NCBI RefSeq assembly: GCF_003050865.1
Contig: NZ_QAOK01000019.1
Location: 1 to 64,000, forward strand
Direction of reading: 5' to 3'
Length of the DNA: 64,000 nt
DNA from: Nitrosospira multiformis
GTDB taxonomy: Bacteria; Pseudomonadota; Gammaproteobacteria; Burkholderiales; Nitrosomonadaceae
In this document: positions 1 to 64,000 of the stretch, in pieces
How the letters are laid out: the number at the start of each line of letters is the position of its first letter
Position numbering within the stretch: position 1 is the first letter of the stretch
Program-made: the position numbers and the translations under genes
The notes under the pieces: generated by a model
What the model was told of the DNA's origin: nothing
The model's input: the letters and a program-made list of their open reading frames with translations, nothing else
Database searches by the model: none

Positions 1-150
1 CATCGTGTGCTGGTCGTAGATCTGCTGGGCAATGACTGTCTGCGGCTCGGGCAGATTTAACTGGTAGGGGTCGGCTGCCGCCATCGCCAGTCCGGGATAC
101 GTCACGTACGTCATGACTCCTGCAAGGGCGGAGGGTACGTTGATCTTCAT
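1..150 (-). CDS. coxB: Cytochrome c oxidase subunit II, N-terminal fragment
   Basis: The first 50 codons of a minus-strand gene are present and the rest lies beyond the left edge. The product would be the copper A subunit of a haem-copper terminal oxidase in the inner membrane. A signal peptide runs to about residue 25 and ends AMA, followed by ADPYQLNLPEP and then a QQIYDQHT segment. This matches the start of mature CoxB proteins, where a VxxxIYxxHT stretch leads into the first membrane helix. The ATG at 150 has a GAGGA ribosome site a few bases upstream. The copper A ligands lie outside the window, so the call rests on the N-terminus alone. Another exported protein with a similar start is possible but less likely. 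Confidence 0.7.
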   Translation of the reverse strand, partial: MKINVPSALAGVMTYVTYPGLAMAAADPYQLNLPEPQTVIAQQIYDQHTM

Positions 151-614
151 GTTTTCCTCATTGATTCCCGAATATTTGGTCCACGAGTAGGGTTATTAAA
201 GATAATCGGATTCTCTTATCCGGTATCGAATCGTATGCCTCAGCACGAGGTGAAACCTTGACCAATATCAACTTTTATCGAGGTTGAGTAGAAGGAAGTG
301 AGCTGAGGTGATAGAAGGGGATAAATGGAACCCGGGCATATTCCAGTGGGAGATATCCAGTTCATACCCTACCAAATCTCGCACAATCCGAAATTCAGTG
401 GGGGGATAGTGAAGGGAGGCGACCTATCCGCGAGGGCATCGAAGTACGGTAGGATGAGTGGAGGCTGAAAGGCTGAAAGCCGGAACCCATCACCAAAATT
501 CGATGGATTACTTTGTTTGAATGGCCTGAACGTGCACAGAGAACGGGTGGCAAAGAAAAGGATAGAGCGGGAAGCTCGGTAAACCGCGATTCCGGGGGAA
601 ATCGCGATGTTACG
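151..614. other. Intergenic region upstream of coxB
   Basis: I see no convincing gene in this stretch; open frames that cross it overlap the membrane hydrolase on the other strand or frame. It should carry the coxB promoter on the minus strand. A 7-bp inverted repeat at 585-591 and 600-606 lies just past the stop of the next gene and could form a hairpin, but no T-run follows it. Confidence 0.5.
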
Positions 615-1694
615 TCAGTCTCTTCCGAAGAGGCCGCGGTCGCGTGCGAGTTGCCAGGATCCATTCTGACCTTCGCGGCAGAGGCCGAATACCAGGGATG
701 GCTGAAGGGAAGGAACGATGAAACGCAAATCAAGAAAAGACACGCAGACTGCGTCCGGGTAATACTCGATCCGATCGAGGGCAGGAAATGCCGCAAAGTG
801 GCGAAATCCGGCGAAAATCTTCTGTCCCCACGCCTCGCGGGCAAGAGCACTCTGACGCTCTGTTTCACCAAATCGACTATGCCGTGTCCATTTTGCTGTT
901 GAAACAGGCTGATAACCTGCAGCAATCGCTTCCCACCTGCCCAGCAAACCGCTCCCGGCAGCGGAGGTCCCAGGTTCTTGCGTACGCCACAGATTGACCA
1001 AGGCTACTTCATAGTCATCGTCATGGCTGACGATAATCTTCCAGTTGAAGGGCGAGAGCGGTTGAGGGAAGGCGTGGACCTGAGCCTCCTTCAATTGATG
1101 GTTTTTGACGTATGCCTCGCCAATCTCCATGGCTCGTGAATGCAGAATCCCCTGGAAGCCAACGTAACATCCCAGGATCAGCAAGGCAGCAACCGCCGGA
1201 TATCGGCCTTTTGGCCTGAACATGCTGGCCACAAGGCCGATCACGATTATTCCGGTGAAATAGGGATCGATAATGAATGTGAAGGGAATGCTGAAAGCAT
1301 GCCTGGAAAACGGAGCCAGCAGCATCGTACCGTAAGAGGTAATCACGTCACCGGCGATATGAATACCGATACCGAGCGCAGCGATGCCATAGAATGCCTG
1401 CCAGGGATACGGCCGGCGTGAAAGGCGAGACAAACTCGAGAGGATCCACGCAACGAGCCAGGCCCAGAAAGGCAACAGTATGATTGAATGGGTAATGCCG
1501 CGATGAAATGTGACATACGTGAGCGTATCGATCGCGCGCAACACGAAATCGACGTCGGGAAACGCGGCTGCAATGAAGCCTGCGGTCATGCGAGCGCGCA
1601 ATGTCAACTGCCCGGTGTCAGGCGCATGATGTGAGGGTGGAGCGGTTGCCCGCGCAAGCAATGCGCCGCTTAAAGCATGGGTCAAGGTATCCAT
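615..1694 (-). CDS. Membrane-bound metal-dependent hydrolase, YdjM/DUF457 family
   Basis: A 359-residue inner-membrane protein. It begins MDTLTHALSGALL and carries FPDVDF near residue 46 and FHRGITHS near residue 64. The D and H residues in these stretches are the presumed metal ligands of the YdjM/YbcI family (predicted membrane metal hydrolases, some of them LexA-regulated). Several hydrophobic segments lie between about residues 70 and 185, and IHIAGDVITSYGT near residue 110 adds further conserved H and D. The C-terminal half is soluble and less conserved. The substrate is unknown. The gene stands alone, with about 180 bp separating it from the TetR gene upstream. The family call is firm and the biochemical role is not. 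Confidence 0.75.
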   Translation of the reverse strand: MDTLTHALSGALLARATAPPSHHAPDTGQLTLRARMTAGFIAAAFPDVDFVLRAIDTLTYVTFHRGITHSIILLPFWAWLVAWILSSLSRLSRRPYPWQAFYGIAALGIGIHIAGDVITSYGTMLLAPFSRHAFSIPFTFIIDPYFTGIIVIGLVASMFRPKGRYPAVAALLILGCYVGFQGILHSRAMEIGEAYVKNHQLKEAQVHAFPQPLSPFNWKIIVSHDDDYEVALVNLWRTQEPGTSAAGSGLLGRWEAIAAGYQPVSTAKWTRHSRFGETERQSALAREAWGQKIFAGFRHFAAFPALDRIEYYPDAVCVSFLDLRFIVPSLQPSLVFGLCREGQNGSWQLARDRGLFGRD

Positions 1695-1874
1695 GCGGCA
1701 GGAAGGGATTTAATGAGGGCTGATAATGGAAGCCAAAGAGGCAGGTCAAAGAGGTCGTTCAACGGGGGGCAGTCAGATGGACGCTCAGCGGGCGGGGAAA
1801 GCAGCGGGACGCATTGCCGGAGTGATTCTCGGCACCCTACCCTCAATCTACCCGTACGTACCCTTATACACCCC

Positions 1875-2495
1875 TTATGTACCCTGCGGCGCTTCTCCGC
1901 TATCCGTTCTTTCTCCCCGGTGTCGACGGGAAAATATCATTCGATCCAGGTTTTCCCCTACGGAAAGACATCCATCCAGAAACCGGCTCGTCCTGGAAGA
2001 ACTGGACGAACTGTCGTTCATCCAATGGACAAATGTCGCCAGATAAATGGAAGTGAGCGCACTTTCTTCCAACGCGCGCCGGAGGTACGTAGCATCCCTC
2101 CCTGCAGCCTCCCGCATCCATTGCACGGTACGGCTGACGCGCATCAATCCGGAAATCTGAACGTGCAGATGACCCGGCTCCAGTTTGCCATAGATCATTT
2201 GCCTTGTAGCCTTGCGGTAAGGGTAAAGAGAGGCCAGCCAGGTCATGATCAGCCGGTGCAGCCGTTGATGCGGTGCCAGGAAGGAAAAGTCCGGCGCCTG
2301 CGCCATCCTGAGCATCGCACTGTCTGCCCGCTCGAACCAGGCTTCAACAATATCCTCTTTCTCGCGAAAATGCGCATGCACATCATTCAGAGTTATGCCC
2401 AGCGCAGTCGCCACGTCATGCAGGCGTACGGCCTCCCACGATTTCTGTTCGCCAAGCTCAACTGCGGTGTTAATAATCTGATCAGCAGTCATCAT
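1875..2495 (-). CDS. TetR/AcrR family transcriptional regulator
   Basis: A 206-residue protein whose first 50 residues form a TetR-type DNA-binding domain: a helix ending AVELGEQKSWEAV, then VATALGITLNDVHAHFREKEDIVE, the usual helix-turn-helix followed by the FxxKexL-like stretch. The remainder is helical with aromatic residues and would be the ligand-binding, dimerising part. The C-terminus is unusual, with a run of six serines near residues 161-166 and a basic tail. Two ATG codons stand in tandem at 2495 and 2492. A palindrome at 2551-2566, about 55 bp upstream, is a plausible self-operator. The inducer and other targets cannot be told from the sequence. Confidence 0.8.
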   Translation of the reverse strand: MMTADQIINTAVELGEQKSWEAVRLHDVATALGITLNDVHAHFREKEDIVEAWFERADSAMLRMAQAPDFSFLAPHQRLHRLIMTWLASLYPYRKATRQMIYGKLEPGHLHVQISGLMRVSRTVQWMREAAGRDATYLRRALEESALTSIYLATFVHWMNDSSSSSSRTSRFLDGCLSVGENLDRMIFSRRHRGERTDSGEAPQGT

Positions 2496-2550
2496 TACCG
2501 ATTACATATCACAAAAGTAGTTGATTCAGGAAGGAAATTTCAAAAAACTC

Positions 2551-2566
2551 TGCTCTGGTCAGAGCA
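2551..2566. promoter_or_regulatory. Palindrome upstream of the TetR gene, possible operator
   Basis: TGCTCTG-GT-CAGAGCA is a perfect 7-bp inverted repeat with a 2-bp centre, a size typical of TetR-family operators, about 55 bp upstream of the regulator start. Binding is inferred. Confidence 0.4.
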
Positions 2567-2716
2567 AAACGTAGCGTAAATCTCGATGCAATGTCAAGCC
2601 TCTGTCAAGGAAGCTAGTAAGACCAGGATTACTCCTGTTGGAGAATTGCTATTCACGCAATCGTCGTTGACGAAAAACAGCCTGCTCTCAGGAGTAACCG
2701 CTGGCGCCGCCACTTC

Positions 2717-2791
2717 TTAACGCAATCCGAGGAAGCTCAAGACAGCGAGAAGGATAACAATAAAACCCACCCACCAGATTATGTTGTTCAT
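2717..2791 (-). CDS. 24-residue single-span membrane peptide
   Basis: A very short gene encoding 24 residues: MNNIIWW, a run of valine, isoleucine, leucine and phenylalanine, then the end SFLGLR. A strong ribosome site, AAGGAGG, stands 6 bases before the ATG. The whole peptide is one hydrophobic helix with a short polar start and a final arginine. Similar peptides ending FFGLR or FLGLR are, as I recall, scattered through betaproteobacteria as unnamed membrane proteins. The ribosome site and the coherent composition make translation likely. The function is unknown; it could be a stress-related membrane peptide. Confidence 0.65.
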   Translation of the reverse strand: MNNIIWWVGFIVILLAVLSFLGLR

Positions 2792-3096
2792 GCCTGCCTC
2801 CTTAAACTGTTCATATTCAAACGATGGGGAGTTGTTTCGCCCATCATTCATGTGGTTGCTTGTGACTTTATTCTTCCCCTGATCGAGTTTTATTTCAGTT
2901 CGCCATCACACATATAAGGATTTGCAGTTTTACCATCGCCTGAGGATTGCCTTGCATCACGCTCCGCTTCTTCGTCATTCGCTTCTCTCATGAAGGAGAG
3001 ATGCAATCAAAGTTACACGGAAATCAGCCAGGAAATGAACTACACTGAGTTCTGAATGTGAAGCAACCGAGATAACGATCGCGATAAGGAGGAATC

Positions 3097-3291
3097 ATGG
3101 CAAAGGCAAACCCGATTCAGGTACAGAAATTCCTGTCCGGCATGGATTACCCTGCGAACAAGGAGGATCTCGTGGATCACGCCAAATCCAAGGGCGCTGA
3201 CGAGAATATAATGCAGACGCTCGAACAGTTGCCGGATGAGGACTATGAGACGCCGGCGGATGTGAGCAAGGCGATCGGGCATATCAAGTAA
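3097..3291 (+). CDS. DUF2795 domain protein
   Basis: A 64-residue soluble protein preceded by an AAGGAGG ribosome site 5 bases before the ATG. It begins with NPIQVQKFLSGMDYPANKEDLVDHAKSKGAD and continues with a QTLEQLPDEDYETPADVSKAIG segment. This matches the DUF2795 family of small acidic helical proteins, whose fold suggests nucleic-acid or protein contacts but whose function is unknown. The gene is monocistronic, with about 300 bp of upstream DNA and no partner on its strand close by. Confidence 0.8.
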   Translation: MAKANPIQVQKFLSGMDYPANKEDLVDHAKSKGADENIMQTLEQLPDEDYETPADVSKAIGHIK

Positions 3292-3430
3292 TTCCTCGCA
3301 TGGGTATAGGGCAGGATAAAGCCTGCCGGCAGGAGAACAGATACACCCGAATACATCCGAAGGGTGAAACGTGTGGAGGCAACGAGGACAATGCCAGGAA
3401 ACAAAGAACAAGAAACGATTTTGACTGACA

Positions 3431-4564
3431 TTGGCAGCAGGTAATTTTCCCCCGGCTCTCCCGTTCTCACCCCGCAAAATCGCGGTTCTCCACGCCAAGG
3501 CGGTGGGTGACTTTATCGTCATCCTGCCCGCCCTGAATGCGATTAAACGGACATATCCCGATGCAGAACTCATCCTGCTTGCCAAGCCCTGGGTAAAGGA
3601 ATTCCTCGCCGGTCGGCCGTCGATAGTGGATCGGGTTCTCGGTATTCCCCTGCTTGCTGGCGTCAACGATCCGGTCGAGTCAAAAGGCCAAGTCCTCGAT
3701 ACGGATAGTTGCGCCTACCCACTGGAAGTCGATCGGTTTTGCCAGGCGATGCAAGGCGAGAAGCTCGATGTCGTCATTCACATGCAGGGTGACGGTAAAT
3801 CCGTCAACCCCTTCATCAATAAATTCGGGGCCAGCCTGACGGCAGGTATGTGCAATCCGCCTGCCGAATCCCTCGACCGTTCCATCCCTTATGTGCATTA
3901 CCAGAGCGAGATTCTGCGCAATCTGGAAGTGGCGGCCTTGATCGGGGCTCATACCACGAGTACCGGATTCGAACCGCGCATCGAGGTGACGGAATCCGAC
4001 GAACAGAAGGCAGAACCAGTCCGACAACTCATCAAGGGCAAACCCTATGTCGTTATCCACCCGGGCGCGGATGACCTCCGCAGGGTATGGCCTGCAGCCA
4101 GCTTTGCCGGGATAGCGAACTATCTGACTGAAAAGGGATATGAAGTTGTCGTGACGGGAACACCGAAAGAAGAAGAGCGTGTCGCGAATGTCTTGGAGGC
4201 GATGAATTACGCCGCCATTCCCTGCACTGATCTCGGGCTGGGCGGCTTGTCCGCTCTTTTACAGCAAAGCGTGCTCGTCGTCAGCAACGATACTGGTCCG
4301 CTCCATCTGGCACGCGCAGTGGGCGCACGTACAGTCGGGATTTACTGGGCACCCAATGTACTCAACTGGGGACCGCTCAGCCGCGACCGGCACCGCATTG
4401 CGATAAGCTGGCAACTTGAATGTCCCCAATGCGGCATCCGGCCTGTTTCACCCTGGCCGTTTCAGCCGCAGAAAGCGGACTGCAGTCATCCGTACTCGTT
4501 CGTCGAAAGCGTACCGGTTGCAGAGGTTCTTGCATTGGCAGCAGAATTATTGCCCAGTCACTGA
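3431..4564 (+). CDS. Glycosyltransferase family 9 protein, heptosyltransferase-like
   Basis: A 377-residue GT-B glycosyltransferase of family 9, which moves heptose from ADP-heptose to the LPS inner core on the cytoplasmic face of the inner membrane. The N-terminal domain begins KIAVLHAKAVGDFIVILPAL, the GDxxxxxPAL motif of the family. The C-terminal nucleotide-sugar domain has VVIHPGADD near residue 208 and VVSNDTGPLHLARAVGARTVGIY near residue 280. The N-terminus has no ATG: the frame is closed by a TGA just upstream, so a TTG at 3431 (or a CTG two codons earlier) must be used, and no good ribosome site is visible. It converges with the next glycosyltransferase. The acceptor is unknown. Confidence 0.8.
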   Translation: MAAGNFPPALPFSPRKIAVLHAKAVGDFIVILPALNAIKRTYPDAELILLAKPWVKEFLAGRPSIVDRVLGIPLLAGVNDPVESKGQVLDTDSCAYPLEVDRFCQAMQGEKLDVVIHMQGDGKSVNPFINKFGASLTAGMCNPPAESLDRSIPYVHYQSEILRNLEVAALIGAHTTSTGFEPRIEVTESDEQKAEPVRQLIKGKPYVVIHPGADDLRRVWPAASFAGIANYLTEKGYEVVVTGTPKEEERVANVLEAMNYAAIPCTDLGLGGLSALLQQSVLVVSNDTGPLHLARAVGARTVGIYWAPNVLNWGPLSRDRHRIAISWQLECPQCGIRPVSPWPFQPQKADCSHPYSFVESVPVAEVLALAAELLPSH

Positions 4565-4591
4565 GCACCGAGCACTAAGCCACTCACTACG

Positions 4592-4608
4592 CCGCTGTTT
4601 CTCAGCGG
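4592..4608. terminator. Hairpin between convergent glycosyltransferase genes
   Basis: CCGCTG and CAGCGG are separated by five bases and overlap the stop of the minus-strand gene. It sits where two convergent transcripts meet, so it could act on both, but neither strand has a T-run after the stem. Intrinsic termination is doubtful. Confidence 0.3.
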
Positions 4609-5606
4609 GCATTCTGAACAAAGTTGCTGACGACTCTTTGCCAGTCGTTGGCAAATCGCTGGATGTTGAATCGCCCAATTGCATACTCTCGCGCCTTCCG
4701 GCTCAATTCCCGTGCATGATCGTGATCGTCGAGCAGATAACGCATCCGTTCAATCAGCTTGTCCACGTCGGTTTCGACATAGCCCCTTTTGCCGTTCTCA
4801 ACTGCAGTAACCATCTCGGTTGTCGCAAGCCCGACGACAGGCACTCCCGTCATCATCGCTTCACAGACGGATAACCCGAGGCTGGTATAACGAATGGGGT
4901 TGAAGAAGAAACGGTACCTGGCGACGAAAGCAGGCAACTCATCATGCGACACTTCACCCAGCCCGCCCAGTTCCGTTGAACCCATCCCCACCAGGTCCAG
5001 CGGTATCTGTTCGCGGATTTTCTCGAATACATCGAGACCGAGACGGCGGCCGCGCTTGTGCATGTTATTCACCACTACGATACCTTTGGCATGTTCACCC
5101 GTGTATTTCACGTTGTCCGGCACCGTCACGCCATGATCGATGACTGCGGTCGGTGTTCCGTTACTATCCCACATCAGGCGGTTGAAATCGGTTACGTGAA
5201 CCAGAAGCATGGAAGGATCGTCCACCCAGTGGGCGGTGTTGGTTGGATGTTCCTGCGGGGGATCGTGTTCGAGGTAAATTTTAGGCAGCCGCCGCTGTGC
5301 CTCGGACAGGATTTCGTACTGATCAACTTCGTAGTTCTTGCGATGCTGAAACAGGATCACGTCAAAATCGAGATCCTTCACCTGTTCGATGGGCACGTCG
5401 TGCACGTTGTCCCCCCAATCGAAACCACTCGAACGACCTCCGTAACCTGCGCCCTCTCCTTTGGGCAAATAAAACTCCAGCGGAGCCTGGGTGAGGTAGT
5501 AGAGGTAGTTGCCGTGAATATGCCAGGTAAGAACGCGCAATTTCTCCTGCCCTGTCGCTCTCTCTTTTCTTTCTTGATTCTCCTTTACTTCCATATTAAT
5601 GCCCAA
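4602..5606 (-). CDS. GT-B glycosyltransferase, GT4-like
   Basis: A 334-residue cytoplasmic glycosyltransferase. The N-terminal half has [19 protein letters not shown] and a [14 protein letters not shown] stretch. The C-terminal half has [33 protein letters not shown], the position of the nucleotide-sugar-binding E(x7)E-type region of retaining GT4 enzymes. The [13 protein letters not shown] form suits a divergent family member. The first codon is probably the TTG at 5606, because GGAGG stands six bases before it; an ATG four codons later lacks a well-placed site. The gene overlaps the upstream GT9 gene by 11 bases, so the two are translated together. Donor and acceptor are unknown, presumably LPS or another surface glycan. 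Confidence 0.7.
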
Positions 5607-6609
5607 TTAATTCCTCCAGCGCCCTGATTGCTGCTTTCGGTGTCCCCACGGCGTTTCGCGAAACAACCCGATGACGAACCTGATCCAACGGACCCCAGAT
5701 CACCGGATCAGTCGTGGTGAAGACAGTAACGCTTGGAGCATCGACCGCTACCGCCAGATGCGCAACACCTGTGTCATTCGAAATCACCGCCTGGCTGCCT
5801 TTCAGAAGGGCGGCGAGTGATCCGATGTCGGTTTTACCGGCAAGATCAATCGCCATCGCCGCGTCCGTCGTCATTTTCCCCGCGACCGCTTGCGTAAGCG
5901 GCTTCTCTTCCGCGGTACCCGTCAACACCACCTTCAAACCCTGCCGAATACACCTGTCGGCTACCTCCGCGAAATGCGCGGCAGGCCAGGGCGCTGCGGA
6001 GATAGCGCCCGGATGCAGGCAGACATAAGGTTTATCAAGAATAGTCACGTATTCTTCCAGCTCCTGAAGTTTCTGGCAGTCCCCGTCCAATACCGGAAAC
6101 TCCATTGCCCTGTCCCCCGCGCGGTCCGTCTGGCCCAAGCCAAGAAATTCAAGCAGCGCGAGATTCCTTAACAACTCAGGCTGGCTGGATGGGTATGGCA
6201 TGAAGAAATCGCAGTTCGGCCAATGACCGTCCTCGCTCGCAAACCCGGCCACAACAGCCGCTCCAAAAAGGGAGACGACAAGATTAGACACCGTGCCTTT
6301 GCCATGCATTTGCAGAGCAAGGTCGTATTGTCGCTGCTGCATGCCCTCCAGAAAGGCCGTAACCGCCTCGGCCTTGAAGGGATGCTCGGGCAATCCGGGA
6401 AAGCCCGAAAATTCGACAAATTCGTCGATATAATGATTGTAGCGCGCGGCAAGTGCCTTGTTCCAGGGCAGCCCGACATAATCGATGGTGGCGTGTGGGA
6501 AAGCGCGCCGAATCAACCGCAGCGCAGGGACGAACAGCAGGAAATCTCCCAGCTTCAAGGCCCTGAAAATCGCGATCTTTTTAATTGGCAGATTACCCAG
6601 CTGAGCCAT
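5596..6609 (-). CDS. Glycosyltransferase family 9 protein, heptosyltransferase-like
   Basis: A 337-residue family 9 enzyme. [29 protein letters not shown] opens the N-terminal domain, [13 protein letters not shown] forms part of the acceptor side, and [25 protein letters not shown] then [24 protein letters not shown] form the ADP-sugar domain. It probably adds heptose, or a related sugar from an ADP-activated donor, to LPS core. It is the first gene of a two-gene minus-strand operon and overlaps the following GT-B gene by 11 bases. It lies convergent to another GT9 gene in the same 3-kb cluster, so three sugar transfers are encoded together. Confidence 0.82.
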
Positions 6610-6761
6610 ATGCTTTCCATGCGCTCCCGGTACGGGTCAGAATCAGTCAGAATCCCTTCACTCAACAGTATTGCATGTAAGCCAGGGTTCCGCTATTTTT
6701 GTAGCCAATTCTCCTGTTTTAACTCTTCTTTTCTGAAGCCATTAATTGAAAGGAGTCACGG

Positions 6762-7229
6762 ATGTTCATATCCAGCCCGGCTTTTCCTGATCACACCATC
6801 GTTCTCAAACCACATACCTGCATGGGAGAAAATATCAGCCCTCCCCTGGAGTTTGGAGACCTTCCCACAGAAACGAAAAGCCTGGTCCTGATCGTGGAAG
6901 ACCGTGATGCAACACCGGTTCCCTGGGTACATTGGCTGGTATTCAATATTCCCCCTGATACCACAACGGTTTCAGCCGGCAGTATTCCCGCGGGCGGGAC
7001 GGAAGGCATTGCCAATGGGGGAACGCACGGTTATGAAGGTCCTTGCCCCAAATACTTCCACGGCACCCACCACTACCTCTTCCAGTTATTCGCGCTGGAT
7101 ACCATCTTGGATTTACCCGCAAGTGCGGATAAAACTCGGGTAGCGGCAAGCATGAAAGAACACATCATTGATTCCGCTACGCTCGTTGGACTGTGCGAGG
7201 GGACGAAAGCCGAAGCGGAGACTTCTTGA
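6762..7229 (+). CDS. YbhB/YbcL family PEBP protein
   Basis: A 155-residue soluble protein of the phosphatidylethanolamine-binding (Raf kinase inhibitor-like) family. Family motifs follow in order: MGENISPPLEFGDLP near the start, SLVLIVEDRDATPVPWVHWLVFNIPP (the DPDAP-like ligand-site loop with WVHW), and HGYEGPCPKYFHGTHHYLFQLFALD (the GxxGPxPP/HxY loop), here with CPKYFHGTHHY in place of CPP..GTHRY. AAAGGAG stands 6 bases before the ATG. Bacterial members lack a proven general role. No signal peptide is seen, so it should be cytoplasmic. It is a single gene with no operon partner. Confidence 0.88.
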   Translation: MFISSPAFPDHTIVLKPHTCMGENISPPLEFGDLPTETKSLVLIVEDRDATPVPWVHWLVFNIPPDTTTVSAGSIPAGGTEGIANGGTHGYEGPCPKYFHGTHHYLFQLFALDTILDLPASADKTRVAASMKEHIIDSATLVGLCEGTKAEAETS

Positions 7230-7407
7230 GAAATTTGCATAACTCCTCACTTTAACTCCGCCTCCTTGTTTTGCCGTATCTAATCCAGCTATGGAGAGGA
7301 TAGAGGCGAGGCAGATTAATTGAATTATTGATTGAACAATATTTTTTTCTGCGTCAATTGTGTCTTTCCATACAGAAATCTTCAAAAATAAAGATAAAAA
7401 TAAAGGT

Positions 7408-7533
7408 TTACCTGTTACCTGTTACCTGTTACCTGTTACCTGTTACCTGTTACCTGTTACCTGTTACCTGTTACCTGTTACCTGTTACCTGTTACCTGTT
7501 ACCTGTTACCTGTTACCTGTTACCTGTTACCTG
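7408..7533. repeat. 18 perfect tandem copies of a 7-bp unit (TTACCTG)
   Basis: 126 bp consist of exactly 18 identical 7-mers. On the plus strand the array has no stop codon in any frame and reads as a seven-residue cycle (LPVTCYL); on the minus strand every frame meets stops. It ends 74 bp before the start of the DUF2892-like gene. Seven is not a multiple of three, so gain or loss of a copy would shift any reading frame crossing it and would alter promoter spacing. Confidence 0.97.
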
Positions 7534-7606
7534 TTCACTGGCCACTGGCCTCAGCAACTTAAATGAATCTCTCCCCCGGAATCACTTCTTCAAAGGAGAA
7601 CGAGCC

Positions 7607-8011
7607 ATGTTACATGCGGAAGACCGAACGAGCAGAGATCGCGTTCGCCACTCAACAGCGTCAAACGTGAACCGCGAGATAGACCGCCAAACAAATAGTA
7701 ATATCCGGCGTTATGCGAACAGCAGCGAGGAAGTCATCAATCGGCGCATTGAGGAACTCGACCAGGAATGGGACATCGAGCGTGCTCTTGAAGCCAACGC
7801 CTCGACATTGGCCTTGACAGGTCTTTTGCTCGGCCTGACTGTCAACAGGAAATGGCTGGCGTTACCCACGGTTGTACTGTCATTCCTGCTGCAGCATTCG
7901 CTGCAAGGATGGTGCCCGCCCTTACCCCTATTGCGGCGTCTGAGTGTACGCACACGAGGTGAAATCGACCGGGAAAAATATGAATTGAAAGCGTTGCTTG
8001 AGGGAAGATGA
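7607..8011 (+). CDS. DUF2892-like (YgaP-type) membrane protein
   Basis: A 134-residue protein. The start at 7607 is chosen because AAAGGAG stands 9 bases upstream; the open frame extends much further upstream only because the 7-bp repeat contains no stops. The first 65 residues are polar and charged (NIRRYANSSEEVINRRIEELDQEWDIERALEANAS). Two hydrophobic spans follow, LALTGLLLGLTVNRKWLALPTVVLSFLLQHSL, then a polar tail with LRRLSVRTRGEIDREKYELKALLEG. This is the arrangement of DUF2892-containing proteins in betaproteobacteria, several of which are linked to rhodanese or sulfur-related genes. No function can be assigned. The gene is convergent with the large membrane protein that follows. Confidence 0.7.
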   Translation: MLHAEDRTSRDRVRHSTASNVNREIDRQTNSNIRRYANSSEEVINRRIEELDQEWDIERALEANASTLALTGLLLGLTVNRKWLALPTVVLSFLLQHSLQGWCPPLPLLRRLSVRTRGEIDREKYELKALLEGR

Positions 8012-8075
8012 CTTCAGCCAGAGAGAGCCACCGCGAATGTCTCTCAACAATCCTCGGCTTGGATAAGTCTTCAGA

Positions 8076-11000
8076 TTACTCAAATAGCTTGAGGTATTCG
8101 CTGGCAAAAAGCCCGATAGACGCCAAAATTATCAATAATGCGCGTAAAACAGGTTGCTCGAACATGGGTTCGAAAGCACCTTCACAGATGTTGTTTATTC
8201 TCTCTTTGACTGCATCTACTTTTCGTGGAGCGCATCTCTTATTTTTGATGAGATTTTCTGCGCTCTCGATAACGGAACTCTTAAGTTGCTTGGCCTCAGA
8301 GCGAAGCATGAAGCCCGAAAAAAAGAGTAGGGAAATGCTTACACCAAAAGTAATGGCTTTGCTCAACGGCAGGTCCTGATTATCGAAATAAGTGATCCTG
8401 GCAAATAACATTAGCATAATGCAAAGCATTGGATAATAAATAAGCTTATCCACTACCTGGGTTCTCTCTGCAACGACGGTGACAATTTTTTCAAGCGAGG
8501 CAAATACGTCATCAGCTTCCTCAGTATTTTTTTTATTTCTCTCTGTCAACTGGATACGCAATTTTTTTATCCAATAAAAGTTCAGCCTCACCGCATCAAG
8601 TATAAAAAAAAGCAGAAGCATAACGACAGTAAAGCTCAGTACAGAGGCCCAGGACGCCCCCCTGCAAGCTATGTCACCACGACATGGGAGTGGCCAAGGC
8701 GGCAGGATGTAAATAAGTATAGTTTCGATGATTGAAAAGAACAGCCATATTGCGACAACACGGCTCACGCGGTGACCAATTAGACCATAGTGATCATATT
8801 CCTGCCAAAGGCGCTTGAATTCTTGTTCGGATTCGTTTTCTCCTGACTGGGATTTTCCGTTTTCTCCCTTACCCTTTGTATTTCTCGAATTGTCTTTTTC
8901 TATCCAGTGCTTAAGGCATCTACGTAGCCTATTACGTATTTCTATCCATTGCTTAAAGCATTTGCATAGTGACCTATCACGATGGAAAAAGACAATCCGA
9001 AAAACACATTGCTTACAGCATTTACGTAGCCGATTGCGTATTTCGCAGGTATTTTTCGGATTGTCTTTTTCTATCCAGTGCTTGATAGAATTAAAATCAA
9101 TACTATCTTTAAATACAAATTTATATAGCGCCTTAAGTAGAAAGTTAAGTAGAAAGTAGGTGAATGCCCAAATCAAAAGAAACAGTAAACACCGCAGGAA
9201 CTGAATATCTAACGGGTCCACATCATTGAGGACATAAAATCTGATAGAGAAAAGGAGAATAATGAGTGTGATCAGCAGAACGCCGCAGCGAAACGGTATA
9301 TTCAAATCCCATTTACTGTCATTTTGGTAATTGTCAAAATGCTTTTGACTAAGCTCAACAAAGTCTTTTTTAAGTTCTTTCTTTCCGCGGAAGAAAAATG
9401 CGATAGCCATTAAGATAGCAATAATTTGTATGAATATAGAGGGCCATAAGCTGATGCCATCCGTAAAGCTAAGGTTTTCTTCTGACTTATCTATAACTCG
9501 GAAAAAAGCGATGTAAAAAATTGTCAAGGCGCCGAATAATAAGTAAATGGATGATGTTCCAGAGTTGGGGCGTATCCTCCAATGAAAACAAATAAAGGAA
9601 AGTGTAATTCCAAGCACTAACGATAGCAGTAGCTTGGTTTGATCCTGTAACCATAGCTGCAGTTTGGTTTCATCCAACGGTAATTGCTGCAACATGACTT
9701 GATCACGGGGAAACCTTTGTTCCCGTTGTAGGTGACTTTGGTCCGGAGGTGCATTCTGCACGTTATTAGGAGGACAGCAATTTTCATTCTCCTGTGTTAC
9801 GTCCAGTTCCACCGCCCCATGACGCCCGATTTCAAATATTCGGGGTGAAGGAATGTCAGATCTCCTAGCGTCGTTTGTTGCGACTTTCATAATGTGGTAA
9901 AAAATGTTGGTCTGTTGACTATCTCGAAAGGAAGGAAATTGTTTCTGATATTTTTCGTCAAGCAGATCGAAGTGCGAAGCTACAACAAGGTTTCTGGTTG
10001 AGGACCAGTGTTGTGGGTGAAGCATCTGGGCGTCAAGGTCGGTTGTGAAGACCAGCATATTCGGCATTTCTGCACGCAAGGCTTCGAGTATCAGCAATTT
10101 GTCATAAAAATCGCTGCCGAAAATACCTACGGCTTTAATGCCGCTATCACGTTTCTCCAGATTTATCTCTTTATGGACATCATTAATCTGCTTTGCCAGT
10201 CGATGAAAGTAATCAGATTGACTTGGACCGATAGGCAGGGGTGGTGGAATATCTAAGTCGATTGCAGAAAGCCGGGCTACGGGTTTGTTGGCTTGATTTT
10301 CATTCTTATCTTGTTTATGCAATGTTTGCTGGTAGGCATCCAGGCCTTTCAGATAGAAAATGTTTCTTATTTTTTTTATTTCACAAATATTATCTTTAGG
10401 GTCGTCGGCGGTAGGTTTATCTTTGGCGTTAGTATCCTGTTTATCGTTAACAGAAGGCTCGGAGTAAAATCTACAAAAGTTCTTGGCTAGGGTGCGTGCA
10501 TTTTCTGAATCTTGTTCTGTAATAATCATTACATCAGATGGTTCTTTAACCTTTCGTAGAGCTAATTCTCCAGATAGCTTCTTGGTTAGCTCCTCAGTAA
10601 TATTGAGTCGTTCCTCAGATAGCTTTTCCGTGGGTACTTTTTTATAGAACCCATCAGGATTAACGAGTAAGATACTTTTACAATTTTTTTTCTTGATTTC
10701 CTCCGTTATCTTGTCTCGGTATTCCAGATCAAGAACGTTGTTCAAATCGTAAATGTATATCTCTTCAGCAAGTAGATTCTCGAACCCAGAAGCGAACTTG
10801 TCCAAAGTGAGCGCATTGTCATCAGTTTTAAATATTTCGCTATTTATCCAGACTACAATAATGTCTGGTTTATCGCTTAACTCATTTTTCTCTGCCTGAT
10901 TTGTATTATATTTGGACTCATGTTGGTAATGCTCCCAGCGTACGTCATACGCTTTGTTCTTTTGACTGGAGCAAAAGTGCAAACGGTCCGGTTCCAAGGG

Positions 11001-11720
11001 CCGATAGCCGGAGTCTATTAACCCCGCAATTACTGCATAACGCTGCCGGGTTCGCAATTCCTTATTTTCTGTAGTATTGGGACGTACTTTTAACAAGGGA
11101 ACCAATATTTTCGTTTTCTTAATATTGGTTTGCCCCAACTCTTGGGGAGCGCGACCTAGGATGGCTGAACGGAACGCTCCGGCAAAGAGCGATGGGAGCG
11201 GCGGAAGTTCGCTTGCCCCATGCTCCCCTGACTCACCGAACGCAAGATTGCCGCGAATGAATAGAGTATCGGTGGCACGCAAGTGATAATATTTCGTCAT
11301 ACTTGCTCCTGCTAACTGATATTCGCATTGCCTTTCTGCTTGTCCCGCTTTCCCTGCCTTAGCTTTTTTTTCCTTGTCTTCTGACTCTTTTTTTAGATCA
11401 ACCTCTTTTTCCCGATTGGCGGGCTCAATGTCTATTTTTTTATGTATCGTGAAATGATGAGGAAACGCTTTTTCTGACTTGTCCCTAAACTCGATGTAAT
11501 ATTGATTTCTTTCAGTATAAGAATCCAGATCAAAACCGAAGGGATCCTGCCACAGCCAGCTTTCGTATGAATATCCGATTGTTTGTAGATCCTGGCGCTG
11601 AATGTACGGATCAAAAGGACGGGGACTCTCGACTGGCTTGTCATACCAGATCAAGAGTCCAAATATGATGAGTAAAGCCAAACCAGCGACAGCAAGGTCC
11701 GGCTCTTTTTCCGAAGGCAT
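8076..11720 (-). CDS. Large multi-span membrane protein of unknown function
   Basis: A 1,214-residue protein that I cannot name. One membrane helix lies at residues 8-26. A soluble region of about 650 residues follows, with WLWQDPFGFD near residue 56, a DKPDIIVVWINSEIF stretch near 285, and SGIKAVGIFGSDFYDKLLILEALRAEMP then LVFTTDLDAQMLHP in the middle, resembling a periplasmic-binding-protein-like alpha/beta fold. Pieces of these motifs recur, as I remember it, in unnamed large bacterial membrane proteins. About ten more membrane helices fill the C-terminal 500 residues, interrupted by a basic cysteine-rich segment built from repeats. The coding sequence is visibly richer in A and T than its neighbours, and only a weak ribosome site precedes the ATG. 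It separates two LPS-glycosylation clusters, which suggests acquisition by transfer. Confidence 0.75.
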   Translation of the reverse strand: MPSEKEPDLAVAGLALLIIFGLLIWYDKPVESPRPFDPYIQRQDLQTIGYSYESWLWQDPFGFDLDSYTERNQYYIEFRDKSEKAFPHHFTIHKKIDIEPANREKEVDLKKESEDKEKKAKAGKAGQAERQCEYQLAGASMTKYYHLRATDTLFIRGNLAFGESGEHGASELPPLPSLFAGAFRSAILGRAPQELGQTNIKKTKILVPLLKVRPNTTENKELRTRQRYAVIAGLIDSGYRPLEPDRLHFCSSQKNKAYDVRWEHYQHESKYNTNQAEKNELSDKPDIIVVWINSEIFKTDDNALTLDKFASGFENLLAEEIYIYDLNNVLDLEYRDKITEEIKKKNCKSILLVNPDGFYKKVPTEKLSEERLNITEELTKKLSGELALRKVKEPSDVMIITEQDSENARTLAKNFCRFYSEPSVNDKQDTNAKDKPTADDPKDNICEIKKIRNIFYLKGLDAYQQTLHKQDKNENQANKPVARLSAIDLDIPPPLPIGPSQSDYFHRLAKQINDVHKEINLEKRDSGIKAVGIFGSDFYDKLLILEALRAEMPNMLVFTTDLDAQMLHPQHWSSTRNLVVASHFDLLDEKYQKQFPSFRDSQQTNIFYHIMKVATNDARRSDIPSPRIFEIGRHGAVELDVTQENENCCPPNNVQNAPPDQSHLQREQRFPRDQVMLQQLPLDETKLQLWLQDQTKLLLSLVLGITLSFICFHWRIRPNSGTSSIYLLFGALTIFYIAFFRVIDKSEENLSFTDGISLWPSIFIQIIAILMAIAFFFRGKKELKKDFVELSQKHFDNYQNDSKWDLNIPFRCGVLLITLIILLFSIRFYVLNDVDPLDIQFLRCLLFLLIWAFTYFLLNFLLKALYKFVFKDSIDFNSIKHWIEKDNPKNTCEIRNRLRKCCKQCVFRIVFFHRDRSLCKCFKQWIEIRNRLRRCLKHWIEKDNSRNTKGKGENGKSQSGENESEQEFKRLWQEYDHYGLIGHRVSRVVAIWLFFSIIETILIYILPPWPLPCRGDIACRGASWASVLSFTVVMLLLFFILDAVRLNFYWIKKLRIQLTERNKKNTEEADDVFASLEKIVTVVAERTQVVDKLIYYPMLCIMLMLFARITYFDNQDLPLSKAITFGVSISLLFFSGFMLRSEAKQLKSSVIESAENLIKNKRCAPRKVDAVKERINNICEGAFEPMFEQPVLRALLIILASIGLFASEYLKLFE
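8889..9083. repeat. Direct and inverted repeats inside the large membrane-protein gene
   Basis: A 24-bp sequence beginning ATTGTCTTTTTC occurs at 8889-8912 and again at 9060-9083. A 19-bp sequence AAAAAGACAATCCGAAAAA at 8986-9004 is exactly inverted at 9052-9070. Between them a weaker unit (CATTGCTTA-AGCATTT-CGTA-like) recurs. The encoded protein shows repeated KHWIEKDN and EIRNRLR blocks rich in Cys and Arg. Local duplication and inversion within the gene is the simplest origin. Confidence 0.9.
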
Positions 11721-11897
11721 ATGCTGCTATAACCCCCCAAGTTATTATTAGGTGTTGTTTTACAGCGGCAGATCAGGCGGCTAATTTTTGATAAATTTCT
11801 GTTTCTGTAATGACGAGGGTTTTGACCCGCGTCTGCGATGACTTCCAGTAATTATTTCAGGACACCTGAGACAGTCGAGATGTGCCGATCAGTTAGG

Positions 11898-12725
11898 TTA
11901 TGAAAAACAAGGCATATAGGCATCTATCATGCTGGAAGAGCCTGCAATCACCCCTTTCGAATGTATCGTCCATTCTCTACCCTCGTAATCAACCACTTTT
12001 CCTCCCGCCGCCCTGACCATACAAACCCCTGCTGCCATGTCCGTCAGTTTGGTCGAAGGTCGGAAAAACAGGTCGAGCCTTCCCGCTGCCACTTCGGCCA
12101 GCGATAAAACAGGAACTCCCAATACTTTTACTGCGCGCGCCTGTTGCAATACACGCGAAAGCTGCCCAAGTGTTTCCGAGCGCGTGTGCATTTCAGAGGA
12201 AAAATCGACTCCAACGATCGCGTTTGCCGGTTCGGGCGGACTCCTTACCCGCGTAACTTCTCCATTTATTTTTAGCTGATGTTCTTCCTGTGCGCTATAT
12301 AAGATGTCATGAATGGGATCGTAAATGACACCGAGAACAGGTTTTCCGTTGCGGAGAAGCCCGATGGAGATGGCAAGAAGCGGTGGGTATCCCGTCATGT
12401 TTTCGGTCCCATCCAATGGGTCAACGACCCACTGCTCGCCCTGCTCGATAACGACTCCCCCGCTCTCCTCTCCATAAAAATGGCACGAGTGGAGTTGCAG
12501 CAACGCTTCTTTCAGGAATTGCTCGGATTCCCTGTCAGCGGCAGTTACGACCTGTCGAGAGGATTTGAATTCGGTTGTCACACCTTGTGTGTAGTGGGCT
12601 CTGATAATTTCTCCGGCGAGCTTTGCAATTTTTTCTATTTCTTCGATAAAAAAAATGCCCTGTTCGGGCATGCTGATCTTCGAGTTTTTCATAGGCGCTT
12701 TGTTTGATTCGATATTAGATAGCAC
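11898..12725 (-). CDS. Inositol monophosphatase family phosphatase (CysQ/SuhB-like)
   Basis: A 275-residue member of the lithium-sensitive Mg-dependent phosphatase family. Metal-binding motifs are GEESG near residue 95, WVVDPLDGTENM near residue 110, and TKLTDMAAGVCMVRAAGGKVVDY near residue 230, where most members have WDxAAG. The substrate could be 3'-phosphoadenosine 5'-phosphate, inositol phosphate or a sugar phosphate. A second Met at residue 12 is an alternative start. Position at the end of the ADP-heptose/LPS operon hints at a sugar phosphate, but about 160 bp with two hairpins separates it from the GT2 gene, so it may be transcribed on its own. Confidence 0.75.
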   Translation of the reverse strand: MLSNIESNKAPMKNSKISMPEQGIFFIEEIEKIAKLAGEIIRAHYTQGVTTEFKSSRQVVTAADRESEQFLKEALLQLHSCHFYGEESGGVVIEQGEQWVVDPLDGTENMTGYPPLLAISIGLLRNGKPVLGVIYDPIHDILYSAQEEHQLKINGEVTRVRSPPEPANAIVGVDFSSEMHTRSETLGQLSRVLQQARAVKVLGVPVLSLAEVAAGRLDLFFRPSTKLTDMAAGVCMVRAAGGKVVDYEGREWTIHSKGVIAGSSSMIDAYMPCFS

Positions 12726-12792
12726 TTGTCATACCTGTGAAAAAACGGTATTCAGGGTTTTGATTATATGACGCAAGCAAATTATAAGTTGA

Positions 12793-12813
12793 ATTCCGGG
12801 TGAGACCCGGAAT
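12793..12813. repeat. Dispersed palindrome, copy 1
   Basis: ATTCCGGG and CCCGGAAT flank a 5-bp centre (TGAGA), followed by GAC. A near-identical element with centre TCAAG lies at 40368-40388. Both are intergenic, so this is a small dispersed palindromic repeat family rather than a gene-specific site. Confidence 0.8.
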
Positions 12814-12825
12814 GACAAATCTATA

Positions 12826-12854
12826 GAAGTAGGTCGGGCAAGTCCACCTACTTC
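12826..12854. terminator. 9-bp-stem hairpin after the GT2 gene
   Basis: GAAGTAGGT and ACCTACTTC form a perfect 9-bp stem with an 11-base loop, 33 bp past the stop of the GT2 gene on the minus strand. There is no clear T-run after it. It could end or attenuate the upstream operon, together with the neighbouring palindrome at 12793. Confidence 0.35.
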
Positions 12855-12886
12855 GAATTAACAGCCGCAAAGAGTCTTAACTCTGC

Positions 12887-13693
12887 TCATAACGCCAGTT
12901 CTTTCGGGATATCGAATTTTCTGTTGACTATGGTGGTCGGTGCTTCCTGATGGTAGGCGCCGGAGGGGATAAGGCCGCAGCCGCCGTAGTGCTTCATGAC
13001 TCTCAACTGCGCAAGAACGTCCTCGCCCGCGTGTTCTTGCGGCACCTCCTGCCAGAATTCAAACCCACCCGTTTCCCGCAGCTTTTCCGAGTCATACAGC
13101 ACGCAGCCTCCTACCCAGGCGATCTTGTATTTCTTTTGCGTGTCGGGAGTCAGCTTCAGTTTTTCCTGCACATGCAGGATATTGGCGGCATTGTGCAAGC
13201 TGTAACGCTGCCAGCTTGCGTGCTGCGGGGTTACGATCTCCGGCTCAACGCGCCCGTGCCATAGCTCGATCGCCTGCTCCCAAGGCCGGCGATCATCCCG
13301 GTACGACAACCCGATGACCGCTTGTCCGACAAATCCGATTTCTTCTTCCTGGTGCGCCAGCAGCATGTTTCCCAGAACGAAAGACTCCAGCAGAATGTCA
13401 TCATCGAGGTAAAGGCAGTATGGCGAATCGACCGTATCCAGCAGGAACTGCCGTTGCTGCGCCAGGCCGCGGCGAGGCAGGTTGGTCAGTTGCTGCACCG
13501 CATGGCCTTTTTTTTCCAGCAGGCGGATTGCCGTCTGCACCGAGGCATCCCTGTATACGGGAAGATCACTCTGATCGGAGATAACGACGGCGAAATCGCG
13601 GTATTGCTGGAAACAAAGCCCGGTGAGCGTTACCGCCAGCGCCGTGGGGCGGTTGTAGGAAGGAATGACTACGGTAATGTCTTCCCGCATCAT
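12887..13693 (-). CDS. Glycosyltransferase family 2 protein
   Basis: A 268-residue GT-A glycosyltransferase. It opens ITVVIPSYNRPTALAVTLTGL, the usual nucleotide-binding start of family 2, and carries CLYLDDDIL near residue 97, the DxD-type metal/nucleotide motif. VGGCVLYDSEKLRETGGFEFWQEVPQEHAGEDVLAQLR near residue 200 supplies the acceptor-side ED motif. No membrane helix follows, so it acts in the cytoplasm. The start overlaps the stop of the GT9 gene by four bases (ATGA), indicating coupled translation and a shared role in building LPS core or a linked glycan. Donor and acceptor cannot be read from the sequence. Confidence 0.85.
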   Translation of the reverse strand: MMREDITVVIPSYNRPTALAVTLTGLCFQQYRDFAVVISDQSDLPVYRDASVQTAIRLLEKKGHAVQQLTNLPRRGLAQQRQFLLDTVDSPYCLYLDDDILLESFVLGNMLLAHQEEEIGFVGQAVIGLSYRDDRRPWEQAIELWHGRVEPEIVTPQHASWQRYSLHNAANILHVQEKLKLTPDTQKKYKIAWVGGCVLYDSEKLRETGGFEFWQEVPQEHAGEDVLAQLRVMKHYGGCGLIPSGAYHQEAPTTIVNRKFDIPKELAL

Positions 13694-14862
13694 GTATCCC
13701 TTGTTATTGATGCCTCCAGGCTGCCATTGGATTTGATCAGCCTTTCCGTGGTCAGGCCTGGAATGACGGACCTGAGTTTTCTCCGTGAGGAAACAAGCTC
13801 ACCCACAGCCGCCACGATTGCCTCCGGCGAAGCCCTGGGTGTGGATGGTCCGGGGAAAGACTGAAGCAGCCGGTTCTTTGTCCTCAATTCCGGCGGCACC
13901 TCGAAGTAAAGCACCTTGCTCGGCACTTGCCACGGCGTATGCTGCGGATTGGTCATCGCGTACAGCACAACGACAGGGGTGCCGACGGCAGCGGCGATAT
14001 GGACAGGACCGGTATTATTCGACACCAGAACGGGCGCCGCTTCGGTCAGGATAATGAGTTCTGCAATGGATAGCTCTCCAGCGAGATTCACCGCAGCCAC
14101 CCCGAGTTGGCGGGCGATCTGGTCCACATGACCCCGCTCGCTGCCGCTGCCGGTGAGCAGGATTTTATAGCCCTGCCTGACGAGCGACTGGCAGGCCGTT
14201 ATATAATCACTGGCCGGGTAGAGACGCTTTTCTTCACTGACGCCGGCATGCAGCACCAGCCAGCGCATACCTTCCCGGATGCCAGCAGCATTTAACATAC
14301 CCCCTATCCTGTCCGTTGCTTCTTTCCGCGTCTCCTCCGGAATTTTCAGCAGGAGCCTTGTATCGGAAGTTTCCGCGCCGACCATCTCGACCAGGCGAAG
14401 CTGCCGTTCGACCTCGTGGACGACGTAGTCCAGAGGCTCCCTGTCCGGTACCCACTGATTGATAAGCTGGTAGGGATTCTCGCGACAATAGCCCAGAACC
14501 TTTTTGATACCCGCCAGATAGCACAACATTCCAGCCGGCAACGGGTTCTGGCTATAGACTGTAAAGATTACCGCGGCATCAAACCGAAGGGCTTGCAATT
14601 CACCGGCAAGCGCCAGCAACCGTCGCGCTCCATTGGTTTCGGTCGTCTTTACCCAAGGAACATCGAACCGAATCGTTTCGTCCACTTCCGGAATGAAGGG
14701 GGCAATGCATGCTCCCGCGGTGGAAGTCAACAGAGTGATTTTTCTGCCTGGAACCGATTCCTTGAGCGCCCGCATGGCCGGTTGGCTCATCAGCACGTCG
14801 CCCATGTTGTCCGGGCGGACACATAATATGTTCTTGTAATTTTTCCAGGCTTCGGCAAACAC
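13690..14862 (-). CDS. Glycosyltransferase family 9 protein, heptosyltransferase-like
   Basis: A 390-residue family 9 enzyme, the third in the window. The N-terminal domain opens NILCVRPDNMGDVLMSQPAMRALKESVPG (the DNxGDVxxxxPA motif). The C-terminal domain has LVLHAGVSEEKRLYPASDYITACQSL near residue 205 and VLVSNNTGPVHIAAAVGTPVVVLYAMTNPQHTPW near residue 280, the ADP-heptose-binding part with HTPW as in WaaF/WaaQ-type enzymes. A basic tail of about 50 residues follows. It lies 14 bp after hldE and overlaps the GT2 gene, so the sugar nucleotide and its transferase are produced from one message. The exact linkage formed is unknown. Confidence 0.85.
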   Translation of the reverse strand: MFAEAWKNYKNILCVRPDNMGDVLMSQPAMRALKESVPGRKITLLTSTAGACIAPFIPEVDETIRFDVPWVKTTETNGARRLLALAGELQALRFDAAVIFTVYSQNPLPAGMLCYLAGIKKVLGYCRENPYQLINQWVPDREPLDYVVHEVERQLRLVEMVGAETSDTRLLLKIPEETRKEATDRIGGMLNAAGIREGMRWLVLHAGVSEEKRLYPASDYITACQSLVRQGYKILLTGSGSERGHVDQIARQLGVAAVNLAGELSIAELIILTEAAPVLVSNNTGPVHIAAAVGTPVVVLYAMTNPQHTPWQVPSKVLYFEVPPELRTKNRLLQSFPGPSTPRASPEAIVAAVGELVSSRRKLRSVIPGLTTERLIKSNGSLEASITRDT

Positions 14863-14876
14863 TTTGGTTTCCCGGC

Positions 14877-16352
14877 CTATGCAACCTGTTTGTCCATACT
14901 TTTGATCCTGGATATGATGTTTGTCGTGGATCTGTCCTGAACAAAAGGCATGATTTCCACTTTTCCGCCGTATGCCCGGACAACCGGCGCTTCGGGAAGC
15001 GTTTCGATCGTATAGTCGCCGCCTTTTACATACAAGTCCGGCTGAACGACTTGCAGAAGATCGATTGGCGTGTCTTCCTCGAATGACGTCATGAATGTCA
15101 CCGACTCCAACCCGGACAGTATGCGGATACGCTCGTACAGGTTGTTAATTGGGCGGTTGCTCCCTTTCAAGCGTTTAATGCTGGCATCGGAATTGAGGCC
15201 TAGCACCAGAATGTCACCCAGATCCCGCGCCTGCTCGAGATAGCTGACATGCCCGCTATGAAGGAGGTCAAAGCACCCGTTGGTAAACACGATGCGCTTG
15301 CCTTCTTTTCTGAACGTAGCTAAGCGATTATTCAAGCCTTGCCAGTCCGCAATATATTTACTGCTGCTTCCCAGGTAATGCCGCAGTTCGTTCTGCGTGC
15401 AGGTCGCAGTGTGGGATTTTTGCAGTATCACCATTGCCGCAGACTTGGCAATCTCACCCGCCACTTCAATGGAAGCCCCACTGGCAAGGGCCAGCGTGAG
15501 CGCGCTGACATAGGTATCCCCTGCTCCGGCTGCCCTGGTGTTCTCTACCGGTTTGGAGAATGTGCGATAAGGCTCCTTGCCGTGCTGAAACAGCAATGCG
15601 CCTTCGACATCGATGGTGGCCGCAACATATTTCGTTCCGGATTTTTTGAGCAGCTTTTGTCCGTGGAGCCTGATCTGCTCCGAACGCTGGCCTACAGGTG
15701 CCGGTTCCGTGATGGCAAGCAGCGTGACGAGTTCCTGATAGTTCGGCTTGGCTACAGTCGCCCCAAGCCGGCTGTATTTATCGAGTGATTTCGCGTCGAT
15801 TACCAGGGTATTTTCCTTTTTTTTCTGCAAGACACGCAAAGCATCGATCACCGGGTCCGTGAGAATGCCATAGCCATAATCGGAGACAACGACAGCATCC
15901 ATCTCATGAAATTTTTCGTTCAGGGTATCGATCATCTGCTGTTCATGCTGGTTGCATACCTGTTCCGTCGTGCCTGCGTCGAAACGCACCAGCAGCTGGG
16001 CGCCCGCGGCTACACGCTGTTTGGTAAGCGTGCGGCGGGTGGGATCACAGATAACCAGGGAAATGTCGAGGCTATGACTGACGAGCGATTCTTTCAGCAA
16101 TTCGGCCTCGTGATCACATCCGACAACCGAAAGGTAGTGGACCCTGGCCCCCAGTTGCGCGAGGTTCACTGCCGTATTAGCCGCCCCTCCCGGCACCGCC
16201 TTGACATCCCTGATATCCACGATGGGAACCGGCGCCTCCCTGCAGATACGATTTGCCGAGCCGTCGAGATACACATCGAGCATGGCGTCGCCGATTACCA
16301 GCACATTTAACCCGCTAAAGCGATCGATAGTGGCAAGATAACTGCTGTTCAT
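14877..16352 (-). CDS. hldE: Bifunctional heptose-7-phosphate kinase / heptose-1-phosphate adenylyltransferase
   Basis: A 491-residue two-domain enzyme of ADP-heptose synthesis. The N-terminal PfkB-type kinase (about 1-320) has VLVIGDAMLDVYLDG, PGGAANTAVNLAQLGA and the catalytic NTRAAGAGDTYVSAL motif; it makes heptose 1,7-bisphosphate. The C-terminal nucleotidyltransferase (about 345-491) has VFTNGCFDLLHSGHVSYLEQA, whose HSGH is the ATP-binding motif, and NSDASIKRLKGSNRPIN; it adenylylates heptose-1-phosphate. The start at 16352 is preferred over an ATG five codons upstream because AAAGGAGG stands just before it. The length suits the family. It sits with GmhB and a GmhA domain, giving most of the pathway in one operon. 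Confidence 0.95.
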   Translation of the reverse strand: MNSSYLATIDRFSGLNVLVIGDAMLDVYLDGSANRICREAPVPIVDIRDVKAVPGGAANTAVNLAQLGARVHYLSVVGCDHEAELLKESLVSHSLDISLVICDPTRRTLTKQRVAAGAQLLVRFDAGTTEQVCNQHEQQMIDTLNEKFHEMDAVVVSDYGYGILTDPVIDALRVLQKKKENTLVIDAKSLDKYSRLGATVAKPNYQELVTLLAITEPAPVGQRSEQIRLHGQKLLKKSGTKYVAATIDVEGALLFQHGKEPYRTFSKPVENTRAAGAGDTYVSALTLALASGASIEVAGEIAKSAAMVILQKSHTATCTQNELRHYLGSSSKYIADWQGLNNRLATFRKEGKRIVFTNGCFDLLHSGHVSYLEQARDLGDILVLGLNSDASIKRLKGSNRPINNLYERIRILSGLESVTFMTSFEEDTPIDLLQVVQPDLYVKGGDYTIETLPEAPVVRAYGGKVEIMPFVQDRSTTNIISRIKSMDKQVA

Positions 16353-16443
16353 GCTGCCTCCTTTCACTGGGACGTATCACCCTTCGTAACCGGGTACACA
16401 TGGTCAAAGCAATTTCAGGGAGCAATTTTGCAAACTGCCGGCA

Positions 16444-17043
16444 TCAGCAGTGTGCAACCTCCCCGCCCGTCGCATCGCTGATGACGCCCTGACAAACAAT
16501 CTCTGCCGCTTCCATCCAATCCATTACCGAATACATGGGTTCACGGTAATTACCCTTTACCCACTCCGTCTCGCTACCGTTATCCAGATGAATCGTATGG
16601 CAGGCAGCGCGATTTCCTGCTTCCACGTCATTCAGGATATCCCCGATCATCCAGGAGGCTTGCAGGTCCACATCATGATCCCTGGCAGCCTTTAAAATCA
16701 TTCCCGGCATCGGCTTGCGGCACGCGCAACCGTCGCCCAGACCATGGGGGCAGTAATAGAAAGCATCAATGAAAACGTCATATGCCCTAAGCAAGGACTG
16801 GATGCAGCGGTTAACCGGAATCAAATCCTTTTCCTCGAACAAGCCCCTGGCGATGCCGGATTGATTGGAAATGACAATCAATTTATAGCCCGCATTTTTC
16901 ATATTCCTGAGAGCTGCGCCCGCGCCCGCGATCAACCGCACATGCCGGGGATCGACGTTGTAGGGCACGTCGTGAACAAGGGTGCCATCCTTGTCGATAA
17001 ACACCGCCTTTCCGGTTTCAGTTTCCGCAGGCACTACGGCCAC
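16444..17043 (-). CDS. gmhB: D-glycero-beta-D-manno-heptose 1,7-bisphosphate 7-phosphatase
   Basis: A HAD-family phosphatase of about 199 residues. KAVFIDKDGTLVHDVPYNVDP is the catalytic DxDGT motif with the usual Vx-NVDP extension. VISNQSGIARGLF is motif II, and YYCPHGLGDGCACRKPMPGMI supplies the cysteine-rich zinc site typical of GmhB. WMIGDILNDVEAGNRA is motif IV. No ATG is available: a GTG at 17043 has GGGAG five bases upstream and overlaps the SDR gene by 10 bases; a GTG at 17034 overlapping the SDR stop by one base is the alternative. Longer versions of this frame run through the SDR gene and are not real. It removes the 7-phosphate between the two HldE reactions. Confidence 0.88.
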   Translation of the reverse strand: MAVVPAETETGKAVFIDKDGTLVHDVPYNVDPRHVRLIAGAGAALRNMKNAGYKLIVISNQSGIARGLFEEKDLIPVNRCIQSLLRAYDVFIDAFYYCPHGLGDGCACRKPMPGMILKAARDHDVDLQASWMIGDILNDVEAGNRAACHTIHLDNGSETEWVKGNYREPMYSVMDWMEAAEIVCQGVISDATGGEVAHC

Positions 17044-17765
17044 GATGTCTCCCGCATCGGAAGAACCATTACCTCCGGGATTACCGTCTCGTCCGGCTGT
17101 GTGAGAACAAAATGCACGGTGTCGGCCACGTTTTTTGGATCCTGGAGAACGTTTGGATCGGTATCGGGGAACCTGTCCATGATAAAAGGCGTACGCATTC
17201 CGCCTGCTATCACCGCAGTGACCTTGATATTGTCCCTGCGTCCTTCCGCATGCAGCGCATGACTGAAACCGAGCAGACCCCATTTGCTGGCGTGGTAGGC
17301 ACTTGCCTCGGTCCAGACCCGCTTCGCGGCTGTCGAGGCAATGTTGACGATATGCCCCCTGCCCTGACGCTTGAGGAGCGGATAGACGGCTTTCGACAAC
17401 AGGAAGGGACCACATAAGTTGACGTCCACCACCCGGTCCCAATCCGTGACGCTTAAATCTTCAATACCGAGGGTCATGTCGGTACCGGCGTTATTGATCA
17501 GTATGTCGATGCGCCCATGTCCCGCCATGATGTCATCGATAGTCTGCCGGATATCCTCCGCGTTGCGCACATCCAGCACGAAGGGATAAGCAGTGCCGCC
17601 CTCATCGTTAATGGCCTGGGCTACGTTTTTTACCTTGTCTGCCTTGATGTCGCAGGCGCAGACGACCGCTCCTGCCGCGCCGAGCGTATTCGCAATTGCC
17701 TCGCCCAACCCTTGGCCCGCCCCAGTGACAATAACGACTTTGTCAGTCACACTTTGTTGATTCAT
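17034..17765 (-). CDS. Short-chain dehydrogenase/reductase
   Basis: A 243-residue classical SDR. The NAD(P)-binding motif is VTGAGQGLGEA at residues 13-23, with DIKAD at the end of the second strand suggesting NAD preference. NNAG is near residue 90, the catalytic serine lies in IVNIASTAAKR, and YHASK gives Tyr and Lys near residues 155-159. It overlaps the upstream fusion gene by 23 bases and the following gmhB by up to 10. The substrate is unknown. It is not HldD, which is an extended SDR of about 310-330 residues, yet it sits where a heptose-modifying step would be expected. A role on a sugar or sugar nucleotide is an inference from position. Confidence 0.85.
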   Translation of the reverse strand: MNQQSVTDKVVIVTGAGQGLGEAIANTLGAAGAVVCACDIKADKVKNVAQAINDEGGTAYPFVLDVRNAEDIRQTIDDIMAGHGRIDILINNAGTDMTLGIEDLSVTDWDRVVDVNLCGPFLLSKAVYPLLKRQGRGHIVNIASTAAKRVWTEASAYHASKWGLLGFSHALHAEGRRDNIKVTAVIAGGMRTPFIMDRFPDTDPNVLQDPKNVADTVHFVLTQPDETVIPEVMVLPMRETSWP

Positions 17766-19695
17766 GCTTGATTTTCCTCTTATTAACGTTTTTAGCCAGT
17801 CCCTGCACCTGGAAGTGCTTTATTGACCACTCTTCTGTTATCTGAATGGTATCCAGGTCGTCCACCACGATTTGCTGCTCGATCAGATGGCTCAGCACGT
17901 GGAGAACAAGCAGTTGTACTTCCTGGATGCGTGAAGTTTCGTTTGACGGAACGATGATGCTGACATCAGTCAGTTCGCTGGCAGGTCCACCTTCCTTGCC
18001 GAGCAGGCCGATGCAGAACATCTCGCGCCGGCGCGCACTCCGGAGCGCCTTGACCAGGTTTACTGATTGCCCGCTCGAGCTGATGACAACCAGGACATCT
18101 CCCGGCTGCCCGTGTGCTTCGACCTGCCTGGCAAATACCTCATCAAATGTATAGTCGTTCGACCAGGCAGTCACAAAGGCGGTATCGGCAGTGAGTGCCA
18201 TTGCGGGCAAGCCGCGGCGACCGTTCGCCTCAAACCGCCCCATGAGTTCGGCTGCAAAGTGTTGCGCTTCGGCGGCACTTCCGCCATTGCCGCAAACCAA
18301 TACCTTCCCGCCACGAGCGAGCGATCGATAAATAGCCTGGGCCGAATCGAGGGTGGCAAGGCGGATTTTCCGCCTGGACTTTTCAATAGTCTCTATCAAT
18401 GACCCGAAGGAGTCGTCGATGTACGACAGGGAATCTTCTTCGTCGTCTGCCCGCAGCGGGCTCTGCGTTGCAATCCGCTCGTACATGTTGGCCGTGAGAT
18501 GCGTTGCCTTCATCCATGTGTAATTCTGATTGACATGGCGGATAGCGTTTTCCTTGAAATACGTCATGAGCTTGTTACTGCTCAAAAGCTCTATGATGCG
18601 GCGGCCAAGCAACGCGGGGTCGTTGGGTGGCACAAGAAAGCCCGTCCTGCCGTCCATGACCGTGGATTTAATGCCGCCGACATTTGAACCGATCACGGGC
18701 GTCCCGCAGGCCATAGCTTCAAGCGGGGTGATGCCGAACGGTTCATACCAGGGCGTGGTCGTGAATACGTCGCACGCGCTATAGTAGTAATGCAGCATGT
18801 CGCGCGGCCGCCGTCCGACAAACGTCACGAGATCGCCCGCACCCTCTGCTTCAGCCAGTTTTTGCAGGCGGCCGATTTCAGGCGTTGTTTTTGGATCGGG
18901 CTCATCCGACTCCCCGCCCACTATCAGGAGGCGCGCTTCGAAGTTGTGCTCGCGCCGCATGTAGCCCAGCGCCTTTATGACGTTATCGACACCTTTTCGC
19001 CGCACCATGCGCCCCAGTTGCAGGATGATCTTTTCCTGAGGATCGAGCTTCAGCGCCATGCGTGCGAACAGCTTATCGAGAGGATAGATTTCATCCGGCC
19101 TGAATCCATTTGGAATAACCGTGATTTTTCCCGGATCAGCTTCATAGAGATGGATCAAATCGTCGCGATCCTGCGGGCACAAGGCAACAATCTGGTCAGC
19201 CTCTGCGATCACCTTTTCCTCGATGGCAAAGCCCTCGTCCGGGAACCAGTCATTCCCCCCCTGGTGAAGCCTTCGTACTTTTGCAAGAGCGTGAAAGGTA
19301 ACGATGAAAGGAATGCCCAGTTTCCGCTTGATATCCGCCGCCACCAGCCCGGACATGAAGAAATGGGCATGAACGAGCTTGTAGCGATTATTTTCCGTCT
19401 TCATAAACCGCAGGATGTTCCGCGTGAAGGCGGGCATATGAGGCAGCAGCTTTTCCTTGGGGATGAACGTGACTGGCCCGGCTTCGACATGCACGATGCG
19501 TATGCCATCCCGCCAGTTGAGGATTTTTGGAACTCGCCGGTCGTCCCAACGGGTAAAGACGTCGATTTCGTAGCCGAGGGCGGCAAGATGCCGGGCCAGT
19601 TCGGCCACCGCGATATTTTGTCCGCCGGTGTCCGTACCCCCTATTGCCGCAATGGGTGAAGCGTGTTCACTGATGAGAGCAATTCTCTTCTTCAT
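17743..19695 (-). CDS. Fused GT4 glycosyltransferase and sedoheptulose-7-phosphate isomerase (GmhA) domain
   Basis: A 650-residue fusion. Residues 1-415 are a GT4 glycosyltransferase close to sucrose-phosphate-synthase-like enzymes: GGTDTGGQNIAVAELARHLAALGYEIDVFTR, then LVHAHFFMSGLVA, LQLGRMVRRKGVDNVI, and PWYEPFGITPLEAMACGTPVIGSNVGG (the E(x7)E motif). Residues 455-615 are a SIS domain like GmhA: GKVLVCGNGGSAAEAQHFAAELMGRFE, VISSSGQSVNLVKAL and SRIQEVQLLVLHVLSHLIE. GmhA makes D-glycero-D-manno-heptose 7-phosphate from sedoheptulose 7-phosphate, the substrate of HldE downstream. GmhA is normally a separate protein of about 190 residues. GGGGAGG stands before the ATG. It heads the ADP-heptose operon. 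Confidence 0.85.
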   Translation of the reverse strand: MKKRIALISEHASPIAAIGGTDTGGQNIAVAELARHLAALGYEIDVFTRWDDRRVPKILNWRDGIRIVHVEAGPVTFIPKEKLLPHMPAFTRNILRFMKTENNRYKLVHAHFFMSGLVAADIKRKLGIPFIVTFHALAKVRRLHQGGNDWFPDEGFAIEEKVIAEADQIVALCPQDRDDLIHLYEADPGKITVIPNGFRPDEIYPLDKLFARMALKLDPQEKIILQLGRMVRRKGVDNVIKALGYMRREHNFEARLLIVGGESDEPDPKTTPEIGRLQKLAEAEGAGDLVTFVGRRPRDMLHYYYSACDVFTTTPWYEPFGITPLEAMACGTPVIGSNVGGIKSTVMDGRTGFLVPPNDPALLGRRIIELLSSNKLMTYFKENAIRHVNQNYTWMKATHLTANMYERIATQSPLRADDEEDSLSYIDDSFGSLIETIEKSRRKIRLATLDSAQAIYRSLARGGKVLVCGNGGSAAEAQHFAAELMGRFEANGRRGLPAMALTADTAFVTAWSNDYTFDEVFARQVEAHGQPGDVLVVISSSGQSVNLVKALRSARRREMFCIGLLGKEGGPASELTDVSIIVPSNETSRIQEVQLLVLHVLSHLIEQQIVVDDLDTIQITEEWSIKHFQVQGLAKNVNKRKIKHESTKCD

Positions 19696-20186
19696 ACTCC
19701 TCCCCTTTCATTGAAGCCGGTCACGAGGCGCCTGCCGGTAATGAAACAGAAGAAGGCACCTCATTCACACGAGAGCACTTCCTGTTTCGACAGGCCGGCG
19801 TCTGCACGTCCAGCTAGAGTATGTTGGATGCCGCAGCGATCGAGGACTACGAGATTTTCAATGGAGACACAAACTGCATTCCAATCAGTCTGTCCCTCTG
19901 ATCCCGGATCAATCACTCAGCTCGAATTAGAGCAGAAGCCCGAATTTTAAGGACGAAAACACGCTCTCTCTGTTCGGTAACACACTCATCCTGAACAGCG
20001 AGGCTTTTCCAGTGGAGGCCTGCGGGTCAGGCGAAAGGGGAGGCATTATTCTCCGGGCTTTTCGGTTCGGGTATTGGCAACTGAAGAATAAGCAGGAGGT
20101 ATTCTTTTATGACGCGGATACGAGGTTTGTTCATCCGGCAATCAGATTGATTCCCGGTCTTTTTCGCACACTCGGCGCGGATTCAA
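19696..20186. other. Intergenic region before the heptose operon
   Basis: About 490 bp without a convincing gene; short open frames here have no good ribosome site or recognisable sequence. It should contain the minus-strand promoter of the ADP-heptose operon. The tamB gene reads away from it on the right, so its transcript ends here. No clear terminator is visible. Confidence 0.5.
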
Positions 20187-23100
20187 TCAATCGAAACTGA
20201 GCGAATAAAGCACATCGATCGCATTATCCATTCCCGCACGGGCAACTAACGTGATCTTGGGAGTTAGCGCATAGGTGAGCTTCGTCACACCCGCCGCTGC
20301 GGCAAGGCCTTGTTCGTAGCTGATGTAAGCCTCCTTCGACAGGCGCTTGCCGATCGTGCCGATTTGTCCGGTCAAGGGATCGCTTCCCGCCTGGCGGATC
20401 GATAGCTCGTCTACTCCCAGTGCCCGGGTTATTTTATCGGTCACACCGCCGGATTGCCCGCCGAGAATGGAGCCGGCCGCGGCAAGCAATAATGAGGCGT
20501 CTGCCTTGCCTCCCGGAGCCCGCCCCAGGGTAATCCACGAAAGCTTCTCCAGATCGGACACGGCCGGCGTCGATACCAGCCGTATGACGGGATGACGCAC
20601 ACTGCCAGTCACTTCAACTCCTGCCACCACCGCCAACCCCTTGCGTACTGCACGCACGTTCAGTGCCGGATCGTCGATCGAACCTTGAAAACTCACGATG
20701 CCTCGCTCCACAGTCAGGTCCTGCCCATAGGCCTCGAATTTCGTATCCTGCGCGGTAATGGTGCCGACAGTGCGTAGCTTCTGTCCGGGCTCGCCCCTCA
20801 AGTGCAATTGTCCGGCAAGCCTGCCCTCCAGTCCTGATGCATGAATGTAGAACCGCTGGCCCAGATCGAGGGTAGCTTCAACATCGATGCGCAATCCGCT
20901 GCGCTCGGAATGCTGTCCATCCGGCTCGTCCCGGCCGATGATAATCACGTCATCGGGCAAATGAGGACGACCCGCGGTAGGCTGCGCCAGCATACCCGCG
21001 TTTGCCATGAGGTTTCCTCTGAGGGTGAGCATATTGTGTTCCAGCGTGGCATTACCGCTTCCCGAAGCAATAATCCAGCGGTCAGGCCGTTGAGCCAGCG
21101 GAACAAGATTGGCGGTAATTTCGACACTACCGCGCTCTCCGGTAAAATCCATGACTCCCGACGCCCGCAAAGTACCCGGTCCTTTTGCGAGTTCCAGGTG
21201 CCGCACCAGAGGGTCCTGCGGAGGTGAATAATGCGGCGCCGAGAAATCCAGGATGTCCATGTGAAGGGACTCCTCGTCAAAATGCGCGGCGAGCTTTCCC
21301 TGTTCAAGCCGCACCCCGTGCTCCAGCGAGGCAACCGCCAGATTATCTCCCTGTATCTTTCCTTCCAGACGCGGCTTGCCAAACGTCCCGATCACATCCG
21401 CCTGCAATGCAACTGCGCCGCCGGTCTTGATGCTGCTGTCAATGGCGGGGCCCGCCCAGGAAATATCCTGCATTTTGACAAGGATATGGCCGGAGAGGGC
21501 GGCATCCTGCAAAATCGTCCAGTGCATCCCGGACTCGGCTGATCTCGCCAGCGGCATGGAGACAAGAGCGTTCGCCTCGCCCAGTCGCTTGCCTCTTGCA
21601 GTGAGTTCTGCGGTCAGTTGGCCGCCTGTGGCTCGGGTAGACAACTTGAGGATTTGCAGACCCAGCGGTAGTGGCGGCTCGCCCGGCAATACCCAGTCAC
21701 CTCCCTCACGTTCGATGTCAATAAAACCCTTCAGTTGACTACTGACTGAAATATCCCATTCTCCGTGCAACCGGAGAGCTTCATGACCCGCTCCCCGATC
21801 GGCTTCATACACCCTACGCCCGTCCGTGCCTTCGTTTTCGTTTGCCCGTACAGTCGTTGCAGTCTTTACGGCCTTCACTGCCGCCACACCCCCCGCAGCC
21901 TCCTCAGACTTTTTTCCTCCAGTCCCGGGACGCAGCCCAATCCCCGAAAAATGCCCCTTTGTGCTCCACCTTTCAGGACTCCAGTCGATTTCGCGAATCT
22001 GGACCTCGCCTCCCGCAATGCCGATATTCGATAAGCCGAGTGATGCGTGGCTTGAGCCAATCCGCACGGGAGAGGTATTTTTGAGGCTGAATGGAACTCG
22101 GCCGGACCCGGACAACTCCACCAGTTCCCCCGCCCACTCGGCATCCCGCCACTTCCCCCCCGTTTTGGCGAGACCGCCTCTGCTGCGGAGGGACAAGCTC
22201 TGATCATCGACCAACTGGGCAGAAACCTGGATCTCGTGTTGTGAAGTATTGCCCCCCACTTCCACACTGAGTTGTTGCAGACGCGGATTTGCCTGAAGCC
22301 GGTAATCCGCAGCCAGAATCTTTAACGCGATCGCATCGCCGTGCAACCTGCCATCGGCAGTGAAATTACCCAGATAATGTTCATCCGGAATCTTGACGCC
22401 CTTTCCGGTGGCGGAAAAGTTTATATCCGGCAATTCAAGCGGCTTCTCGATAAAACTGGCGGAACCGCTTCCCATTATTGCCTTCGCCATGAGTGAGCCG
22501 GCAAGTCCGTATCCGATTTGCGCCAGCGCAGGGGCATTCAGTTCAAGCTGTAATTGGTCGCCTGGCCGCCCATAGCCGCCGTGCGCCCGAAGCTGGTTCG
22601 TACCAAAGTGCAGTTCAACCTCTCCTTTAGCCCGGCCGAGCCCTGAAAACTCGATACGGCCATTGCCTGATACTGGGTGTTCCGCAACGTGGCTGTTGGA
22701 GATTGCAAACTGGCCTATACCCGCCGGTTCTGAAACTTTCCGGCCGGACTCCCGCGCCTCCCCGCGAGTCCCGGCAGAGCCTAGCTTACCCGCCAGTTTG
22801 AGGGTCGCGTTGAGATCGGTTCGAGGCGCCTGCAAAAACGCGGAGATATCGAAGCGCCGCAAGCTGCCCGCCAGGTCAAACTCCCGCTGCCCGTTCAACT
22901 CCATCCTGGCCTGACCGGTAAACATGGATTGCCCATGGCTGAGCCGTACTTTTTCCAGTGTCAGCACATCGTCTGCCAGTGTCACATGAGTACCTGCACT
23001 CAGCTTCCGGTCATGAAGCGCCAATATTCCCTGCTGACTCTTCGCATCCCCGCTGAGTCTCAGCGATCCACTGACATTTGTAGGACGCACGCGCGTATCC

Positions 23101-24260
23101 AGCCTGGCCATGTTAACCTGCCGGATGCGGAAGTCCGCCGATCCGCTTGCCTGCTTGAGTTGCCATACGATATCACCCATGATCGACCCGCCGCCCGGCA
23201 GCAGCAGTTTCAAATCATGAAGCTGGAGCAGTTCCGCCGACAACACGGGATCCGCGCGTGCTTCGAGCACCGGGAGACCGCCCGTATCCAGGGCAGCAGG
23301 CTTGCTGTTTTTGACGGTCAGGGTACCTTCGAGTTGGCCCGCCATTTTTTCATTCAAATCCGCCTGCAAATCAAGCTTGGCCTGAGGGGCCGTAGCAGAA
23401 AAAACATGAGGATCCAGACCGCTCAGTGACAACCGCAGGCCCGCCACCGCGAACGGGGCAAAGGGACGTAATTGCGCATCTCCCTCCCCTGACAGCCCGG
23501 CGCCCTGCCCCTCGATTTTCACGTCGATCTGTGCCAGATCTCCACCAAGGGTGGCATAAATGCGTGCTTCCGGCTTCCCCGTACCGGGTGGTTGTTGCAC
23601 TTTGGGAACGGCAATCCCTGCCAGGGTTAGGTGGCCTTCCAGAGGAAAAGGCTTCACGCCTTCCAGTTGAGCGGATGCGGTCAGGCGCCCATAGTCGAGC
23701 ATGGCGCGCAGTTCCGGAATCTGATGTATGTGCCCGTCACTTGTCAATTTCACGGCAAGATTCAGCGCCCGAAAAACCGGGGCACCCTCTTTTTCGCGCA
23801 TCACACGGAGGACGCCGATCTCGAACTTGCGCACCTCCAGTGATAAGGGCAATTCCAGGTTATCCGGTTGTGTTGCCGGTTCCGGGGAAGGGGGTGAAAC
23901 CACTTCCACTTCTCCCGCTGTCAAGGCGATGATTTTCAGGTGGCCTGACCGCAATGCACCGGGTTCCCAATCCAGTTGCACGTCCCGTGCGACGATAAGC
24001 AGGTTTTCCCCGGAAAAGCGCACGCGCCGGACGCTGAAGGATCGGGATAGTTTTCCTTCCAGTCCTTCAAAAGAAATGCTGTCCGCGCTCAGGCGAGACA
24101 GGGTCGACCCGAGCCAGACGAGGCCCGAGTTGCTTGTGACCACCCACAGAGTGGAGCCAGCGACCGCAAGGAGAATGAAGATCGCCGCCAGCAGCAACCA
24201 CTGCCACCAGCGGAAGCTTGGGAAGACATGCCGGATTCGCTGTTCGCTTGGAGGCTTCAT
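20187..24260 (-). CDS. tamB: Translocation and assembly module protein TamB
   Basis: A 1,357-residue AsmA/TamB-type envelope protein. One membrane anchor lies at about residues 17-42 (WWQWLLLAAIFILLAVAGS). A long periplasmic beta-rich region follows, and the C-terminal DUF490 domain ends ISYEQGLAAAAGVTKLTYALTPKITLVARAG...YSLSFD. TamB spans the periplasm and works with TamA in inserting outer-membrane proteins and, as recently proposed for the family, moving phospholipids. Length and domain order fit the family. It starts six bases after the stop of tamA, so the two are co-transcribed. A glycine- and glutamate-rich stretch near residues 800-840 is less conserved. Confidence 0.92.
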   Translation of the reverse strand: MKPPSEQRIRHVFPSFRWWQWLLLAAIFILLAVAGSTLWVVTSNSGLVWLGSTLSRLSADSISFEGLEGKLSRSFSVRRVRFSGENLLIVARDVQLDWEPGALRSGHLKIIALTAGEVEVVSPPSPEPATQPDNLELPLSLEVRKFEIGVLRVMREKEGAPVFRALNLAVKLTSDGHIHQIPELRAMLDYGRLTASAQLEGVKPFPLEGHLTLAGIAVPKVQQPPGTGKPEARIYATLGGDLAQIDVKIEGQGAGLSGEGDAQLRPFAPFAVAGLRLSLSGLDPHVFSATAPQAKLDLQADLNEKMAGQLEGTLTVKNSKPAALDTGGLPVLEARADPVLSAELLQLHDLKLLLPGGGSIMGDIVWQLKQASGSADFRIRQVNMARLDTRVRPTNVSGSLRLSGDAKSQQGILALHDRKLSAGTHVTLADDVLTLEKVRLSHGQSMFTGQARMELNGQREFDLAGSLRRFDISAFLQAPRTDLNATLKLAGKLGSAGTRGEARESGRKVSEPAGIGQFAISNSHVAEHPVSGNGRIEFSGLGRAKGEVELHFGTNQLRAHGGYGRPGDQLQLELNAPALAQIGYGLAGSLMAKAIMGSGSASFIEKPLELPDINFSATGKGVKIPDEHYLGNFTADGRLHGDAIALKILAADYRLQANPRLQQLSVEVGGNTSQHEIQVSAQLVDDQSLSLRSRGGLAKTGGKWRDAEWAGELVELSGSGRVPFSLKNTSPVRIGSSHASLGLSNIGIAGGEVQIREIDWSPERWSTKGHFSGIGLRPGTGGKKSEEAAGGVAAVKAVKTATTVRANENEGTDGRRVYEADRGAGHEALRLHGEWDISVSSQLKGFIDIEREGGDWVLPGEPPLPLGLQILKLSTRATGGQLTAELTARGKRLGEANALVSMPLARSAESGMHWTILQDAALSGHILVKMQDISWAGPAIDSSIKTGGAVALQADVIGTFGKPRLEGKIQGDNLAVASLEHGVRLEQGKLAAHFDEESLHMDILDFSAPHYSPPQDPLVRHLELAKGPGTLRASGVMDFTGERGSVEITANLVPLAQRPDRWIIASGSGNATLEHNMLTLRGNLMANAGMLAQPTAGRPHLPDDVIIIGRDEPDGQHSERSGLRIDVEATLDLGQRFYIHASGLEGRLAGQLHLRGEPGQKLRTVGTITAQDTKFEAYGQDLTVERGIVSFQGSIDDPALNVRAVRKGLAVVAGVEVTGSVRHPVIRLVSTPAVSDLEKLSWITLGRAPGGKADASLLLAAAGSILGGQSGGVTDKITRALGVDELSIRQAGSDPLTGQIGTIGKRLSKEAYISYEQGLAAAAGVTKLTYALTPKITLVARAGMDNAIDVLYSLSFD

Positions 24261-24266
24261 GCGCTG

Positions 24267-26090
24267 TCAGAACGCCACGGCAATCGAAAAATGAAAACGG
24301 AGTTTTCCGTCCCGCTGCCCGCGGGCAACATCCACCGCCAGTGGCCCCACAGGACTGCGCCATCGTATTCCTCCACCGTATCCGACAGCCGGGTTCAGCC
24401 CGCCTATGGTATCGGCTGCATCCCCCACATCGGTAAAGATGGCAGCCCCCCAGTTACGCGTAAGCCAATGATTATATTCAATCGATCCCGTGAACATCAC
24501 CCTGCCTCCGACCACGGCGCTGCCTTCCCGCACGCCTAAACGCTGGAAAGCGTATCCGCGAACGGATTGAATACCGCCTGCCCTGAAGAGATATTCCTGG
24601 GGAATGCCGAAGCGTGAAGGAGCAAAGGTGTACCCCACCTCGCCCCGCAGAAGCAGCACGTCGCGCTTGCCCACCGGATACCAGAACTGATGTCTTGCAT
24701 AAGTCCGCAAGAAATCCTGATCGGACAGCAGTTCCCGCTTACCGCCTCCTATGCGTAATTCTGAAACACTGCCATCCCTGGGGAATAACGGGTTATCCAC
24801 GGAACGATAGCGCAGATAGCCATCCAGCACCAAGGTCTGGTTGATCTGCTCCAGGCCCCCTTCTGGCTCCCGATTTTCCCGCTGCCAGTTCAATGAAAGT
24901 CTGGTTTCAGTCTTGTCGAAGAGTTGGTTGCGACTGACACCGACTTTCTGGCGTATGGTTTCCAGTTGCTGGATGAAGGTCCTATCCGCCGACGCCCCCA
25001 GGGAAAACCATGTTCCCGACGCATCCGCCACGCTGTCGATTGAGCCCGTCAAGCTCTGGCGTTTCTGTTCGATACGCAATCCACTGTTCAGTCTCAAAGC
25101 GTTATTCAGAAAATCGTTATTCGTGTAAGTGACCTCGCCACGCGCACCCGTATTGGAACTGTAACCTGCACCGAACCCTACCCTCTTCGATTTCGCCTCT
25201 GATAGCACTACCTCTACCGGCGCCGCCTGATGCGTTGCTTCGTCAGGTTGAATATTGACAGCCGCGGAACTGAATTGAGGCAGATTCTGCAATTTCGTCT
25301 GGAAGGAGAGTAATTGATCACGACGATAAAGGTCCCCCGGTTTAAATGGTGCAAGGCCGCTTATGAGTGAGGGTTCATAGCGATTAAGCCCTTTTATGTC
25401 GAGATCGCCAAAGCGGAATGCCGGCCCGGAGTTCACTATCACCATTAATCGCGCCTGCGAAGAATCAGGGTCTATCTCCGCCTTGCTTTCCTCGATCTGC
25501 GCTGCGACATAATCCTCTCCCGCGACACTGGATAGCAATACCGATTTGGCCTCTTCCCAGGCAGGGGAGCGAAAGGGCTGGCCTTCCCTGAGGGACCAGG
25601 CAGATCGCAGCTTTTCAATTCGTGCGCGCCGTACAGGCTCATCAACACCCAGATCCCCCTTGAACTCGATATGGACCTCGGCAACCACTGTTCGCGGTCC
25701 GGGTGCGACTTCCAATTGCGGTAGTACCTCGCCGGATGTGGAGAGATGCAATGTTATCCTGGGCATGAAATAACCTTCGGTGGCGAGCAGTTCGCTGATT
25801 TCCCGCTGGGCGCGCCGCATGAAAGTGGCGCGCGCGGTTTCGTCTTCCAGAGGCTCCGTCGGCAGACGGAAGTATGTCTTCAGCAGATCCGCCACGGGTT
25901 CCGGAGCGGAAAGCCTGATGGAGGGGGATGGAGCATCGTCTCCGAAGAGTCCCCCGAAGAGACCCGCTTCGACCGTGCCGTTACTCAGCATGAGCAAAAT
26001 GATCACGCCGAGATAAAGACACGCTTTATCTGCCAGAAGAGAAAACAAGAATTTCAAGACGGACAAATGCGAGAAGGGCTGTATAAACAC
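24267..26090 (-). CDS. tamA: Outer-membrane assembly protein TamA (BamA family)
   Basis: A 607-residue protein. A hydrophobic export signal lies at about 26-42 and ends VEA|GLFGG; the polar stretch before it is long, so the true start may lie further in. POTRA domains cover about 55-270, including FRFGDLDIKGLNRYEPSLISGLAPFKPGDLYRRDQL. The rest is a 16-strand beta barrel with FRAGGIQSVRGYAFQRLG, the RGY(x)F lid-loop motif of the Omp85 superfamily, and it ends in phenylalanine (FHFSIAVAF) as outer-membrane proteins do. TamA is the outer-membrane half of the TamAB module, and tamB follows directly. Confidence 0.92.
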   Translation of the reverse strand: MFIQPFSHLSVLKFLFSLLADKACLYLGVIILLMLSNGTVEAGLFGGLFGDDAPSPSIRLSAPEPVADLLKTYFRLPTEPLEDETARATFMRRAQREISELLATEGYFMPRITLHLSTSGEVLPQLEVAPGPRTVVAEVHIEFKGDLGVDEPVRRARIEKLRSAWSLREGQPFRSPAWEEAKSVLLSSVAGEDYVAAQIEESKAEIDPDSSQARLMVIVNSGPAFRFGDLDIKGLNRYEPSLISGLAPFKPGDLYRRDQLLSFQTKLQNLPQFSSAAVNIQPDEATHQAAPVEVVLSEAKSKRVGFGAGYSSNTGARGEVTYTNNDFLNNALRLNSGLRIEQKRQSLTGSIDSVADASGTWFSLGASADRTFIQQLETIRQKVGVSRNQLFDKTETRLSLNWQRENREPEGGLEQINQTLVLDGYLRYRSVDNPLFPRDGSVSELRIGGGKRELLSDQDFLRTYARHQFWYPVGKRDVLLLRGEVGYTFAPSRFGIPQEYLFRAGGIQSVRGYAFQRLGVREGSAVVGGRVMFTGSIEYNHWLTRNWGAAIFTDVGDAADTIGGLNPAVGYGGGIRWRSPVGPLAVDVARGQRDGKLRFHFSIAVAF

Positions 26091-26424
26091 TACCGGAAGC
26101 CGGCGAATGAAAGGCAGGCTTTGCCTGTAAACCTGCGGGATAAGGTAAAAATCTTTGTATCCGCAAGCAGACCGCCAGAATCAAAGAATAGCAGACCAGC
26201 GATATAAGCAATTTTCCTGAGTAAAGCGCATCGGTGCGGTCGCGTCAAGCCTTTGCTTGGCAAGCTCTCTCCCGCCATAGTCTAAACAGCCGGGTGGCCT
26301 ACCTAACCTGCGTACGGCGCCTTGCGCTACAGCGTCCGTGCGCTACAGCGTCCGTATACTATGCTGAACAAAGTCAGGCATTTGACTGTCTACGAATATA
26401 ACAGTACGAGAGTAAGGATATCTA
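26091..26424. promoter_or_regulatory. Divergent promoter region of tamA and ftsH with a 16-bp tandem duplication
   Basis: No gene is seen in this 334-bp gap. A 16-bp unit, TGCGCTACAGCGTCCG, occurs twice in tandem at 26323-26338 and 26339-26354. It is followed at once by TATACT (26355-26360), a good -10 candidate for ftsH about 65 bp before its ATG. The duplication would cover the -35 region. Confidence 0.5.
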
Positions 26425-28332
26425 ATGGATAAAAAGGATAAAAAGCCCCAACTTCCCATGGACAAAAAAACCCAGCTCAACTTCTGGTACGTCATTATTG
26501 CGGTACTCGGCATTCTGCTCATACAAAGCATGTATGCCCGCTATACCAAGGTCGAGCCCATCCCTTACAGCCGCTTTCATACCCTGCTGGACGAGGACAA
26601 GATTGCGGAGATAGCCATCACCGAAAATCATATTTATGGCACCCTGAAAGGGGAAGGTGCCGATGGGTTAAAGGATTTCGTGACCACGCGGGTGGAGCCC
26701 GAGCTGGCCGATAAGCTCGATCAACATCACGTGACGTATACGGGCGTGATTCAGAGCACCTGGATGCGCGATCTGCTGTCGTGGCTATTGCCGATGGCGA
26801 TTTTTTTCGGAATATGGCTGTTTATCATCCGCCGCATGAATCCAGGCGGCATGAGCGGCGGGCTGATGTCGATCGGCAAGAGCCGCGCCAAAGTTTTCGT
26901 GGAGAAAGAAACCAAGGTGACTTTCGCAGACGTGGCCGGAGTGGATGAAGCCAAGGAAGAGCTGGAAGAAGTCATCAATTTCCTGAAAGATCCTGCGGGA
27001 TACAGCCGCCTGGGCGGGCGGGTACCCAAGGGTATCCTGCTGGTGGGTCCGCCGGGTACGGGCAAGACGCTACTGGCCCGTGCTGTAGCAGGCGAAGCGA
27101 ATGTTCCATTCTTCTCGATCTCCGGTTCCGAGTTCGTAGAGATGTTTGTCGGGGTTGGGGCCGCCCGGGTGCGCGACCTGTTTGAACAGGCGCGCCAGAT
27201 GGCGCCTGCCATCATCTTTATCGATGAACTGGATTCGCTTGGACGAGCCCGGGGCGCCTATGGGCTTGGGGGTCATGACGAGAAGGAGCAGACGCTGAAT
27301 CAACTGCTGGCCGAGCTTGATGGTTTCGATCCTAAAAGTGGCGTGGTGCTGCTCGCAGCGACCAACCGGCCCGAAATCCTCGACCCCGCCCTGCTGCGGG
27401 CGGGGCGATTTGACCGCCAGGTGCTGGTGGATCGGCCGGACAAACTGGGACGAGAGCAGATTCTTGCCGTACATCTGAAAAAGGTGAAGCTCGATCCTGA
27501 CGTAAAAAAAGAGCAGGTCGCAGCTTTGACGCCGGGGTTTACGGGCGCCGATCTCGCCAACCTGGTCAACGAAGCTGCTCTGCTTGCCACCCGCAGGAAT
27601 GGCGCCGCCGTGACAATGGGAGATTTCAATAACGCCATTTTGCGGGTGGTAGCCGGCCTTGAGAAGCGCAACCGTCTACTCAATCCGGAAGAGCGGCGCG
27701 TGGTCGCGTTTCATGAACTGGGGCACGCCATGGTGGCGCTCGCCTTGCCGGGAACCGATGCGGTACACAAGGTTTCTATTATCCCGCGTGGAATAGGCGC
27801 GCTCGGCTATACAGTGCAGCGACCGACCGAAGACCGGTTTCTGATGACCCGGGCAGAACTGGAAAACAAAATGGCGGTGATGATGGGCGGACGAGCGGCC
27901 GAGCGTGTGGTATTCAATGAAATATCGACGGGCGCATCGGATGACATCGTCCGCGCGACCGACCTCGCCCGTGCCATGGTGCTACGCTATGGAATGACCG
28001 AAGCGATCGGTAATGTTGCGTATGACCGCGAACGCTCGCAGTTTCTGCAACCCGGCATTCCCATGCCGCAAAGCCGGGACTATAGCGAAGATACGGCAAA
28101 CACGGTTGATAACACTGTGCGTGCGCTCGTCGATGGCGCGCTGGAGCGGGCGATAGAGATATTGGAAAACAACCGCGCGCTGCTCGATCGTACGGCGGAG
28201 GAACTGCTTCAGGCCGAAACGTTGAATGAACCCGAGATAGAGAACCTGAAACGGCAGATCACTGCCAGGCCCGTGCTTCCTCGCACCGAGACTACTCCTC
28301 CGGAAAGCGACAAAGTCCTGGAGAAAATGTAG
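26425..28332 (+). CDS. ftsH: ATP-dependent zinc metalloprotease FtsH
   Basis: A 635-residue membrane-anchored AAA protease. Membrane helices lie near 20-40 and 115-140, flanking a short periplasmic domain. The AAA module has Walker A GPPGTGKT at 208-215, Walker [12 protein letters not shown] and the second region of homology [21 protein letters not shown]. The zinc site is HELGH at 430-434, where most FtsH proteins have HEAGH, with the third ligand expected in the [12 protein letters not shown] region. It degrades unneeded or damaged membrane and soluble proteins. The N-terminus [17 protein letters not shown] and the periplasmic part are unlike the usual proteobacterial FtsH, so this is probably a second copy. 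It stands alone. Confidence 0.93.
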
Positions 28333-28361
28333 GCTTCGAATGCTGACTTTGCATGATTGAT

Positions 28362-28423
28362 TGCCTATCTGGAACAGACCTACAGGGTCCATTCCAACCT
28401 ACAGGGTCCATTCCAGATAGGCA
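28362..28423. repeat. Inverted repeat enclosing a 19-bp tandem duplication, after ftsH
   Basis: TGCCTATCTGGAA (28362-28374) and TTCCAGATAGGCA (28411-28423) form a perfect 13-bp inverted repeat. Between and overlapping them, the 19-bp unit starting ACCTACAGGGTCC occurs twice in tandem (28378-28396, 28397-28415). It begins 30 bp past the ftsH stop and could fold as a transcript end, though no T-run follows. Confidence 0.85.
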
Positions 28424-28914
28424 TCTCAATCAAGCCGCGTATGCATTTATCCACATAAAAAATTTCTATACAGGCCCCAGTTTCCTGTATACTCCGCGCT
28501 TCGACGAAAAGCCCTAATAGCATCACGGCTTTTCTCGGTCCATCGTTCCTGACCGTTTCAGAGCTTCTTCGATTTTCAAGTTTCCAGAGGAAATTGGCGG
28601 CACCGTGGTTAGCGGCGATGTTTGGAACTCTTGATCAACCCTTTATGTGTTGCTCAAGCGGTTTCTCATGTATGTGCGCTGGCCGACCAACAGCCCGTCC
28701 GTTTTCGGGATACGTCCTGCTTGCGCGCTTGAGAGCGCATCCAAGAATCAATTCAGGTCATCTGACTCAGACGCAAAATGGGATGGAAACATCCCTGTGC
28801 AGAACTCGACAATTTTGTCGTAACTCTCCTAGAGATTCTTTCAAATGGAGACTGAGGCACGGAAACCGGATTTTTACGAGGATGCACACTTTTCATTCAA
28901 CAGGAAAAAACAAC
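28424..28914 (+). promoter_or_regulatory. Promoter and long leader of the rhlE-type gene
   Basis: A TATACT box at 28488-28493 is a plausible -10 element. If used, it gives a leader of about 415 bases before the helicase start. AAAAGCC and GGCTTTT (about 28507-28533) can pair near the leader start. The open frame of the helicase continues upstream into this leader, but that part has no family similarity. Long leaders on DEAD-box helicase messages are often regulatory; that is inference here. Confidence 0.4.
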
Positions 28915-30333
28915 GTGTCTTTTGAAAGTTTGAATCTCCATCCGCTCATTCTTAAAGCCATCAATGATGCGGGCTATACCTCGCCTACCCCCATTCAGGA
29001 ACAAGCCATTCCCGAATTGCTGGCGGGCCATGATGTCATGGCATCAGCCCAGACCGGCACCGGCAAAACTGCTGCTTTCATGTTGCCCGCTCTGCATCGG
29101 CTGGCTTCTCCTTCCGAGGTACGTAGCCGCGGCCCCCGTGTGCTGGTATTGACGCCAACGCGGGAACTTGCGCTCCAGGTATCCGAAGCCACTGCCAAAT
29201 ATGGGAAGTACCTACCGCGGGCGAAAGTGGTGAGCATACTTGGTGGTATGCCTTACCCGCTGCAGAACAAACTGCTCTCGCAGATGGTCGATATTCTTGT
29301 GGCCACTCCAGGTCGGCTGGTCGACCACATCCAACGGGGGCGGATTGATTTTTCGCGCCTGGAAATGCTGGTGCTGGACGAGGCCGACCGCATGCTCGAC
29401 ATGGGCTTCATAGAGGATGTTGAGCGAATCGTATCGGCCACCCCTGCAACCCGCCAGACCTTGCTGTTTTCAGCCACTCTGGATGGTCCAATGGATAATG
29501 TGGCTGCGCGTCTGCTGAATTCGCCGAAGCGCATCCAGGTAGCCACCTCCAAGGCCCAGTTGAACAATATCGAACAACGGCTGCATTACGTGGACGACAT
29601 TTCCCACAAAAACCAGTTGCTGGACCACCTGCTTCAGGATATAGCGCTCAAACAAGCCATCGTTTTTACCGCCACCAAACGTGATGCGGATATGCTCGCC
29701 GACAGTCTTTCCGCCCAGGGTCATACGGCAGCCGCCTTGCACGGGGACATGAGCCAGCGCGACCGCAACCGTACTCTCGTAAAGCTGCGCCAGGGCGGCA
29801 TAAGAGTGCTGGTGGCAACCGATGTAGCCGCGCGGGGAATCGATGTGGCGGGAATTACCCACGTCATCAATTTTGATCTGCCGAAATTTGCCGAAGATTA
29901 TGTGCATCGCATCGGGCGGACAGGACGCGCTGGCGCGTCAGGAATTGCGGTTTCATTCGCTTCCAGCAAGGATGGAATCCATCTGAAAAAAATCGAACGC
30001 TTTACCGGCCACCGCATTGCTTCGCATGTCGTTCCCGGCCTGGAACCACGCGTTAAACCCCGCCCTGGCGGGGGTGTACAGCCTAGAAGCACGACTAGTG
30101 TCGCCCATAAACGCAGCCGTACCTGGTCCAGTGATGTCCCGCACCGGAGCAACGCTTATAGGTCCGATGGAGACTGGAAGGCCGGGCAGAGTCGTTCACC
30201 TGCCGGTAATCGAGATACATGGGGTAATACAGCGAGCAGTACCAGAGCCTCCAGAGCCGGCAGCGGAGGGAATGGCAGGCGTGATTCATTGGGAAACACG
30301 ACCGCTTCCAGCGCTTATTTCAGGGGGAAGTAG
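28915..30333 (+). CDS. rhlE: DEAD-box RNA helicase, RhlE type
   Basis: A 472-residue RNA helicase. From the N-terminus: SFESLNLHPLILKAINDAGYTSPTPIQEQAIP (Q motif), ASAQTGTGKT (Walker A), TPTRELA, VLDEADRMLDMGF (DEAD motif), LLFSATL (SAT), then in the second RecA domain IVFTATKRDADMLAD, VATDVAARGIDVAG and HRIGRTGRAG. The C-terminal 110 residues are basic and rich in R, G and S, the usual RNA-binding tail. The GTG at 28915 is chosen because RhlE proteins begin MSFESL; an ATG eleven codons earlier is possible. It unwinds short RNA duplexes in ribosome assembly or RNA decay. Confidence 0.9.
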   Translation: MSFESLNLHPLILKAINDAGYTSPTPIQEQAIPELLAGHDVMASAQTGTGKTAAFMLPALHRLASPSEVRSRGPRVLVLTPTRELALQVSEATAKYGKYLPRAKVVSILGGMPYPLQNKLLSQMVDILVATPGRLVDHIQRGRIDFSRLEMLVLDEADRMLDMGFIEDVERIVSATPATRQTLLFSATLDGPMDNVAARLLNSPKRIQVATSKAQLNNIEQRLHYVDDISHKNQLLDHLLQDIALKQAIVFTATKRDADMLADSLSAQGHTAAALHGDMSQRDRNRTLVKLRQGGIRVLVATDVAARGIDVAGITHVINFDLPKFAEDYVHRIGRTGRAGASGIAVSFASSKDGIHLKKIERFTGHRIASHVVPGLEPRVKPRPGGGVQPRSTTSVAHKRSRTWSSDVPHRSNAYRSDGDWKAGQSRSPAGNRDTWGNTASSTRASRAGSGGNGRRDSLGNTTASSAYFRGK

Positions 30334-30420
30334 GCGTTTCATCCATGTTCTGAAGGACCAGCGGGAGGGAAAGCAGCGGGAATTTCCCTGTCCCGCTATT
30401 CACGCAATCCCTCATCAATT

Positions 30421-30807
30421 TTATTCCGGCTGGTTGCGCATGAAGTCCGCGGTCTGATCGAACGCCATCGCGAGCTTCTTGCGCAAGGCCTCATCCAGCT
30501 CGATATCCACCATTGCTCGATACATGCAGCCCAACCACTGATCCCGCTCTGCAGCGCCGATAGGAAAAGGCATATGGCGGCTGCGCAGTCGGGGATCGCC
30601 ATACTTGTCGGTATAAAGTGTCGGTCCCCCGGTCCAACCCGAGAGGAACATGAACAATTTCTCCCGGGAACTGGTCAAGTCCTGCGGATGAAGCTTGCGT
30701 ATGCCGTAATAGTCGGGATCCTCATCCATCAGGTCATAAAAACGGTCTACCAAGCGGCGGATGACTGCTTCCCCACCCATCCGTTCGTAAGCTTCTATAA
30801 GGTGCAC
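30421..30807 (-). CDS. Group II truncated haemoglobin
   Basis: A 128-residue globin. Key residues of group II (TrHbO) are visible: Tyr at position 24 (B10), the proximal His at 78 in RSRHMPFPIG, and Trp at 91 (G8) in ERDQWLGCMY. IGG-like AYERMGGEAVIRRLVDRFYDLM opens the fold. Such haem proteins bind oxygen, and some act in nitric oxide or peroxide chemistry, which would suit an ammonia oxidiser exposed to NO. It is followed 42 bases away by the upstream ceramidase-like gene on the same strand, so the two may share a message. Cytoplasmic. Confidence 0.9.
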   Translation of the reverse strand: MHLIEAYERMGGEAVIRRLVDRFYDLMDEDPDYYGIRKLHPQDLTSSREKLFMFLSGWTGGPTLYTDKYGDPRLRSRHMPFPIGAAERDQWLGCMYRAMVDIELDEALRKKLAMAFDQTADFMRNQPE

Positions 30808-30849
30808 TTCATTCTCCTTCTTTCCTTTAACCAGACTTTAACCAGATCG

Positions 30850-31668
30850 TCAGGGAAGGCCGGAAGAACAAGGCGCTGCTTCCTCCATTGTTCCCTGTAA
30901 AGGTTCACGTTTCCTCAGCATGCGTAAAACCCAGTAGATAGCACAAGCAGCAAGCAGATGCTTTACGCTGTGTCCACTGATTGCGTGTCCGAGAGCATAA
31001 ATCGGCCGGTCTGTGAATTCCGCAACTTTGCCAAGGGCATAAAGCCCCAGCGCAGCGTAGATGTCCCCTCCTCGGGTATAACGCGAGCGGAAAAAAACAC
31101 CCAGGAGAATGATGACCAGCAACGAATAGAACTGCACGACTACGTAAAAGTTCAGATTGCCCTCTCCGCGCTGCTCGCTCCAATACCAGTTCAGTACGGT
31201 ACCCGCTCCGATCGCAATCAGGACAGGCAAAAGGCGTGTCCCTGCTTTTGGACCGACCCGGTCGTTGAGCGTTGCTGCCAGCAGCGCCATGATGCCGATT
31301 GCAATGGGTAATCGGTCCCATATCAGGCGATCGTTGTCAGGAGCCAGATGGTAGTAGGCTGAACCGAAGCATACCAGCGCCACGCTCAGGAACAAAATCA
31401 CGAAAGGCCAGCGTTCGGATGGCAGGGTAAAGGCCTTGGCGGCAAGCGAGCTTCGGGAGGACAACAAAAATACCAGACCTGCGACTCCCACGAAGAGAAA
31501 GGCGAGATTGGAGATTACGTTAAAACAGTTTGGAATGCCGAAACAGTCACGGCTATCGGCGAAATGGTGGTATGACGGGGGCTGCGGAATGGGTGGAACA
31601 ATTGCTGCAATCAACAACATGCCAACTGAAAGTATAGCCAGTATCCATAATTTGAATTTATTATTCAA
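30850..31668 (-). CDS. Ceramidase-like (CREST superfamily) membrane protein
   Basis: A 272-residue protein with about seven membrane helices. Motifs of the alkaline ceramidase/CREST superfamily are present: DSRDCFGIPNCFNVISNLAFLFVG near residue 40, GSAYYHLAPDNDRLIWDRLPIAIG near residue 103 (the conserved S, H and D set) and HAISGHSVKHLLAA near residue 230 (the HxxxH zinc ligands). Bacterial members are common near transport or lipid genes, but few substrates are proven; sphingolipids are not expected here. It lies just upstream of the haemoglobin gene on the same strand. Membrane hydrolase is the safest description. Confidence 0.75.
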   Translation of the reverse strand: MNNKFKLWILAILSVGMLLIAAIVPPIPQPPSYHHFADSRDCFGIPNCFNVISNLAFLFVGVAGLVFLLSSRSSLAAKAFTLPSERWPFVILFLSVALVCFGSAYYHLAPDNDRLIWDRLPIAIGIMALLAATLNDRVGPKAGTRLLPVLIAIGAGTVLNWYWSEQRGEGNLNFYVVVQFYSLLVIILLGVFFRSRYTRGGDIYAALGLYALGKVAEFTDRPIYALGHAISGHSVKHLLAACAIYWVLRMLRKREPLQGTMEEAAPCSSGLP

Positions 31669-31843
31669 TTACTCGTCCAAACTCAACTGAAGGTCTTTGC
31701 ATGCAAATAAGGAAGTGAACCATAATAGGGTGCATGCAACATGAAAAGAGAAGACCTGGTATGAGAACAAGTGTTTCAACCCGCACGCAAGAACATCATG
31801 CGATGCCGATTTGCCAGATCGATTTGAATATCAAGGAGAAATC

Positions 31844-32389
31844 ATGAAAGTGCTGGGAGTACTTGCAACGTTAGTAACTCTTATTATGACTTTTGGAAGC
31901 CGTGGCGTACTTGCCGAGCCTCTTAAGGTCGGCGAGGCAGCGCCGGATTTCAATCTTCCCGATCAAAATGGCAAAAACCACAAGCTCTCGGATTACCACG
32001 GCAAATGGCTGGCATTGTATTTCTATATTAAGGACAATACACCCGGGTGTACCAAGCAAGCATGTAAATTCCGTGATGACATTCACCAATTGAGGAATCT
32101 GGGCGCGGAAGTTATCGGGGTAAGCGTGGACGATAGCGCAAGCCATGCCAACTTTGCCAAAAAATATGACCTTCCCTTTCCGCTTTTGGCAGACAGCAAA
32201 GGCGAGACTGCCAAGCGTTACGATTCGATATGGAGCCTCATCGGCCTGGCCAAACGCAATACCTACCTCATTGATCCTGAAGGCAGGATCGCTAAAATTT
32301 ATTTATCAGCCAGCGCTTCGCGCAATTCTGTTGAAATAATCGAGGACTTGAAAAGAATGAAGGATTCCCAGTTGCATGTCAAAGATTGA
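31844..32389 (+). CDS. Exported peroxiredoxin, Bcp/PrxQ type
   Basis: A 181-residue thiol peroxidase. It has an N-terminal signal (MKVLGVLATLVTLIMTF...VLA|EPL). The peroxiredoxin core follows: VGEAAPDFNLPDQNG, then DNTPGCTKQACKFRD with the peroxidatic Cys at 69 and a second Cys at 74, the spacing of the Bcp/PrxQ group. AEVIGVSVDDSASHANFAKKYDLPFPLLAD completes the fold. It would reduce peroxides in the periplasm, with an unidentified reductant. The start at 31844 has AAGGAG five bases upstream; a longer frame exists but lacks a site. Most Bcp proteins are cytoplasmic, so the signal is notable. Confidence 0.88.
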   Translation: MKVLGVLATLVTLIMTFGSRGVLAEPLKVGEAAPDFNLPDQNGKNHKLSDYHGKWLALYFYIKDNTPGCTKQACKFRDDIHQLRNLGAEVIGVSVDDSASHANFAKKYDLPFPLLADSKGETAKRYDSIWSLIGLAKRNTYLIDPEGRIAKIYLSASASRNSVEIIEDLKRMKDSQLHVKD

Positions 32390-32606
32390 AGTGAATCTCG
32401 AAATGTGAAACCTTCTAATCCACAAGTAACGGCACAAATTGTCGACTGGAAGTCTCGGCAGGGCTCTCCATTTGGCCACGAAGACCTTTTATCTCTACAG
32501 CGTCAAGGCTCTGGTGTTTTACTTGTTTATAGAGATGGGGGCTGCCCTGCAGCAGTCGTTGGTAAGTAACAGATATTCCTGAAAGCGAATCTTCCCGTGA
32601 GGTTTT

Positions 32607-33965
32607 TCATCGCGTTCCTGCAACCGCCTCCTCCACTCGTTCCACCGCAATGATTTCGATGCCGGAAGGCGCTGCTTTCGGTTTATTGGCCTTGGGTACG
32701 ATAGCCTGCACAAAACCCAGCTTGGCGGCTTCTCTCAATCTTTCCAGGCCACGCTGGACGGGGCGCACTTCTCCCGCCAAACCCACTTCCCCAAACACCA
32801 CCGTTTTTTCCGGCAGCGGCCGATTCTTGAGCGAGGAAACGATTGCCAGCAATACCGCCAGATCGGCACCTGGTTCGGTAATTTTTACGCCCCCCACGGC
32901 GTTCACGAACACATCCTGATCGAAGCAGGCGATGCCTGCGTGGCGGTGCAAAACCGCCAGCAGCATGGCAAGCCTGTTCTGCTCCAGTCCAACGCTCAAC
33001 CTTCTCGCGTTAGGCGAGTGCGCTTCATCCACCAGGGCCTGGATTTCAACGAGAAGCGGTCGGGTACCTTCCTGTGTCACCATGATGCAGGAGCCCGGGA
33101 CCTGCCCGCCGTGATGAGAAAGAAACAGGGCCGAAGGGTTGCTCACCTCCCGCAAACCCTTTTCAGTCATCGCAAAAACGCCCAGTTCATTCACTGCGCC
33201 AAACCGGTTTTTGAAGGCGCGGATCAGGCGAAAACTCGAATGCGTGTCACCTTCAAAATAGAGCACCGTATCCACCATGTGCTCCAGTACGCGCGGCCCG
33301 GCCAATGCCCCCTCCTTCGTCACATGGCCCACCAGAATCATGCTGGTACCGCTGGCCTTGGCGAGCCGGGTCAATTGTGCTGCGCACTCACGTACCTGGG
33401 CGACAGAACCGGGTGCGGACTGTAGCGCGTCGGAATAAACTGTCTGGATGGAATCGATGACGGCCACATCAGGCTTGCGTTCGGCCAGCACTTCCTGGAT
33501 CCGCTCCAGGCGAATTTCAGCCAGTAAATGCAACGCCTTTGCATCGACCCCCATCCGTTTTGCGCGCATCGCCACCTGCCTGGCCGACTCTTCACCGCTC
33601 ACGTACAATACGTTTCTTGCGAGCGGCAGCAAAGACATATTGCATAACGCCTGGAGCAACAGCGTGGATTTGCCGATGCCCGGGTCGCCGCCCAGCAATA
33701 CCACCCCACCCTGCACGAGGCCCCCGCCGAGCACTCGGTCAAACTCGATCAAACCTGTGGAATAACGCTGGTCTTCTTCCGCTTCCACTTCGCTCAAGCT
33801 CTGAACTTCCCTGCTTTCCGAGACGGGAGTGAATCGCGCTGCCACCTTTTCGCTCACCGCCTCGACCAGCGTGTTCCATGCCTGACAATGTGGGCACTGG
33901 CCCTGCCACTTCAAGGTCTGGCCGCCGCATTCGGTGCAGGAATAAGTGGATTTGGATTTAGCCAT
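32607..33965 (-). CDS. radA: DNA repair protein RadA/Sms
   Basis: A 452-residue recombination ATPase. An N-terminal four-cysteine zinc finger is visible (Cys 10, 13, 24, 27). The RecA-like core has Walker A GGDPGIGKST near residue 96 and the RadA-specific KNRFG motif near 257. The C-terminal domain resembles the Lon substrate domain (VNAVGGVKITEPGADLAVLLAIVSS). RadA extends strand exchange during recombination and repair in the cytoplasm. The length suits the family, and the gene stands alone, with 125 bp of upstream DNA before the next gene on the same strand. Confidence 0.95.
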   Translation of the reverse strand: MAKSKSTYSCTECGGQTLKWQGQCPHCQAWNTLVEAVSEKVAARFTPVSESREVQSLSEVEAEEDQRYSTGLIEFDRVLGGGLVQGGVVLLGGDPGIGKSTLLLQALCNMSLLPLARNVLYVSGEESARQVAMRAKRMGVDAKALHLLAEIRLERIQEVLAERKPDVAVIDSIQTVYSDALQSAPGSVAQVRECAAQLTRLAKASGTSMILVGHVTKEGALAGPRVLEHMVDTVLYFEGDTHSSFRLIRAFKNRFGAVNELGVFAMTEKGLREVSNPSALFLSHHGGQVPGSCIMVTQEGTRPLLVEIQALVDEAHSPNARRLSVGLEQNRLAMLLAVLHRHAGIACFDQDVFVNAVGGVKITEPGADLAVLLAIVSSLKNRPLPEKTVVFGEVGLAGEVRPVQRGLERLREAAKLGFVQAIVPKANKPKAAPSGIEIIAVERVEEAVAGTR

Positions 33966-34090
33966 GTGTGAGGAACCGGAATTCGTTATTGCCCTGACAG
34001 CTCGATCATGAAAGTAATATATTTCATTTCCACGACCACGTCATAGATATATCGAGCAGACGACAGGTTCCGTCCAGCGCAAGGATTGCA

Positions 34091-35425
34091 TCAGTTCCAA
34101 CGATCAGAGATTTGAGGATTGACGCCGGCATAGGAAATTCCAGCCAATCTGGACATTTCGGCTTTCCAGGTGCAAATATCATCCCGGCTAAATTCCCCCA
34201 GGGAATGGTGGCCGCAGGCTCTTGTCATGATCTTCATCAGGTGCACGCTGCCGGTGAAAAACAGCGCCAGATCACGCGCCCTGGCGTCGATGTCGATCTT
34301 GTTGACCAGGTGCTGGGCATGAGTTGCTATGCCGGCCGGGCAATCGCCGGAGTAGCAGATGCGCGCACCGGTACAGCCAATTGCCTGCAGCGCACTGTTG
34401 GCCAGCGCGATTCCGTCGGCCCCCAAGGCTAACGCCTTGATGAAATCAGAAGGAATGCGCAAACCGCCGGCAATGATTAGGGTCACGCTATTCTTTGTAC
34501 CTTTTCCATGGCCGGCGGCGTCGAGAAATTTTCTCGCCCGCGCCAACGCGGCGATCGTTGGCACTGAAATATGATCCCGGAAAATCGCCGGCGCAGCGCC
34601 GGTACTGCCACCTCGCCCGTCTAGAATGATGTAATCGGCCCCGGCATCGAGCGCGAAGCGCATGTCATCCTCGATATGGTTTGCGCTTATCTTGAAACCA
34701 ATCGGAATGCCGCCCATCTGGTCGCGGATCTGATCGGCAAAATCAGCAAAATCGCGGGGTGTGTGGAAATCGGCAAAGGTGGATGGGGAGATCGCATCCT
34801 TGCCGACTTCAATCCGGCGTGCTTTGGCAATCTCCTCCGTAACCTTGCCTCCCGGCAAATGCCCGCCGGTGCCGGTCTTGGCCGCCTGCCCGCCCTTGAA
34901 GTGAAACGCCTTGACTTTGCCTTTAAAATCCTTCGCGAACTGACTCAAGTCGTTGTTTTTCTTCAGGCCGTTGCGCGCGCTCCCCAGTTCGAACATATAA
35001 CTCTGATTCAGCTCGAGTTCATCCCCCAGAATGCCGCCCTCACCTGAACAGATCGCCGTGCCGGCCAGATCAGCCCCCTTTGATAATGCCTGCTTGGCCC
35101 TTTTCGACAGGGCGCCATAACTCATATCGCCAACCAGCAGCGGGATATCCAGAACCAGGGGTTGTTGGGCACGCGGACCGATCACTAGCTGAGTATCCAC
35201 CGGCGCATCATCCATTAATGGTTTTTTATGGAGTTGCGCTGTCAGAATCTGGATATCGTTCCATTTGGGCAGCGTATCCTTCGGCACCCCCATGGATACC
35301 ACCGGCCCGTGATGGATTTCATCGGGATGGTCGATAAGCTGTCGTCCCAGCTCGATCATCTGCAAAATGTCGAACCGCGTGTTTTCGATGCTGGCCGCTA
35401 TGCTCTTCTTCAATTCCTCGTTCAT
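34091..35425 (-). CDS. FMN-binding glutamate-synthase-family protein
   Basis: A 444-residue TIM-barrel flavoprotein related to the synthase domain of glutamate synthase. GDMSYGALSKRAKQALSKGADLAG opens the FMN part. AFHFKGGQAAKTGTGGHLPGGKV matches the glutamate-binding (K-GQ-AKxGxGG) loop, DYIILDGRGGSTGAAP and IAGGLRIPSDFIKALALGADG are phosphate-binding turns of the barrel, and CTGARICYSGDCPAGIATH carries the cysteine cluster that in glutamate synthase holds a 3Fe-4S centre. It lacks the glutaminase domain. It follows the triheme cytochrome gene 11 bp upstream, so it may pass electrons to or from that protein, although it has no export signal. The substrate is unknown. Confidence 0.85.
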   Translation of the reverse strand: MNEELKKSIAASIENTRFDILQMIELGRQLIDHPDEIHHGPVVSMGVPKDTLPKWNDIQILTAQLHKKPLMDDAPVDTQLVIGPRAQQPLVLDIPLLVGDMSYGALSKRAKQALSKGADLAGTAICSGEGGILGDELELNQSYMFELGSARNGLKKNNDLSQFAKDFKGKVKAFHFKGGQAAKTGTGGHLPGGKVTEEIAKARRIEVGKDAISPSTFADFHTPRDFADFADQIRDQMGGIPIGFKISANHIEDDMRFALDAGADYIILDGRGGSTGAAPAIFRDHISVPTIAALARARKFLDAAGHGKGTKNSVTLIIAGGLRIPSDFIKALALGADGIALANSALQAIGCTGARICYSGDCPAGIATHAQHLVNKIDIDARARDLALFFTGSVHLMKIMTRACGHHSLGEFSRDDICTWKAEMSRLAGISYAGVNPQISDRWN

Positions 35426-35436
35426 TATTGCATCCT

Positions 35437-37152
35437 TTAATTATTTGCTTTGCGCAGATAGTCGGACAGGACATTTAACACCGAACCTGGCAGTTGCCCG
35501 CTGGGGGGCATCGGATTGATCGGTTCGTGCATGCGGCCTATGATTTTGTCGACCAGATCGCGGTGCTTGAAATCAGCTTCGGTCATTAAAACCGGCTTGG
35601 CCATTTCCGGTGTATGGCAATAGCTGCAATGTTCCTGCAAATATTTGAACGGTTCCTTTTTGACCCGCTCCATCGTCCAGTGATCGTCCCATTGGCAATT
35701 TCCCGGCTGCCGGTCGCAATCATTGATCTTTTGCAAGGCCGTCCGATAGTGTCCGAGCGATAGTTTTTCCCGTAATTCGTTCTCCTCCTTGATCGATTTG
35801 GCGCTGACCCTGATCGGCAGGATACCTTCGCTCTTTATCTTTTTATCGTGCACGCTATCGCTGCGCTGAGTCTCGGAAACATTCGACAAAAACAAACGAG
35901 CACGCCAGTTTTCGCCAACCGCGGGATGAAATTTTTCGTCCTTCAGGCTGTGGACGGAAAACAGGTAATTAACAAAAGTGGCGTAGACACCATTTCCGAG
36001 TGCATGGCATTGCGCGCACGCTTTCGCCTCGGGGCTGACCAGACGCCTGGGCTTTTCCCAGGGATACTGCATCAGGTCTTCATAATATTTATCTTTTTTG
36101 TCGGCTTCGCTCATCGCCAGTAAAAATTTGTTGAGCGTACCGTCTCCATCAAAAGGAGAAACCACCGAGTACAGCATTCCCGACCGGCGGTTTGGTTTCA
36201 GAACCTTGCACTGATATTTGATGCGGTCGCCCGGCGCATAGGTTTGTGCAAGATATTTGCCGCAAGCCTCGTTGCTGGAAAAACTTCTGACACAGTTGGC
36301 AGAGCTGCCGGCAACCAGGCAGACCGGCTCATTGAATGGGTAGCGAATGAACGGACCGTTGGAGTGACAACGGGTGCAGCCCCCAAGGGTCGGCACCGAC
36401 CAGTGGACCACCATTTTTTCATCGAATTTACTGAAGCCTGGCGCAGGAATCTTTTCCCCCGGAATCAGAGCAACCTCCGCTTCCGTTCTGATGGTTTCGA
36501 CCGGCTCACCTTCATTGTTCTTCTCGATGACCGTCCACTTCCCATTGACCTTGAGGGTTTGCGTTGGCTGCCCGGCAAAATAGCAGGTTTTACCCGTATG
36601 CCGGTTGTAGCCGATCAGGCCCAGTTCATTGTAATGATCCCCCTGCTTCGAAAAATTGCTATTTTTCCGGCATATGTAGATCCAATCGACGGTTTGCCCG
36701 CCCTTGATCTGATTTGTCAGGTGTTTGATGCGATTGCCGGGGATACAGCCAGCATTACGCATGTCCCGAAAAATGCCGCTGGGCTTGTCGCAGGAGGTGA
36801 TGTCATCGAATAACCGGGTGTCGACATTCAACTTGAGCTGCCCGGTTTCGGAATTGCGGAACCGGGGAGTGCTCTCCGGGAAATCATTACCAAGCTCGAT
36901 CACTTTGCCGTCGGCAAGCGTGCGCTCGGTCGGAATCAGCACTGCATCCGGACAGTGAATGGTTTCCTGAGGAAATGGTCCCAGCTCTGCTTCACAAACC
37001 TCGAAATATTTCTTGTTGATCTCAACTCTGACCTTGGATGGCGCAGCCACCGGCGTCATTTCAGGCTCATCCTCATAGGCTTGTTGCGCAAGGAGCTCTG
37101 AGGCAAACGCAAGAAGCAGGAGAAAAAAGCTGGATAAAATCTTTTGCTGCAT
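35437..37152 (-). CDS. Exported triheme c-type cytochrome of unknown role
   Basis: A 571-residue protein. A signal peptide lies at the N-terminus (MQQKILSSFFLLLLAFASELLA|QQA). Three haem-c motifs are present: CTRCH near residue 259, CAQCH near 382 and CSYCH near 520, with other cysteines between that may form disulfides. The C-terminal end, PINPMPPSGQLPGSVLNVLSDYLRKANN, looks like the Met-ligand part of a cytochrome c domain. It should be periplasmic and carry electrons. The start at 37152 is preferred over one four codons earlier because GGAG stands six bases before it. Eleven bases separate it from the glutamate-synthase-like gene. I do not recognise its family further. Confidence 0.75.
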   Translation of the reverse strand: MQQKILSSFFLLLLAFASELLAQQAYEDEPEMTPVAAPSKVRVEINKKYFEVCEAELGPFPQETIHCPDAVLIPTERTLADGKVIELGNDFPESTPRFRNSETGQLKLNVDTRLFDDITSCDKPSGIFRDMRNAGCIPGNRIKHLTNQIKGGQTVDWIYICRKNSNFSKQGDHYNELGLIGYNRHTGKTCYFAGQPTQTLKVNGKWTVIEKNNEGEPVETIRTEAEVALIPGEKIPAPGFSKFDEKMVVHWSVPTLGGCTRCHSNGPFIRYPFNEPVCLVAGSSANCVRSFSSNEACGKYLAQTYAPGDRIKYQCKVLKPNRRSGMLYSVVSPFDGDGTLNKFLLAMSEADKKDKYYEDLMQYPWEKPRRLVSPEAKACAQCHALGNGVYATFVNYLFSVHSLKDEKFHPAVGENWRARLFLSNVSETQRSDSVHDKKIKSEGILPIRVSAKSIKEENELREKLSLGHYRTALQKINDCDRQPGNCQWDDHWTMERVKKEPFKYLQEHCSYCHTPEMAKPVLMTEADFKHRDLVDKIIGRMHEPINPMPPSGQLPGSVLNVLSDYLRKANN

Positions 37153-37820
37153 CACAATCTCCATCGATCTATCTATTAAACAAACTTATTATTCAGGCTG
37201 AAGTACATAGATGCCCCTGTCTGCGTGACCGTATGGAATAATCCGGGTAACATTTTTTCGCGCACTATTGCCGTCATCTTCAAGCGCCGTCATCTTCAAG
37301 CGCCGTCATCTTCAAGCGACCTGCCTGCTCAGCAATTATCCGGCTGTTGCCTGTTTTCCATTTTCTGGAAAAGATATGTCTATATCACGTTGTTCCATTC
37401 TTCCTCCGGGGTTTTGAGAAGGCTGTCTGGTTAAAGTAAAACAGGCTCGGCAGCCTTTGCCGCGAGTTGTTGATAGCACCTTTCTTTGGCCTCGGCGGTT
37501 GCTTGTCATCGATGGATTCAAGCAACTGCTGATGATTGAACCAGGATACCCATTCCAGGGTGCGAGAAACCGTAATCCGTTATCGCCGGTGATCTCAAAA
37601 AATGCGCCTGGAATACAACTTGATTTAAGAACAAAATGATCTATATATAAAATACAAAAACTATACGATGAGAGTTCTTCCTTCGGGAGGAGTCCGCGCA
37701 GGCCGGAAGAGTGCGCAGCCCTGCCGCCCGCGCTAATCCTCAAGCTGCGAGAAGCCGATGCAAATCCGTTAGCTAACGCGAGCTTCCTCTAAAAAGCGCC
37801 TCCCCTAAAAACCGGATTTC
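37153..37820. other. Intergenic region with a promoter candidate
   Basis: This 668-bp gap lies between divergent genes. I see no gene; short open frames here lack ribosome sites. It holds the promoter of the cytochrome operon at its left and a 3 x 16-bp tandem array at 37271-37318. An AT-rich stretch at 37620-37651 (TTGATT, about 17-18 bases, TATATA/TATAAA) is a promoter candidate for the MFS gene. Confidence 0.45.
37271..37318. repeat. Three perfect tandem copies of a 16-bp unit
   Basis: CCGTCATCTTCAAGCG is repeated three times without change and a partial unit precedes it. It is intergenic, about 120 bp upstream of the cytochrome gene. Confidence 0.95.
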
Positions 37821-39542
37821 ATGATGAATAAAAACGCGGGTGAGGCTGTCTCGGGCAGTTCGCATGGGGTCATATACGGCCCGCTCAAGGTACCGCTGTT
37901 TCGTGCTTTCTGGTTCGCTGCACTCGCATCCAACATCGGCACCTGGATAAACGGAGTTTCCTCAGCCTGGGTAATGACTGATCTCTCTCCTTCACCGGTG
38001 ATGGTGTCTCTGGTGCAGGCGGCCACTTCGTTACCCATGGTACTGTTCGCGCTGGCCGCGGGTGCGCTGACCGATATCGTAGACCGGCGACGTTACCTGC
38101 TCTTCACGCAAATATGGATGGCGCTTGCCGCGACAATGCTCGCCGTGCTTGCTGCTACCGATCAGATCGATATCTGGAACCTGTTGATTCTGACCTTCGC
38201 TCTCGGCATTGGCGCCTCACTGGCGACCCCTGCGCTGAACGTCACTGCCCCCGAGCTCGTTCCCCGGAATATGCTGCCGGAAGCGGTCGCATTGAGTTCG
38301 TTGTCAATGAATCTGTCGCGTTCCCTCGGACCTGCCATTGCCGGCGTGTTGCTGGCCCAGATCGGCGCATGGGCCGCTTATAGCCTGAATGCACTCTCAT
38401 TTATAGGCATGATTGCCGTGCTGTGGCGGTGGAAACGTGAACCGGAAGAACGATCATTGCCGCCCGAACGCTTCTTTCAGGCGTTGCGCGCCGGGGTGCG
38501 CTATGCCCATATAGCATCGCCTTTCCGTGCGGTGCTGATTCGCACCACGGCTTTTATTCTCTTCGCAGCCGCGGGATGGGCATTGCTTCCGCTGATTGCA
38601 CGAGTCGAATTGGGCGGGGGACCCGGAACTTATGGACTCTTGCTCTCCTTCGTCGGTATCGGGGCGGTTTGCGGTCTCCTTGTTCTGCCCCGCCTGCATG
38701 AGCTTGTCTCCCGCGATCGCCTGGTGCTGATGGCAAGCCTGATTTATGCGGCAACGATCATGGCGCTGGCAACGCTGCAGAGCGAAGAGATGCTTTATGC
38801 CGTCATGACGCTTTCCGGCGCAGCATGGGTTGGCGTGCTCTGGTCGCTGCAGGTTACTGCACAGACCGCTGTTCCTGCATGGGTTCGGGGACGCGCACTG
38901 TCTCTCTATATCATGGTTTTCTCCGCCGGCCTGGCATTGGGAAGCCTGTTTTGGGGCTGGGTTGCTGCCAGCACCACCGTTCCCACCGCGCTCCTGCTAT
39001 CCTCGGTCGGGACTATGGTGGCAGCGCTGGCCGTTCGCAATTTCAGCCTGGGCTCCCGGAAGGCCCCAGATCTTGCTCCTTCATATCATTGGCGGCCACA
39101 TCCTCCAGCAATGGAAGAACCTGATTTGCGCCGCGGACCCGTGCTGGTCACTGTCGAATATGAGATTGCGCTGGATCAGCGGCGAGCCTTCCTGGAAGCA
39201 ATCCGCTCCCTGGGGGCATCGCGCCGGCGCGATGGGGCGTTTGCCTGGGGAGTCTTTGAGGACCTCGAGAAGCCGGGGCGTTATATCGAATTCTTCCAGC
39301 AGGCCTCCTGGCTGGATCATTTACGCCAGCATGCACGCGTTACCCGCGAGGACCAGCGTGTGCAGGAAAACGTCAACTGCTTTCATACAGGCAGGGAAGC
39401 ACCGCGAGTTTCGCATTTCATCGGCGGCGCGCCGACAGCGTCAACCGACAGTACAGCGGCGACGGGGGGCATGACTAAGCATAAAGAGGAAACTGCCGCG
39501 CCAATCGCCGAACTTGATAACCCCCTTTTTCCGCCTCACTGA
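37821..39542 (+). CDS. MFS transporter with a C-terminal soluble ABM-like domain
   Basis: A 573-residue protein. Residues 20-405 form about twelve membrane helices of the MFS_3 (enterobactin exporter EntS-like) group, with ALAAGALTDIVDRRRYLL as the loop 2-3 motif and SSLSMNLSRSLGPAIAGVLLAQIG in the middle. Residues 435-535 are soluble: VLVTVEYEIALDQRRAFLEAIRSLG and GAFAWGVFEDLEKPGRYIEFFQQASWLDHLRQHARVT resemble antibiotic-biosynthesis monooxygenase/Dabb-type folds, known as a tail in part of this family. The substrate is unknown; exporters of this group move siderophores or drugs. It lies 13 bp before the pirin gene and is probably co-transcribed with it. No good ribosome site precedes the double ATG. 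Confidence 0.82.
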   Translation: MMNKNAGEAVSGSSHGVIYGPLKVPLFRAFWFAALASNIGTWINGVSSAWVMTDLSPSPVMVSLVQAATSLPMVLFALAAGALTDIVDRRRYLLFTQIWMALAATMLAVLAATDQIDIWNLLILTFALGIGASLATPALNVTAPELVPRNMLPEAVALSSLSMNLSRSLGPAIAGVLLAQIGAWAAYSLNALSFIGMIAVLWRWKREPEERSLPPERFFQALRAGVRYAHIASPFRAVLIRTTAFILFAAAGWALLPLIARVELGGGPGTYGLLLSFVGIGAVCGLLVLPRLHELVSRDRLVLMASLIYAATIMALATLQSEEMLYAVMTLSGAAWVGVLWSLQVTAQTAVPAWVRGRALSLYIMVFSAGLALGSLFWGWVAASTTVPTALLLSSVGTMVAALAVRNFSLGSRKAPDLAPSYHWRPHPPAMEEPDLRRGPVLVTVEYEIALDQRRAFLEAIRSLGASRRRDGAFAWGVFEDLEKPGRYIEFFQQASWLDHLRQHARVTREDQRVQENVNCFHTGREAPRVSHFIGGAPTASTDSTAATGGMTKHKEETAAPIAELDNPLFPPH

Positions 39543-39555
39543 AAGGAGCATTTAA

Positions 39556-40254
39556 ATGATCCAACTACGTCGCGCCCATGAGCGGGGTCATGCCGACCAC
39601 GGCTGGCTGAATTCCTGGCACAGCTTTTCTTTCGCGGATTATTACGATCCTGAGCATACGCAGTTTCGTTCGTTGCGGGTGATCAATGACGATACCGTTC
39701 AGCCAGGGCAGGGTTTTGGCACGCATGGGCATCGCGATATGGAGATTGTCAGCTATGTGCTGGAAGGCGCGCTGGCACATAAAGACAGTACCGGGGGCGG
39801 TTCAGTGATCCGCCCCGGCAGCGTGCAGCGCATGAGTGCAGGAACTGGCGTGCGGCACAGCGAATTCAACGCCTCGCAGAGCGAAAAAGTTCATTTCCTG
39901 CAAATCTGGTTCCTGCCCAACAAGACCGGTATTCCGCCCGGCTATGAGGAGAAATACTTTGATGAAGCGGAAAAGCGCGGGAAGCTACGCCTGGTCGCCT
40001 CGCCGGATGGCGCCAATGGTTCTGTAAAAATACAGACCGATGCGAAGATGTTCGCTGGACTGGTGGATGCGGGCGAGCGAATTGAACACAGTATTGGCTC
40101 AGGTGATGATGTTTACGTCCACATTGCGTGCGGCCATGTATCACTGAATGGCCATCCGCTTGAAACGGGAGATGCCGCCATGCTTACCAACGAAGACCGT
40201 CTGGTTCTCGACCAGGGTCAAAAGGCGGAAGTGCTGGTGTTTGAATTGTGGTAA
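39556..40254 (+). CDS. Pirin family protein, YhhW-like
   Basis: A 232-residue bicupin. The N-terminal cupin has NSWHSFSFADYYDP and GTHGHRDMEIVSYVLEGALAHKDSTGGG, whose two His and the later SAGTGVRHSEFNAS (His, Glu) are the iron ligands of pirins such as YhhW, a quercetin dioxygenase in vitro. The second cupin (about 140-232) lacks ligands. GAAAGGAG stands six bases before the ATG. It follows the MFS gene by 13 bp. The natural substrate is unknown. Confidence 0.9.
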   Translation: MIQLRRAHERGHADHGWLNSWHSFSFADYYDPEHTQFRSLRVINDDTVQPGQGFGTHGHRDMEIVSYVLEGALAHKDSTGGGSVIRPGSVQRMSAGTGVRHSEFNASQSEKVHFLQIWFLPNKTGIPPGYEEKYFDEAEKRGKLRLVASPDGANGSVKIQTDAKMFAGLVDAGERIEHSIGSGDDVYVHIACGHVSLNGHPLETGDAAMLTNEDRLVLDQGQKAEVLVFELW

Positions 40255-40367
40255 GGAGCGTTCTGACAGGGAAATCAGTGTATCCGATAGGTAGCCCTGC
40301 TGAGGAAGAAGCAGCAGCAATGAACCCCGGAGGAGCTTCAGGCACAATGGGTGAGTCAACGAAATAG

Positions 40368-40388
40368 ATTCCGGGTCAAGCCCGGAAT
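40368..40388. repeat. Dispersed palindrome, copy 2
   Basis: ATTCCGGG and CCCGGAAT flank TCAAG, followed by GACG. This is the same element as at 12793-12813. It lies between the convergent pirin and tilS genes, where it could also serve as a bidirectional transcript end. Confidence 0.8.
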
Positions 40389-40419
40389 GACGAATTTGTG
40401 GAAACTCTTTCCTCTTTCA

Positions 40420-41856
40420 TCAGGCTGAATGAGGAATCTCGCGTCCTCCCCATGGAGAGCCTGGATTTGCCTGCCACTCCACCACGAGACCCTGTTCGTC
40501 GTCCGCTGCCTGAAAGTCGCAGTCTACCCCAATCCCTGGTACACAGACCAGCTGCTCTCCGCTGAATATGAGCGGTAGCCTTTGCCGTTGCCAGGGTGGA
40601 AGCGATGCTTCCCGTAGCAGGTTTTTAAGGCTGCGGCGCGGACGATTGCAGTCTGGACGCAGGCGTTCCCCGCCCTGGCGCAGACGGATCGTTATGGACT
40701 GCTCGTTGATCTTTTGTAAACCAATCCCTGCGCCTATACAACGTGTAAACCGGAGGGTTCCGCCAAATTCAGGGGTGGGAAGGCATTCTTCTCCCTGCCA
40801 GACCAAGTGCCAGCGAGCCGCGGGAATCGCTTGGACTTTTCGTATATGTACCCGACTTCTGAAGCACCGGATTTCTGTATTCCCGAAAATGACATGCAGT
40901 TTTGTATCGGGGCACGAGGAGAGCAGTTGCCGCAGAATTTCTTCGAGCTTTACCGTACTGGGCAGTATGACGCCATGCTGTGCCAGCGTGTAGCGCAGCA
41001 GGTTCCGGGCACGCGGAAGACCCAGTTTCCGTAAGTCTTCGACATGGAGCTTTCCGGGCACTGCACATTGCGCGCTATCGACTTCAGCCAATTCATCCAG
41101 TAAAGCCGATGCCTCTGCCATATGGCGGCTGGCGCGCAGGAAAGTCGTACGATAAGCGGGGAAGCGCATCTCCAGGAGCGGAAAAAGTGCGTGGCGCAGA
41201 AAATTCCGATCAAAAGATACCTCGTCGTTGCTTTCATCGGTAATCCACTGCAAAGCATGCTCTCTCGCATAGTCTTCGATCTCCCGCCGCGAAACATCTA
41301 GCAGAGGCCGAAGCAGCTTCGGGCGGCGCTCAAGTGCAGGGACGGGGCCTGTCGAGACTTGCTCGTCCATTTCTTTTCGCACGGTTCTCACAACCGGCAT
41401 CGCGCTCAGACCCTTTACCCCTGCACCACGCAGCAATTGCAGCAGCAGCGTTTCTGCCTGGTCGTCCAGATGCTGGGCCAGCACCACATAATCGGTTTGG
41501 AGATTTCGAAAGATGCGATAGCGTTCTTCACGCGCCGCAGCTTCCAGACTGATTCCTGGCTCGCGCATGACTTTTACTCTGGCAATTTCAAGGGGAATGT
41601 TTCGGGACTGGCACAGATTTCGGCAGAATTCACTCCATTTGTCTGCATTGGGGCTGATGCCGTGGTTGACATGAACGGCGGAGAGCGGGAGCTGCATTTG
41701 CGAGACAAGCGGGACTAGCAGGTGCAGCAACACTGCCGAATCCACTCCCCCGCTCAATGCAACCGTCAGATGATCGCCGGTTTGGACCTGCGTACGCAAT
41801 ACATGCTGCGCCCTGCGTGAGATATTATCTGACTTTGACTTCCTTGAACTTGCCAT
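40420..41856 (-). CDS. tilS: tRNA(Ile)-lysidine synthetase
   Basis: A 478-residue cytoplasmic enzyme that attaches lysine to C34 of the CAU-anticodon tRNA-Ile, changing its codon from AUG to AUA. The N-type ATP pyrophosphatase loop SGGVDS is at 35-40, followed by [15 protein letters not shown] and the TilS-specific [27 protein letters not shown] stretch. The middle carries [15 protein letters not shown], and the C-terminal part has the tRNA-binding [39 protein letters not shown]. It starts inside the 3' end of accA, overlapping by 32 bases, so the two are translated in sequence from one message. Confidence 0.95.
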
Positions 41857-42793
41857 ATCCCATCAGCCGCTCAAAGCGTTTCTCCAGCAACGTTTCGATG
41901 GAATAGTCCTGCAGGAGCTTGAGCGAGTCCTGCAAGGCTTTCCTTACGGCTTGCATGGTTGCGGGATGATCACGATGCGCACCTCCGGAGGGCTCGCTGA
42001 TGATCATGTCTATCAGGTCCAGGCTTTTGAGGCGATGCGCCGTGATTCCCATGATCTCGGCAGCTTCAGGTGCCTTGTCAGCGCTTTTCCAAAGGATGGA
42101 GGCACAGCCTTCAGGAGAAATGACGGAATAGGTTGCATATTGCAGCATCTGGATTGAGTCGCCCACTGCCACCGCCAGTGCGCCGCCAGACCCGCCCTCC
42201 CCGATAACGGTGCAGATCACCGGCACTTTCAATTCCGCCATTACATACAGGTTGTGTCCAATCGCTTCTGACTGGCCGCGTTCTTCCGCCCCAATGCCGG
42301 GATATGCGCCTGGCGTATCGATGAATGTGAACAGCGGGATGGCGAATTTTTCTGCCAGGCGCATCAGGCGCAGCGCCTTGCGATATCCCTCGGGCTTGGG
42401 CATGCCAAAATTGCGATGAATTTTTTCCTTGGTGTCACGCCCCTTCTGGTGGCCGATCACCATGACTGCCTGGCCGTTAAAACGCGCCAACCCGCCTATT
42501 ATGGCATAGTCATCCGCAAAGCCACGGTCGCCGTGGAGTTCTTCGAAATCCGTGAAAAGATTCTGAATGTAATCGAGCGTATAGGGGCGCTGTGGATGGC
42601 GCGCGACTTGTGAAATCTGCCAGGGCGTGAGCTTCCCGTATATGCTGTTGGTGAGGGACTGGCTTTTCTTTTGCAGGCGCAGGATCTCGGCTGAAATATC
42701 GACCGCTGAGTCGTCCTGGGCAAAACGCAACTCTTCTATTTTCGCTTCAAGCTCAGCAATCGGCTGCTCGAAATCCAGAAATGTAATCTTCAT
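41825..42793 (-). CDS. accA: Acetyl-CoA carboxylase carboxyltransferase subunit alpha
   Basis: A 322-residue subunit of acetyl-CoA carboxylase, which makes malonyl-CoA for fatty-acid synthesis in the cytoplasm. It has the typical N-terminal [18 protein letters not shown], the barrel [33 protein letters not shown], and the carboxyltransferase motifs [17 protein letters not shown] and [22 protein letters not shown] with [17 protein letters not shown] (oxyanion glycines). The length equals the family norm. tilS overlaps its end. The beta subunit is not in this window, as is usual. Confidence 0.97.
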
Positions 42794-42999
42794 AAAACAC
42801 CGATTTAAGCCGAAACGGTAATGATACAGGATCAGGTGAAAACCGAGGAATCTCTCAATAAGTCGGGATGTCTGCGAGCCCTGTTTACCGGTTCCCTGTT
42901 TGCCCCTCCATGGAGAATCATATTCCGTTTCTGCTGTAGGAAACGTATAATGGAGAGTTTTTTCCAGCCCCTTCTCGGGGACAGAGAGAGGAAAAGACG

Positions 43000-44673
43000 T
43001 TGATTACAACAGCCAATATCACCATGCAGTTTGGGGCAAAACCCCTTTTCGAGAATGTCTCGGTCAAGTTCGGCGATGGCAATCGCTATGGATTGATCGG
43101 CGCCAACGGGTGTGGGAAATCGACCTTCATGAAAATCCTGGGGAGCGATCTGGAGCCTACTTCCGGCAATGTCAGTGTAGATGCGGGTGAGCGCGTGGGA
43201 AAATTGCGCCAGGACCAGTTCGCTTTCGAAAATTGTCTCGTAATCGATACGGTGATGATGGGGCATGAAGAACTGTGGCGCGTAAAGGAAGAACGCGACG
43301 CAATTTATGCCGATCCCGATGCGACGGAAGATGACTACATGCGCGCCGCGGAACTGGAAGCGAGATTCGCTGAACTGGATGGCTATTCCGCCGAAGCGCG
43401 CGCGGGAGAACTGCTACTCGGGGTGGGCATACCGCTGCCGCAACATCAGGGGCTGATGAGCGCTGTGGCACCCGGCTTCAAACTGCGCATACTGCTTGCC
43501 CAGGCGTTGTTTGCCGATCCGGATATCCTGCTCCTGGACGAGCCCACCAATAATCTCGATATCAATACCATCCGCTGGCTTGAAGATGTCATCAACACCA
43601 GCAGGAGCACGATTGTCATCATTTCGCATGACCGGCATTTCCTGAACAGCGTATGTACCCACATGGCTGACCTGGATTATGGCGAAATCCGCATCTATCC
43701 GGGAAATTACGATGACTACATGCTCGCCTCTACCCAGGTGCGAGAGCGCATGCTGGCCGACAACGCGAAGAAAAAAGCCCAGATTGCTGAATTGCAGTCG
43801 TTCGTGAGCCGATTTTCCGCCAACGCCTCCAAAGCACGGCAAGCGACCAGCCGTGCCCGCCAGATCGAAAAAATAAAGCTGGAGGATGTGAAACCTTCAA
43901 GCCGACAATATCCATACATCCGCCTGGACATGGACGAGCGCGAGAAGCTGCACCGCCTGGCGGTATCGGTGCAAAGCATCACCAAAGGTTTTGCCGGAAT
44001 GCAAAAACCGCTGTTCCACAAATTCAGCATGAATGTGGAAGCGGGCGAAAAAATTGCGATTATCGGTCCGAACGGTATTGGCAAGACGACCTTGCTGCGT
44101 TGCCTTGCCGGTGATCTGTCGCCTGATGCGGGAGAAGTCAAATGGGCGGAGAAAGCGCGTCCTGGCTATTTTGCGCAGGATCATGCCGCGGACTTCGACA
44201 ACGATGTATCGCTTACCGAATGGATGATGCAGTGGCGTGGTGAGCACGATGACGATCAGGCGGTACGGAGTGTGCTTGGCAGATTGCTGTTTTCGGGCGA
44301 TGAAGTCAGAAAATCGGTGAACGTCATTTCCGGCGGAGAGGAAGGGCGTATGCTGTTTGGCAAGCTGATGCTGCAAAGAAACAATGTATTGCTGATGGAC
44401 GAACCCACCAACCATCTCGACATGGAATCCATCGAATCGCTTAATGCAGCCTTGGAAAAATATACAGGCACACTGATTTTCGTTTCCCATGACCGCGAAT
44501 TTGTGTCGTCTCTCGCAACACGCATCGTTGAAATGAAGCCGGAGGGAGTCGTCGATTTCAAGGGCAACTACGAGGACTATTTGCGGAGCCAGGGAATTTT
44601 TTCGGATGGCGTGAATTCGCGCGGGAATAGTTCTGCCTCGTCCAAGGAAAAAGCGCGCGCCTCATCCAGATGA
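43000..44673 (+). CDS. ABC-F family ATPase, YbiT type
   Basis: A 557-residue protein with two ABC cassettes and no membrane helices, as in ABC-F translation factors that act at the ribosomal E site. The first Walker A is GANGCGKS at 34-41 and the second GPNGIGKTT near residue 356. Both halves have [10 protein letters not shown] or [10 protein letters not shown] and ISHDRHFL or VSHDREF. The linker (about 245-320) is rich in charged residues. The N-terminus [24 protein letters not shown] matches the YbiT subfamily. The start is a TTG with GAGAGGA upstream; family alignment supports it. It diverges from accA. The substrate stress is unknown. Confidence 0.9.
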
Positions 44674-44733
44674 CAGGATGAGTTCTTCTCTCTGATGCTT
44701 AGCCGAGAGACTGCGCAAGCCTCGAAATAAGGC

Positions 44734-45279
44734 TTAACGCGGGGCAGTGAGCGCTGCGCGATAACGCTCCCAGTCGAAACAGGGGCCTGGGTCGGTCTTG
44801 CGACCTGGCGCAATATCGGAATGCCCCGCGATGTGCTCGATGGAATACGCTTTTTGCAGCTCCAGCGTGAGTTCGACCAGCGCTCCGTATTGAGAATCGG
44901 TAAAAGAGTGTGAATCGCTGCCCTCGAGTTCGATACCGATAGAAAAATCGTTGCACCGGTCCCTGCCCTGCCAGCAGGACTCCCCCGCGTGCCAGGCGCG
45001 TTTTTCGCACGGGACGAATTGAATGATTTCCCCTGTCCGGCGGATATAAAAGTGGCTGGAAACCCTGAGTCCGTGAATGGCGCGGTAGTAGGGATGGGCT
45101 TCCGGATCAAGTCTGTTGGTGAATAAATCGACTACGCCGTCCCCACCAAACTCATCGGGGGGAAGGCTGATGTTGTGAATCACCAGCAGACTGATTGCAC
45201 ACCCGGCGGGACGTTCGTCGAAATTGGGCGAAGCGATGAAGCGGATGCCGCTCGCACATCCCGTTGCGTCGATCTGCAT
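44734..45279 (-). CDS. ampD: 1,6-anhydro-N-acetylmuramyl-L-alanine amidase AmpD
   Basis: A 181-residue zinc amidase of peptidoglycan recycling, cleaving the peptide from anhydro-muropeptides in the cytoplasm. LLVIHNISLPPDEFGG supplies the first zinc His, VSSHFYIRRTGEIIQFVP the central part, and IAGHSDIAPGRKTDPGPCFDW the second His and the Lys/Asp pair of the active site. The start at 45279 is chosen because the family begins MQIDATG-like; a GTG at 45354 overlapping the previous stop (GTGA) would add 25 residues. A second gene, of the PP0621 family, precedes it. AmpD loss usually derepresses ampC where present; no ampC is seen here. Confidence 0.92.
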   Translation of the reverse strand: MQIDATGCASGIRFIASPNFDERPAGCAISLLVIHNISLPPDEFGGDGVVDLFTNRLDPEAHPYYRAIHGLRVSSHFYIRRTGEIIQFVPCEKRAWHAGESCWQGRDRCNDFSIGIELEGSDSHSFTDSQYGALVELTLELQKAYSIEHIAGHSDIAPGRKTDPGPCFDWERYRAALTAPR

Positions 45280-45350
45280 GAGGCAGTCATCCTGTCGGCC
45301 GCTGCTGGCTGCCTCATTTTGCCGGCTGTAACCCGTTTGCACCGTCAGGT

Positions 45351-45593
45351 TCACGATTCAGATTGCAGGTGCAGTCGCCGATGCTCATCACTGCAAAAAA
45401 AATTGCCTTCCGAAGCAATACTCTCGCTTCTGGGCAAATGGACACCGCAGTAAATACATCGGACCATATCCTCACCCTCGAGAGATTGAGGCTGTTTATG
45501 CATCTCCTCACGTTTTTTGAGAGCGCGGCGGTAGCTCCTTATTACCCAGAAAAAAAGAAGGGCAATAAGGGCGAAGAACAGGATTCTACCCAA
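45351..45593 (-). CDS. PP0621 family membrane protein
   Basis: An 80-residue protein with one N-terminal membrane helix (ILFFALIALLFFWVI) and a C-terminal zinc-ribbon-like part, MVRCIYCGVHLPRSESIASEGNFFCSDEHRRLH, with CxYC and CSxEH pairs. This matches the PP0621 family, commonly found beside ampD in beta- and gammaproteobacteria. The stop overlaps a possible GTG start of ampD. Function is unknown; the zinc part may act as a small chaperone or electron-free structural site. Confidence 0.85.
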   Translation of the reverse strand: MGRILFFALIALLFFWVIRSYRRALKKREEMHKQPQSLEGEDMVRCIYCGVHLPRSESIASEGNFFCSDEHRRLHLQSES

Positions 45594-46019
<426 letters not shown>

Positions 46020-46177
46020 AAAAACCGATTTTGATACTTGCGATGCCTGGAACAATTCATGTCAGGCACGTGGGCTGCAATTGTACGCAGGAAGGGGTTT
46101 CGGAGCAATCCAAATTAGCGCGGTGACTGCGCCACCGCGCCCCTGCCAAGCAGGCGAATTAGGTCCAGGTAAAACTA

Positions 46178-47146
46178 TTAATAATTTCTCGCCACCGCAA
46201 AGGTGCCCAGATCCAGCAGGGATTGCTTGTAGTCTGAATCCGGCAGTGAGGAAATCATATTGGATGCCGTTTCGGATTCGGCTTGCGCCCGTTGTCTGGC
46301 ATAATCCAATGCTCCGGTCTGCTGGATAACTTCCAGCACGGGCTGAAAGCCTCCCTCGCCTCCCTGCTCGATGGCGCTGCGTATGATCTCTGCCTGGGCG
46401 CTCGATCCTGTTTTCATGGCATAGATCAACGGCAGGGTGGGCTTGCCTTCTGCCAGGTCGTCACCCAGATTCTTGCCGGTCTCTTGATAGTCCCCGGAAT
46501 AATCCAGCATGTCATCGGTGAGTTGGAACGCGGTGCCGAGATGCATGCCATACACGGCCATCGCCTCTTCCTCCGCCGGCGTGGCATTACCGAGGATCGC
46601 GCCGAGCCGCGTTGCGGCTTCGAACAGCTTTGCTGTCTTATAGCGGATCACGCGCAGGTAATTTTCCTCATCTACGTCCGGATCGCGAACATTGAGCAGT
46701 TGCAACACTTCGCCTTCGGCAATCGTGTTGGTCGCATCGGCCAACACCCGCATGACACGCATATTGTCCACTTCGACCATCATCTGAAACGCCCGGGAAT
46801 ACAGAAAATCCCCGACCAATACACTGGCGGCATTTCCGAACAGGGCATTTGCAGTCGCCTTGCTTCGCCTCAGATCGGAAGCATCCACGACGTCGTCATG
46901 CAGGAGGGTTGCCGTATGGATGAATTCCACGATGGCGGCAAGATTGTAATGGTATTGTCCGGTATAACCGAACGCGCCTGCGGACAGGATTACCAAGGCG
47001 GGCCGTAGACGCTTCCCGCCGCTGTTGATGATATATTCGCTTACCTGCCGGATGAGCACGACCTCCGAATGGAGTTTTTCACGAATTACGGTATCCACCC
47101 TGCCCATATCCTGGGCAATCAGGCTTCTGATACGTTCAATTGACAC
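46178..47146 (-). CDS. ispB: Octaprenyl diphosphate synthase
   Basis: A 322-residue trans-prenyltransferase that makes the side chain of ubiquinone. GGKRLRPALVILSAGAFG holds the isoprenoid-binding Lys and Arg. LLHDDVVDASDLRRSKATAN is the first Asp-rich motif (DDxxD form) and LTDDMLDYSGD the second, with GKNLGDDLAEGKPTLPLIYA after it. The GTG at 47146, with AGGA upstream, gives the normal family length; a longer frame reaches 47248 but adds 34 residues unlike the family. It diverges from rplU, a common arrangement in proteobacteria, and shares that promoter region. Confidence 0.94.
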   Translation of the reverse strand: MSIERIRSLIAQDMGRVDTVIREKLHSEVVLIRQVSEYIINSGGKRLRPALVILSAGAFGYTGQYHYNLAAIVEFIHTATLLHDDVVDASDLRRSKATANALFGNAASVLVGDFLYSRAFQMMVEVDNMRVMRVLADATNTIAEGEVLQLLNVRDPDVDEENYLRVIRYKTAKLFEAATRLGAILGNATPAEEEAMAVYGMHLGTAFQLTDDMLDYSGDYQETGKNLGDDLAEGKPTLPLIYAMKTGSSAQAEIIRSAIEQGGEGGFQPVLEVIQQTGALDYARQRAQAESETASNMISSLPDSDYKQSLLDLGTFAVARNY

Positions 47147-47254
47147 GGAGGTTCCTGCAAAAAAGCTGCCATGGTAGAAATGTCGCTGCCAACGTGTCAA
47201 GCCCGAAAACGGGCAAAACTCGGATTGCGTCATAAAACTCATCCACAACAGACC

Positions 47255-47283
47255 TTTACCTTGAGTGGGTGACTCTGTATAAT
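47255..47283 (+). promoter_or_regulatory. rplU promoter
   Basis: TTTACC at 47255-47260 and TATAAT at 47278-47283 with a 17-base spacer make a sigma-70-type promoter, about 50 bases before the rplU start. The perfect -10 box suits a strongly expressed ribosomal gene. Confidence 0.7.
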
Positions 47284-47338
47284 CCGCGTCTACTTCTTTT
47301 CATGGCTCCCTGGCGGGCGCAATAAACAGGATTCCATC

Positions 47339-47650
47339 ATGTACGCAGTCATAAAAACCGGCGGGAAGCAGTACCGGGTCGAAAACGGGTTAAAGCTCAA
47401 AATAGAACAGGTACCAGCAGAAATCGGAAGCGAACTTCTGATCGACCAGGTATTGATGGTTGCTGATGGCGACAATATTTCGCTGGGGAAACCCTTGCTG
47501 AGCGGCGCGTCTGTCAAAGCAACCGTACTGGAACAAGGCAGGCATGACAAAATCCGCATTTTCAAGATGCGCCGGCGCAAACACTATCGGAAACAGCAGG
47601 GGCACCGGCAGAACTACACCGAAATTCAGATTACCGATATTTCGGTATAA
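47339..47650 (+). CDS. rplU: 50S ribosomal protein L21
   Basis: A 103-residue ribosomal protein beginning [30 protein letters not shown] and containing the conserved [28 protein letters not shown] signature. L21 binds 23S rRNA in the large subunit. Its length matches the family. It lies 12 bp before rpmA, and the two form the usual L21-L27 operon driven by the promoter at 47255-47283. Confidence 0.98.
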
Positions 47651-47662
47651 GGAGAGTCTGGC

Positions 47663-47920
47663 ATGGCACATAAAAAAGCAGGTGGCAGTTCCCGTAACGG
47701 GCGGGACTCCAATTCCAAGCGCCTTGGTGTGAAGCGCTTTGGCGGCGAACTGATTCCGGCTGGCAGCATCATCATCCGCCAGCGGGGTACAAGGGTTCAT
47801 CCGGGTGAGAACGTCGGAATGGGCAAGGATCATACACTGTTCGCCAAGGTGGACGGCAAGGTAAACTTCACGGTCAAAGGGTTGCCGCAGCGCAAGACAG
47901 TGAGCATTATCCCGGTTTGA
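47663..47920 (+). CDS. rpmA: 50S ribosomal protein L27
   Basis: An 85-residue ribosomal protein that reaches the peptidyl transferase centre. [29 protein letters not shown] is the universal N-terminus, and [29 protein letters not shown] follows. There is no N-terminal cleavable extension of the Firmicute kind. GGAGA precedes the ATG. A strong terminator follows 18 bp after the stop. Confidence 0.98.
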
Positions 47921-47938
47921 TTTATTTTACCTTTCAGG

Positions 47939-47969
47939 AAAAGCCCTATCAGCCCGATAGGGCTTTTTT
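47939..47969 (+). terminator. Rho-independent terminator after rpmA
   Basis: AAAAGCCCTATC and GATAGGGCTTTT form a 12-bp perfect stem with a 5-base loop and a following T-rich tail. It lies just after rpmA and 24 bp before obgE, so obgE transcription needs either read-through or its own start. Confidence 0.9.
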
Positions 47970-47989
47970 GTTTGCATCCGAGTAAATGA

Positions 47990-49057
<1,068 letters not shown>

Positions 49058-49246
49058 TTTCCCTGCGGGTCCATTAACAGGCGCCCTCCGTTGCGACCCC
49101 CTTTCATTCCCTTATCAGCAGCAGAGCTCACAGCAGCGCACATGGCGCACAAGTTGTACTACACTTAATCAGATTTCCAGATAAAACTCTGCTTGCGCTG
49201 ATCCAACTTTAAATTTGGGAATATTTTTTTTGACTGGGGAGGAATG

Positions 49247-49459
49247 ATGACAGAACTTGCCGAGGCGGAACTTGCGGGACTGGATGCCGTTATAGAAGCA
49301 AGAAGAATGACATCCGATACGTCCGATAAATATGAGCAGATCGTGATACCCATTGGTAATGCCGGCACCGCTGTAGCGGGTGACAATGCGGGTTTATCAG
49401 GAGGTGAGGGCCTGTCGCTGGACGCACTCGTGAAACTTCGCGAGAACGCGCTGAGCTGA
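49247..49459 (+). CDS. Small leader-like peptide heading a four-gene operon
   Basis: A 70-residue soluble peptide that I do not recognise. The first half is acidic and helical (MTELAEAELAGLDAVIEARRMTSDTSDKYEQ), the second is rich in Gly, Ala and Asn (IPIGNAGTAVAGDNAGLSGGEG), ending with LSLDALVKLRENALS. No cysteine is present and there is no classical signal peptide. GGGGAGG stands 5 bases before the ATG at 49247, with another ATG one codon earlier. Only nine bases separate its stop from a membrane-protein gene, and the next two genes overlap in turn. The size, composition and gene order suggest a precursor peptide, though a small regulatory or structural protein cannot be excluded. Confidence 0.6.
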   Translation: MTELAEAELAGLDAVIEARRMTSDTSDKYEQIVIPIGNAGTAVAGDNAGLSGGEGLSLDALVKLRENALS

Positions 49460-49468
49460 TATAAGCTC

Positions 49469-49984
49469 ATGTCATTAGTCTCTATCCTGCTTTATTCGAT
49501 AGTGACTCTTTGGCTGGTAATCACATTATTGGCGCAACACTCGCGCTTCCAGTCCGTTATCAACCGGTTTAACGGACTTCATATCATTCCACGCTGGACA
49601 TTCTTTGCACCTAATCCTGGAGTCAGGGATTATCACCTGGTTATAAGGGACCGTTGCCGGGATGGGCGGCTGACAGACTGGAAAAGCGTGCCTGTTTATC
49701 CGTCGCGCCCGAAATTCGCGTACTTGTGGAATCCGCAGAAGCGCGCATCGAAGATACTGACTGATGCCATCCAGGCAATAAAGCTGTTATTGAAACGCGA
49801 TGATGTGGGACCCTCCGGACTTCCTTTCACCGTCCCCTATCTCCTTCTTTTGCATTACGCAGCCCATGCTGTGCAGCCTGAGCCGGACGCTGCCGAGTTT
49901 CAAATCGCGATTATCGAAGCTACAGGGCATCTCGAGCGGAACCTGGAATGTTCATTCCTTTCCAGTTTTCATAGCCGATGGTAA
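49469..49984 (+). CDS. Small membrane-anchored protein with FFAPNP motif, SdpA-like
   Basis: A 171-residue protein. One membrane helix lies at about residues 5-22 (ILLYSIVTLWLVITLLA). HIIPRWTFFAPNPGVRDYHLVIRDR follows, a W-FFAPNPG-DY core that recurs, as I recall, in small proteins beside HTTM or DCC genes and resembles the FF(x)xP core of SdpA proteins in the antimicrobial peptide system SdpABC. The rest is soluble and basic, with KFAYLWNPQKRASKIL. The ATG stands nine bases after the small peptide gene and the 3' end overlaps the next gene by seven bases. The role is unknown. It may help to bring the peptide to the membrane. Confidence 0.6.
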   Translation: MSLVSILLYSIVTLWLVITLLAQHSRFQSVINRFNGLHIIPRWTFFAPNPGVRDYHLVIRDRCRDGRLTDWKSVPVYPSRPKFAYLWNPQKRASKILTDAIQAIKLLLKRDDVGPSGLPFTVPYLLLLHYAAHAVQPEPDAAEFQIAIIEATGHLERNLECSFLSSFHSRW

Positions 49985-50811
49985 CTGAGGGCATGGCGGA
50001 CATCGCCTTATGCCTCGTCATCACCAAGACTCTATTGGCTGCATGGGCCCTGCTTTCCGCAGCGGAATGGTTTGTCAACCTTCACCTATTCCGCTCTGAT
50101 GGTTTGCTCACATGGAATATTCTGCGCCTGCGGCCACGCCTTGTGATCCCGGCGTCCATCCGCCATCGTGTACATGCGGAATCCGCTGTAATTGCTGTCC
50201 TGGTATGCCGTATTGTCGCGGGACTTCTGCTGCTGATCCCTTATCCCAATCATGCGGATTTGCCGTGCAGCCTGCTCATTCTGCTTTCATGCTTCTACAT
50301 GTCACGCCGCACCTGGTTCGGCGGCGATGGATCGGATCAGATGGGAATGGTCATTGCTGCAGGTCTTGCCATCATTTCCGCCGGCCTTGTGCTGGATGAC
50401 ATAAACGTGACGGCCTCTGGTGTTCTTGCAATCAGCGGTCAAGCGGTCCTCGCCTATTTTGTTGCCGGCGCCGCCAAGGTTGTTTCGCCCGTCTGGCGAG
50501 ACGGAAAAGCATTGCCCGGTGTGATGAAAACCCGAACATACGGACACTCCCTTGCCGCGGGTTTTGCCGCAGACCGACCCGGCTTCTGCAAGTTCGTATG
50601 CTGGCTGACTATCGGGACGGAAATGCTGTTTCCACTCGTTCTATTGGCGCCACCCGGCGTGGCGATTGCAAGTCTATGCTGCTTCGCCCTTTTTCATTTT
50701 TCCAATGCCTACTTCATGGGATTGAATGCGTTTGTCTGGCCTTTTCTCGCGACTTATCCGGCTGTCATGCTAGCCAATTCGGCAGTCCGCGGCTGGATGG
50801 GGTGGGCATGA
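49978..50811 (+). CDS. HTTM-like multi-span membrane protein, SdpB-like
   Basis: A 277-residue protein with about seven or eight membrane helices, including CLVITKTLLAAWALLSAAEWFV, AVIAVLVCRIVAGLLLLIP, LPCSLLILLSCFYMSRRTWFGGDGSDQMGMVI, AVLAYFVAGAAKVVSPVWRDGKALPG and the last LFHFSNAYFMGLNAFVWPFLATYPAVML. The order of helices, with a polar RTWFGGDGSDQ loop and a YFVAGAAKVxxPVWRDG segment, fits the HTTM superfamily that includes SdpB and vitamin-K-dependent carboxylase-like proteins. Start and stop overlap both neighbours, so translation is coupled. A second ATG five codons in is possible. A membrane oxidation or carboxylation role is an inference from the superfamily only. Confidence 0.65.
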   Translation: MVTEGMADIALCLVITKTLLAAWALLSAAEWFVNLHLFRSDGLLTWNILRLRPRLVIPASIRHRVHAESAVIAVLVCRIVAGLLLLIPYPNHADLPCSLLILLSCFYMSRRTWFGGDGSDQMGMVIAAGLAIISAGLVLDDINVTASGVLAISGQAVLAYFVAGAAKVVSPVWRDGKALPGVMKTRTYGHSLAAGFAADRPGFCKFVCWLTIGTEMLFPLVLLAPPGVAIASLCCFALFHFSNAYFMGLNAFVWPFLATYPAVMLANSAVRGWMGWA

Positions 50812-51206
50812 CAGCAACTGCGAATGATCCAGATCGCCTCTCCGTCATTTATGACGGAGAATGCCCTTTTTGTGCGGCGTTTGTGAAACTTTACGCTCTA
50901 CGGAAGAATATAGGCGAGATAGAACTCATCGACGCCCGGACAAGGCCTGATCTGGTCCGGGAGTTGCGAGCCCAAGGCATGGAAATCAATGAAGGCATGG
51001 CCGTGATATGGCAGAGGCATTATTACCACGGGGCCAATGCAATGCATCTTCTTTCCATACTCGGTGCTGACAGGGGATTTTTTGGTGGGTTGAACAAATT
51101 CCTGTTCTGCAACAGAAACGCCGCTGCACTGGTTTATCCCGTACTTGCGACTGGCCGCAGAGTGGCCCTATCGTTACTGGGCAGAAAAATGATTCCACAC
51201 CGATGA
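50808..51206 (+). CDS. DCC family thiol-disulfide oxidoreductase-like protein (DUF393)
   Basis: A 132-residue protein. It carries LSVIYDGECPFCAAFVKLYALRK, with the CxxC-type pair at Cys 19 and 22 after the DG motif that names the DCC family. GMAVIWQRHYYHGANAMHLLSILG in the middle and PVLATGRRVALSLLGRKM at the end fit the family, whose fold is thioredoxin-like. Family members often accompany HTTM proteins. The ATG overlaps the previous stop by four bases (ATGA). Longer versions of the frame run through the upstream gene and are not real. It is the last gene of the operon and is convergent with the PepSY gene. Confidence 0.85.
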   Translation: MTATANDPDRLSVIYDGECPFCAAFVKLYALRKNIGEIELIDARTRPDLVRELRAQGMEINEGMAVIWQRHYYHGANAMHLLSILGADRGFFGGLNKFLFCNRNAAALVYPVLATGRRVALSLLGRKMIPHR

Positions 51207-51274
51207 TGGTCAAGGGCAGGTTTTTCGGAAAAAATGAGAAAGGTGTAGACATGACGAAAATCAGGGCAATACAG

Positions 51275-52546
51275 CTATACGTCTCCCACTCCCTTCATCA
51301 GCATTTTCTTTCGCGCCCACCGCTTCTTCTGCCAGATGATCACTCCCGTAACTGACAGCATCGCCACCAGCAGGCCCATGACGGATACGAAAATACGTCC
51401 GGGAAGACCGACGATACGTCCGGAATGCAGCGGAAACTGCGCCTGCATGAAAATATCGCCCGCACTGCCCTCACCCGGCACATTTGCTCCGGCGGGTGTT
51501 CCATCCTTGCCATCGAAGAAAAGCGAGGGATTTCCCAGTCCCACATCCCCATGGTCGTTCCCCGGCTCAAAGAAGATCACACCATAAACCCCCACTTCGG
51601 GATCATAAAATATGCCACCGGGAGGCGTATGCCATCCGCGCTTTTCCGCTTCGGTTATTGCACCCTGCAGGATGGTGTGGCGATCCACCATCGGCTCGAC
51701 AGGCTGGTCGGGAGGATTGGGAGTACGTGTGAAGGGACTGGGCGATAGCATCGAAAAAAGCGACACCAGCGGCCGCATGACCTGCTGGTTGAGATTCATC
51801 GACACGGCCGTCACAGCCAGGATCAGCAGGAATCCCCATACCCACACTCCACCGGATCGATGCAGATCGAAGTTCAGCCTTGCTCCTCCTTGCCGCCAGC
51901 GGAATGCAAAGGATTTGGTCCATGCACTCGCCTTGGGAAATGAAATCCACAGAGCAATGAAGCAATCGAGTGCCCAGATGATCGCAAGAGTGCCCATGAA
52001 CAATATGCCCAACTCGATTCCGAACCCGTCCGGAATATGCATGCTGTAGTGCAGCTTGTACAGAAACGGCAGCAGATTCTCGCGACTGAGGGAGATCTCG
52101 CCCCACATGCGCTTGCCGCGCACTTCTCCATCAACTGGGTCGAGGGCTATCTGGTTGAAATCCAGATCGAAGGCCGTGCCTGTTGCCCGGTCGAGGCGCG
52201 GCTTTACTGCCAGGCCAAGGTTATGCCCCGGCTCGACGGAGAGTGGAACCCAGGTCACCAGCAACCGGGGGTCCGCTGCTTCCAGTCGATCGGCCAGCAG
52301 CAGCGGAGGCTGCGAGATGCCACCAACATTCCTTGCTTCGTATAATTGGGGATTCAGCCACTCATCCAGCTCATGATCCCAGGAGATGACAGCGCCGGTA
52401 AGGCCGGATACGAAAAGAAATGCGGCCAATAAAAGACCCGTCCAGCGATGCGCCAGTACAAGAAAATTGCGCCCGATCGAAAGTCTCTCCGCGCGCCGGG
52501 TATCTTGTGCTCCGGTTACGCCCGGCACCGTGATCATTCGTTTCAT
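51275..52546 (-). CDS. PepSY-associated membrane protein (PiuB-like)
   Basis: A 423-residue inner-membrane protein. LSIGRNFLVLAHRWTGLLLAAFLFVSGLTGAVISWDHELDEWLNP is the first helix with the conserved HRWxG and H-ELD; GILFMGTLAIIWALDCFIALWIS and two more helices follow, and the last is GRIFVSVMGLLVAMLSVTGVIIW. Periplasmic PepSY-type domains lie between. Family members near siderophore genes (PiuB, FoxB-type) reduce ferric siderophores or are iron-regulated membrane reductases. It begins four bases after the stop of the exporter gene on the same strand, so it belongs to the same siderophore operon. The reductase role is inferred from family members. Confidence 0.85.
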   Translation of the reverse strand: MKRMITVPGVTGAQDTRRAERLSIGRNFLVLAHRWTGLLLAAFLFVSGLTGAVISWDHELDEWLNPQLYEARNVGGISQPPLLLADRLEAADPRLLVTWVPLSVEPGHNLGLAVKPRLDRATGTAFDLDFNQIALDPVDGEVRGKRMWGEISLSRENLLPFLYKLHYSMHIPDGFGIELGILFMGTLAIIWALDCFIALWISFPKASAWTKSFAFRWRQGGARLNFDLHRSGGVWVWGFLLILAVTAVSMNLNQQVMRPLVSLFSMLSPSPFTRTPNPPDQPVEPMVDRHTILQGAITEAEKRGWHTPPGGIFYDPEVGVYGVIFFEPGNDHGDVGLGNPSLFFDGKDGTPAGANVPGEGSAGDIFMQAQFPLHSGRIVGLPGRIFVSVMGLLVAMLSVTGVIIWQKKRWARKKMLMKGVGDV

Positions 52547-52550
52547 TGCT

Positions 52551-54218
52551 TCATGTCATACGGTCAAGTACCAGCGGCGGGGCCGCGATTGCGTGTGCAG
52601 CATCTTTCAGTGATGGACGACCATTGAACGTCAGGCATCCGCTCTCCATACGTATCAACCGGTCGGCAAGATGAAAGTAACGGTCATCGTGCGATATCAC
52701 CAATACAGCCTTGCCCATGGCGCGCAATTCCGGAAGGAGCTCGCGGTAAAAGACTTCCTTGAAGACCGGGTCCTGATCCGCTGCCCATTCGTCGAATATA
52801 AAAAACGGGCGGTTTTCCAGATAGGCAACCACTAAAGCGAGACGCTTGCGCTGTCCTTGCGAAAGGGCAAGCGTCGTGAAAGCCCCGTTCTGGACTTTAA
52901 CCTTGTTTTGCAGGTGCAGTTTGGCTAAAAGTCGATTGCCTTCATTATCCAGGTCAACTCTGCCCGTTTCCAGCAAGCGGTCGAAAAGATGGAAATCCGA
53001 AAAAACCGTCGAAAAAAGCTGCCTGTAGCGGTCCCGGTTTGTCTCATCGACCACTTTTCCATTGAAAATTATCTGCCCTTCCTCCGGCGGATAGAGTCCA
53101 ACCAGCAACTTGGCCAAAGTAGTCTTGCCGCTCCCGTTGCCCCCCACTAGAAAAGTAATCTCTCCGGGACGGAAATCCAGGTCGATGGGGCCGAGCGTGA
53201 ACAATTCATCGCTCTGTTCATGATAATACCGGTGCAACACGCCCTGGAGTGCGATGAATTCCAAGCCTGAGGGAGAAGAATTATCGGTCTCGATTTCCAA
53301 TGTGGTCATCGCCCGCGTTATTTCCTCGATCCGCTCCGCAGAAACCTTGGCCAGATTGGCGCGGGGAATATTCAACAGAAGCGCTTCGAGCGGTCCCACC
53401 ATGTAAACGAACACCAGCGCGTAGCCCGTCATGACCAGAGCTCGGTCAGGACCATCACTCACCAATGCGAATAATACCATCCCGATAAACACATAGAGCA
53501 GGAACTGGGCCCATCCACCGGATGCGACGAAGACGGACATTCCAAAAGTCCTTTCGCGGCGCACGGTTTCGATCGAGCCCGACAGCACATCCTCATAGAA
53601 TGCCTTCCGCTTCCGGTTATTGAGACGAAGCTCCTTGGCCCCGTCGGTCAGGGACCGAAAATAGGAAAACAATTTGTCCTGCTCTTCGGACGCAATATTC
53701 AAATGGCGTATTGCGCGCAGATGGGCAAGATGATATCCCACGGACCCCAGGCCAACCACAAGGATAGCGAGCAGGAATACCTGCCATGAAAGCCACGCCA
53801 TATAAAGCAGACATCCGGCGACGATGACGGCATTCATCAGGATGACGGGAAAGCTCACAAAGAATTCGGCAACGTGCGTGCAATGCTCGGCAAGGGCCGA
53901 CTGTATGCGGGCAGCCCCCACCGTTTCAAGATTACGGTAATCGGCGGCTAGCACCTTTCTGGCGACAAAGCTGCGAAGTTCCGCGTGCGCCCGTTGTCCC
54001 AGGCGCTCGAAAAGAATCGCTGCGCTTACATAACTCAGCATCACGGCAACGGCAGTGGCAATAAAAATGAGCGCCATGGTCCCCCGTTCGCTCTCGGTCG
54101 CGGTGAGCGCAGAATTGATCTGTGCGACGAGAAACACGCTGCAAGCACCATGGAATACTGTGACCAATGAAGCGGCTGCCAATAATACCCTGGATTGGTT
54201 GATAAGATACTTGAGCAT
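52551..54218 (-). CDS. Cyclic-peptide/siderophore ABC exporter, PvdE/SyrD type
   Basis: A 555-residue half-transporter. The membrane domain (about 1-300) has six helices, with TDGAKELRLNNRKRKAFYED in the coupling part. The ATPase domain has GGNGSGKTT (Walker A), LSQGQRKRLALVVAYLENRPFFIFDEWAADQDP (signature and Walker B) and VISHDDRYFHLADR (switch His). PvdE carries pyoverdine precursors from the cytoplasm to the periplasm; family members sit in NRPS siderophore loci. It faces the acyltransferase gene across a 461-bp divergent region with two Fur-box-like sites and is followed by the PepSY gene. Export of the product made by the NRPS at the right end is likely. Confidence 0.9.
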   Translation of the reverse strand: MLKYLINQSRVLLAAASLVTVFHGACSVFLVAQINSALTATESERGTMALIFIATAVAVMLSYVSAAILFERLGQRAHAELRSFVARKVLAADYRNLETVGAARIQSALAEHCTHVAEFFVSFPVILMNAVIVAGCLLYMAWLSWQVFLLAILVVGLGSVGYHLAHLRAIRHLNIASEEQDKLFSYFRSLTDGAKELRLNNRKRKAFYEDVLSGSIETVRRERTFGMSVFVASGGWAQFLLYVFIGMVLFALVSDGPDRALVMTGYALVFVYMVGPLEALLLNIPRANLAKVSAERIEEITRAMTTLEIETDNSSPSGLEFIALQGVLHRYYHEQSDELFTLGPIDLDFRPGEITFLVGGNGSGKTTLAKLLVGLYPPEEGQIIFNGKVVDETNRDRYRQLFSTVFSDFHLFDRLLETGRVDLDNEGNRLLAKLHLQNKVKVQNGAFTTLALSQGQRKRLALVVAYLENRPFFIFDEWAADQDPVFKEVFYRELLPELRAMGKAVLVISHDDRYFHLADRLIRMESGCLTFNGRPSLKDAAHAIAAPPLVLDRMT

Positions 54219-54254
54219 GGCTGTCCCACAAGGAAATGGATATCAGGGAAGACG

Positions 54255-54273
54255 AATGAGAATTACAATTATT
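54255..54273 (-). promoter_or_regulatory. Fur-box-like site upstream of the exporter gene
   Basis: AATGAGAATTACAATTATT resembles the reverse of the Fur consensus GATAATGATTCTCATT, with the strong TTCTCATT half. It is about 40 bp upstream of the exporter ATG. Iron-dependent repression is inferred. Confidence 0.55.
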
Positions 54274-54561
54274 TACGCTTGAACGATTCATATCACCTCT
54301 CGGTTCACGTCATCTCCTGTTAATCACCAAAGCAGGTTCCGGGCATTTCACTCCTTGGAGCAATTTCGCTCCTTAGGGCAATTTCCTCTTGCATGACCTG
54401 GAAAGACAATTGCAGCGGGAGTGTTTGCCGTTATCCGCACAGGCAATTATCCGCATAGACCCTTCTAATCCCCCATTTTCTCCAGAACAGAATTTTCCCT
54501 CGTACTTCTCCCAAGGTTATAGCTCTCACAATGAGCAATCAATCCAGCTGCAATTGTAAAA

Positions 54562-54578
54562 AATAATGTTTCTCATTC
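54562..54578 (+). promoter_or_regulatory. Fur-box-like site upstream of the acyltransferase gene
   Basis: AATAATGTTTCTCATTC differs from the common Fur consensus GATAATGATTCTCATT at only a few positions. It is about 100 bp upstream of the acyltransferase start. Its position suggests control of the plus-strand biosynthesis genes by iron. Confidence 0.65.
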
Positions 54579-54679
54579 GTCTTTAACCAGAATAACAACG
54601 CGAAATACAGCGAACACGAATAATAGCGACAGCGATAGCCCGATAGCGCCGTTCTTACAATACTTATCCGGAAAACGAG

Positions 54680-55774
54680 ATGGGACATTTACACGAGCAG
54701 GGCCAGCATCTCTCCCCTCGTGCGACGTCGATTAATTGTCGTCCCGATCGGACTGCATATTCGGCCACGCTCGACGGCAACACCTTGCTTTTACAACCAG
54801 CGAATGGTGTCGAAAATTCGCGGTGGCAGCTGGACCAGCAGAGTGATGGACTGACTCTGGAATGGATAGGGTCCGATGCTGAAAAACCAAAGCTCGTGGA
54901 AGTATTGGCGGCAATTGAAGCTGCGTTCGTCAGTTTTCCTGTAGCAGATAAACTGGATCTCCTAGCTCCTTTCGACCAGGCTGAAGAACTGCTTCGATCA
55001 GGTCTTCTCCTTCGCGACAGGAGCGGTCAGGCCACTGTGAATATCGAGCTTTTCTGGCAACAGCCGAGAATGTGGCTGGTGCCGCCTCAGCCCCATGCCT
55101 TCCCCGTGACTTATGTGCTGAGCGAGGGACGCCGTCATCCGCTGCGGCCTCCCAAACCGGCCGGCACCGTATACCAGCGCCATATCGACTGGCTCGGCCG
55201 TACGCTGTCATTCCGTACGGTGGACTTTCACCGGGACTTGGAACGCTTCAACCGCTGGATGAACGACCCCGTAGTAGCGGCATCCTGGCGGGAAGAAGGC
55301 GATCTGGCAAAACACCAGGCTTATCTACAAGCCATTTCTGCGGACCCTCATGTTACAGGGCTCATCGCGAGTCTCGATGACGAGGCTTTCGGTTATTTTG
55401 AAGTTTATTGGGCAAAAGAAGACCGTATTGCCCCCTTCTATGATGTGGATGACTTCGATCGAGGCTGGCACGTGCTGATCGGTGAAATCCGTTTTCGCGG
55501 CAAGCCCTTCGTCACAGCCTGGCTGCCATCGATCTCCCATTACCTGTTTCTCGACGATTGCAGGACGCAGCGCGTCGTCATAGAACCTCGCACGGATAAT
55601 TACAAAATGATTCGCAATCTCGTGAGGTGCGGTTATGCGAATCTCAAGGAATTCTATTTCCCCCACAAACGCGCCATGCTCGGCATGTTGTTGCGGGAAC
55701 GCTTCTTTGCAGAACGGCTGTGGGTTCCACGCGATGTCATCGCAACATCCTGTTCCACATCTTCTTTATCCTGA
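54680..55774 (+). CDS. GNAT acyltransferase of siderophore synthesis (IucB/RhbD-like)
   Basis: A 364-residue protein. The N-terminal 180 residues are a non-catalytic part. The C-terminal half is a GNAT domain of the siderophore hydroxylamine acyltransferase type: RTVDFHRDLERFNRWMNDPVVAASWREEG near 190, FGYFEVYWAKEDRIAPFYDVDDFDRGWHVLIGE near 250, then RVVIEPRTDNYKMIRNLVRCGYANLKEFYFPHKRAMLGMLLRERFF. The H and D residues in the YDVDDFDRGWHVLIGE region are conserved in IucB. It would acylate the N-hydroxy amine made by the next gene, giving a hydroxamate. The acyl group (acetyl is most common) cannot be told. Ten bases separate it from the hydroxylase gene. Confidence 0.87.
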   Translation: MGHLHEQGQHLSPRATSINCRPDRTAYSATLDGNTLLLQPANGVENSRWQLDQQSDGLTLEWIGSDAEKPKLVEVLAAIEAAFVSFPVADKLDLLAPFDQAEELLRSGLLLRDRSGQATVNIELFWQQPRMWLVPPQPHAFPVTYVLSEGRRHPLRPPKPAGTVYQRHIDWLGRTLSFRTVDFHRDLERFNRWMNDPVVAASWREEGDLAKHQAYLQAISADPHVTGLIASLDDEAFGYFEVYWAKEDRIAPFYDVDDFDRGWHVLIGEIRFRGKPFVTAWLPSISHYLFLDDCRTQRVVIEPRTDNYKMIRNLVRCGYANLKEFYFPHKRAMLGMLLRERFFAERLWVPRDVIATSCSTSSLS

Positions 55775-55784
55775 GGATATCGCT

Positions 55785-57092
55785 ATGCAAATACATGATC
55801 TGATCGGTATCGGCTTTGGTCCCTCCAACATTGCGCTTGCCATTACCCTGGAGGAAAAGAAACAGGAAGGATACGACATAGACGCGTTTTTTATCGAGAA
55901 ACAGCCGGGTTTCGCCTGGCATCCAAACATGATGCTGGACAATGCGCATATGCAGATTTCCTTCCTGAAGGATCTGGTCACCCTGCGGAATCCCTCCAGT
56001 CACTTTACATTCATCAACTATCTTCATCAAAAACAGCGGCTGCAGGACTTTATCAATCTCAAAACCTTTTTCCCCAGCCGCCACGAATTCAACGATTACC
56101 TCGCCTGGGCCGCCTCCCATTTCGACGATCGCTGTGCTTACGGCGAAGAAGTTCTGGAAGTGCTACCGGAGAAGCGTAATGATGAAGTGATGCTGCTGCG
56201 CGTGCGTTCGCGGGATTCCACTGGAACTGTGCGGGAACGGCTGACCCGCAATCTCATTGTCAGCGTCGGGGGTGTTCCCAGCATACCCGAATGCTTCCAA
56301 TCGCTGAAAGGCGACAAGCGAATATTTCATTCGAACAGTTATCTCCGCGAGATCGAGCGGCATAAGGAAGCAAAAAAAATAGCGGTCGTGGGTGCAGGTC
56401 AAAGCGCGTCGGAAATTTTCATGGATCTGCACAACCGCTCTGATGCTCCGCAGATTGACCTGATCATGCGCGCCCGCGCAATCAAACCGTCGGACGACAG
56501 CCCCTTTGTAAACGAAATCTTCAATACCGATTTCACCGACTTCGTTTTCAGTCGTTCAGAACACGACCGAGTTTCTCTTCTGGAGGAGTTCTGGCATACC
56601 AATTACGCTGCACCTGATCTGGTTTTGATCGAACAGATCTTTAATGTGTTCTACCAGCAGAGAGTTACTGGCAATACCCGCCACCGCTTCCTGCGGCGTC
56701 ATGAAGTCGCGAGCGTCAGTGCTTTGCCGGAAGGCGGCATTCAATTATTTCTGCGCGATTTGAATGCGGGGCGGGAATACAGTGCGGTCTACGATGCAGT
56801 CGTGCTTGCAACCGGCTATGGACGGAATTATCACAAATCCTTGCTGAAACCCCTTTCACCCTATATGGATGACTTCAGCGTAGATCGCAACTACCGGCTG
56901 AAAAGTACGCCGAATTTTCGGCCTGCCATCTTCCTTCAGGGGGCCTGCGAATCAACTCACGGTCTGAGCGATACGCTGCTTTCAGTTACAGCAGTCCGCA
57001 CGAACGAAATAGGACAGGCGCTCGTGGGTATGGTCAATGATCCGGTTGCGAAGCAGGCAGAAAACCCGGTGCGTGCAGTGGCCGTCCGTTGA
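55785..57092 (+). CDS. L-ornithine N5-oxygenase (PvdA-like)
   Basis: A 435-residue FAD- and NADPH-dependent monooxygenase that hydroxylates the side-chain amine of ornithine (or lysine). MQIHDLIGIGFGPSNIALAI holds the FAD GxGPSN motif at residues 10-15. MQISFLKDLVTLRNPSSHFTFINYLH is the substrate-site stretch shared with PvdA and SidA; IAVVGAGQSASEIF near 195 is the NADPH motif; VVLATGYGR near 340 closes the fold. The KDLVTLRNP form favours ornithine over lysine. The ATG at 55785 with GAGGA upstream is chosen over longer frames that overlap the previous gene. It is the first committed step of the hydroxamate. Confidence 0.9.
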   Translation: MQIHDLIGIGFGPSNIALAITLEEKKQEGYDIDAFFIEKQPGFAWHPNMMLDNAHMQISFLKDLVTLRNPSSHFTFINYLHQKQRLQDFINLKTFFPSRHEFNDYLAWAASHFDDRCAYGEEVLEVLPEKRNDEVMLLRVRSRDSTGTVRERLTRNLIVSVGGVPSIPECFQSLKGDKRIFHSNSYLREIERHKEAKKIAVVGAGQSASEIFMDLHNRSDAPQIDLIMRARAIKPSDDSPFVNEIFNTDFTDFVFSRSEHDRVSLLEEFWHTNYAAPDLVLIEQIFNVFYQQRVTGNTRHRFLRRHEVASVSALPEGGIQLFLRDLNAGREYSAVYDAVVLATGYGRNYHKSLLKPLSPYMDDFSVDRNYRLKSTPNFRPAIFLQGACESTHGLSDTLLSVTAVRTNEIGQALVGMVNDPVAKQAENPVRAVAVR

Positions 57093-57186
57093 ATCTTGAA
57101 AACGAAAATCTACTTCAATCTCATGAATACGAGTTGATAACACCTCCCCCACTTACAATTTTTTAACTACCAGCAACCACAAAAAA

Positions 57187-59538
57187 ATGAAAGCCTATAC
57201 AAAAACTATTAAAGGGCATCGTCGTCCACTTACTCCACTTACACGACCCACCAGACTTGTAATCGCAATACAGTACGCACTCCTCAGCCTGTCCGTGGCT
57301 GGCTACGGGCATGCACAGGAAACTTCCCTGGAGTCAGCCAAAAAATTTCAAACGAGTGTTCCTGCGACAGAAGATAATGCCGAGTCCTCTGCTACAGAGT
57401 CTTCCAGATCGGGGGAAAAAGCTTCAAAAGAGAAAACCTCCCCGACTCAGGATGCTACGCAGCGAGGGGAGACCACTGAATCAGCCAAACCCTCCGAAAC
57501 GGTTCTGCCGACCCTGGTCATCCGGGAAAAAGGAGTCCAGGAAGGATATGGCGTTAAAAACAGCATGACGGCGACCAAAACCAAGACGCCGATTATAGAG
57601 GTACCGCAGTCCATTTCAGTCATCAATCGCAATGAACTGACCATGCGCGGGGTAAATCTCAACTTCACCGAAGCACTGCGCTATGTACCGGGGGTCGTAG
57701 CTGACACACTTGGTTTCAATGGAACAGGCTTCGAGTATGTAAGCATGAGGGGCTTCAATTCCCTGAGCACTGCCAACTTCCGGGATAATTTAAGCCAGCA
57801 GGGGAGAGGATTTTTTTTTGCTGACTTCATTACCGACCCCTATTCCCTCGAGCGGGTAGATGTATTGCGCGGTCCCACTTCGGTGACGTTTGGCCGGGGC
57901 GATGCGGGAGGTATCATAAACCGTGTTACAAAGCTGCCCACCTCCACGCCTATCCGGGAGGTCGAGCTTCAGTACGGCAATTTCGACCGCAAGCGGATTG
58001 CCGGAGACTTTGGCTTGGCCAATGAAGATGGAACGCTCATGTTTCGCCTGGTGACCAGCGCGCTGGATACGGACACCCAGGTACGCTTTCCCAATACAGG
58101 TGGGGACCGTGCGCAAATCAGGCGCTTCTACATTGCGCCGTCGCTGACCTGGCGCCCCACGGACAGGACATCCGTCACACTTTTTGGCGATATCCTGAAC
58201 AACCGCAGCGAAGCGGCCGCCTTTTACGTAGCAACGCCAGAGGGCAGTCCCACCAATACGTTGCTGGGCGAACCCAACTTCACGCGGTATTCAAGCGACC
58301 AGGCTTCCTTCAGCTACAAACTCGAGCACCATTTCAACGACACCTTCACGGTACGGCAAAACTTCCGTTTCATGAGTCTCGATGGCAGATACAGAGACAT
58401 TAACCCCGCAGGATTTGCCGCGGATGGACGGACCTTGGATCGCAGTTCAGTCGCTACCCGCGAACGGTTGGATCAAACCGTGCTGGATACGCACGTGGAA
58501 GCTCGTACCCGGACAGGTCCCCTCAATCATACCGTACTGGCCGGAATCGACTGGAACCGTGTTGAGTCCACCCTCAACCATTTTATAGGCAGCGCTCCCT
58601 CCATTGATATTTTCAATCCTGTATATAACCAGCCGGTGCCCACCCCGGATTTCCTATTCATCGATGGCAACCAAAAGATAGATCAAGTTGGATTTTACGT
58701 ACAGGATCAAATCAAGTTCAACCAGTGGGTGTTGACTCTGAGCGGCCGCCACGACAGAGTGTCGAGCGTTACCAACGTTAATATTTTCGATCCGCAGCAT
58801 AACGCGAGCAAGGATTCAGCATACACCGGTAGGGCGGGGTTGACCTATCTTTTCTCCAACGGAATTGCGCCTTATTTCAGTTACTCACAGTCGTTTCTGC
58901 CTCAATATGGAATCGATTTTTTTAATAACACTCCCTTCAAACCTGCGCGCGCTTCCCAGTATGAAGTGGGCATCAAGTATCAGCCTCCGGGCACCAGGAA
59001 TCTGTTTACGGCGGCATTGTTCGAATTGACCAAAACCAACGTTTTGATTCCTGATCCCCGCACACCGCTTGGCGTGTCGCAAGCAGGAGAGATACGCTCC
59101 CGGGGCGCGGAAGTGGAAGCAAGAACGGAAATTTACCGGGGAATGAATTTGATTGGCGCATTCACTTATAACGACGTCAAGGTAACAGAAAGCGCCACTG
59201 GTTTTATAGGTAACATGCCTGTTCGCGTACCCAACCTGACGACCTCAGCCTGGCTCGACTATAACCTCGGCACATTGAATGTTAGCTGGTTGAAGGGGTT
59301 CTTCATCGGAGGCGGCGTACGCTATGTGGGCAGGGTATTCAATGATGAGGCGAATACCAGCACTACACCTTCCTTTACCCTCTTCGATGCAATGCTGCGA
59401 TACGATCACGGCCCCTGGCAATTTCTCATCAATGCCAACAATATATTCGATGATAAATACTATTCGGCCAGCACCGGCGGAAATTTCTTCCTGGGGACAC
59501 GACGTAGTGTTATAGGGACATTGAAACTCAGGTTTTAA
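57187..59538 (+). CDS. TonB-dependent siderophore receptor
   Basis: A 783-residue outer-membrane receptor. A signal peptide ends near residue 44 (VAGYGHAQ). An unusual linker rich in S, E, K and T follows (about 50-110), before a TonB-box-like VLPTLVIRE. The plug has IIEVPQSISVINRNELTMRGVNLNFTEALRYVPGV and YVSMRGFNSLSTANFRDN, then LERVDVLRGPTSVTFGRGDAGGIINRVTK. The 22-strand barrel ends GTLKLRF with a terminal Phe. There is no N-terminal signalling (STN) domain, so a FecR-type regulator is not expected. It should import the ferric hydroxamate made by this locus. It follows the hydroxylase by 94 bp. Confidence 0.92.
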   Translation: MKAYTKTIKGHRRPLTPLTRPTRLVIAIQYALLSLSVAGYGHAQETSLESAKKFQTSVPATEDNAESSATESSRSGEKASKEKTSPTQDATQRGETTESAKPSETVLPTLVIREKGVQEGYGVKNSMTATKTKTPIIEVPQSISVINRNELTMRGVNLNFTEALRYVPGVVADTLGFNGTGFEYVSMRGFNSLSTANFRDNLSQQGRGFFFADFITDPYSLERVDVLRGPTSVTFGRGDAGGIINRVTKLPTSTPIREVELQYGNFDRKRIAGDFGLANEDGTLMFRLVTSALDTDTQVRFPNTGGDRAQIRRFYIAPSLTWRPTDRTSVTLFGDILNNRSEAAAFYVATPEGSPTNTLLGEPNFTRYSSDQASFSYKLEHHFNDTFTVRQNFRFMSLDGRYRDINPAGFAADGRTLDRSSVATRERLDQTVLDTHVEARTRTGPLNHTVLAGIDWNRVESTLNHFIGSAPSIDIFNPVYNQPVPTPDFLFIDGNQKIDQVGFYVQDQIKFNQWVLTLSGRHDRVSSVTNVNIFDPQHNASKDSAYTGRAGLTYLFSNGIAPYFSYSQSFLPQYGIDFFNNTPFKPARASQYEVGIKYQPPGTRNLFTAALFELTKTNVLIPDPRTPLGVSQAGEIRSRGAEVEARTEIYRGMNLIGAFTYNDVKVTESATGFIGNMPVRVPNLTTSAWLDYNLGTLNVSWLKGFFIGGGVRYVGRVFNDEANTSTTPSFTLFDAMLRYDHGPWQFLINANNIFDDKYYSASTGGNFFLGTRRSVIGTLKLRF

Positions 59539-59582
59539 TGTCAGCACAGAGAAACTTGTTCTACGATAGATGAGACGCTTGT

Positions 59583-60584
59583 ATGGCGCTTGATCCTGAT
59601 CTTGCAGCATTTCTCGAACTTGTGGAAGCGGGCATCAGCAATGGTGTCCCTCCCTTGCACGAGCTGCCGCCCGCGAAAGCGCGCGAACAATACGACATAT
59701 CCACCCTGGCTCTGGATAGCCCCGGTATGGAGGTGGCAAGTGTCAAGGAAATCGGCATCCTTTGCCGGGATGGAAATGAGATAACAGCGAGACTCTATGC
59801 GCCTCTGCTGGACGAGTCATTGAATGGTTTATCGGCATCCGCGCTGCTGTATTTTCATGGGGGGGGATATTGTGTAGGCAGCCTGGATTCCCACGACTCG
59901 CTATGCCGCACACTGGCTGCGCTGACCCCCTGCTGCGTGCTGAACGTCAGCTACCGGTTGGCGCCTGATCATCCGTTTCCCACCGCGGTGCATGATGCGC
60001 AAGATGCCTACCAATGGCTTCTTTCCAACGGACCCGCTCATGGTATCGATCCCCAACGGATAGCCGTGGGAGGCGATAGCGCAGGGGGCACGCTGGCCAC
60101 CGGATTGACTATCGCCGCCAGGGAAATGGGTTGGCCGCAGCCGGTATTCCAGGCGCTGCTCTACCCATGCACAAGCGCATGGCAGGATACTGATTCGCAC
60201 CGCCGCCTTGCACAGGGATATCTGCTCGAAGCCCCGACGCTGCAATGGATGTTCAACAATTACCTTACCAGCGAAAGAGACCGGACAGACTGGCGCTTTG
60301 CGCCGCTTGAGGCAGAGGATTTAAGTGGCCTCGCTCCGGCATTCATCGCCCTGGCTGAATACGACCCGCTCGTGGATGAAGGAGTTGAATACGCCAGCAG
60401 GCTCAAAGAAGCCGGCGTGCCTACTCAACTGAAAATATATGAAGGGATGACGCATGATTTCGCACGTCTGGGGAATATCCTCAACGACGCAAGCAAGGTA
60501 CGAGAGGATATTGCACGGGCGCTGACTATGGGCTTTGAAGTGGGGCAGAAGGTGGGTCTACGCCCGCAACACATCTTGCCCTGA
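59583..60584 (+). CDS. Alpha/beta hydrolase, hormone-sensitive-lipase family
   Basis: A 333-residue esterase. LLYFHGGGYCVGSLDSHDSLCRTLA holds the HGGG oxyanion motif, VGGDSAGGTLATGL the nucleophile Ser in GDSAGG, LAEYDPLVDEGVEYASRL the acid Asp and YEGMTHDFARL the His. No signal peptide is seen. It follows the receptor by 44 bases and may be co-transcribed. In a siderophore locus it could release iron by cutting the siderophore or edit its acyl groups, but a general esterase with no link to iron is equally possible. Confidence 0.88.
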   Translation: MALDPDLAAFLELVEAGISNGVPPLHELPPAKAREQYDISTLALDSPGMEVASVKEIGILCRDGNEITARLYAPLLDESLNGLSASALLYFHGGGYCVGSLDSHDSLCRTLAALTPCCVLNVSYRLAPDHPFPTAVHDAQDAYQWLLSNGPAHGIDPQRIAVGGDSAGGTLATGLTIAAREMGWPQPVFQALLYPCTSAWQDTDSHRRLAQGYLLEAPTLQWMFNNYLTSERDRTDWRFAPLEAEDLSGLAPAFIALAEYDPLVDEGVEYASRLKEAGVPTQLKIYEGMTHDFARLGNILNDASKVREDIARALTMGFEVGQKVGLRPQHILP

Positions 60585-60589
60585 TAGAT

Positions 60590-60831
60590 GCATCACGATT
60601 ATAGCTGTGCAACCAGTCATCCAGATCGATTTGCAATTCCTCGATTGAGCGATATATTTTTCTGCGAAACGCCACCTGATAAAACTCTTGCAGAATGGTC
60701 TGTGAACGCGCTTACAGATGTCATTGGTCAATGACATCGAGCATGATAGTCAGGTAGAGCTGGTAATCATGGATTTCTGGCTTGTCACAGTACTCAGTGC
60801 CAAGATCAGTCAGAACGTGGCTCAGTTCATC
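60590..60831 (-). pseudogene. Decayed integrase-core transposase, IS481-like
   Basis: The minus strand reads in one frame ELSHVLTDLGTEYCDKP then HDYQLYL, two stops, and finally LQEFYQVAFRRKIYRSIEEL then QIDLDDWLHSYN. This follows, as I remember the family, the conserved C-terminal DDE part of IS481/IS3-type transposases (VLTDRGTEYCG...ALNDIEHT...EFYQVTFRKKLY...DLDEWLDHYN). In-frame stops and a missing segment of about 15 codons show that it is dead. No N-terminal half or clear IS ends were found. Confidence 0.75.
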
Positions 60832-61184
60832 TTCATGCAAAACCCCTCCTTCAAAGGAAGTATTGCTAAATACTGACGTTGCCGCCGGCTACATTTTGTG
60901 AGCCCCATCGTAGGCTGCATTATTTGCTGAAATGGGAACGATGTCCTTGCACGACCAATTCCTCGTGTTCCAGCCAGAACGTACAGAATCCTCCAGCTTC
61001 TGAATTCGGTTAAATTGCATGAAGCCGCTCGGCTGATCCTAATAGGTGCTCGGGGGTAGTGGGTTCTTGCAAAAAAATTCTTGACCCTGTCGAAAACTCT
61101 TACATTCACTTCGATTAGTCCATTATTTTCTGCCATGCTGCTGGCGGGGCTGGGATTGGTAGGGTCTATGGTTCGACGTAAAAA

Positions 61185-61220
61185 CTTAACAACCCCCGGC
61201 TAAAGTCGGTAGTTGTTAAG
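61185..61220. repeat. Hairpin with 9-bp perfect outer stem
   Basis: CTTAACAAC (61185-61193) and GTTGTTAAG (61212-61220) pair perfectly; inside, CCGGC and GTCGG can also pair with one G-U. It is 99 bp past the NRPS stop on the minus strand. It may be an element end or an NRPS transcript end. Confidence 0.7.
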
Positions 61221-61318
61221 TGGGACCATGGTTGAAACAGTTCCTGGCCTAGGTGCTTTATCTAGCATGTCGCATATTGCAGACCTCGTGCAGCACTATT
61301 TCTCAAACTGGAACCGAA

Positions 61319-64000
61319 TCAAGTAATCTCGATTGAGGCACGCGATGTGAGACTGCATTCTATGCCCAGTAATAAAGCCTCTGCTCGCACGATGGCAAAA
61401 TGATTCGTGTCGATCTCGTTTTGAAGTTGTTCAGCCTGGTCTATTTGCCGCGCAAGAGCCAATCTGTCTGATAGCGGACGTGCTGCCACCCACCAGCACG
61501 CGGGCTTTACGGACATGGGATTCAACACGGGCGCTTGCGCGGCTATCGCCTTTAGGTGACGAGCTACTATAAAGATACGTGCCAGCTCTTCCGCTCCCAG
61601 ATCTGCATAGCCGCCCTCTCCATTATTAGGCAGAATTGCGGCTTCTGGTGTTTGTCCCGCGGAAATCAATTCATCCAGCAAACCTGCCAAAGTCTCTTCC
61701 GATGGCTGCTCCGAGGATTGCAGACAACTCTTTTGATTTCCATCAGGGATAACTCCATCCGCGCCGTCAATTTTCGCTCCGGGCAGCACCACGGAAACAA
61801 AATCGGAAAAGTCCTGTCGCCAGTCGTCCGGCCCGGTCTCGCCCATACCGGGAATGAAAGGATCGATGAGGCCGAGAAATGCGATCTCCTGCCCCTCCAC
61901 CTCCAGTAACGCAGCCACCATGGCTGCAAGAGTGCCGCCAAGGGACCAGCCTGACAGGTGGTAAGGTCCTTTCGGCTGGGCATGGCGAATGATCTGGACA
62001 TAATCCACCGCCATCTGGACGAGAGAAGTATCGCGATGTCCGGGATCAGAGAGCATGCGGCAAGGTATTCCATAGACTGTTCGCTTCCCCTGTAGATGTC
62101 GCGCAAGCGGCTGGTAGTCGAACACTGTTCCCAATCCGGCATGGATGCAGAATAATGGCTCGAGTTTCGCTTTTTCGTCACTCTGATTTAACAGCAGCAG
62201 TGGCTGTGTTTTGTCAGAGGCTTCAACGTCCAGACCGAGCAAACCGGCAATGGTTGGACGTTGCATCAGATCCCGCAGCTTGAAATCGAATTTCAACCCG
62301 GGCAGGTTGCGCATTCGAGCCATGACTTTCAGACTGGAGAGCGAATCTCCGCCGAGAGCGAAGAAGTTGTCCGTCTCGCCTACCCGCTCCACACCCAGCA
62401 CCTCCTGCCAGATCTGAGCCAGAAGCCTGGCCTCCGGAGTAGAGGGTGCTCGATAAGTGTCGGCAGCAACAGCATCCGCCTCCGGTAATGCACTGCGGTC
62501 AAGCTTGCCACTGGGCAATCGGGGTAAATCGTCCAGGATGACGATATGCGTGGGCACCATATATTCGGGCAGCCGCCTGGCAAGTTGCTGCTTCAGCGTG
62601 CTTCCCAACCCCGCACTCCCCTTCCGGACTAACGCAGTCGCCCCCCTCATCTCATTCTGCACGACATAAGCGGCGAGTTGCGGTCCTCCCACCCCTTCCC
62701 GAACAACGACTGCAACATCGGTCAGTCCGGTAAGCTCACGTACGCATGCCTCTATCTCGCCCAGCTCGATCCGGAACCCGCGAATCTTCACTTGATGGTC
62801 AGCACGGCAGATATATTCGATATTGCCGTCCTCCAGCCAACGCACCAGATCACCCGTGCGATAGAGCCGGCCGCCATTTCCGTCAAATGGATCGGCTACA
62901 AAGCGTTCCGCTGTCAGTCCCGCTCGTCCCAGGTACCCGCGAGCAAGGCCATAGCCCCCAATGTACAATTCCCCAATCATGCCTACGGGTACCGGTTGCA
63001 TATCGACGTCGAGCACATACGCGGTACGTTCTCCCACGGGTCTGCCGATAGGTGCGTAGGCACAATCGAAACTGTTGCTTGCTTCCGTCTTCCAGATCAA
63101 TGGGGTAACAACCGTCTCGGTGGGTCCGTAACCATTGATCAGAATGCGCGGCCGCAAGGTCTTTCGCACCAGATCGTAGGAAGCTTTGGGCATGGCTTCG
63201 CCTCCGAAGACATAAAGCTCTACCGGGGGCGGATCGCTGCGGGGCGCAGCCCATTCGGCAACCTGGCCCAGGTAAGCGGGCGGAAATGCCGCATTGGTAA
63301 TGCCATAGCTGTGTAAAGCGTCGTATGTCTGCTCCGCGGTCCACAATTCCTGGTCGCGCACTGCCAGACCGGCACCGACTGTCAGTGCGGTCAGCCAGCG
63401 CTCATGTGCGCCATCGAATGAGAATGACATGAAGAGCAGCTCGCATGAGTGCGGTGTCATACCGTAAATCCCGGCGGTCGCTCGGCAGTGCATGCTCAGT
63501 GGACCGTGCGCTACCGCTACTCCCTTGGGGAGCCCGGTCGAGCCCGATGTGTAGATAATGTACGCCAGATTATGCTCATGGAGGAGAATGTCGGGGTCAG
63601 AGCCCGATTCTGCCGTGAGATCCAGGGAATCCAGCAACAGCGCCTGCCCTCCAAAGCCGCTGCCGAGCTTGGCGAGCAACTTTTCTTCCGTCAAGAGGAG
63701 TGACATGCCGCTGTCCTTCACCATGAAGGACAGGCGCTCTACCGGATATTCGGGGTCGAGTGGTACATAGGCTCCGCCGGCCTTGAGCACGCCCAGCAGC
63801 GTGACAATGACTTCGAGCGAGCGTTCCATCGCCACTCCTACTCTCACTTCCGGTCTCACACCCATACGGGCGAGATGGTGCGCCAGCCGGTTTGCCCGCT
63901 CATTCAACTCCGCATAGGATAGCTCCTGCTCGCCCATGAGCAGTGCAATCGCTTCAGGGTGGTGTTCCGCGTTCTGCTCGATCAGGTTGTGCACAAACTG
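61319..64000 (-). CDS. NRPS terminal module: adenylation, carrier and thioesterase (5' end beyond window)
   Basis: About 893 codons; the reading frame continues past the right edge, so more upstream modules are likely. An adenylation domain covers the first 500 residues: LAYIIYTSGSTGLPKGVAV (A3), FSFDGAHERW (A4), INGYGPTETVV (A5), GRLYRTGDLVRW (A7) and LPSGKLDRSAL (A10). A carrier domain follows with DNFFALGGDSLSSLKV (Ser for phosphopantetheine). A thioesterase (about 600-890) has GWSLGGTLA with the nucleophile Ser. Reading the specificity pocket by hand gives D-G-E-A-V-G-G-V-T, close to codes I recall for N5-hydroxyornithine derivatives; this is uncertain. With the hydroxylase, acyltransferase, exporter and receptor it builds a hydroxamate peptide siderophore. 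Confidence 0.93.
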   Translation of the reverse strand, partial: QFVHNLIEQNAEHHPEAIALLMGEQELSYAELNERANRLAHHLARMGVRPEVRVGVAMERSLEVIVTLLGVLKAGGAYVPLDPEYPVERLSFMVKDSGMSLLLTEEKLLAKLGSGFGGQALLLDSLDLTAESGSDPDILLHEHNLAYIIYTSGSTGLPKGVAVAHGPLSMHCRATAGIYGMTPHSCELLFMSFSFDGAHERWLTALTVGAGLAVRDQELWTAEQTYDALHSYGITNAAFPPAYLGQVAEWAAPRSDPPPVELYVFGGEAMPKASYDLVRKTLRPRILINGYGPTETVVTPLIWKTEASNSFDCAYAPIGRPVGERTAYVLDVDMQPVPVGMIGELYIGGYGLARGYLGRAGLTAERFVADPFDGNGGRLYRTGDLVRWLEDGNIEYICRADHQVKIRGFRIELGEIEACVRELTGLTDVAVVVREGVGGPQLAAYVVQNEMRGATALVRKGSAGLGSTLKQQLARRLPEYMVPTHIVILDDLPRLPSGKLDRSALPEADAVAADTYRAPSTPEARLLAQIWQEVLGVERVGETDNFFALGGDSLSSLKVMARMRNLPGLKFDFKLRDLMQRPTIAGLLGLDVEASDKTQPLLLLNQSDEKAKLEPLFCIHAGLGTVFDYQPLARHLQGKRTVYGIPCRMLSDPGHRDTSLVQMAVDYVQIIRHAQPKGPYHLSGWSLGGTLAAMVAALLEVEGQEIAFLGLIDPFIPGMGETGPDDWRQDFSDFVSVVLPGAKIDGADGVIPDGNQKSCLQSSEQPSEETLAGLLDELISAGQTPEAAILPNNGEGGYADLGAEELARIFIVARHLKAIAAQAPVLNPMSVKPACWWVAARPLSDRLALARQIDQAEQLQNEIDTNHFAIVRAEALLLGIECSLTSRASIEIT

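Follow-up and report, generated by a model that had tools for sequence, protein, structure and literature searches.

What do four tightly packed genes of the soil ammonia oxidiser Nitrosospira multiformis, encoding a small peptide, two membrane proteins and a thiol protein, accomplish together? They lie in the window, by which we mean the whole stretch of 64,000 nucleotides of contig NZ_QAOK01000019.1 that was analysed, and a preliminary description of this DNA had taken them for a peptide modification or export cassette recalling the SdpA/SdpB system. The plan of a peptide-modification cassette is supported by the co-inheritance of the genes and by the fact that its two membrane proteins are homologous to those encoded in linaridin-type RiPP loci, and we regard the operon as probably, if not securely, a RiPP-like cassette that combines a linaridin-type membrane pair with a DCC partner. 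The literature on Nitrosospira bacteriocins and RiPPs, and on HTTM proteins in connection with linaridins, Sdp or carboxylases, holds no account of this cassette among the matches listed.

A conserved operon and its peptide

Four tandem open reading frames of 70, 171, 277 and 132 amino acids occupy the plus strand within 49247-51206 (Table 1), with a 9-base gap after the peptide gene followed by overlaps of 7 and 4 bases; on recheck this packing into about 2 kb proved exactly as first described. The same gene order is found in the window and seven further loci, and GGAGG occurs at the place corresponding to the ribosome-binding motif of the window in seven of the eight (by eye; the exception is L025). 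A promoter and terminator scan of the cassette gave nothing above shuffled sequences. The obg gene lies upstream of the cassette in seven of the eight loci, and in the eighth, from a metagenome-assembled genome (G018), the contig is short and obg is on a different one. Downstream, the window and the four closest loci continue with PepSY and ABC genes, and three of the more distant ones with a proB-like frame recognised by eye.

Table 1. Features of the cassette in the window
Feature	Position	Strand	Basis and remarks
Shine-Dalgarno-like GGAGGA before the peptide start	49238..49243	+	read from sequence
70-aa conserved peptide, putative substrate/precursor	49247..49459	+	ORF, conservation, dN/dS; second in-frame ATG at 49244
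LinL-like protein of 171 aa, single N-terminal hydrophobic stretch, motif IPRWTFFAPNPGVRDYH	49469..49984	+	hhalign, hydropathy
277-aa predicted HTTM-fold polytopic membrane protein	49978..50811	+	AF2/Foldseek, hhalign
132-aa DCC1-like thiol-disulfide oxidoreductase (CPFC)	50808..51206	+	PF04134, invariant Cys pair

The peptide contains 11 alanines and 8 glycines among its 70 residues and no cysteine, in agreement with its first description as Gly/Ala-rich and cysteine-free, and it has no match in Pfam or NCBIfam at E<=10, a threshold to be read with the fact that HMMER drops most matches above 0.1. The gene is real and under purifying selection, with dN/dS relative to the window copy of 0.09-0.21 in all seven comparisons; together with the gene order kept in eight loci, this makes the cassette more than a chance arrangement. 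Invariant positions number 12 of 25 in residues 1-25, 23 of 32 in residues 26-57 and 2 of 13 in residues 58-70. The AF2 model (mean pLDDT 53) shows two helices, 6-21 and 58-69, with no confident structure in between, residues 24-54 falling below 50; since the alignment is shallow (seven sequences), this low confidence is weak evidence. The most conserved stretch is also the one predicted to be unstructured, which would fit a segment that is modified. The conserved leader and variable core that the preliminary description had hoped for were not seen: the genus peptides have no hypervariable core and their middle is the most conserved part, so that sequence variation gives no pointer to an antimicrobial.

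The same pattern bears on another possibility, that the 70-residue protein is a small soluble subunit or regulator of a complex of the HTTM, LinL-like and DCC proteins whose true substrate is something else. The lack of a leader and variable core, the two predicted end helices, and a rate of change similar to that of the partners (identities between the window and L025 of 61% for the peptide, 71% for the FFAPNP protein, 66% for the HTTM protein and 63% for the DCC protein) are all in keeping with such a role, as is the fact that no exporter or protease gene lies within the four-gene operon. The lack of a confident AF2 fold, though it comes from seven sequences, speaks against it, as do the homologous loci described below, and we consider a subunit role unlikely, if still worth some weight.

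Distribution within and beyond the genus

Profile searches of 23 genus genomes (Nitrosospira/Nitrosovibrio) recovered the peptide in eight, the FFAPNP protein in the same eight and a DCC protein in ten, and in a set of 61 genomes (the organism's own and its relatives) the peptide and the HTTM protein both turned up in an identical group of 8, all within the genus. Named sources of HTTM relatives are N. multiformis (Nl7, Nl18 and a MAG), Nitrosovibrio tenuis Nv1 and two Nitrosospira MAGs. Peptide, FFAPNP and HTTM genes are jointly present in 8 and jointly absent in 15 of the 23 genomes. In one of the 15 (G004, locus L088) obg and a proB-like frame enclose a lone DCC gene, 59% identical, with the other three genes absent; in the remaining 14 the stretch read downstream of obg contains no cassette gene. 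Two further DCC proteins, the second of the organism's own genome (G000 C1) and that of G009, were rejected as cassette members, no cassette being seen by eye around either. On a tree of obg, which retains open forks, presence and absence of the cassette require 3 changes compared with a mean of 6.8 for shuffled states, and 1 of 500 shuffles was as low; with so few changes, descent with losses is the simplest reading of its history. In the G018 MAG (L024/L029) the HTTM frame has two in-frame stops, which counts against the cassette reading, and the peptide, FFAPNP and DCC genes are intact. Because of these stops L024 was left out of the HTTM alignment A4; alignments A5 and A6 were built with 5 and 4, respectively, of the eight rows from the genus.

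Outside the genus the peptide could not be found: among 398 genomes of the phylum the only one with it is its own, the other 397 having none, the 72,556 plasmid records searched contain none, and 40 pattern matches in viral contigs include none that encodes a relative. A phage or viral origin of the cassette was considered and dropped, as nothing matched. Homologues of the peptide separated from the two membrane genes, which would speak against a cassette, appeared nowhere in the genus, phylum, plasmid or viral searches. The FFAPNP profile found 3 of 369 genomes of the class, including its own, the other two weakly (E 2.6e-6 and 7.7e-4), and the HTTM profile found 5 of 398 genomes of the phylum and, when widened, 2 of 300 of the order, its own included each time. 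At all four HTTM-profile loci outside the genus an FFxxP-type frame precedes the HTTM gene, and neither a peptide precursor nor a DCC gene was recognised beside them. The alphaproteobacterial FFxxP proteins were rejected as homologues of the FFAPNP protein, the likeness of three of them together with that of L047 being limited to the motif (prob 7.4). Proteobacterial relatives of the membrane pair are few, and this rarity counts against the RiPP-cassette reading.

Proteobacterial HTTM/FFxxP pairs that have no recognised precursor, and the solitary DCC gene of G004, would be expected if the membrane pair and the DCC protein performed a general membrane or quinone redox task and the peptide gene shared their operon by chance. 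This we think quite improbable, given that peptide, FFAPNP and HTTM genes come and go together in the 23 genomes and that the peptide is under purifying selection.

The membrane pair and linaridin-type clusters

Searches of plasmids with tblastn (E<=0.01) returned 18 records for the HTTM protein and 15 for the FFAPNP protein, all 15 being among the 18. Fourteen loci were read (L045-L052 and L101-L106), each distinct organism entry being represented once; the other four records come from the same species and have equal scores. A small peptide gene lies near the membrane pair in 11 of the 14, and in 7 of these (L045, L049, L050, L052, L102, L104, L105) the peptide carries the PxxxTP cleavage motif of linaridins, which argues against a mere subunit role for the window peptide. 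Among 21 candidate peptides, which were picked from the annotation or by eye (the frames of L052 and L104 measure 191 and 115 aa from the first start), 13 have the motif, compared with 35 of 705 other small open reading frames. All seven PxxxTP loci also encode an alpha/beta hydrolase, fused to the HTTM protein or separate (from annotation or Pfam/NCBIfam). Against the linaridin-like RiPP model NF033403 the Embleya peptide scores 76.7 bits and clears the cut-off of 40; the other plasmid-locus peptides match linaridin models below cut-off or not at all. No precursor was recognised in L046, L047 and L051.

Several of these loci have features of their own. In L048 and L103, on Streptomyces plasmids, genes for HTTM, alpha/beta hydrolase and FFAPxP proteins stand beside annotated lantibiotic dehydratase (LanB) and lanthionine synthetase C (LanC) genes, with short peptides that have cysteine near the C-terminus (that of L048 is 4.5 kb upstream of the HTTM gene), so that hybrid lanthipeptide clusters are possible. 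In the Tsukamurella plasmid locus L101 (3891-8729) an alpha/beta hydrolase gene overlaps the HTTM match and an FFAPEP protein is present; genes of the alcohol dehydrogenase and proline racemase families come next, and a Gly-rich 64-aa peptide without PxxxTP lies upstream. The Haloplanus plasmid locus L051 (3980-10348) holds an archaeal FFAPxx and HTTM pair near YcaO, SagB-type dehydrogenase and M28 peptidase genes on the opposite strand.

Compared by hhalign with nine FFAPxP proteins of actinomycete RiPP-type loci, the window FFAPNP protein aligned over 156 of 171 columns (prob 99.7, E 1.3e-26), and the HTTM protein matched seven HTTM proteins or regions of linaridin-type loci with prob 100 and E 1.3e-41; the sets compared also include both LanB/LanC loci and, in set A10, the Tsukamurella locus. 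By these alignments it is the pairs of actinomycete linaridin-type RiPP clusters, and not SdpA/SdpB, that stand closest to the membrane pair outside the genus; the FFAPxP proteins of those clusters are identified as LinL by elimination rather than against a named LinL.

Linaridin clusters (cypemycin, grisemycin, legonaridin, corynaridin) comprise a precursor, HTTM, LinL and an alpha/beta hydrolase, and the cassette shares with them HTTM and LinL-like proteins that align over most of their length and an adjacent small peptide gene. It differs in that PxxxTP is found in none of the eight genus peptides, that the peptide matches no linaridin precursor model of NCBIfam at E<=10 and shows no likeness to the Embleya linaridin-like precursor, which was thereby set aside as a relative, and that no alpha/beta hydrolase, methyltransferase or ABC transporter gene lies within the four-gene operon; an esterase-like frame seen by eye at 59583-60584 is about 8 kb away, beyond other genes. 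The cassette adds a DCC protein, its host is a Gram-negative ammonia oxidiser and its peptide is strongly conserved. Lacking both the motif and an alpha/beta hydrolase gene in the operon, the cassette is, judged by gene content, not a linaridin.

The HTTM-fold protein and GGCX

The preliminary description had called the third protein HTTM-like, and here the evidence is divided: in Pfam the window protein matches no HTTM model, PF05090 included, the only match being SH3_11 (E 0.077), whereas its relatives L044, L047, L036, L035 and L042 exceed the PF05090 cut-off (L043, L046 and L051 have no match) and its AF2 model (pLDDT 81, pTM 0.79) most resembles GGCX. The first six Foldseek matches are all GGCX chains (prob 1.00, TM by query 0.54-0.58, rmsd 7.6-8.0), with E from 1.8e-3 to 2.4e-2, none below 1e-3; the next match has prob 0.14. 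On the strength of this model the protein is assigned the HTTM fold. The likeness to GGCX extends to the fold of the membrane part and not to sequence: neither the HTTM profile nor the HTTM region of L036 matched GGCX in a PDB sequence search, so that no tool-based placing of HTTM residues on GGCX was obtained, and carboxylation by the window protein has no support. Invariant among eight diverse HTTM proteins (alignment A9) are Leu25, Gly118, Gln155, Tyr160, Lys167, Trp173, Gly176, Pro219, His240 and Phe252, of which Lys167 is presumably comparable to the active-site lysine of GGCX.

The vitamin K-dependent gamma-glutamyl carboxylase GGCX is coupled with VKOR in a redox system, and the cassette could be imagined as its bacterial counterpart, an HTTM enzyme with a DCC reductant performing carbanion chemistry on an invariant core and defining a new RiPP class. 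The thioredoxin-like DCC partner would then supply the HTTM protein with reducing power, possibly through the respiratory quinone, for epimerisation, dehydration or carboxylation, and ammonia oxidisers would gain a conserved peptide-derived signal or cofactor. We consider such a parallel improbable.

The DCC protein and fused modules

The fourth protein, earlier recognised as a CxxC protein of the DCC type, indeed has the CPFC motif and matches PF04134 with E 4.3e-13 and 50.9 bits (cut-off 27.8); both cysteines are invariant in 8 of 8 rows. In two genomes of the same class the three modules of the window proteins occur as fused chains. L035 (8957-10735) is a single 592-aa frame joining HTTM, DCC-like and FAPxP/DUF5819-like regions, with 31.8 bits for HTTM (over the cut-off), 23.7 for DCC (below 27.8) and 16.9 for DUF5819 (below 27.1), and in L036 a DCC gene, its product 30% identical to the window DCC protein, comes after a 602-aa HTTM-FAPxP frame; frames of at least 100 aa were considered in both neighbourhoods. 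Fusion of the three modules elsewhere argues that the LinL-like, HTTM and DCC proteins of the window would work as one complex.

Comparison with Sdp systems

Likeness to SdpA and SdpB, part of the original proposal, turned out to be weak. Were the operon an SdpABC-like toxin system, the peptide would be exported, kill, and be matured by SdpA and SdpB homologues. Several features are shared with SdpABC/DUF5819-HTTM cassettes, in which a small protein is followed by FFAPxP-type and HTTM proteins, and the HTTM relatives L044, L035 and L036 match the SdpB model TIGR04033 below cut-off. A DCC gene is also nearby in an Sdp-like cassette on the S. parvus plasmid NZ_CP135078.1 (L106, 3557-6831), which unites a 110-aa protein with a signal-like start, a DUF5819 protein, an SdpB-like HTTM protein, a 167-aa protein and a DUF393/DCC protein. 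Its HTTM protein reaches E 2.4e-20 and 73.3 bits against TIGR04033 (cut-off 178.4) and matches the window HTTM protein weakly (E 4e-3). The window HTTM and FFAPNP proteins, however, match no Sdp model at E<=10, TIGR04033 included; the FFAPNP protein reaches E 0.0083 against the DUF5819 model, below cut-off, and aligns with the DUF5819 protein of L106 over 44 columns around the motif only (prob 75). The peptide has no signal-like hydrophobic stretch, its highest 19-residue hydropathy mean, the sole measure used, being 0.97. Model, signal-peptide and alignment tests thus disfavour an Sdp-type toxin cassette, to which we give very little credence.

A possible mode of action

As a RiPP-like cassette, the operon could work as follows. 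The 70-residue peptide, in the cytosol, would be the substrate; the LinL-like and HTTM-fold proteins would form a membrane complex that binds it and introduces a chemical change in its conserved middle, roughly residues 26-57, with the HTTM protein as the putative catalytic subunit acting through the invariant Lys167 and His240, and the DCC protein would assist as a thiol-redox helper. The chemistry may begin with proton abstraction and end in C-alpha epimerisation or, less likely, Ser/Thr dehydration. Release and export of the peptide would presumably follow, and the operon has a gene for neither. The absence from the operon of PxxxTP, hydrolase, exporter, protease and variable core, and the ability of the DCC gene to stand alone, are points against this reading.

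What the HTTM and LinL-like proteins do in linaridin clusters is itself unsettled, dehydration or epimerisation being suspected in the passages of the literature available to us. Within those passages, LinL is named as the linaridin marker and a part in Thr dehydration, by an unclear mechanism, is suspected for the homologues of HTTM, alpha/beta hydrolase and LinL (PMC9927463), grmL is described as indispensable and possibly an epimerase (PMC10373908), and cypemycin dehydration is ascribed to kinases and lyases (PMC10880069); the last, as far as the excerpt goes, speaks against a dehydratase role of the pair, for which reason we put epimerisation first. The corresponding excerpts of PMC7369419 and PMC8068269 contain nothing bearing on the pair. 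A minimal operon that pairs one candidate substrate with both membrane proteins and a single redox protein, in a host unrelated to the actinomycetes, would offer a simple system for this question. It would also bring nitrifying bacteria into the range of linaridin-type machinery, with a conserved instead of a variable peptide.

Downstream neighbours

The PepSY and ABC genes were rejected as parts of the cassette, since they adjoin it only in the window and the four closest loci. Neither was found in the two more distant loci of sufficient length (L023 has just a 55-residue ABC match elsewhere); frames of PepSY and ABC size, in the same order, directly follow obg in several cassette-free genomes (by eye). 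In the window they open a siderophore-type region (51275-64000), beginning with a PepSY_TM protein and an ABC transporter (Pfam) and continuing, as seen by eye, with acyltransferase-like, lysine/ornithine monooxygenase-like, TonB receptor-like, esterase-like and NRPS-like frames.
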